From a virus, in IMG/VR virus record IMGVR_UViG_3300007352_000462, positions 1 through 22,647 of that record: a stretch of 22,647 bases of DNA; one strand, 5' to 3'. Shown piece after piece: positions 1 to 22,647 of this stretch (position 1 is its first letter; each line of letters starts with the position of its first letter). The position numbers and the translations under genes are program-made. The notes under the pieces are model-generated. The model was not told the DNA's origin, did not search any database, and saw nothing but the letters and a program-made list of their open reading frames with translations.

Positions 1-672
1 ATGCAACTTGTACCATTTAATTATCTGGGCTTTCAAACCGGCGAAGCAATCTGGAACGATAATACAGATCAACTTCGTCGGCTCCGATTCACTCGTAAAG
101 GATGGGGTGAACTTTTCGGCGCGAAAAACCCTCAAACATATCTCGATATTTTAAAGCATAGACACCCAGAATTGCCGGAGGGCATACCTTTCACTGTGAA
201 AGGTATGACTGGTCAGGAATACATCACTTTCACCCTCGATATTTATGATGGCTTTCAGTATGCAGCGCATTCCGATCTGCCCAGGGCGCGAGGTTTTGTA
301 AAAGGCTTCCCCGACTTTCTGACGGCAGTTTTAAAAGGCCAAGTTGTACCTCCGCCGGCAGACCTTGCCACCCTTGCCTATATGGATAAATGGACACATG
401 GTAAGGGCAAAGAGATTAAGAGGATTGCTCAAGACGAGAATGTCACAGAATCAACAATCCGGCGACACATAGAGAGGGTCAAAAAAGGTGAGCCGATCAA
501 TAAAAATTTAAAGGGCTTTAAAAAACCCTATGTCCAAATTAAATACCGCTCTATATATAAGGAAGCGATCCGGCTGAGGAAAGAAGAGAAGTGGACCGGC
601 ATCGAGATATCAAAAAAACTCGGTATTCCAGAGAAGACGGTGTATCGCTGGTTCAATAGAGACTTTAATTAA
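1..672 (+). CDS. Double helix-turn-helix protein of unknown role
   Basis: A 223-residue protein whose ATG is the first base of the window, so the true start cannot be verified. I do not recognise the N-terminal 120 residues. The C-terminal half has two helix-turn-helix-like segments: about residues 135-160 (IKRIAQDENVTESTIRRHIE) and about 185-220, ending in IPEKTVYRWFNRD. Both resemble resolvase or transposase-type HTHs, so sequence-specific DNA binding is likely. The stop lies only 3 nt from the stop of the convergent nuclease gene, with no terminator hairpin between them. It could be a phage cargo gene left of the repressor or a flanking host gene; nothing in the window settles this. Confidence 0.6.
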   Translation: MQLVPFNYLGFQTGEAIWNDNTDQLRRLRFTRKGWGELFGAKNPQTYLDILKHRHPELPEGIPFTVKGMTGQEYITFTLDIYDGFQYAAHSDLPRARGFVKGFPDFLTAVLKGQVVPPPADLATLAYMDKWTHGKGKEIKRIAQDENVTESTIRRHIERVKKGEPINKNLKGFKKPYVQIKYRSIYKEAIRLRKEEKWTGIEISKKLGIPEKTVYRWFNRDFN

Positions 673-675
673 CTA

Positions 676-1281
676 TTATTCTAAACCCCAAAGACCTCTT
701 TTGTTTTCCCTGGCTTCTCTTTCATACTGTCTGAATTCCTCTAAATATTTAAATGGGAATTTTGTATAGGCATGCCCATATCCCTGCTTAATTATTTCAG
801 CATTTAAAAAAGTGCCATCTTCAAGATATACATAAGCAAGAGTTCGTCCATACTTATCTTTAGCCTCTTGATCATACTCCACTCTTACCGTCTTTCCTTC
901 TAATATTTTTTTTGTGAATGCTGAGGCTTCTTTTCCAAAATATTCTACCGGCTTTTGAGGATGCTTTGTTTCCGGCGTGTCCACACCAATAAGCCGGACC
1001 TTTTCTGTATTGTTTAACACAATAGTATCACCATCAATTACTTCTGTACACGTCTGAAACCTCACAATTTTTATGCTTTGTGCCGGAGAAGTAGTCCCAT
1101 AACTTTTAGTGCGATTATATGTCGACGGATTATTATTTTTACTGCCTCCGCATGGAGAACGATGACAATGATATTCACCGGATTTTCTATCCGTATGACC
1201 GCCGTTAGCGTCTAAGCCCCCAGGATGAGCATAAATTTGTGTAGCCCCTACCAAAATAAGCCAAAAAACGATTTTATTCAT
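676..1281 (-). CDS. Exported thermonuclease (SNase-like) with YHYH-type N-terminal segment
   Basis: A 201-residue predicted secreted nuclease. An N-terminal signal peptide (MNKIVFWLILVGATQIYA) is followed by a His/Cys-rich segment, residues 19-41 (HPGGLDANGGHT, then GEYHCHR), of the kind called YHYH. After a low-complexity linker comes a staphylococcal-nuclease fold at about 72-200. Family motifs are visible: VIDGDTI (D83, D85), VRLIGVDTPE (R96, D101, T102, E104) and YGRTLAY (R146), matching the calcium-binding and catalytic Asp/Arg/Glu set of SNase. It should cleave DNA or RNA outside the cytoplasm. The gene runs leftward downstream of the repressor and has a good Shine-Dalgarno (AGGAGGGG before the ATG). 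Such nucleases are not part of the Mu core, so I read it as a cargo gene possibly expressed in lysogens. Confidence 0.85.
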   Translation of the reverse strand: MNKIVFWLILVGATQIYAHPGGLDANGGHTDRKSGEYHCHRSPCGGSKNNNPSTYNRTKSYGTTSPAQSIKIVRFQTCTEVIDGDTIVLNNTEKVRLIGVDTPETKHPQKPVEYFGKEASAFTKKILEGKTVRVEYDQEAKDKYGRTLAYVYLEDGTFLNAEIIKQGYGHAYTKFPFKYLEEFRQYEREARENKRGLWGLE

Positions 1282-1290
1282 GTGTCCCCT

Positions 1291-1315
1291 CCTGTAACCT
1301 GTAATATTTTACAGG
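1291..1315. repeat. Three CCTGTAA boxes, two forming an inverted repeat
   Basis: CCTGTAA occurs at 1291-1297 and 1298-1304, with its complement TTACAGG at 1309-1315. The last two form a perfect 7-bp hairpin with a TATT loop. On the plus strand a T-rich run (TGTTTTTGG) follows, as in a weak terminator. On the minus strand the boxes overlap the leader and ribosome binding site of the nuclease gene. They could be an operator for that gene or a terminator between divergent units. Confidence 0.4.
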
Positions 1316-1342
1316 TGTTTTTGGAATTAAAAGAAAGGTATA

Positions 1343-1708
1343 TTATCCTGCTGATTTTCCCCTTCTCTCTATCAATAACTCTGAAATCGATTTCTCTCTT
1401 TTAACGTGTTTTAAAATCTCCCGCTGTTCATCTTCCGGCATGTCCTTTAATATGAGAAGAATCTTCTCTGCAACTGAGCCAGTCTCGGCTTTCACATTTC
1501 TGTACATGTCCCCCTCTCCGGTGAGTAACCAATTAAGATTAGCATCAAATTGGATTGCTATTTTTTGTAAATTTTCTGCACCAGGCTCACTTCGACCAGT
1601 TAAATAGTGTTGCAATGTAGGATAAGGGATACCTGATTTACGTGAAAATTCAGGCGGTTTCATGCCCAATGAGTTTATGAAATTATTTAATCTTTCAGCT
1701 ATGTTCAT
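1343..1708 (-). CDS. Phage repressor, XRE/CI-type HTH
   Basis: A 121-residue regulator. Residues 3-60 form a Cro/CI-type HTH (MKPPEFSRKSGIPYPTLQHY, then LTGRSEPGAENLQKIA), followed by NWLLTGEGDMY, the phrase typical of the CI/HipB-like repressor group. The C-terminal 45 residues are charged and helical and lack any S24 peptidase domain, so RecA-type self-cleavage is not expected. It is divergent from the Ner-like gene, the Mu c-versus-ner arrangement, and should silence the rightward early promoter in lysogeny. Mu c is longer (about 196 residues) with an unrelated N-terminal domain, so this is an analogue by position. No Shine-Dalgarno is visible before its ATG. A minus-strand -10-like GATAAT (complement of 1732-1737) would give a very short leader. 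Confidence 0.85.
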   Translation of the reverse strand: MNIAERLNNFINSLGMKPPEFSRKSGIPYPTLQHYLTGRSEPGAENLQKIAIQFDANLNWLLTGEGDMYRNVKAETGSVAEKILLILKDMPEDEQREILKHVKREKSISELLIERRGKSAG

Positions 1709-1711
1709 ATT

Positions 1712-1753
1712 TGATTATTTATCTTGACAAAATTATCAGATTGGATATATACT
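1712..1753 (+). promoter_or_regulatory. Early rightward promoter and candidate operator
   Basis: A perfect -35 TTGACA (1724-1729) is followed after 16 nt by TATATA (1746-1751) or after 18 nt by TATACT (1748-1753), driving the Ner-like gene. An imperfect inverted repeat, TGATTATT (1712-1719) and AATTATCA (1731-1738, 7 of 8 complementary), brackets the -35 box and is a plausible repressor or Ner operator. A minus-strand -10-like GATAAT sits within the same element, so the two promoters would oppose each other. Confidence 0.6.
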
Positions 1754-1782
1754 CACTACCACAAGGTAAATAAATTAACTCT

Positions 1783-1995
1783 ATGAAGAAAAAAAACAAC
1801 ACAAAGAGGATCAAAAAATTGATGATCGACAAAGATATCAAGCCATCTACTATTGCGGATAAGGCCGGAGTCACGAGAGCAGCGATTACGCGCCTGCTAA
1901 AAGGCGACCTCGAATCAGAGCGCCTTAAGGGAGTAATCGCCAAAATGTTGGGTAAAAAGGTCTCTGACCTCTGGCCGAAAGGGAGAGCCGCATAG
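1783..1995 (+). CDS. Ner-like early DNA-binding regulator
   Basis: A small 70-residue HTH protein divergent from the repressor, in the position of Mu ner. The central segment STIADKAGVTRAAITRLLKG is a clear helix-turn-helix, and the C-terminus (GKKVSDLWPKGRAA) has the W-P ending seen in Ner/Nlp/SfsB proteins. Mu Ner turns down transcription from the early and repressor promoters after induction, and the same Cro-like role is inferred here. The ribosome binding site is weak (AAGG, 16 nt upstream). The stop codon abuts the ATG of a 45-residue ORF. Confidence 0.75.
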   Translation: MKKKNNTKRIKKLMIDKDIKPSTIADKAGVTRAAITRLLKGDLESERLKGVIAKMLGKKVSDLWPKGRAA

Positions 1996-2133
1996 ATGCG
2001 CCTATTAATAGAAAAGATTATCGCCTCCGGGGCGCTGGTTGTTAGGAACGATAAAGTCTGTAATTGGACAGACGGACTTTATCTCCACTTCCAGCGCTCT
2101 TGTTTATTGGATGCATTGATTTTAACTTTTTAA
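1996..2133 (+). CDS. Possible small early protein, 45 residues
   Basis: The ORF begins at the base after the upstream stop (TAG ATG) and encodes 45 residues beginning MRLLIEKIIASGALVVRNDK and ending LLDALILTF. I recognise no family. The abutting start suggests translational coupling to the Ner-like gene, the only support beyond an open frame. No independent Shine-Dalgarno is apparent. It fills most of the gap before the next gene. The remaining 61 nt (2134-2194) hold a T-rich stretch and a good GGGGAGA ribosome binding site. Confidence 0.4.
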   Translation: MRLLIEKIIASGALVVRNDKVCNWTDGLYLHFQRSCLLDALILTF

Positions 2134-2194
2134 CTGTCTATAGAGCAATGTTTTTTTTGTTCAAAAAAGTTTACAAAGTGTACGGGGAGAATAA

Positions 2195-2425
2195 ATGAAA
2201 AAGACAAGGAGGAACAAGGGCTTGAAAGGGAAAAATCCGCATCAAAAACTTGAGAAGCGGGAGGCGATATTTTCACTTCGTATCCCTATGAAGCTGAGGC
2301 TGCACATCGATGAGCTGGACGATACGCAGCGCAAGAGCATGAACCATCGCATTATGCAGGTCATGGCCAAGTCAGCGCACGACTCCCTTTTTAGAGCGCA
2401 GGATTTTTTAGGGGAGGAGGATTAA
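2195..2425 (+). CDS. Small basic protein, probable ribbon-helix-helix
   Basis: A 76-residue basic protein. After a lysine/arginine-rich tail, the segment IFSLRIPMKLRLHIDELDD followed by SMNHRIMQVMAKSA has the beta-strand plus two-helix layout of Arc-like ribbon-helix-helix DNA-binding proteins. The start is set by GGGGAGA 6-7 nt upstream. It ends in a 1-nt overlap with the next ATG. A regulatory or accessory DNA-binding role in the early region is inferred; the family match is by pattern only. Confidence 0.6.
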   Translation: MKKTRRNKGLKGKNPHQKLEKREAIFSLRIPMKLRLHIDELDDTQRKSMNHRIMQVMAKSAHDSLFRAQDFLGEED

Positions 2426-2640
2426 TGGGCAACGATTATGACGGGCAGGAAGATGCAGTAAAGGAAGTCCGGGCCTTAAGTGAGAAAGCAAAGGGCCTGC
2501 TCAATCATCACCTCGGCAACTCCCTCCAGGCTGTGCTCACTGAGGCGCAAATGAACGGGCTCAAATTGTCTGAGGGGTGCGTGCATCACATATTAAGTGA
2601 TTTGGAAACATTCGGCATCAGGCCAGCAGGCTTTAGGTAA
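2425..2640 (+). CDS. Hypothetical early protein, 71 residues
   Basis: I do not recognise this product. It is 71 residues, mostly helical, with the conserved-looking core LLNHHLGNSLQAVLTEAQMN. Its ATG shares one base with the preceding stop codon and sits behind a strong GGGGAGGAGG ribosome binding site, so it is almost certainly translated. The phrase HHLGNSLQ resembles the dimerisation/H-box helix of histidine kinases, but no ATPase domain follows, so I do not assign that function. Confidence 0.6.
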   Translation: MGNDYDGQEDAVKEVRALSEKAKGLLNHHLGNSLQAVLTEAQMNGLKLSEGCVHHILSDLETFGIRPAGFR

Positions 2641-2659
2641 TAAATTAAGGGAGGGAAAA

Positions 2660-2959
2660 GTGGGGATAGATAACATCGACAAAGAAGTAAATCAGGCTTA
2701 TCGGATAGACAAATTAAAAGAACTTTTGCTTCAAACTGCGGTGAGCGAGAGGAAAATATTTTATTTAGTTGCAGACATGTTGGAGATGGGGGCTGCATGT
2801 CAGGTGGTTGGGATATTACTTAAACAAAAATACAGTATTGCTGAAATCAGAGAGCATGTAACTATCTTAAGGAATGCTTGTGAAGGGGTTTTTGATCAAC
2901 TTGAAATGACCATAGAGGACTGGGAAGCTCAAATAAGGGGGGCTGAAAGTGGAAAATAA
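2660..2959 (+). CDS. Hypothetical early protein, 99 residues (GTG start)
   Basis: The frame is open from 2597, but the GTG at 2660 is preferred: it follows AAGGGAGGG with good spacing, whereas the upstream ATG lies inside the preceding gene and lacks a ribosome binding site. The product begins VGIDNIDKEVNQAYRIDKLK and is helical and acidic, with no family I recognise. It overlaps the next gene by 11 nt, so it belongs to the same transcription unit leading into the transposase. Confidence 0.6.
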   Translation: MGIDNIDKEVNQAYRIDKLKELLLQTAVSERKIFYLVADMLEMGAACQVVGILLKQKYSIAEIREHVTILRNACEGVFDQLEMTIEDWEAQIRGAESGK

Positions 2960-3713
2960 TAACGACGATCTTATGAAATTAGTTCACAATTGTGGACTAA
3001 AAACGGGCAGAGCACAGGCATTTCAGGGGATTGCTCTACTGGCAGAATTTCTGCAATGGAAGGCCATGCAAGAAATCGTAGATGATAAGAAAACCCTTAA
3101 TAATATGGGTTATTCCAATATCGACGATTATCTAAAAGAGGCTGGTTTTGGTAAAACAGACGGCTATAAAAAATTGAAAATAGCTCGCACTTTTAGTTCA
3201 CACGAAGTGCAGTTTTTTGGACAAATAGGACTATCCAAGGGAGATCTCCTTAGCATTGCCAATATGTCACCGGAGGAACGCCCGCGCATTGCAAACGGCA
3301 AGCTTGAGAACTACGACACAGCGGATAAAGATGAACTGAAACACATCATTGATGACCTTATCGCTGAAAATATCGAACACAAAAAACAGGCAAAGGGCTA
3401 CAGCGAAAACAAGATCGTCAAAAAAGCTTCTAAATTAGAAGCCGACAATAAAACCCTGCATGACAAAGTGAAAACGCTCAACCTGCAATTACGCCTTGCC
3501 GACAAGAGCGCCACCGCCTTCCAGGACGCCTACAGCACAGCGGACGAACTACTTGATCAGGCTATTAAATTGCTCAATGACGCCAATAGCTCACCGATGG
3601 TTGAGAACGTCCTTGACGATGAAAAGACCCTCAAAAAATACACCAACATGGCGAACCTCTTCGAGAAGAAAATGAAGGGTTGTTTAGCCATCATGCGGGA
3701 GGCGTTATCGTGA
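2949..3713 (+). CDS. Coiled-coil early protein upstream of transposase
   Basis: A 254-residue protein starting at a GTG (product MENNNDDLMK). The N-terminal half (residues 20-110) is helical with phrases such as MGYSNIDDYLKEAG and IGLSKGDLLSIANM, reminiscent of replication or ParB-like HTH helper domains. Residues 130-190 are strongly charged and predicted to form a coiled coil, and the C-terminus is another helical segment. I cannot name a family. Its stop overlaps the transposase GTG start, so the two are translationally coupled, which suggests a role in transposition, replication or its control. Confidence 0.65.
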   Translation: MENNNDDLMKLVHNCGLKTGRAQAFQGIALLAEFLQWKAMQEIVDDKKTLNNMGYSNIDDYLKEAGFGKTDGYKKLKIARTFSSHEVQFFGQIGLSKGDLLSIANMSPEERPRIANGKLENYDTADKDELKHIIDDLIAENIEHKKQAKGYSENKIVKKASKLEADNKTLHDKVKTLNLQLRLADKSATAFQDAYSTADELLDQAIKLLNDANSSPMVENVLDDEKTLKKYTNMANLFEKKMKGCLAIMREALS

Positions 3714-5752
3714 GCGGCGACCTCGTGACCTTACAGCAGCTTGCAGAGCTTGAGGGCGCGCCATACGACACTATTAAAAAGGCCTATCAGCGGCAGGCTT
3801 ACAGCCTCGTGCAACTCGACGGCACACAGCCGCTGATCCGGATTATTGACCCTGCGATTTCAGCGCAGGCAAAAGCACGTTATTTCAGTCCCACAGCCGC
3901 TGAACCTGCAGCGGCATCCCCTCTGAAGGCGCAGGGAGAAGTGATGACCCTCCCTGCGTCTTCCCTTTCACTAAGAAAAGACGGCATCATGTCCACCACG
4001 GAATTAAAAGACTGGCAGCGGGAATGTATGATGGCGAGGCTCACGATATTGCAGCAGATTGATACCATCGCAGCAGAGCATAAGCTCTCAATCAATAAGG
4101 CCATTCAGCGGTTTATCAAGCTGATAGATAAAGATCACCTGCCGGAGCATGTCCGGCAGCTCATTCCACAGGCAAATCACAGGGACGGCTCAGAGAGAAC
4201 ACTGAGCTGGCAAACTCTCTACCGCTGGATAAAGATAAGGAAAGAACTGGGCGCACTCGGCCTCGCCCCCGAGGACACAGAACGTCTCTATGTCCCAGCC
4301 TGGGCGGAGCGGTTCCTCTCCATATACAGGATACCGAGCAAGCCCTCCATTCCGCAGACACTTGAGCTGATGGGCGCGGATGCTCCTACATACTGGTCCG
4401 CCGTCCGTTTCCTTAAAAAATTCTCCCGCCTCGATGTACAGCGCGGCAGGATGTCCGGCTCCGAATTAAGGAGCGTCAAGGGATACACCATCAGAGACAA
4501 AAGCCACCTTATGCCGCTTGATGTAGTAGTAGCCGACGGGCATTCCTATAAGGCAAAAGTCGCGCATCCCGTCCACGGCAAGCCCTTCAATCCCGAGGTT
4601 GAGGGCATCATCGATGCGGCAACGCGCGTATGTCTCGGCTGGTCCACTGGCCTGGCCGAGTCCTCTATGGTAGTAGCAGACGCCATAAGGCACGCCGTTA
4701 CGGTCAACGAAAAGAAGGCCATCGGCGGCGTATTCGCTATCTTCTACAGCGACCAGGGCGCGGGTAATAAGGCGCATGCTATCTCGCATGAACTCACCGG
4801 CATCCTGTCCAGGATCGGCGCGACACCCAAGACCGGCATCCCCGGCAATCCGCAGGGCCGGGGCATCATCGAAAAAGCGCAATACTCCATCTGGATACGC
4901 GGAGCAAAGCAGCTCCCGACCTTCACCGGCAGCGGCATGGACAATCTGGCATACAGAAAGACCATGAAGATCGTTGATAAAGACATTAAAGAAAAAGGCA
5001 CCTCACGGCTGCTCATTTCATGGGGGCAATTCCTCGAATACTGCGAGGAGACCGTGGCCTCATATAACAACCGCTCTCACTCTGCATTACCAAAAATCAC
5101 AGACCCGACTACCGGTTACAGGCGGCACATGACGCCCGTTGAAATGTGGAACCGATACGTTGAGATCGGATGGAAGGCGATGCTGCTGGATCCATTAGAG
5201 ATCAAGGACCTCTTCCGCCCGCAGGTAAGCTGCATTGTCCGCAATGCAATGGTCAGGGTATTCACCAATACCTATTACAACAATCTGCTTGAGCACTATC
5301 ACGGCGAGACGGTGTTTGTAAATTATGACATTCACGATCCGAAAGTTGTCTGGGTCAGAGACCAGCAGCAGCGGCTGATCTGCGAGGCAGTCTTTGAGGC
5401 AAATAAACGGAGCTACTTCCCTGTGTCGGTTATTGAGATGGCGAGGGAGAAGAGATTAAAAGGCCGCATGAAGCGCCTTGAATCCCAGCTTGATGACGCC
5501 AAGGTCGAGGCGTATGGAGTCGAGGAGATCACGATACCCGAGGAGGCATTGATCGTGCCGACTGAGGCGATGGAAGACGTAACCCCGGATACCAGTGAAG
5601 AGACGCAGATATTTGAGGAAGCCTGGCAGCGGTATGAATTTTTAATGCAGCATCAAGGTGAGATGTCCACGGAAGACAGACAGTGGATCAATGAGTATAT
5701 GAACTCGCGTGAATACAGGAGTATCTATGGCAAAGAGGAAGCGACAGGATAA
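3710..5752 (+). CDS. Mu-like DDE transposase (MuA homologue)
   Basis: About 680 residues, close to MuA (663). I choose the GTG at 3710: it overlaps the upstream stop and lies behind GCGGGAGGCG, while an ATG 30 nt upstream is buried in the preceding gene. The N-terminus (VTLQQLAELEGAPYDTIKKA) is a MerR-like winged HTH of the type that binds transposon ends or the enhancer. The integrase-like core has candidate catalytic acids D276 (VVADGH), D348 (FYSDQG) and E388 (GRGIIEKAQ). A mu-transposase C-terminal barrel follows (DIHDPKVVWVRDQQQRLICE), then an acidic tail that in Mu contacts MuB and ClpX. It catalyses strand transfer in phage integration and replicative transposition. The DDE assignment is by motif, not alignment. 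Confidence 0.95.
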   Translation: MSGDLVTLQQLAELEGAPYDTIKKAYQRQAYSLVQLDGTQPLIRIIDPAISAQAKARYFSPTAAEPAAASPLKAQGEVMTLPASSLSLRKDGIMSTTELKDWQRECMMARLTILQQIDTIAAEHKLSINKAIQRFIKLIDKDHLPEHVRQLIPQANHRDGSERTLSWQTLYRWIKIRKELGALGLAPEDTERLYVPAWAERFLSIYRIPSKPSIPQTLELMGADAPTYWSAVRFLKKFSRLDVQRGRMSGSELRSVKGYTIRDKSHLMPLDVVVADGHSYKAKVAHPVHGKPFNPEVEGIIDAATRVCLGWSTGLAESSMVVADAIRHAVTVNEKKAIGGVFAIFYSDQGAGNKAHAISHELTGILSRIGATPKTGIPGNPQGRGIIEKAQYSIWIRGAKQLPTFTGSGMDNLAYRKTMKIVDKDIKEKGTSRLLISWGQFLEYCEETVASYNNRSHSALPKITDPTTGYRRHMTPVEMWNRYVEIGWKAMLLDPLEIKDLFRPQVSCIVRNAMVRVFTNTYYNNLLEHYHGETVFVNYDIHDPKVVWVRDQQQRLICEAVFEANKRSYFPVSVIEMAREKRLKGRMKRLESQLDDAKVEAYGVEEITIPEEALIVPTEAMEDVTPDTSEETQIFEEAWQRYEFLMQHQGEMSTEDRQWINEYMNSREYRSIYGKEEATG

Positions 5753-5758
5753 AAAAAG

Positions 5759-5778
5759 GGCTGCCGGTAAGAGCAGCC
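5759..5778 (-). terminator. Hairpin with minus-strand T-tract between transposase and ATPase genes
   Basis: GGCTGC (5759-5764) pairs with GCAGCC (5773-5778) across an 8-nt loop. On the plus strand it is preceded by seven A residues, so read on the minus strand it is a textbook intrinsic terminator (stem then CTTTTTTT). No minus-strand gene is visible here, so it may stop antisense transcripts. On the plus strand it may act as a structured intercistronic spacer. Confidence 0.55.
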
Positions 5779-5814
5779 TCTGAAAACAAATCATCTATAG
5801 AGGGAGGATAACTT

Positions 5815-6507
5815 TTGAAAAGGGTATTTGTCAATACGCAAAATGTTAAGTTTTTCAAAGGCGCGATCGAGCGGCTGCAGAGCAGGGAAGAGCAGGTCCC
5901 TGGCATGGCGCTTGTATACGGCGAGCCGGGCCTCGGCAAAACAAAAGCCGTAGCTGCATGGTGTGCGCAGAACAGCAACAACTCCTATTTCATCCGGACG
6001 AAAAAGTTAATGACAGGTCGGTGGCTGCTTGAGGAGCTGGTCTCAGAGCTTGGAGAACAGGCTGATAAACGTGTGCCTGATCTCTACCGGCAAGCAAGGA
6101 ACATCCTGATGGAGAAGCAATGTACTGTGTTTTTCGACGAGGTTGATTACCTTTGTCATGATGCGCGGGTAATTGAGACTATACGCGATCTCCATGACGA
6201 CACAGGCACTCCTATCGTAATGATAGGTATGGCTGAGGCTGAAAAAAAGTTATCACGATATCGGCATTTATATGATAGGTTTTCCGAGGTAGTGAAATTC
6301 CAAGACCTGACAGAGATGGACGTTCGCACTATCGCTGATGAAATGTGTGAAGTGAAAGTGAACAACGACGCTATCGCACATATACACTCACAGGGCAGTC
6401 GCTTCCGGAAAATAGTGATCCAGTTATACCGATGCGAATCCATAGCAAAGAAAAACAGTCTCAAGGAGATTACTGCCGCACACCTGCAAAACGGGAGGCG
6501 TAAATGA
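5815..6507 (+). CDS. MuB-like AAA+ target-selection ATPase
   Basis: A 230-residue AAA+ ATPase beginning at TTG behind GGGAGGA. Walker A is GEPGLGKT (residues 36-43), Walker B VFFDEVD (105-111), and a sensor-like strand VMIGM follows at about 135-140. Helical C-terminal residues 165-230 match the MuB/TniB-type lid. In Mu, MuB binds DNA with ATP, selects target sites and stimulates the transposase; its place directly after the transposase supports that role. MuB is 312 residues with an N-terminal HTH domain, which is missing here, as in many shorter homologues. It overlaps the next gene by 4 nt. Confidence 0.92.
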   Translation: MKRVFVNTQNVKFFKGAIERLQSREEQVPGMALVYGEPGLGKTKAVAAWCAQNSNNSYFIRTKKLMTGRWLLEELVSELGEQADKRVPDLYRQARNILMEKQCTVFFDEVDYLCHDARVIETIRDLHDDTGTPIVMIGMAEAEKKLSRYRHLYDRFSEVVKFQDLTEMDVRTIADEMCEVKVNNDAIAHIHSQGSRFRKIVIQLYRCESIAKKNSLKEITAAHLQNGRRK

Positions 6508-6824
6508 GCGAAGCAAAAAAGCCCACGGCCCAGGAGAAAATATGGAAGACCATTCGCATAGTGCGGGACTTCACTCTCTACGATCTCCAGACGCTCACAG
6601 GCATTCCTCATCGGAATGCCAGGGCATATATCGCTGCGCTATCAAGGGCAGGGTACATACGACGTATTGGCCTGCGTAAAGACGGCAGCGGCTCTGCCCC
6701 ACGCTCAAAGGTCTGGAGGATCGTAAAGAACACCGGGCCAAAAGCCCCACTCCTCCGCCGCTGTCTCCTCGACCCTAATCTCAATACGCTCACGGAGGTG
6801 AAAGACTGTGTCCCAGTGGATTGA
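6504..6824 (+). CDS. Winged-helix small early protein
   Basis: A 106-residue basic protein starting at the ATGA overlap with the ATPase gene. Residues 12-60 (IWKTIRIVRDFTLYDLQTLT, then NARAYIAALSRAGYI) have the helix-turn-helix plus wing pattern of winged-helix DNA-binding proteins, and the rest is a basic, proline-containing tail. Similar small wHTH proteins occur downstream of the B gene in Mu-like phages. Function is not established; DNA binding is inferred. The next gene starts inside its last 17 nt. Confidence 0.7.
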   Translation: MSEAKKPTAQEKIWKTIRIVRDFTLYDLQTLTGIPHRNARAYIAALSRAGYIRRIGLRKDGSGSAPRSKVWRIVKNTGPKAPLLRRCLLDPNLNTLTEVKDCVPVD

Positions 6825-7131
6825 GATATTAAAACGTGAAGTGGACGCCAAGGGGCCGAAGGTCGTTGCACTGGAACTCGGGATCAACCGGACGACCGTC
6901 GATCTCGTATGCCAGGACAAATACCAGGCCAGCACGGATAAAGTTGTCGAGCGCGTGAAAAAGGTCTACGGCCATGACGGCAACGTCCTCTGTCCGGTAC
7001 TCGATATCATCACCCCGCTGCGCTGTGCGGAGCTGTGGAATAAGGCAAAGAAGATAGGGATGCGCGCATCGAATCCAGAGACTTTAAAGCTCTATAAAAC
7101 GTGTCTTAATTGCAGTGTAAGAAGGAATTAA
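6808..7131 (+). CDS. HTH early protein, GTG start
   Basis: A 107-residue protein starting at GTG behind ACGGAGGTG. The N-terminal half (GPKVVALELGINRTTVDLVC, then QDKYQAST) is an XRE-like helix-turn-helix. The C-terminal half carries cysteines in CPVLDIITPLRC and CLNCSVRRN, suggesting a metal-binding or redox site. This arrangement is common in early regions of Mu-like phages of delta-proteobacterial type. Specific targets are unknown. It ends one base before the gemA start, so it is co-transcribed. Confidence 0.7.
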   Translation: MSQWIEILKREVDAKGPKVVALELGINRTTVDLVCQDKYQASTDKVVERVKKVYGHDGNVLCPVLDIITPLRCAELWNKAKKIGMRASNPETLKLYKTCLNCSVRRN

Positions 7132-7132
7132 A

Positions 7133-7603
7133 ATGCAGATCACAAAACAACAAATCAAGATCATCCATTGCCTCAAGGGCGCGCTGAAATTATCGGAGGA
7201 AGACTACCGCTCCAGAGTGATGGTGTATCATGAGGGCTTCGGCGCATCGAGCCTTGATCTGAGTTACAGCGAGGCTGCGGCACTGATAAAAGACCTGGAG
7301 AAAGAGGCTATTGAAAAAGGTGTGTGGACGAAGAAACCCCACTTTGGAAAAGGGGGGCAAGGGGGGGGGTTAAAATACGACAACCTCGGCACGCGCCCCG
7401 GCATGGCCTCACCCGCGCAGCTCCGCAAGATCGAGATCATGTGGGCGCAAAAGAGCTTTTTACACGATCCTGCACAGCGGGCAAAGGCCCTGCGGCATTA
7501 CTGTTTCAGAATCACAAAACGGAATGATCTGACATTCCTGGAATCAAAGGACGCATCGAAATTAATCAAGTCAATCGAATCAATGAAAAGGAGGGAGGCA
7601 TGA
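7133..7603 (+). CDS. gemA: GemA family protein (Mu gp16-like)
   Basis: A 156-residue protein with both halves of the GemA/DUF1018 family. The N-terminal part, residues 1-60, reads MQITKQQIKIIHCLKGALKL, then EEDYRS and SYSEAAALIKDLE. The C-terminal part, residues 90-156, reads GMASPAQLRKIEIMWAQKSF, LRHYCFRIT and IKSIESMKRR. In Mu, GemA modulates host gene expression and DNA gyrase activity early in infection. The linker joining the halves (about 66-80) is encoded by a G-rich dispersed repeat and reads KKPHFGKGGQGGG, unusual for the family. It overlaps the next gene by 4 nt. Confidence 0.9.
   Translation: MQITKQQIKIIHCLKGALKLSEEDYRSRVMVYHEGFGASSLDLSYSEAAALIKDLEKEAIEKGVWTKKPHFGKGGQGGGLKYDNLGTRPGMASPAQLRKIEIMWAQKSFLHDPAQRAKALRHYCFRITKRNDLTFLESKDASKLIKSIESMKRREA
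7337..7369 (+). repeat. Dispersed G-rich repeat inside gemA
   Basis: CCCCACTTTGG followed by AAAAGGGGGGCAAGGGGGGG lies in frame within the gemA linker codons. It is related by pattern (C-run, short AT core, G-run, CA, G-run) to the copies at 16382-16413 and 21607-21639. It ends in a nine-G run, a likely hotspot for sequencing or replication slippage. Confidence 0.6.
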
Positions 7604-7800
7604 AATTAGCAAGTGCGCGAGTATGTGTTCAGTGTGAAGAGGTATTTGATCACATCAGGACATTGTCTGCCGGTACGGGTGATGCGAGGGTCTGCCCATC
7701 ATGCATGTCTACATCGACAGTGCGACTCTCGACATGGCTGCAGACGATGGAGGAGTTTGAGAAGACCGGCAGTTGCTGTGCAGCGGAGGTGCCAGCATGA
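7600..7800 (+). CDS. Small zinc-ribbon-like protein
   Basis: A 66-residue protein with two CxxC pairs, CVQC near residue 9 and CPSC near residue 32, giving a probable four-cysteine zinc knuckle, plus a terminal CC pair. The start (ATGA overlap with gemA, GGAGG ribosome binding site) is well supported. No family name is justified. Mu Com is also a small zinc-binding protein but acts as a translational activator elsewhere in the genome, so this is not called Com. Confidence 0.65.
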   Translation: MKLASARVCVQCEEVFDHIRTLSAGTGDARVCPSCMSTSTVRLSTWLQTMEEFEKTGSCCAAEVPA

Positions 7801-8033
7801 AAAATCAAGAAACAGATATGGACTGGCAATTTCTGATTATGCTGCTTTGCATAGTCGCGGCATTCGGGGCCGGGATTATCATCGGCGGCAAGATCGGTGA
7901 GCGGACCGCTAAACAATATTACGAGGGGGGAGGCGATGGTAACTTTTTTCATAGGACTATTTATCGGAATGATTGCAGGGCTGGGGCTTGCGGGCCTGTT
8001 ACAGGCGGCGAGGGAGACCGGCAGACGCGTTGA
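7797..8033 (+). CDS. Small single-span membrane protein
   Basis: A 78-residue protein starting at the ATGA overlap with the upstream stop (the frame opens 24 nt earlier). Residues 11-31 (WQFLIMLLCIVAAFGAGIII) are a strong transmembrane helix followed by a basic GGKIGERTAKQYY segment. The last 30 residues overlap another membrane ORF in a different frame and look unconstrained. Function is unknown. Confidence 0.55.
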   Translation: MKNQETDMDWQFLIMLLCIVAAFGAGIIIGGKIGERTAKQYYEGGGDGNFFHRTIYRNDCRAGACGPVTGGEGDRQTR

Positions 8034-8064
8034 GGGACTTGAGAAAGAGGAGGTAAACGGATGA
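7936..8064 (+). CDS. 42-residue membrane peptide (DUF3789-like)
   Basis: This ORF begins inside the previous gene in another frame, behind a GGGGGGAGGCG ribosome binding site. It encodes MVTFFIGLFIGMIAGLGLAG followed by LLQAARETGRRVEGLEKEEV. The N-terminal glycine-rich transmembrane helix and short charged tail fit the tiny phage proteins grouped as DUF3789. It ends in a 4-nt overlap with gam. The purposeful ribosome binding site makes it at least as credible as the ORF it overlaps. Confidence 0.55.
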   Translation: MVTFFIGLFIGMIAGLGLAGLLQAARETGRRVEGLEKEEVNG

Positions 8065-8582
8065 TAAACATGGAGGACATACAGCAGGCAGCAAAACAGA
8101 TCGCGGATGCCCGGCAGATATTGACGCAACGCAAGCATGAGTATGAGCTGAACATCAATATCGTGAAGAAAAAATACTACCAGAGCATCCGCTCTATCGG
8201 TCAGAAGCTGGCAGAAAAGATTCAGGAGCTAAAGACCCTGATTAAAGAGGGTAAGCCGCTTTTCAAGAGTCCCCGGACGCAGACCTTTTTCGGGATCCGC
8301 GTGGGCCTCAAAAAGGAAAAAGGCAAGATGCAGATCGACAACGAGGAGGCGACAATCGCGGCGATAAAAAAGCATTACCCGAGCACATGGAAGCTGTACA
8401 TCAGGACGGAGGAAAAGCCGCATAAAAAAGCCCTTGAATCTCTCCCTGCAGCAGAGCTGAAAAAGCTCGGTATCCGTATCACAGATGATACAGATGAGGT
8501 CTATATCAAATTTCAAGATGACGAAATAGATAAATTCGTCGAGGCGATCCTGAAGGATAAAGACGTGGAGGAGGCGGCTTGA
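8061..8582 (+). CDS. gam: Host-nuclease inhibitor Gam (Mu Gam-like)
   Basis: A 173-residue protein with the Mu Gam family layout: a long N-terminal helix (residues 1-60, ADARQILTQRKHEYELNINI), then the conserved LFKSPRTQTFFGIRVGLKKE at about 68-90, the WKLYIRT segment and an acidic C-terminal helix. Mu Gam dimers bind duplex DNA ends, block RecBCD-type exonucleases and are related to Ku. It lies in the early operon as in Mu, with an ATGA overlap upstream and a 1-nt overlap downstream. Confidence 0.92.
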   Translation: MINMEDIQQAAKQIADARQILTQRKHEYELNINIVKKKYYQSIRSIGQKLAEKIQELKTLIKEGKPLFKSPRTQTFFGIRVGLKKEKGKMQIDNEEATIAAIKKHYPSTWKLYIRTEEKPHKKALESLPAAELKKLGIRITDDTDEVYIKFQDDEIDKFVEAILKDKDVEEAA

Positions 8583-8755
8583 TGGCCGCTGACCACCACA
8601 TAGAGACAATAAAGAGCCATTGCGAAAACATTGAAATGATAATCAAAGGCTATCAGTGGGGTAAAGAGGCAGGGGAATGTTTTGCCGAGATAGAAAAGAG
8701 CATTAACGTAATAAAAATGAGAGTGGCCTATCTTACTGAGGAGGCAGCGGCATGA
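8582..8755 (+). CDS. Small helical protein, 57 residues
   Basis: The frame starts at an ATG sharing one base with the gam stop and ends in a 4-nt overlap with the next gene, so it exactly fills the space. The product begins MAADHHIETIKSHCENIEMI and is acidic and helical throughout, with two cysteines. I recognise no family. The precise stop-start junctions on both sides are the main evidence that it is real. Confidence 0.6.
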   Translation: MAADHHIETIKSHCENIEMIIKGYQWGKEAGECFAEIEKSINVIKMRVAYLTEEAAA

Positions 8756-8991
8756 TCTCGGCCCAGCGGATATCAGAGATGAATTTTATTGAGACGCTGG
8801 ATGCGGATATGCTGCGCTTCGTGACTCGCATCAGGCAAGACATTTACCATACCGAAACATTAATCAGGGAACTTCTCACAGAATACCCTGAGACTCGCGG
8901 ATGGACTCACTCTGAAATAGCGATTCTGCTGGGCAGGCGCAGGGAAACAATATCACGATATATAAAAAAGGTTAAAAAGGAGATGGTATGA
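8752..8991 (+). CDS. Small HTH regulator
   Basis: A 79-residue protein ending in a clear helix-turn-helix (TRGWTHSEIAILLGRRRETI, then SRYIKKVKKEMV). The arrangement resembles the C-terminal HTH of Crp-type or sigma-like regulators (LGRRRETISRYI is close to the Crp recognition-helix pattern) without the sensory domain. The N-terminal half is helical. It overlaps both neighbours by 4 nt. A transcription-regulatory role within the early operon is inferred. Confidence 0.7.
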   Translation: MISAQRISEMNFIETLDADMLRFVTRIRQDIYHTETLIRELLTEYPETRGWTHSEIAILLGRRRETISRYIKKVKKEMV

Positions 8992-9380
8992 AAAAAATAT
9001 TAATGATTTTGATGTTGATTGCATTATGGGATACCGCATATGGTCTGGAGCTGCAATGGACTGCCCCGACGACCAATGCAGACGGGACCCCGTTGACCGA
9101 TCTGGCCGGGTATAAAATCTACTGGGGAGAGGTGTCCGGTAAATATACGGACAGTCTGGACGTTGGAAACGTTACAGTTAAAAAAATGCCTGATATCGAG
9201 GGTGAACGATACTATGCGACGACGGCATACGATCAATCAGGGAATGAGAGCGGGTACTCAAATGAGATTGCAGCGACGTGGAAGAATCCGCCTGATGGAG
9301 CACAGATACAATTGAGCGCACAGAGCGTGCCTATCGTCTGTAATGGCTGCACGCTTGTGATTAACGGACAGGTCCAATGA
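8988..9380 (+). CDS. Exported fibronectin type III-like protein
   Basis: A 130-residue protein with a signal peptide (MKKILMILMLIALWDTAYG), followed by LELQWTAPTTNADGTPLTDL and AGYKIYWGEVSGKY, the opening strands of a fibronectin type III domain. ATTAYDQSGNESGYSNE forms the closing strands at about 78-94. The C-terminal 30 residues carry a CNGC motif that may form a disulfide. Fn3 domains usually mediate binding outside the cytoplasm. An exported Fn3 protein in the early operon of a Mu-like phage is unusual. Surface modification or superinfection exclusion is possible, with no direct evidence. Confidence 0.75.
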   Translation: MKKILMILMLIALWDTAYGLELQWTAPTTNADGTPLTDLAGYKIYWGEVSGKYTDSLDVGNVTVKKMPDIEGERYYATTAYDQSGNESGYSNEIAATWKNPPDGAQIQLSAQSVPIVCNGCTLVINGQVQ

Positions 9381-9387
9381 TTTTATC

Positions 9388-9411
9388 GTAGGGCCCCGGT
9401 ACGCCGGGGCC
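9388..9411. repeat. Perfect 8-bp GC hairpin, CGTAGGG-type dispersed repeat
   Basis: GGCCCCGG (9392-9399) and CCGGGGCC (9404-9411) form a perfect stem with a TACG tetraloop. No T-tract follows, so it is not a typical intrinsic terminator. The leading CGTAGGG plus hairpin matches the start of the element in the portal gene (18356-18378), suggesting a shared dispersed repeat family. It fills the 47-nt gap between two genes. Confidence 0.55.
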
Positions 9412-9427
9412 TCGCAATGAGGTCATT

Positions 9428-9700
9428 ATGAGCTTAGGATTTGGATTAGAAAAAATAAACGATATATTCAGCGGCGACGGCATCGCGCCGGTGTTTAGTG
9501 CGTCCGAGATGGCGATATTAAAACACCGCGCCGAGATTGCGAAGGTAAAGTATATCCCGAATCAGGTCATGGGGATCGCGCCGTATGATCTCAAAGTTTT
9601 CAACTTTGTACTGTCATATAAACGCAATGAGACGCCATGGGCGATCATGAACAGGAATCAGCGCGACTGGTTATTGAAAATCAAGGACAGCCTGAAATGA
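9428..9700 (+). CDS. Hypothetical early protein, 90 residues
   Basis: A 90-residue protein beginning MSLGFGLEKINDIFSGDGIA. I recognise no family. A tryptophan pair and the motif NRNQRDWLLKIKDSLK at the C-terminus suggest a compact helical fold. The ribosome binding site is moderate (AATGAGGTC). Its stop overlaps the next ATG by 4 nt, so it belongs to the early operon. Confidence 0.55.
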   Translation: MSLGFGLEKINDIFSGDGIAPVFSASEMAILKHRAEIAKVKYIPNQVMGIAPYDLKVFNFVLSYKRNETPWAIMNRNQRDWLLKIKDSLK

Positions 9701-9966
9701 GCCCCTTCATTGAATTTAATTGCGGCTGCATCGAGGGGCCGATGCCCTCGGTCAAATGCTGGCAGCACGATGCACCTATTAAAGTTGTCATTCCCGCGAA
9801 GGCGGGAATCCAGAAGAAAGAAGGGCGAGGGGTTGCGCAATACATTGACTGCCCGATGGGCCGACCGATACAGGTCTGGATCACGAATGGCCGTTGCAGC
9901 GGAGCACAGATATGCCCTCAGCGGTATATCTGCCCGCATAAACCGGCACAAGGGAAATTATTATGA
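9697..9966 (+). CDS. Cysteine-rich small protein with repeat-encoded segment
   Basis: An 89-residue protein starting at an ATGA overlap. It contains seven cysteines: FNCGC and KCW near the N-terminus, then DCP, RC, ICP and ICPH in the C-terminal half, probably binding zinc. Between the two clusters, residues 31-39 (VIPAKAGIQ) are encoded by a dispersed palindrome and so are not original domain sequence. It overlaps the next gene by 4 nt. The function is unknown. Confidence 0.55.
   Translation: MSPFIEFNCGCIEGPMPSVKCWQHDAPIKVVIPAKAGIQKKEGRGVAQYIDCPMGRPIQVWITNGRCSGAQICPQRYICPHKPAQGKLL
9790..9809. repeat. REP-like palindrome (ATTCCCGC/GCGGGAAT)
   Basis: ATTCCCGC (9790-9797) and GCGGGAAT (9802-9809) are perfect 8-bp arms around GAAG. 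This is the widespread ATTCCC-N8-GGGAAT element (called dRS3 in Neisseria) found dispersed in many Gram-negative genomes. Here it is read in frame within a cysteine-rich gene as VIPAKAGI. Confidence 0.8.
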
Positions 9967-10118
9967 ACGATTGCAAATCATCATGTCCATGCAAAGCAGA
10001 GCTGCCTGCGCATGCGCATATAAACGGGCAGATAGTTTTGTTTTGCATATATTGCACAGAGCGGAAGGATTGCGAGCAGTATGCAGTCCTTAAGGAAAAT
10101 GGACCAGATAACGTTTAA
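9963..10118 (+). CDS. Cysteine-rich micro-protein, 51 residues
   Basis: The ORF starts at an ATGA overlap with the preceding gene and encodes MNDCKSSCPCKAELPAHAHI, continuing to a FCIYCTERKDCEQY motif. The six cysteines (C-x3-C-x-C, then C-x2-C and a further C) suggest one zinc site. It has the same style as the preceding gene, and the two may act together. The next gene starts within its 3' end in another frame. Confidence 0.5.
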   Translation: MNDCKSSCPCKAELPAHAHINGQIVLFCIYCTERKDCEQYAVLKENGPDNV

Positions 10119-10461
10119 CTTTGAATTGAACCGGGAAGAGCAAATGATCATAAACATACTACAGACCTGCAAAGGCAAAGATAAAGCGATACTGGGGGCA
10201 AATATCGCCTCTCTCACCGGCATATCATATGATGATGTCCGGCAGACAATCAGCCACCTGGTAAATGAGCATCATTGCCTGATCGCGTCTTACAGTAAAG
10301 GCTATTACGTCCCTGTCACCGCCGAGGAGGTAGACGCGGCGACCCGTAGCCTGCGGCATCGCGGGATATCCATACTGGTGAGAGCAGCGAGGCTGCAAAA
10401 ATCGTCTATAGAGGATATTTTCAATCAGGCAAAACTGGAATTTAGGGAGAGTATGAATTGA
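10081..10461 (+). CDS. Winged-helix early protein
   Basis: A 126-residue protein. The core, residues 22-75 (MIINILQTCKGKDKAILGAN, then LTGISYDDVRQTISHL, then the YSKGYYV wing), is a convincing winged helix. The C-terminal 45 residues are basic and helical. I keep the ATG at 10081 because GGAAGGA lies 11 nt upstream; an alternative ATG at 10099 has its AAGGA only 2 nt away. It is the last gene of the compact early block, followed by about 200 nt with a different organisation. Confidence 0.65.
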   Translation: MQSLRKMDQITFNFELNREEQMIINILQTCKGKDKAILGANIASLTGISYDDVRQTISHLVNEHHCLIASYSKGYYVPVTAEEVDAATRSLRHRGISILVRAARLQKSSIEDIFNQAKLEFRESMN

Positions 10462-10665
10462 AATATAATGTTTTTTCCAAAGATCAAAGAAATTATTTTC
10501 TTGTTTTATAAATAAAGTTCTTGACAAACCGGAACGCCTGGATCATCGACGACGGGGCAAGGAATAGAATATGAACAATCTAAAAACAATGATAGCAACC
10601 GGGACGCAGATCAAGACCTGTGGTAGTCGTTCGCTGCATCCGGTTGTTATGATTTTTTGTAAGCC
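10462..10665 (+). promoter_or_regulatory. AT-rich spacer with TTGACA and possible short transcript
   Basis: This 204-nt gap opens with an AT-rich stretch and holds a perfect -35 hexamer TTGACA at 10521-10526. No good -10 follows at 16-18 nt; GATCAT at 10541-10546 is the nearest and is spaced too closely. The promoter may therefore need an activator or may not be real. A 32-codon ORF (10571-10669, AAGGA ribosome binding site, ATGA overlap with the next gene) could be a leader peptide. A hairpin with a T-tract ends the segment. A short RNA of about 110 nt is possible. Confidence 0.35.
10592..10657 (+). terminator. Long hairpin followed by T6
   Basis: ATAGCAACCGG (10592-10602) pairs with CCGGTTGTTAT (10640-10650), with one G-U pair. 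After an internal loop, GCAG (10606-10609) pairs with CTGC (10634-10637), leaving a 24-nt loop. GATTTTTTG follows at once. The geometry is that of an intrinsic terminator with an unusually long apical region, or of a structured leader RNA for the nuclease gene that starts 9 nt later. Confidence 0.5.
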
Positions 10666-11127
10666 ATGACAAAACTGACTTCAATAGATATTGAAATAGC
10701 AGTAGCAAGGTTTTTAAATGTGCGCGTCAATCTGATTGTTCCGAACGTGTCATGGGGACTGGAAATCCATGAATGTGATTTACTTGTTGTTACAAAAAGC
10801 CGGTATCTGTGGGAAGTCGAAATTAAGGTATCGAAGGCGGATCTCGTTAAAGACAAGCTAAAAACTCACTGTCACAAGAACAGCAAGTTGAAACGTCTCT
10901 ATTTTGCAATCCCTGAATTTCTCGAATCTGAAATTGAGCACATCCCTGAACGGGCGGGGATTATCATCGTGAACGAATTAGGTAAATGTAGGACGCTGCG
11001 GTATCCGAAAGAGAATGGTACTTATAAAATCAGTGAGGCTGATTACCTTAAAATTGCACATCTTGGATGTATGCGGATGTGGGGATTAAAAAGGGGACTA
11101 CAAGCGGCGTTGTCTAAAAAATCATAA
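10666..11127 (+). CDS. PD-(D/E)XK-type nuclease-like protein (MmcB-like)
   Basis: A 153-residue protein. Residues 30-54 (GLEIHECDLLVVTKSRYLWE, then VEIK) show the PD-(D/E)XK pattern: D38, then E52-x-K54 on the next strand, followed by the helix VSKADLVKDKLK. The wording resembles the MmcB-like DNA-repair/restriction-type nuclease fold group. The C-terminal part has IPERAGIIIVNE, a typical last strand of this fold. Possible roles are DNA processing or anti-competitor defence. Unlike the compact genes upstream it is a single ORF bounded by structured spacers. Confidence 0.65.
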   Translation: MTKLTSIDIEIAVARFLNVRVNLIVPNVSWGLEIHECDLLVVTKSRYLWEVEIKVSKADLVKDKLKTHCHKNSKLKRLYFAIPEFLESEIEHIPERAGIIIVNELGKCRTLRYPKENGTYKISEADYLKIAHLGCMRMWGLKRGLQAALSKKS

Positions 11128-11138
11128 CGTAAAGCTGA

Positions 11139-11163
11139 CTGACGAGTGCCTGTAGGCCGTCAG
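11139..11163. repeat. Two-tier hairpin between cargo-like ORFs
   Basis: CTGACG (11139-11144) pairs with CGTCAG (11158-11163), and inside it GCC (11148-11150) pairs with GGC (11155-11157) across a TGTA loop, with AGT bulged on one side. No T-tract follows. It occupies the 52-nt gap between the nuclease and the next ORF. Confidence 0.45.
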
Positions 11164-11179
11164 GAGCAGAAAGGATAGT

Positions 11180-11461
11180 ATGAACACAGAAGATAACAAT
11201 GAAGTCAAACAGTCATCTGAGGCACTCGTTCACGTCCAGCGCCGGGTTAGGACGTACCGAGAAGATGATTGGAAAGCCGAAGTAGAAGTGCTTGAAGATA
11301 ATTCTGATTCACAGTGGGAAAGGTATAAATTAAAGGTCATAAGAACATTGCGAGAAAGCAGAATTTATAAACCCACTCCTGACGGCACAATCTTTGATGT
11401 AGAACGTAACAAAAAATATAATGGGGCTTACTCTGGCATGTGGTCATTGTCAGAGTCCTAA
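11180..11461 (+). CDS. Hypothetical protein, 93 residues
   Basis: A 93-residue acidic protein starting with MNTEDNNEVKQSSEALVHVQ behind AGAAAGGATAG. I recognise no family. A central VEVLEDNSDSQWERYKLKVI segment suggests alternating strands, and the C-terminus is FDVERNKKYNGAYSGMWSLS. It lies between the nuclease and the integrase, separated from both by palindromic spacers, and may be a one-gene cargo unit. Confidence 0.5.
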   Translation: MNTEDNNEVKQSSEALVHVQRRVRTYREDDWKAEVEVLEDNSDSQWERYKLKVIRTLRESRIYKPTPDGTIFDVERNKKYNGAYSGMWSLSES

Positions 11462-11470
11462 CGATGATTC

Positions 11471-11488
11471 GACAGCATACATGCTGTC
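11471..11488. repeat. Perfect 8-bp inverted repeat upstream of integrase
   Basis: GACAGCAT (11471-11478) and ATGCTGTC (11481-11488) are separated by only AC. TATTTATT follows. It may be a recombinase or regulator operator, or a terminator for the preceding gene. It sits inside a wider imperfect pair, CCTAA (11458-11462) and TTAGG (about 11516-11520), which superficially recalls an integron recombination site. Confidence 0.5.
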
Positions 11489-11532
11489 TATTTATTAAAC
11501 GGGGACCGTAAAAACTTAGGCAGGAGGCTAAT

Positions 11533-12531
11533 ATGCAGGCACTAAAAAAAGAACAAGTACAGCATAACACTGAGAAGCAGAAAAAGACGCCGATATTGCA
11601 ATTGGTTCGGAATCATTGCAGGGTGAAGCACATGTCATATCGGACGGAGCAGGCATACTGTCACTGGGTCAAGCGGTTTTTCATATTCCACAAGCAAAAG
11701 GCACTTGCTTTACTCGGCAGGGACGAAGTCGAGATATATCTCACTCATTTGGCAACGGAGCGTAACGTGTCGGCCAGCACACAGAATCAGGCATTTAATG
11801 CACTCCTGTTTCTCTATAAACACGTTATCCCTAAAGACCTCGGTGATATCAACGCGATACGCGCGCGGAAGCCGAAGCGTTTGCCGGTTGTGCTCACTAA
11901 GGATGAAGTCCGTGCCGTCATGAAAAATCTCTATGAGGTCGATCACCTGATCGCTTCGCTGCTTTACGGCTGCGGGCTCCGGATACTGGAATGTCTGCGG
12001 CTGCGGGTCAAGGACATAGATTTTGAACGGATGCTGATAACGATCCGTGGCGGTAAAGGCGATAAGGACAGAGTAGTGCCACTACCGGAGAAAACTGTCG
12101 GGCCGTTGAAAGATCACCTACGGACTGTAGAGGGGATGCATAAAAAAGACGTTGCAGACAAGCTGCCTATATCCGAGCTTAACGGGATAGAGAAAAAATA
12201 TCCGGACATCCATACCAGATGGGGATGGTATTATGTATTCCCTTCCCGCAAGAGGGCCGTCGATCCAAAGAGTAAGATTTTAAAGCGGCATCACTATCAT
12301 GAGACCGCCATCCAGCGCAGTATGAAGCTGGCAATCCAGTCGGCAGGGATTGTAAAACACGCATCCTGCCACACGCTGAGACATAGCTTTGCGACTCACC
12401 AGATCGAGGCCGGTGTTGACATAAGAACAGTCCAATCTTTGCTCGGTCACAAGAGCCTTGAAACCACTCAAATATATACCCATGTGCTGAACCGTCCGGT
12501 GAATACGGTCAGTCCGTTTGATACGCTATGA
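11533..12531 (+). CDS. Integron-integrase-type (IntI-like) tyrosine recombinase
   Basis: A 332-residue tyrosine recombinase with all catalytic residues: R150 (YGCGLRILE), K175 (GGKGDKDR), H280 and R283 (HTLRHSFATH), H306 (LLGHKS) and nucleophile Y315 (TQIYTHVL). An extra segment at about 206-256 (LPISELNGIEKKYPDIHTRW, then YVFPSRK, then KRHHYH) matches the insertion that separates integron integrases from XerC/D. The C-terminus (THVLNRPVNTVSPFD) also fits the IntI signature. The N-terminal SAM-like core-binding domain spans about 20-110. IntI enzymes recombine folded single-stranded attC with attI. The gene has an AGGAGG ribosome binding site and overlaps the Mor-like gene by 4 nt. A Mu-like phage does not need it for integration. 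Confidence 0.93.
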   Translation: MQALKKEQVQHNTEKQKKTPILQLVRNHCRVKHMSYRTEQAYCHWVKRFFIFHKQKALALLGRDEVEIYLTHLATERNVSASTQNQAFNALLFLYKHVIPKDLGDINAIRARKPKRLPVVLTKDEVRAVMKNLYEVDHLIASLLYGCGLRILECLRLRVKDIDFERMLITIRGGKGDKDRVVPLPEKTVGPLKDHLRTVEGMHKKDVADKLPISELNGIEKKYPDIHTRWGWYYVFPSRKRAVDPKSKILKRHHYHETAIQRSMKLAIQSAGIVKHASCHTLRHSFATHQIEAGVDIRTVQSLLGHKSLETTQIYTHVLNRPVNTVSPFDTL

Positions 12532-12848
12532 ACTGGCTCGACAATCTAAAAATCACAGACCTGCCTGAGAAGCATCGCGAGATGGCGGAGGTCATATCAG
12601 AGGTCGTTGACCAGGAGACCGCGTTAAAGGTCGTCATGCTCGTGACTGAACATTTCGGCAAACAGGGGCTATATCTGCGAGGTCTGGATTCCTTGATACG
12701 TCAGAAAAAAGAGGAGTTCATCCGTAAATATTTTACGGGCAATAACCATTGCGACCTGGCCAGGGCCACCGGGTTTTCGGAGCGGTGGGTATATGAGATA
12801 CTCAAAGGATCACAAAATAATAATCAGGTTGACATGTTCATAAAATAA
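12528..12848 (+). CDS. Mor-like middle/late transcription activator
   Basis: A 106-residue protein of the Mor/C family. The N-terminal part is the dimerisation helix region (WLDNLKITDLPEKHREMAEV, then VVDQETALKVVMLVTEHFGK). The C-terminal helix-turn-helix is at about 73-93 (CDLARATGFSERWVYEILKG), close to the Mor recognition pattern. In Mu, Mor turns on the middle promoter and then C the late promoters; here one protein lies directly before the lysis cassette, so it may switch on the late genes. Its start is inside the integrase stop (ATGA), so integrase and activator are translated from the same message. Confidence 0.88.
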   Translation: MNWLDNLKITDLPEKHREMAEVISEVVDQETALKVVMLVTEHFGKQGLYLRGLDSLIRQKKEEFIRKYFTGNNHCDLARATGFSERWVYEILKGSQNNNQVDMFIK

Positions 12849-12885
12849 CTGCTACCCTCTAAAAATCCCCACTTAAAAACCCGCT

Positions 12886-12960
12886 TCACTTTTTGAACCA
12901 CTTCAAAAGACTGTCTTCCGGCTTTTCTCTAAACTCAATCATGGCCCGATTCTCATTCAT
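12886..12960 (-). CDS. Possible 24-residue minus-strand micro-ORF
   Basis: On the minus strand an ATG (complement of 12958-12960) follows a very strong CTGGAGGTGAAAC ribosome binding site. It encodes MNENRAMIEFREKPEDSLLK plus WFKK before a stop. It is the only minus-strand candidate between the repressor and the window end. No promoter is identified. The ribosome binding site could be fortuitous, but the near-ideal spacing and the intergenic position make it worth recording. Confidence 0.3.
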   Translation of the reverse strand: MNENRAMIEFREKPEDSLLKWFKK

Positions 12961-12979
12961 GTTTCACCTCCAGATTAAA

Positions 12980-13017
12980 GATGCCCCGTCCATCCAGCGG
13001 GGCATCGTCTTTTTCTT
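12980..13017 (+). terminator. Strong intrinsic terminator after the mor-like gene
   Basis: GATGCCCCG (12980-12988) and CGGGGCATC (12998-13006) form a perfect 9-bp stem with a 9-nt loop, followed by GTCTTTTTCTTTTTT. This is the best terminator in the window. It should end the early/mor transcript. The endolysin ATG lies 16 nt beyond the T-tract, leaving no room for a separate promoter between them. Confidence 0.9.
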
Positions 13018-13032
13018 TTTTGGGGGGCTGCG

Positions 13033-13629
13033 ATGACACCCTACGAGAAAGCATACACGGAGACAATGGGCATTGAGGGTATCTACTCCAATGATCCAAA
13101 GGATTTCGGCGGGGAGACGTACAAGGGGATCGCCCGGAAGAAAAATCCGGACTGGCACGGCTGGACATTTATCGACGAAGCAAAGAAGAAGCCGGGATTC
13201 CCGGCGTCAATCAAGGGCAATGCGCTGATCGAGGAGCTGGTAAAAGATTTTTATAGAGCCCAATTCTGGAACCATGTATGGGGCGACAAGGTGGCTGCAT
13301 TGTCGCCGGACATAGCCTCTGAAATGTTTGACACAGCAGTCAATCAGGGCGAACACTGGGCAATCATCTATCTGCAGCAAGCGCTGAATCTGCTAAACAG
13401 AAACGGCTCGTTATACCCCGATCTCGTCGAGGACGGCTCCATCGGAGAAAAATCCATCACGGCACTGCAGACGTATTTACAGAGAGACCCTGTGTCGATG
13501 CTGCTCTTGTGGATGAACATTTTTCAGGGCGCGCGATACGCGGAGATCATGAAAAAGAGCCCGACGCAGGAAGGCTATGCGCGCGGCTGGGCCAAAAGAA
13601 TCACAATTACAAAAACCAAGGAGGCATAA
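13033..13629 (+). CDS. Endolysin, GH108-type muramidase
   Basis: A 198-residue lysozyme-like protein. The N-terminus has the GH108 signature, IEGIYSNDPKDFGGETYKGI, with probable catalytic Glu15. The remaining catalytic-domain helices run to about 110 (FDTAVNQGEHWAI). A peptidoglycan-binding-type C-terminal part with DGSIGEKSITALQTYLQ follows. It cleaves peptidoglycan glycan strands at lysis. There is no signal peptide, so release through the membrane needs a holin, which the next gene may supply. It starts just after a strong terminator, an unusual position for a late gene. Confidence 0.93.
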   Translation: MTPYEKAYTETMGIEGIYSNDPKDFGGETYKGIARKKNPDWHGWTFIDEAKKKPGFPASIKGNALIEELVKDFYRAQFWNHVWGDKVAALSPDIASEMFDTAVNQGEHWAIIYLQQALNLLNRNGSLYPDLVEDGSIGEKSITALQTYLQRDPVSMLLLWMNIFQGARYAEIMKKSPTQEGYARGWAKRITITKTKEA

Positions 13630-13632
13630 ATC

Positions 13633-14208
13633 ATGGATCAAAAAAACATCCTGCAATCAAGAACATTCTGGGTCAATATCCTCGCAGTAGTGGCTATGCT
13701 GGTACAGACTCAGACGGGATTCATTGTCGACCCTGAAGCACAGGGTGCAATCCTTGCCGTGATAAATGTGATTCTGAGGTTCGTTACTAAATCGGTAGTC
13801 GTATGGGGCAGCCACGATTCGGGCGGCTCAAGCGGATTAAGCTCCCTGTGCGCATGCCTGCTGGCCGTTATGCTCCTGACAAGCTGCTCCGCTCTCCATC
13901 CCAATACCTACAAATACGTCGAGACCACAAAGGTCACTGCCGAGGGGATCGCCAAGATCGCCATTAATATGCACAAGGCCGAGACGCTCGATGATAAGAA
14001 TTACCTGCGGGTAAAGGACACCTACGAACGGGCACGGAAGGCCAGCGACGCCGCAATATTTGCGATGCAAATGTCCCTTGAGGTCGGCGAGGATCCGCGC
14101 AGCTCTGAAAACTACAATCTGGCCCTCGATGAGTCCATGCGGCTGCTGACAAAGCTCATCGAACTGGCCGTTGATCTCAAACTCATACAGGGAGGTGGAC
14201 AGCAATGA
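13633..14208 (+). CDS. Holin-like membrane domain joined to a lipoprotein-like domain
   Basis: A 191-residue protein of two parts. Residues 1-60 (RTFWVNILAVVAMLVQTQTG and GAILAVINVILRFVTKSVVV) are two hydrophobic helices as in small phage holins. Residues 70-85 (LSSLCACLLAVMLLTSC) form a lipoprotein signal with a perfect lipobox L-T-S-C85, followed by a helical soluble domain to 191. Normally these would be separate genes, a holin and an Rz1-like or lysis lipoprotein. No ATG, GTG or TTG start lies in frame between them before the lipobox helix, so the frame reads as one polypeptide. A lost stop, a merged sequencing error or a real fusion are all possible. Confidence 0.75.
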   Translation: MDQKNILQSRTFWVNILAVVAMLVQTQTGFIVDPEAQGAILAVINVILRFVTKSVVVWGSHDSGGSSGLSSLCACLLAVMLLTSCSALHPNTYKYVETTKVTAEGIAKIAINMHKAETLDDKNYLRVKDTYERARKASDAAIFAMQMSLEVGEDPRSSENYNLALDESMRLLTKLIELAVDLKLIQGGGQQ

Positions 14209-14393
14209 ACGACGCAGTCCAGGCACTCAATATACTGGCAGCAGCCTTACCGTCATTGATCAACATGGTCGCCCATTACGAGGAGATCGTCTCCCGTCCC
14301 GACACCGCGCCAGAGGACAAAGAGAAGGCCAAGGCATTACTGGAGTCGATGCGGTGGAAACCGTTTGATGAGCTGGAGAAAGAGGCGGGATGA
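14205..14393 (+). CDS. Hypothetical lysis-region protein, 62 residues
   Basis: A 62-residue protein with a hydrophobic N-terminal half (ALNILAAALPSLINMVAHYE) and an acidic helical C-terminal half. It starts behind GGGAGGTGG in a 4-nt overlap with the preceding gene and ends in another 4-nt overlap. It is common for Mu-like lysis cassettes to hold such small proteins. I cannot assign a function. Confidence 0.6.
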   Translation: MNDAVQALNILAAALPSLINMVAHYEEIVSRPDTAPEDKEKAKALLESMRWKPFDELEKEAG

Positions 14394-14740
14394 ATCCTGA
14401 ACAGATCGCCATCATTAACACCGTCGCCTTAATTCTTGAGCGGGTCGGCACCTGGCCGGTAGGGACAATATTTGCAGTCGTTGTCGTCGGCCCCTGGGGG
14501 ATGATGTATTTCATTTCCCGCGCGCAGGAGAAAAGATTCGAGGCGGTTGCCAGGATGTATGAGAACAATGTTGATCTGGTAAAAAACTACGAGAGGGTCG
14601 CCAAGAGCCTGCATGACCTGGTCGTATTAAACACGTCGTCCTTAACCGGGGTATCTGACAGGATAGACAATAACCTGTTTTGCCCTTTCATGAGAAAAAC
14701 AAAGCCAGGCGGCGGTACAGGAGGCCCAAATGAGCACTGA
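14390..14740 (+). CDS. Membrane-anchored coiled-coil protein (possible spanin or holin partner)
   Basis: A 116-residue protein with one strong transmembrane helix (about residues 21-43, WPVGTIFAVVVVGPWGMMYF) followed by a helical, coiled-coil-like segment (EKRFEAVARMYENNVDLVKN) and a Gly/Pro-rich tail. The topology (short N-terminus, one span, long helix) is that of an i-spanin or an accessory holin. It overlaps both neighbours. The role is inferred from the position between lysis and packaging genes. Confidence 0.6.
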   Translation: MNPEQIAIINTVALILERVGTWPVGTIFAVVVVGPWGMMYFISRAQEKRFEAVARMYENNVDLVKNYERVAKSLHDLVVLNTSSLTGVSDRIDNNLFCPFMRKTKPGGGTGGPNEH

Positions 14741-14966
14741 AGACTTAATCAAGCAGGGATTACTCGGACAGAGAAAACAGTCCCGCATGAAGGCGGTCAT
14801 CGACGGCAAGGCCGCGTTACAAGCCCTGTTGAATGAGGCCGTGGCCGCAAAGGTCAAGCCTCTCGAAGATATCAACGTGGACAGTCTCCAGTCTCACCTC
14901 GATCAACTGAAGGCCAAGAAAGAAGAGTGTCTGAAACTCGTTGCTGAAATTAAGGAGCTTGAATAG
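14730..14966 (+). CDS. Small helical protein before terminase
   Basis: A 78-residue protein, charged and helical (VDSLQSHLDQLKAKKEECLK), probably a coiled coil. It starts within the preceding gene and shares its last base with the terminase small subunit GTG. I recognise no family. Mu-like phages carry comparable small proteins immediately before gp27. Confidence 0.6.
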   Translation: MSTEDLIKQGLLGQRKQSRMKAVIDGKAALQALLNEAVAAKVKPLEDINVDSLQSHLDQLKAKKEECLKLVAEIKELE

Positions 14967-15484
14967 TGGCAAGGCATCAACGCAGGCACGGCAAAATACA
15001 TGAGCTGCCCAAGGACATTTTGAAACAGGTCCACGATTTATTGCTTGAGCCTAAAATCACATATAGCGACATCGTCGCATTCCTGAAAGATAATGGCCAC
15101 GAGGTTTCTGACTCCGCTGTCGGACGGTATAGCGAGTGGTTTAACGAGTGGCGCGAAACAGAGATGCTGCGGGATCAGGCCGCTTTAATTGCCTCAGACC
15201 CTGCTACAGCGCTTGATCTTGAAAAGATGACATCCACTATGGCCACGACCCGCTTTGCATACGCGATGAAGAAAGAGGGTTTTGATATTACCGAGCATCC
15301 GAAGCTGATAGCCGCATTTGCAACGATGCAGGCGAGCAGCGTTAAGCGGGAGCAGTGGAACTCAGTTGTGAAGGAACGAGTTATGAAGACCGCTGATGAC
15401 GTTTCAAAGATCGCAAAGAAAGGCGGCTTGACCGACGACGCAGCCGCGCAGATCCGCGCGAAGATATTGGGAATAGCAAAATGA
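14966..15484 (+). CDS. Terminase small subunit, DUF3486 (Mu gp27-like)
   Basis: A 172-residue protein starting at GTG behind TAAGGAG. The N-terminus (KIHELPKDILKQVHDLLLEP, then ITYSDIVAFLKDNGHEVSDS, then AVGRYSEWF) is the DUF3486 HTH region that recognises packaging DNA. The C-terminal helices end in QIRAKILGIAK. It partners the large subunit, which begins in a 4-nt overlap with its stop. In Mu it helps choose the pac site and headful packaging. Confidence 0.9.
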   Translation: MARHQRRHGKIHELPKDILKQVHDLLLEPKITYSDIVAFLKDNGHEVSDSAVGRYSEWFNEWRETEMLRDQAALIASDPATALDLEKMTSTMATTRFAYAMKKEGFDITEHPKLIAAFATMQASSVKREQWNSVVKERVMKTADDVSKIAKKGGLTDDAAAQIRAKILGIAK

Positions 15485-16995
15485 CGACGACTGGCATTAT
15501 GAACATAGACGACCTGCCCAAAGACGGCGTCCTACTGGACTATCAGCGCGAGTGGATCGCTGACAAGGCCGACGTTAAGGTTTGCGAGAAGTCCCGTCGG
15601 GTCGGTCTCACCTGGGGAGAGGCTGCAGACGACGCTATCGTCGCTGCCCAGCAGACCGGCATGGACGTTTTTTATATTGGCTACAACAAAGATATGTCGA
15701 GGGAGTTTATTGACGCCTGCGCCTTCTGGGCACGTCATTATAAACTCGCCGCGTCCGAAGTATCGGAATTTATTTTTAAGGAAGAAAACGAAGATAAAGA
15801 GATCCACGCATTCAGGATAGACTTTGCTTCCGGGTTTAAAATCCTCGCCCTCAGCTCAAGACCCTCAAATCTCAGAGGTAAGCAGGGCATAGCGGTCATT
15901 GACGAGGCCGCGTTCCATGACGACCTGCAGGGGCTCATTAAAGCGGCTATGGCGTTTTTGATGTGGGGGGGCAAGGTGCGCATTATCTCCACACATTTTG
16001 GAGAGAGTAATACATTTAACCAGCTCATTGACGATATCCGCAAGGGTAAATATCCATACAGCCTGCACTCGATCACCCTCGACGATGCGCTTGAAGATGG
16101 ACTTTATAAAAGAATTTGCCTTGTGCTCGGTAAGCAGTGGACTCCGGACGCGCAAGAGCAGTGGAAAGCGGACCTGGTCAAATCATACGGCGATCACGCG
16201 GATGAGGAATTATTCTGCATCCCGTCCAAAGGCAGCGGCATATATTTTACAAGCGCGCTTATTGAATCCTGCATGAAGCAGGACATCCCGGTCCTGCGGT
16301 GGACGTGCAAGGACGGCTTTGAACAGTTATCTGATGACGTCCGGGCAAAGGATTGCCAGGACTGGATTGACGACAACATAGCTCCCCTCCTTGATAAGGA
16401 GGGGCAGGGGTGGTCTGAATTGGCGCACCACTTCGGAGAGGATTTTGCGCGTGACCTTGATCTGACTATCCTCATGTTTGGTCAACGCCTGCCGAATCTC
16501 ACGATCCGGACGCCGTTTATCGTTGAGCTGAGGAATGTACCTTTCCGCCAGCAGGAACAAATCTTATTTTATATCTGCGACAAGCTGCCCAATTTCAGAG
16601 GCGGCGCGATGGATGCCAGGGGCAACGGCCAGTATCTCGCCGAGGTCGCCATGCAGCGTTACGGCGCATCCAGGATACAGCAGATCATGCTGACCCGGCA
16701 GTTTTACCAGGACGCCATGCCGAAATACAAAGTCCGCTTTGAGGACAAGACTATTGAGATAGCCGCTGACTCCGAGATACTTGACGATCACCGGGTCGTC
16801 AGACTTGAGAAAGGCGTGCCGGTCATATCCGACAGCCGGAGGGCCAGCAGCGAAGGCGGCAAGCGGCACGGTGACTCTGCGGTAGCAGGGATGCTGCTGG
16901 TTTATGCGGTGAATAATCTGAACGCGGGGCCGATTGAATTCCAGTCAACCGGCCAAAAACGGGCATTCACTAAAATGGCGGGGTTTTTTAGATGA
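15481..16995 (+). CDS. Terminase large subunit (Mu gp28-like)
   Basis: A 504-residue packaging motor. The ATPase domain shows Walker A-like EKSRRVGLTWG (36-46), Walker B VIDEAAFHDD (139-148) and coupling motif STH (170-172). After a linker comes the RNase H-like nuclease domain, starting GEDFARDLDL (319-328) with a second acidic motif AMDARGNG. It pumps DNA into proheads and makes the headful cut. The linker residues 301-311 (APLLDKEGQGW) are encoded by an in-frame dispersed repeat. Full length is retained and no frameshift is visible. Confidence 0.95.
   Translation: MTTTGIMNIDDLPKDGVLLDYQREWIADKADVKVCEKSRRVGLTWGEAADDAIVAAQQTGMDVFYIGYNKDMSREFIDACAFWARHYKLAASEVSEFIFKEENEDKEIHAFRIDFASGFKILALSSRPSNLRGKQGIAVIDEAAFHDDLQGLIKAAMAFLMWGGKVRIISTHFGESNTFNQLIDDIRKGKYPYSLHSITLDDALEDGLYKRICLVLGKQWTPDAQEQWKADLVKSYGDHADEELFCIPSKGSGIYFTSALIESCMKQDIPVLRWTCKDGFEQLSDDVRAKDCQDWIDDNIAPLLDKEGQGWSELAHHFGEDFARDLDLTILMFGQRLPNLTIRTPFIVELRNVPFRQQEQILFYICDKLPNFRGGAMDARGNGQYLAEVAMQRYGASRIQQIMLTRQFYQDAMPKYKVRFEDKTIEIAADSEILDDHRVVRLEKGVPVISDSRRASSEGGKRHGDSAVAGMLLVYAVNNLNAGPIEFQSTGQKRAFTKMAGFFR
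16382..16413. repeat. Dispersed palindromic repeat inside terminase gene
   Basis: CCCCTCCTT (16384-16392) and AAGGAGGGG (16396-16404) are perfect 9-bp arms around GAT, followed by CAGGGGTGG. The reverse complement of 21607-21639 is nearly identical, differing at about four positions. It is read in frame in the linker between ATPase and nuclease domains. Confidence 0.8.
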
Positions 16996-17123
16996 AATAC
17001 GATCTCCCCGAAAAACGCACAGAAAGGCCTCTAATTGAATTTAGGGGTACTGAGATAGCAGGGCGGGGGAATAAAGCGAAATTTAACGAAGTTAAAAGGC
17101 GCGGATTGGAAATTAGAAGCTAA
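16992..17123 (+). CDS. 43-residue basic protein between terminase and portal
   Basis: The ORF starts at an ATGA overlap with the terminase stop and ends in a 1-nt overlap with the portal ATG, filling the gap exactly. It encodes MKYDLPEKRTERPLIEFRGT and then EIAGRGNKAKFNEVKRRGLE. It is very basic and may bind DNA or the terminase. No family is recognised; the precise junctions argue for translation. Confidence 0.6.
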   Translation: MKYDLPEKRTERPLIEFRGTEIAGRGNKAKFNEVKRRGLEIRS

Positions 17124-18655
17124 TGAATAACGACATTCCCAAAGACGACAGCAAAAAGCCGGAACTCAACGAGATCGCCACGGTCGAAAAAGACATTTAC
17201 ATGGATTATATCGGCAGGACGCTGATCAATCCCGACAAGACTTTAAAGACCGAAGGCAGCGGCAAGGGGATCGAGCTATATGAAGACCTTCTGCGTGACC
17301 CGGAGATCCGGCAGGCGATGCAGACCCGGAGGCTTGCGGTCGTCGGCAGGGAATGGGAAATCATACCGGGCTCGGACAAAGCCCCTGATATAAAAATTGC
17401 CGACTATGTGAAGGAGGTATTGCTCTCCTGCAATTTTGATAATGGCAGGAAGGCCCTCCTCTCGGCAATCGTACTTGGGTTCAAGCCCGCTGAAATCATG
17501 TGGGAGTATTCCGAGGGCAGTATCTGGATTAACCGTTTCATCGGCAAGCCGTCAAGGCGGTTCACCTTTGACGTTGATAATAATCTCAAGCTGCTCACCA
17601 TGAAGAATATGATCGAGGGAGAGGCAGTGCCGTCCCGGAAGTTTCAGGTCTTTGCCTGGGGCTCTGACAACGGCTCTCCATTTGGCTATGGACTCGGCAG
17701 CTCACTCTATTGGATGGACTGGTTTGCCAAAAACACGCTTAAGTTCTGGATGATATTCTGCGACAAGTTCGCCTCGCCTACGCCTATCGGGAAATATCCG
17801 AACGGCACGACGACAGCTCAGCAGACGGCATTATTGTCGGCCTGCGAGGCGATACAGACTGAATCGGCGATTGCTATCCCAGAGACGATGGTGATCGAAT
17901 TACTCGAGGCAGCGCGGCAGGGATCGATGGACACCTATGAGCGCCTTTGCAATTACCTCGATAAGAAAAAGACCAAGCTCATCCTCGGCCAGACCCTCAC
18001 CTCCGATGTCGGCGACAAAGGCAGCTATGCCGCGTCAAAGACCCACGAGGAAGTCAGACAGGATTTTATTAAGGCCGATGCCGACGAACTCTGCGAGGCG
18101 TTAAACGGGCAGGTGATCAAATGGCTGGTCGATTATAACTTCCCCAATGTCAGCAGGCGCGGATATCCGAGAATCTGGATCCGCACGGAAGACGAAGATG
18201 ATTTAAAGCCGCTGGCAGAGCGTGACAAGTTACTCGTCGATATCGGCGTACCGATCACGAAGAAATATTTTTATGACACATATGGGATTCCTGAGCCGCA
18301 GGAAGGGGAAGAAGTGGTCAGCAGTCAGCAGACAGCGGTCAGTGATCATGGGAACGTAGGGGCGAGGTCTTCTCGCCCTGGAAATGGGAATGGCGAATTC
18401 GCCGAAGGCAAAATCTTTCCCGATCAGACAGCCGTTGACAATCTCAATGACTCATTCACCCCGGAACAATTACAGGAGCAGATAAACGGCGTTTTAAAGC
18501 CTGTTATAGAGCTTGTAAAAAGTGGTGAATCATACGAGGCGATAATGGAAAAACTTTCCGGAGCGTATCCGGACATGGATTCCGACGCGGTTGAGCAGAT
18601 GCTCTCCAGGGCGATCTTTATCACCGAATTATGGGGGAGGATCAATGCCGATTAA
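17123..18655 (+). CDS. Portal protein, DUF935 (Mu gp29-like)
   Basis: A 510-residue portal. The N-terminal region (MDYIGRTLINPDKTL), YEDLLRDPEIRQAMQTRRLA, WEIIPGSDKAPDIKI and FMIEGEAV-type strands match DUF935. The dodecameric portal forms the DNA entry channel at one head vertex and binds terminase. The core ends at about residue 397; residues 398-432 are encoded by several short repeat-like palindromes and read as a low-complexity linker before a helical C-terminal tail (PEQLQEQINGVLKPVIELVK). The core residues look complete. It overlaps the next gene by 11 nt. Confidence 0.93.
   Translation: MNNDIPKDDSKKPELNEIATVEKDIYMDYIGRTLINPDKTLKTEGSGKGIELYEDLLRDPEIRQAMQTRRLAVVGREWEIIPGSDKAPDIKIADYVKEVLLSCNFDNGRKALLSAIVLGFKPAEIMWEYSEGSIWINRFIGKPSRRFTFDVDNNLKLLTMKNMIEGEAVPSRKFQVFAWGSDNGSPFGYGLGSSLYWMDWFAKNTLKFWMIFCDKFASPTPIGKYPNGTTTAQQTALLSACEAIQTESAIAIPETMVIELLEAARQGSMDTYERLCNYLDKKKTKLILGQTLTSDVGDKGSYAASKTHEEVRQDFIKADADELCEALNGQVIKWLVDYNFPNVSRRGYPRIWIRTEDEDDLKPLAERDKLLVDIGVPITKKYFYDTYGIPEPQEGEEVVSSQQTAVSDHGNVGARSSRPGNGNGEFAEGKIFPDQTAVDNLNDSFTPEQLQEQINGVLKPVIELVKSGESYEAIMEKLSGAYPDMDSDAVEQMLSRAIFITELWGRINAD
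18317..18403. repeat. Composite of dispersed repeats inside portal gene
   Basis: Three motifs follow one another. GTCAGCAGTCAGCAGACAG is a run of short direct repeats (18317-18344). The hairpin GGGCGAG/CTCGCCC (18360-18366 and 18372-18378), preceded by CGTAGG, matches the CGTAGGG hairpin at 9388-9411. The 12-bp palindrome GGCGAATTCGCC is at 18392-18403. The frame stays open across all three. Confidence 0.65.
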
Positions 18656-19472
18656 GAGCACGGAAGCGGGGAAGCGGGGAAGCGCGGAAGTATTGCTCAA
18701 CGCATTTAACCTTCCACCCGAGGCGGCCATTAAATATCTCAAAGACAAAGGCTATGCCTTTTCATGGGACTGGCAGGACCTCTGGCAGGCAGCGCAGGCC
18801 AGGGCGTTCACCGTGGCCAAGGCCATGCGGCAGGACATCCTCACGGATATCCGCGACATGGTGCAGCGGGCGCTCAATGACGGGATCACATTTCAGCAAT
18901 TCAAAAAAGAACTCGCCCCGCGCCTGAAGGCAAAAGGCTGGTGGGGTAAGATGCTGGCCAGTGACGTTCCCGGATTCGACCCGGAAAGCGGCGCTGATCC
19001 GGACAAACTCGTGCAGCTCGGCTCCCCCTGGAGGCTAAAGACGATCTATCGCACAAACCTGCAGGTTGCATACATGGCAGGCAGAGAGCGCGGCATGGAA
19101 GAGGTCGCAAAGGCGCGGCCCTATTGGCAGTATATCGCAGTCCTGGACAGCCGGACACGCCCGGCTCACAGGGCGATGCACGGGAAGATATTCCGGTGGA
19201 ATGATCCCTTCTGGGACAAATTCTATCCGCCTAATGACTGGGGCTGCCGCTGCAGGGTAAAGAGTCTCTCTGAGAGGGAGATGGAGCGCGACGGACTTGA
19301 GCCCGAGTACTCGACCGGCAAGATCAAGTCGAGGGAAGTGCTCGCCAACGAAAACACCGGCGAGATGACAACCATATCAACATACCGCGATCCGGCAACG
19401 GGTAACGCGATAACGACCGGCCCCGGCTGGGACTATAATCCCGGACGGGCAAGCTGGAGTAAGGCATCATGA
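18645..19472 (+). CDS. Head morphogenesis protein, MuF/SPP1 gp7-like (Mu gp30)
   Basis: A 275-residue minor head protein. I choose the ATG at 18645 behind GGGGGAGGATCA rather than an earlier in-frame ATG inside the portal gene. The conserved MuF region is at about 160-204: AVLDSRTRPAHRAMHGKIFR, then FYPPNDWGCRCRVKSLSE. MuF proteins bind the portal and assist head assembly or DNA ejection. Codons 5-15 are encoded by a period-8 tandem repeat (STEAGKRGSAE), so the N-terminus may be variable between relatives. Confidence 0.93.
   Translation: MPIKSTEAGKRGSAEVLLNAFNLPPEAAIKYLKDKGYAFSWDWQDLWQAAQARAFTVAKAMRQDILTDIRDMVQRALNDGITFQQFKKELAPRLKAKGWWGKMLASDVPGFDPESGADPDKLVQLGSPWRLKTIYRTNLQVAYMAGRERGMEEVAKARPYWQYIAVLDSRTRPAHRAMHGKIFRWNDPFWDKFYPPNDWGCRCRVKSLSEREMERDGLEPEYSTGKIKSREVLANENTGEMTTISTYRDPATGNAITTGPGWDYNPGRASWSKAS
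18662..18690. repeat. Period-8 tandem repeat (GGAAGCGG)n at MuF gene start
   Basis: GGAAGCGG is present at 18662-18669 and 18670-18677, GGAAGCGC at 18678-18685, then GGAAG to 18690. It begins 6 codons after the MuF start codon. Three units (24 nt) keep frame; gain or loss of one unit would shift it. Confidence 0.75.
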
Positions 19473-19948
19473 TCACATTAAGAGTTGATGACAGTAAAGT
19501 GGTCGCTCTCCTCGGAGATCTTAAAGCCAGGGCAGGCAATACCCGCCCGGTCATGAGCGAGATAGGAGATATCGTTATCTCCTCGATTGAGAAAAACATC
19601 GAGGTCGGCGGACGGTATTCATCTCCGGATTCATGGAAGGGCGGCGGCAGGAAGTGGAAGGGCCTCGCCGCTGCCACGATTAAGCAGCGCATGAAAAAGG
19701 GTTACTGGCCCGGCAAGATCTTACAGCAGACCGGCTCGATGGCGGGATCTCTCTCAAAAAAAGTCGGGAGTAATTCCGTGACCATCGGCACAAATAAAAT
19801 TTACGGAGCGATACAGCAATTCGGCGGCAAGGCAGGCAGGGGGCATAAGGTCACTATCCCGGCCCGCCCGTGGATCGTAGTTCAGGATGAAGACTTGACC
19901 GAGATCGGGCATGCCATTACCGCGTATCTGATGAAAGGAGTGAAATGA
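19469..19948 (+). CDS. Phage virion morphogenesis protein (Mu gpG-like)
   Basis: A 159-residue protein of the virion-morphogenesis (gpG/tail completion) family. It opens MITLRVDDSKVVALLGDLKA, with a central ATIKQRMKKGYWPGKILQQT and GSMAGSLSKKV, and the C-terminal signature IYGAIQQFGGKA followed by PARPWIVVQDEDL. In Mu gpG acts in head/tail joining. It overlaps the MuF gene and the protease gene by 4 nt each, as in Mu. Confidence 0.9.
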   Translation: MITLRVDDSKVVALLGDLKARAGNTRPVMSEIGDIVISSIEKNIEVGGRYSSPDSWKGGGRKWKGLAAATIKQRMKKGYWPGKILQQTGSMAGSLSKKVGSNSVTIGTNKIYGAIQQFGGKAGRGHKVTIPARPWIVVQDEDLTEIGHAITAYLMKGVK

Positions 19949-21168
19949 CAAACTGGATACCAATATTTAAAACCGGCAAACACACAAACTCCGCCGGGAA
20001 TGAAAAAGACTGGAGCGAGGCAGACCTGGACAATATCGTCGCCAAGTTCAGCCCGCAGATCGGCGCGCCGCTCGTGATCGGGCATCCGAAGGACAACGCC
20101 CCGGCATATGGCTGGGTCGAAGGGTTGAAACGTGTCGGCCAGATGCTCTATTACAAACCGATGCAGGTCGTTGAGGAATTTAAGGAGATGATCAACAAGG
20201 GGCTTTTCAAGAAGAGATCGATATCCCTTTACCCGGACGGCACGCTCCGGCATATCGGATACCTGGGCGCAATGCCTCCGGCGATAAAGGGACTCCCGGA
20301 CCATACGTTCATGGGAGAGGAGGACGCGGCCACGTATGAATTCTCAGACAATTACAAGATGAGTTCAATCGGCAATATCTTTCAGCGTCTGAGGGAGTGG
20401 ATCATTGAAAAATACGGGACCGATACTGCAGACCGGGTGATCAGTAACTGGGAAATAGAGGACCTGAAGCGTCAGATGGAAGAGCCATCGGAGACGCCAT
20501 TATATACGGAAAATAACCGAAAGGAGGAACAAACGATGCCAAGTTTTATGGAAAAACTTAAGGCCCTCCTGAAGGCTGAAGGCGTGGAAGTAGATGTCCC
20601 CGCAAAAAGCTTCAGTGAGGAAGACGTAAAGAAAATGGTGAATGACGCTGTAAAGAAAGCGAATGCCGAATTCACCGAGGCCGCAAACAAGAAAGAGACG
20701 GAGTTCTCGGAGAGAGAAACCGCTCTCAAGAAAAAAGAGGACGCCCTTAAATCCGAGGCCGCTGCGACAAAGAAAAAGGCCGTCGCAGATTTCTGCGAGG
20801 ACCTGCAAAAGCAGGGCAAGCTCCTCCCGGCAATGGACAAGCTGGGCATGGGGATCACAGAGTTCATGAATCAGATCGCCGGTATCGAGACCGTGATTGA
20901 ATTCAGTGAAGGCGATAAAAAGGTGAATCAGACCCCGCTTGAATTCATGCAGGCGTTTCTGACTGCACTGCCGAAGCAGATTGAATTCGGCGAGGTAGCG
21001 AAGAGATCGACCGACGCAGGGACCGGCAGCGCAGGAGAAAAGCTTACCACTCTGACAACGAAAAAGATGCAGGAGAATAAAAAACTCTCCTACTCTCAGG
21101 CATTCGCGGAAGTGCAGAAAGAAAACCCGGAACTCTCAGCAGAGTACGCTGAAGAGCTGAAGGGATAA
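19945..21168 (+). CDS. Head maturation protease/scaffold (Mu gpI-like)
   Basis: A 407-residue protein. The N-terminal protease-like domain (residues 1-125) has the Mu I pattern: PIFKTGKHTNSAGNEKDWSE, then APLVIGHPKDNAPAYGWVEG and FKKRSISLYPDG, with GHP and RSIS holding likely catalytic His and Ser. Residues 205-290 are lysine/glutamate-rich and helical, the scaffold part. It should process and shape the prohead, then be degraded. An internal ATG at 20536 with an ideal ribosome binding site allows the scaffold alone to be made (next entry). Confidence 0.92.
   Translation: MTNWIPIFKTGKHTNSAGNEKDWSEADLDNIVAKFSPQIGAPLVIGHPKDNAPAYGWVEGLKRVGQMLYYKPMQVVEEFKEMINKGLFKKRSISLYPDGTLRHIGYLGAMPPAIKGLPDHTFMGEEDAATYEFSDNYKMSSIGNIFQRLREWIIEKYGTDTADRVISNWEIEDLKRQMEEPSETPLYTENNRKEEQTMPSFMEKLKALLKAEGVEVDVPAKSFSEEDVKKMVNDAVKKANAEFTEAANKKETEFSERETALKKKEDALKSEAAATKKKAVADFCEDLQKQGKLLPAMDKLGMGITEFMNQIAGIETVIEFSEGDKKVNQTPLEFMQAFLTALPKQIEFGEVAKRSTDAGTGSAGEKLTTLTTKKMQENKKLSYSQAFAEVQKENPELSAEYAEELKG
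20536..21168 (+). CDS. Internally initiated scaffold protein (Mu gpZ-like)
   Basis: An in-frame ATG at codon 198 of the protease gene follows AAGGAGG (20521-20527) with 8-nt spacing, the strongest Shine-Dalgarno inside any gene here. The 210-residue product begins MPSFMEKLKALLKAEGVEVD and is largely charged coiled coil. In Mu the scaffold Z is made this way from the 3' half of gene I. The sequence supports the same arrangement directly. Confidence 0.85.
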   Translation: MPSFMEKLKALLKAEGVEVDVPAKSFSEEDVKKMVNDAVKKANAEFTEAANKKETEFSERETALKKKEDALKSEAAATKKKAVADFCEDLQKQGKLLPAMDKLGMGITEFMNQIAGIETVIEFSEGDKKVNQTPLEFMQAFLTALPKQIEFGEVAKRSTDAGTGSAGEKLTTLTTKKMQENKKLSYSQAFAEVQKENPELSAEYAEELKG

Positions 21169-21199
21169 AAAACATTTTATAGAAAGGAGGACGAAGTAA

Positions 21200-21598
21200 A
21201 TGGCAACGGAAAATAAAATCATAGACATAACCTTTAAAGCAGACGAAGACCTGTCAAACGACCAATATCGCATTGTTGTGCTGGATGCGACATCAGGCAA
21301 GGTCAGACGGCCTAACGCAGCAACCGACATTCCGCTGGGTGTGCTGCAGAATGCACCGGCTGCAGCGGATGATGCCGCAGTGGTACGGCCTATAGGATGC
21401 GGCGGGATATCAAAAGTCCAGCTCGGCGCAACTATCGGCATCGGAGTAATTATCGGCTGCGAATACGTGAGCGCATCGGATGCAGGCAAGGCTATCGCCG
21501 CAGTAGCGACGATGTACCCCGTCGGCGTATTGCTTGAGGGCGGAGTAGAGGATGATCTGGGGAGCGCGCTGTTAGCGCCACTTACCGTAAAAGCGTAA
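21200..21598 (+). CDS. Capsid cement/decoration protein (DUF2190-like)
   Basis: A 132-residue small beta-rich protein lying between the scaffold and the major capsid gene. It contains the DUF2190-type pattern: YRIVVLDATSGKVRRPNAAT, DIPLGVLQNAPAA, VVRPIGCGGISKVQLGATI and the closing YPVGVLLEGGVED. Members coat or cement the head. It has its own strong AGAAAGGAGGACG ribosome binding site, consistent with high expression. The 31 nt before it (21169-21199) hold nothing else. Confidence 0.8.
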   Translation: MATENKIIDITFKADEDLSNDQYRIVVLDATSGKVRRPNAATDIPLGVLQNAPAAADDAAVVRPIGCGGISKVQLGATIGIGVIIGCEYVSASDAGKAIAAVATMYPVGVLLEGGVEDDLGSALLAPLTVKA

Positions 21599-21606
21599 TT
21601 TAAAAA

Positions 21607-21639
21607 CCACCCCTGCCCCTCCTTGAATAAGGCGGGGAG
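21607..21639. repeat. Dispersed palindromic repeat before the capsid gene
   Basis: CCACCCCTGCCCCTCCTT, then GAAT, then AAGGCGGGGAG; arms CCCCTCCTT and AAGGCGGGG have one mismatch. It is the reverse-complement relative of the copy in the terminase gene. It lies in the 71-nt gap between the cement and capsid genes, just upstream of the capsid AAGGAGG ribosome binding site (21654-21660), where its hairpin could alter mRNA stability or translation. Confidence 0.75.
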
Positions 21640-21669
21640 TTAAAGGGGGAGAAAAGGAGGACTAAATAA

Positions 21670-22647
21670 ATGCCGCAACCAAACGTAAAAGATTTAATCG
21701 TAGCAGGACCTCTGGCAGATGTAAGCATTGCATACCGCAATATGAGCTACATCGGCGACAAGGTTTTCCCGCTCATAGACAAAGTATCACCCAAGGCAAA
21801 GATAGCCCGTTATCTCAAGGGCGCATGGTTCCGCGATGAGGCGGGCATCAGAGGCCCCGGAGGACGCGCAAACAGGGGCGGATATCCGGTTGACCTGGTG
21901 TCTCTCTCGACAAAGGAATATGCCTTTGCAAAAGAGGTCACGGACGAAGACAGGAAATTTGTCACGGCGCAGGGCGCGCCTCCGCTCAAGCCGGACCAGG
22001 ACGCCATAGAGTTTGCAACCGACAAGGTTGATCTGTCAAAAGAGGTCCGTGTCGCGTCGCTGATCCTCGGCGGCACATGGTGCGGAGTTGCCGGAGAGGA
22101 CGCTGCAGGTCTATGGGCCGCAGGCTCGGGAAACACCTTCCTGGCTGACGTAAGGGCGCGGGTAGAGACTATAAGGTCTACCACCGGCTTAAAGCCCAAT
22201 AAGCTCATGATCGACTTCGGCACGTACAACTCTCTCAAGGAAGAGAGCACAGTGCTGGATAAAATCAAATACACGGAGCGAGGAGTGCTTACAAAAGAAC
22301 TGCTCGCAGCGATCCTTGAGCTGGATGAAGTGCTGATCGGCGAGGCCATTAAGTCCACAGCCAAGGAAACCAAAGCCGGAACGGAATTCACTGCCGTAAA
22401 CATCTGGGAGAAAAACGCGGGTAAGGGATCTGCATTTCTCTACTATGCGCCTCGCGTGATGGGATTGAAAACCCCGTCGGCAGGCTGTCAGGCGAGAGTA
22501 GCCTATGACAATGGTACACCCAGACGGACGACAACCTGGAGAGAACCGGCAGAGCATCAGGATGTGTATGAGGTCGCAGAGGAGACGGATATCCTTATTA
22601 CTGGAGCCGACCTCGGCTTCCTGTGGTACGACACACTGCTGACATAG
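21670..22647 (+). CDS. Major capsid protein
   Basis: A 325-residue protein with an AAGGAGG ribosome binding site 9 nt upstream, consistent with high expression. It follows the protease/scaffold and cement genes, the standard capsid position. N-terminal DVSIAYRNMSYIGDKVFPLI and ARYLKGAWFRDEAGIR are typical of HK97-fold capsid proteins of this family (lambda gpE or Mu gpT-like groups). The later KTPSAGCQARVAYDNGTPRR region is likely the P-domain loop. The window ends exactly at its stop codon. Confidence 0.8.
   Translation: MPQPNVKDLIVAGPLADVSIAYRNMSYIGDKVFPLIDKVSPKAKIARYLKGAWFRDEAGIRGPGGRANRGGYPVDLVSLSTKEYAFAKEVTDEDRKFVTAQGAPPLKPDQDAIEFATDKVDLSKEVRVASLILGGTWCGVAGEDAAGLWAAGSGNTFLADVRARVETIRSTTGLKPNKLMIDFGTYNSLKEESTVLDKIKYTERGVLTKELLAAILELDEVLIGEAIKSTAKETKAGTEFTAVNIWEKNAGKGSAFLYYAPRVMGLKTPSAGCQARVAYDNGTPRRTTTWREPAEHQDVYEVAEETDILITGADLGFLWYDTLLT

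Follow-up and report, generated by a model that had tools for sequence, protein, structure and literature searches.

The locus examined here raises the question of what an integron integrase gene is doing in the operon of a phage that is equipped with a transposase of its own. Integrons are gene-capture platforms of bacteria. The window, by which we mean the whole stretch of DNA analyzed, is the entire IMG/VR record IMGVR_UViG_3300007352_000462, a linear metagenomic virus fragment of 22,647 bp for which there is no cultured host.

The Phage and Its Gene Order

The genes of the window follow a Mu-like order, with transposase, TniB/MuB ATPase, early genes, mor, lysis genes, terminase and portal in succession. 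The transposase is a DDE enzyme of the MuA type (3710–5752, plus strand; phrog_310, E = 1.5e-128; Mu-transpos_C, PF09299), and the TniB/MuB-type AAA ATPase (5815–6507, plus strand) is supported by PF05621, PF13401 and phrog_296 (DNA transposition protein). A conserved winged-helix-like (wHTH) gene (10081–10461, plus strand; phrog_2113) forms the left border of the slot in which the cassettes described below are found, and is 74% identical to 9807–10175 of the nearest relative, G001 (also L002). The Mor-like middle/late transcription activator of 106 aa is encoded at 12528–12848 (plus strand; PF08765, E = 3.4e-10; phrog_532), and the terminase large subunit TerL (15481–16995, plus strand; phrog_2, E = 1.6e-31) served to find related phages. 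The presence of a DDE transposase with the Mu C-terminal domain, a MuB/TniB ATPase, Mor and Mu-type head genes shows at the level of gene content that the phage is Mu-like and transposable, with replicative transposition itself being inferred.

Elsewhere in the fragment, a minus-strand ORF adjoining a repressor-like gene (676–1281) has a signal-like N-terminal stretch, a YHCH motif and a thermonuclease-like domain; judged by eye only, it could possibly be a secreted nuclease carried by the phage. A short inverted repeat at 9786–9818, inside the ORF at 9637–9966, is of the GTCATTCCCGCGAAGGCGGGAATCC type and has 2 further copies in G001; we regard it as a REP-like repeat in a phage.

Identity of the Integrase

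The gene at 11533–12531 (plus strand, 332 aa) encodes an integron integrase and not a XerC/D recombinase. Its product matches TIGR02249 over the full length of the model (1–315 of 315), scoring 402.8 bits where the cut-off is 265, and its scores for XerC (158, cut-off 335) and XerD (145, cut-off 330) are both far under threshold. Among solved structures the best match is 2A3V (265.8 bits), an integron integrase from Vibrio, and the alignment with it spans the IntI-specific stretch; residues R150, K175, H280, R283, H306 and Y315 are invariant in an alignment with the integrases of Virus Rctr41k and Shewanella. The preliminary description, which had claimed a complete IntI-type enzyme with these six residues and the IntI-specific insert, was thus correct on this point. 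It had also stated that a position among ordinary XerC/D integrases would refute its interpretation; this is not what the phylogeny gives, as the protein falls among integron integrases with host XerC/D split off at 100/100 in the careful tree and at 100 in the quick tree. Catalytic and recombination activity of the enzyme are inferred.

The position within the IntI family is less certain. The protein groups near viral IntIs (L008–L011) and apart from the sampled chromosomal IntIs of Nitrospirota, with weak support in both respects, and a sister relationship to the IntI of the related phage L016 is left undecided by the data (AU p = 0.10). As a sole query against viral contigs the window integrase gave no matches; the scan required an alignment of the window IntI with those of Rctr41k and M16-3, which returned 80 viral loci. 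The IntIs closest to that of the window occur in phage contigs L008–L012, where no attC lies nearby and where the enzyme may possibly have another role. In L008 the gene immediately following intI encodes a DNA primase, and the contig has another tyrosine recombinase and a Mor-like gene further on.

attC Sites Upstream of intI

The attC covariance-model search proposed in the preliminary description was run, and it yielded two attC sites directly upstream of intI that had gone unseen there. Both are on the minus strand and are supported by covariance model and R'' closure: the site at 11122–11252 belongs to a cassette encoding a 93-aa protein, and the site at 10529–10652 belongs to a cassette encoding an MmcB-like protein and is the terminal attC of the array. 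With a covariance model (R2) built from long-loop attC sites, including three from G001 and none from the window, a search of the full window on both strands gave 30.1 bits (E = 1.3e-5) for 11122–11252 and 22.9 bits (E = 6.5e-4) for 10529–10652, the next-best match having an E-value of 1.7. A model trained without any Mu-phage (G001) site (R3) again placed them at ranks 1 and 2 in the window, with E-values of 2.6e-6 and 0.098, respectively. In the negative control L088, a relative without an array, the best E-value was 0.24.

The arm scan, which is orientation-aware in that it expects the extra bases on the L'' arm, recovered attC arrays that were already known, including those of class 1 integrons and Shewanella. 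It scored 11122–11252 at 17.7 on the minus strand, a value reached in 1 of 200 whole-window shuffles, as the sole strong site in the window, and 10529–10652 at a weak 11.5. The distal site is thus the weaker one, both in the arm scan and in the model without G001 training sites. The features expected of attC are present, namely R''/L''/L'/R' boxes, extrahelical bases confined to a single arm and a variable loop, again more weakly at the distal site. The folding centroid of 11122–11252 is the attC stem, and the single-strand folding z-scores of the window sites (−0.68 and −0.25) are not separated from those of shuffles.

Other searches missed these sites. A strict scan of the window for RYYYAAC/GTTRRRY found no attC because the phage boxes read NNNTAAC/GTTANNN, and a covariance model trained on short-loop attC overlooked both sites because the loops here are approximately 70 nt long; the long-loop models found both. 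An Rfam search returned nothing.

Cassettes, Closure, and a Putative attI

The two attC sites delimit two cassettes, each with one plus-strand ORF antiparallel to its own attC. The ORF at 10666–11127 encodes an MmcB-like nuclease-family protein (PF06319, E = 9e-6; phrog_2776, E = 1.4e-22), and its TAA stop lies within the core box TCATAAC (11122–11128). The ORF at 11180–11461 (93 aa) belongs to no known family, having no Pfam or PHROG match, and its TAA lies within the core box TCCTAAC (11456–11462). Across the window, G001 and L016, the TAA stop is part of the core box in 8 of the 10 cassettes.

In an integron cassette the R'' box of attC complements the start of its own cassette, the pair being formed in the circle, and the adjacent R' comes from the neighbor. 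This closure holds throughout: the R'' box TCATAAC of attC 10529–10652 agrees with the start core of its own cassette at 7 of 7 positions, and all 7 bases agree in 10 of 10 cassettes of the three phages (2 of 2 in the window), whereas comparisons of R'' with the phage's other core boxes gave agreement at the variable positions in just 2 of 36 cases.

Between the first cassette and intI lies a putative attI (11456–11532, minus strand), consisting of the core TCCTAAC (GTTAGGA on the bottom strand) and 70 bp up to intI. Its core is the same as the R'' of the first cassette's attC and has the location and orientation expected of an attI; the assignment is inferred from position and core and was not made by homology. 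Within this region a perfect dyad, GACAGCATACATGCTGTC (11471–11488), is followed by an A/T-rich tail and may be an operator, a weak terminator or part of attI.

It therefore seems likely that intI is part of an integron with cassettes and not a lone enzyme, subject to the recombination activity being inferred. Tyrosine integrases are common in temperate phages, and one could suppose that the gene encodes an ordinary XerC/D-type phage integrase and that the inverted repeats beside it are chance structures or terminators. Against the first part stand the family scores, the tree and the IntI-specific match to 2A3V, and against the second the covariance-model E-values with the L088 control and the closure in 10 of 10 cassettes, so that this explanation is virtually ruled out.

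The Slot Before mor in Related Phages

The preliminary description had noted that intI overlaps the mor-like gene by 4 nt, which is correct (ATGA, 12528–12531), and had taken the overlap to mean that intI is part of the phage operon. The overlap alone is insufficient proof of this, as in G001 a 101-aa gene unrelated to intI overlaps mor by the identical 4 nt; the overlap marks the operon and is not peculiar to intI. The linkage itself does recur, as had been asked: in the independent contig L016, intI (9965–10990) and mor (10987–11301) share the same 4-nt overlap. Absence of the integrase from every related phage with a disrupted mor junction, named there as grounds for rejection, is thereby also excluded.

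L016 is a Mu-like phage of 37,474 bp with a TerL 71% identical to that of the window and with the same order of wHTH gene, array (here with four small ORFs), intI and mor. Its attC sites at 8586–8678 and 9577–9666 are supported by the covariance model; the two sites lying between them score low, one of them in either orientation, and fit by closure and position. Scans with TerL added 147 records, and no IntI was found among the TerL-related loci fetched except in L016/L090, L090 being the same contig as L016.

The nearest relative, G001 (39,332 bp), is collinear with the window, with proteins 70–90% identical in most shared genes, and has no IntI. Between its conserved wHTH gene and mor are 4.7 kb of other ORFs with attC-like borders, comprising four attC sites with arm-scan scores of 15.9–17.8, all on the minus strand, which occupy ranks 1–4 under the same covariance models, likewise all minus. 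The retention of cassettes without intI indicates that intI can be dispensable or lost. In L088 (TerL 85%) small ORFs occupy the slot, and the “CPRCG” gene with which they end overlaps mor; in G001 and L016 the array comes after a CPRCG-type gene, and the module therefore looks to have been inserted between this gene and mor.

No cassette gene is common to the window, G001 and L016, although identity in the flanking phage genes reaches 90%. Homologs of the genes in G001 cassettes 3 and 4 occur free, without attC, just after mor in the relative L089, which indicates that phage genes do enter cassettes. These two cassettes of G001 (11590–14552) repeat an entire module, made up of a 380-bp leader with a strong inverted repeat, a small ORF, a Bro/anti-repressor-like ORF and a terminator.

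Cassette Polarity

With intI on the plus strand at the right end and attC on the minus strand, the window has the canonical attC/attI/intI geometry, mirrored. The strand of attC is given as minus both by the extrahelical bases and by the covariance model, and the minus score exceeds the plus score for 9 of the 10 phage attC sites, with class 1 controls correctly oriented in 5 of 5 cases. The alternative of canonical plus-strand sites, with cassettes ending in attC, was considered and set aside, as the extrahelical bases, the strand of the model match and the position of intI all indicate the minus strand.

What departs from the canonical arrangement is the direction of the cassette ORFs, which lie on the plus strand. 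Polarity was assessed site by site, according to whether an ORF of ≥50 aa ends near the inverted or the canonical side of attC. At the phage sites (window, G001 and L016) an ORF was present at the inverted side in 9 of 10 cases and at the canonical side in 2 of 10, while at chromosomal attC sites of Nitrospirota the canonical side was occupied in 11 of 13 cases and the inverted side in 3 of 13; class 1 and Shewanella control cassettes were canonical. The cassette genes are read in the sense of the phage operon, into intI and mor and not away from intI. The usual integron trait of ORFs on the attC strand with a Pc in or near intI is therefore not met, the ORFs being antiparallel to attC, and a promoter search at the window integron found none above shuffle level. 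The inverted polarity bears on the integron subtype; recombination does not require canonical polarity.

An arm-level “longest ORF” test of polarity in other IMG/VR arrays was too noisy to be relied upon because of shadow ORFs, and for this reason the claim of inverted polarity is restricted to the Mu-like phages and, with less confidence, L053 (IMGVR_UViG_3300025655_000105). The latter is an unrelated YqaJ-type phage with an IntI and its own tyrosine integrase, in which three cassettes (RtcB, an unknown protein and Lar restriction alleviation; 7635–11011) have ORFs antiparallel to attC.

Host and Origin of the Integron

Among bacterial genomes, the TerL sequences most closely related to that of the window come from two Nitrospirota MAGs (77 and 71%), and both of these genomes carry a chromosomal IntI, as do 50 of the 246 Nitrospirota genomes sampled (approximately 20%, above cut-off). 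From this we infer that the host is probably a member of the Nitrospirota.

The prevalence of host IntIs favors an explanation in which transposition or packaging by chance brought a fragment of a host chromosomal integron (intI and a couple of cassettes) into the phage, which carries it as passive cargo, and known phage cases are indeed host-derived, e.g., those in Vibrio and Shewanella prophages (PMC9892861). On the other hand, both L016 and G001 have the slot at this very junction, the intI-mor overlap of 4 nt is seen twice, the cassette ORFs have the opposite polarity to those of host cassettes, and the window IntI lies near the viral L008–L011 and not the sampled Nitrospirota IntIs, albeit with weak support. 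Chance capture thus appears unlikely.

A further possibility is that IntI was co-opted, for multimer resolution or for recombination with host attC as a second integration route, and that the attC sites are relics. An array-free life of IntI in phages is illustrated by L008–L012, and G001 retains cassettes in the absence of intI. The attC R boxes, extrahelical bases and closure are, however, intact in all three Mu-like phages, and their cassette content is wholly different, pointing to use and not decay, which makes co-option harder still to entertain than chance capture. It is the combination of fixed junction, inverted polarity and complete turnover that speaks against both explanations.

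A Model for Cassette Exchange Beside mor

The reading we prefer, and consider likely, is that the window holds an integron, small but complete, that belongs to the operon of a Mu-like phage and in which IntI exchanges cassettes beside mor, recombination being inferred. The DDE transposase would move the phage as a whole, while IntI would work on the local array directly upstream of mor, recombining single-stranded minus-strand attC hairpins with attI beside intI. Such recombination would add, remove or reorder cassettes in the accessory slot that is bordered by the conserved wHTH gene and mor. As the cassette ORFs are in the phage sense, a likely consequence is that captured genes would be transcribed from a phage early or middle promoter, with no need for a Pc in intI. 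Ordinary host cassettes would land antisense, so that the phage would draw on cassettes of its own polarity.

The integrase family, the two attC sites, the cassette borders, the recurrence of the layout in related phages, the cassette turnover and the ORF polarity are shown; catalytic activity, the position of attI, co-transcription and a separate cassette pool are inferred. Only two cassettes are present in the window, which is a 22.6-kb metagenomic fragment, and no recombination has been observed. The overall interpretation of the preliminary description is nonetheless supported. Among the roles it had listed, capture of cassettes into the phage now has evidence, as cassettes bounded by attC directly precede intI in the window and in L016, and G001 has them in the corresponding slot; there is no evidence here for multimer resolution, and action on host integrons is no more than a possibility.

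A bolder reading is that phages have an integron class of their own, wired into the operon, with flipped cassettes read by a phage promoter and drawn from a separate phage cassette pool. Its cassettes would include phage-type genes, such as the anti-repressor-like and MmcB-like genes, and RtcB and Lar in the unrelated L053. We lean slightly against this reading as matters stand. If it is true, the integron would be a fast exchanger of accessory genes. A fixed slot in Mu-like phages with intI beside mor and the cassette genes in the phage sense would amount to phage-run swapping of accessory genes at one place, which would give a testable answer to the rapid turnover of anti-host genes. Widely transposing Mu-like phages could also spread intI and cassettes across chromosomes, and the question arises whether ORF polarity separates phage and bacterial cassette pools.

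Comparison With Known Systems

The sedentary chromosomal integrons of Nitrospirota share with the window the integrase family, the extrahelical-base pattern of attC and the intI/attC geometry, and differ in that ORFs are canonical at 11 of 13 sites and that the IntIs are in other branches of the tree. Described Mu-like phages (Mu and the D3112/JBD30 group) have the same transposase, TniB/MuB, Mor, terminase and portal in a Mu-like order, but the described Mu set is not known to include an integron integrase or attC array, and among the TerL-related loci fetched IntI is confined to L016/L090.

Among viral contigs, Virus Rctr41k (KX853513) likewise has IntI and six attC sites, and differs in that the array follows intI on the same strand and its ORFs have the canonical polarity; no Mor match was found in the 13.6-kb stretch examined. 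In this virus from a methane/ammonium-oxidizer enrichment (L003, KX853513.1, 4680–10101), the gene annotated as “xerD integrase-like” encodes an integron integrase, after which come the six attC on the same strand, and the virus looks to carry a complete integron. An intI with 4–10 attC in canonical geometry is also found in many IMG/VR contigs (L018, L022, L026–L028, L045, L050, L052, L056, L059, L067, L071 and L083), for which true phage and host integron are not distinguished.

Integrons and attC clusters in phage genomes have already been described by Qi et al. 2023 (PMC9892861), including Vibrio anguillarum p16/p42, a class 1 mosaic of P1, Shewanella M16-3 and CALINs in virulent phages. 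These share with the present case IntI, attC and cassettes within phage genomes, some lacking intI as G001 does. The intI-bearing cases differ in being host chromosomal or class 1 integrons in prophages or phage-plasmids, and Shewanella and class 1 cassettes of this type, when measured, had canonical polarity, unlike those of the window. The present case has instead a fixed phage-operon junction in transposable phages and ORFs antiparallel to attC. Searches of the open-access literature turned up neither an integron in the pre-mor operon of a Mu-like phage nor phage cassettes with inverted ORFs. Phage integrons themselves are thus known, and those reported so far look like stolen host pieces; what appears to be new, judged against that literature, is an integron built into the pre-mor operon of a transposable phage, with inverted cassettes.
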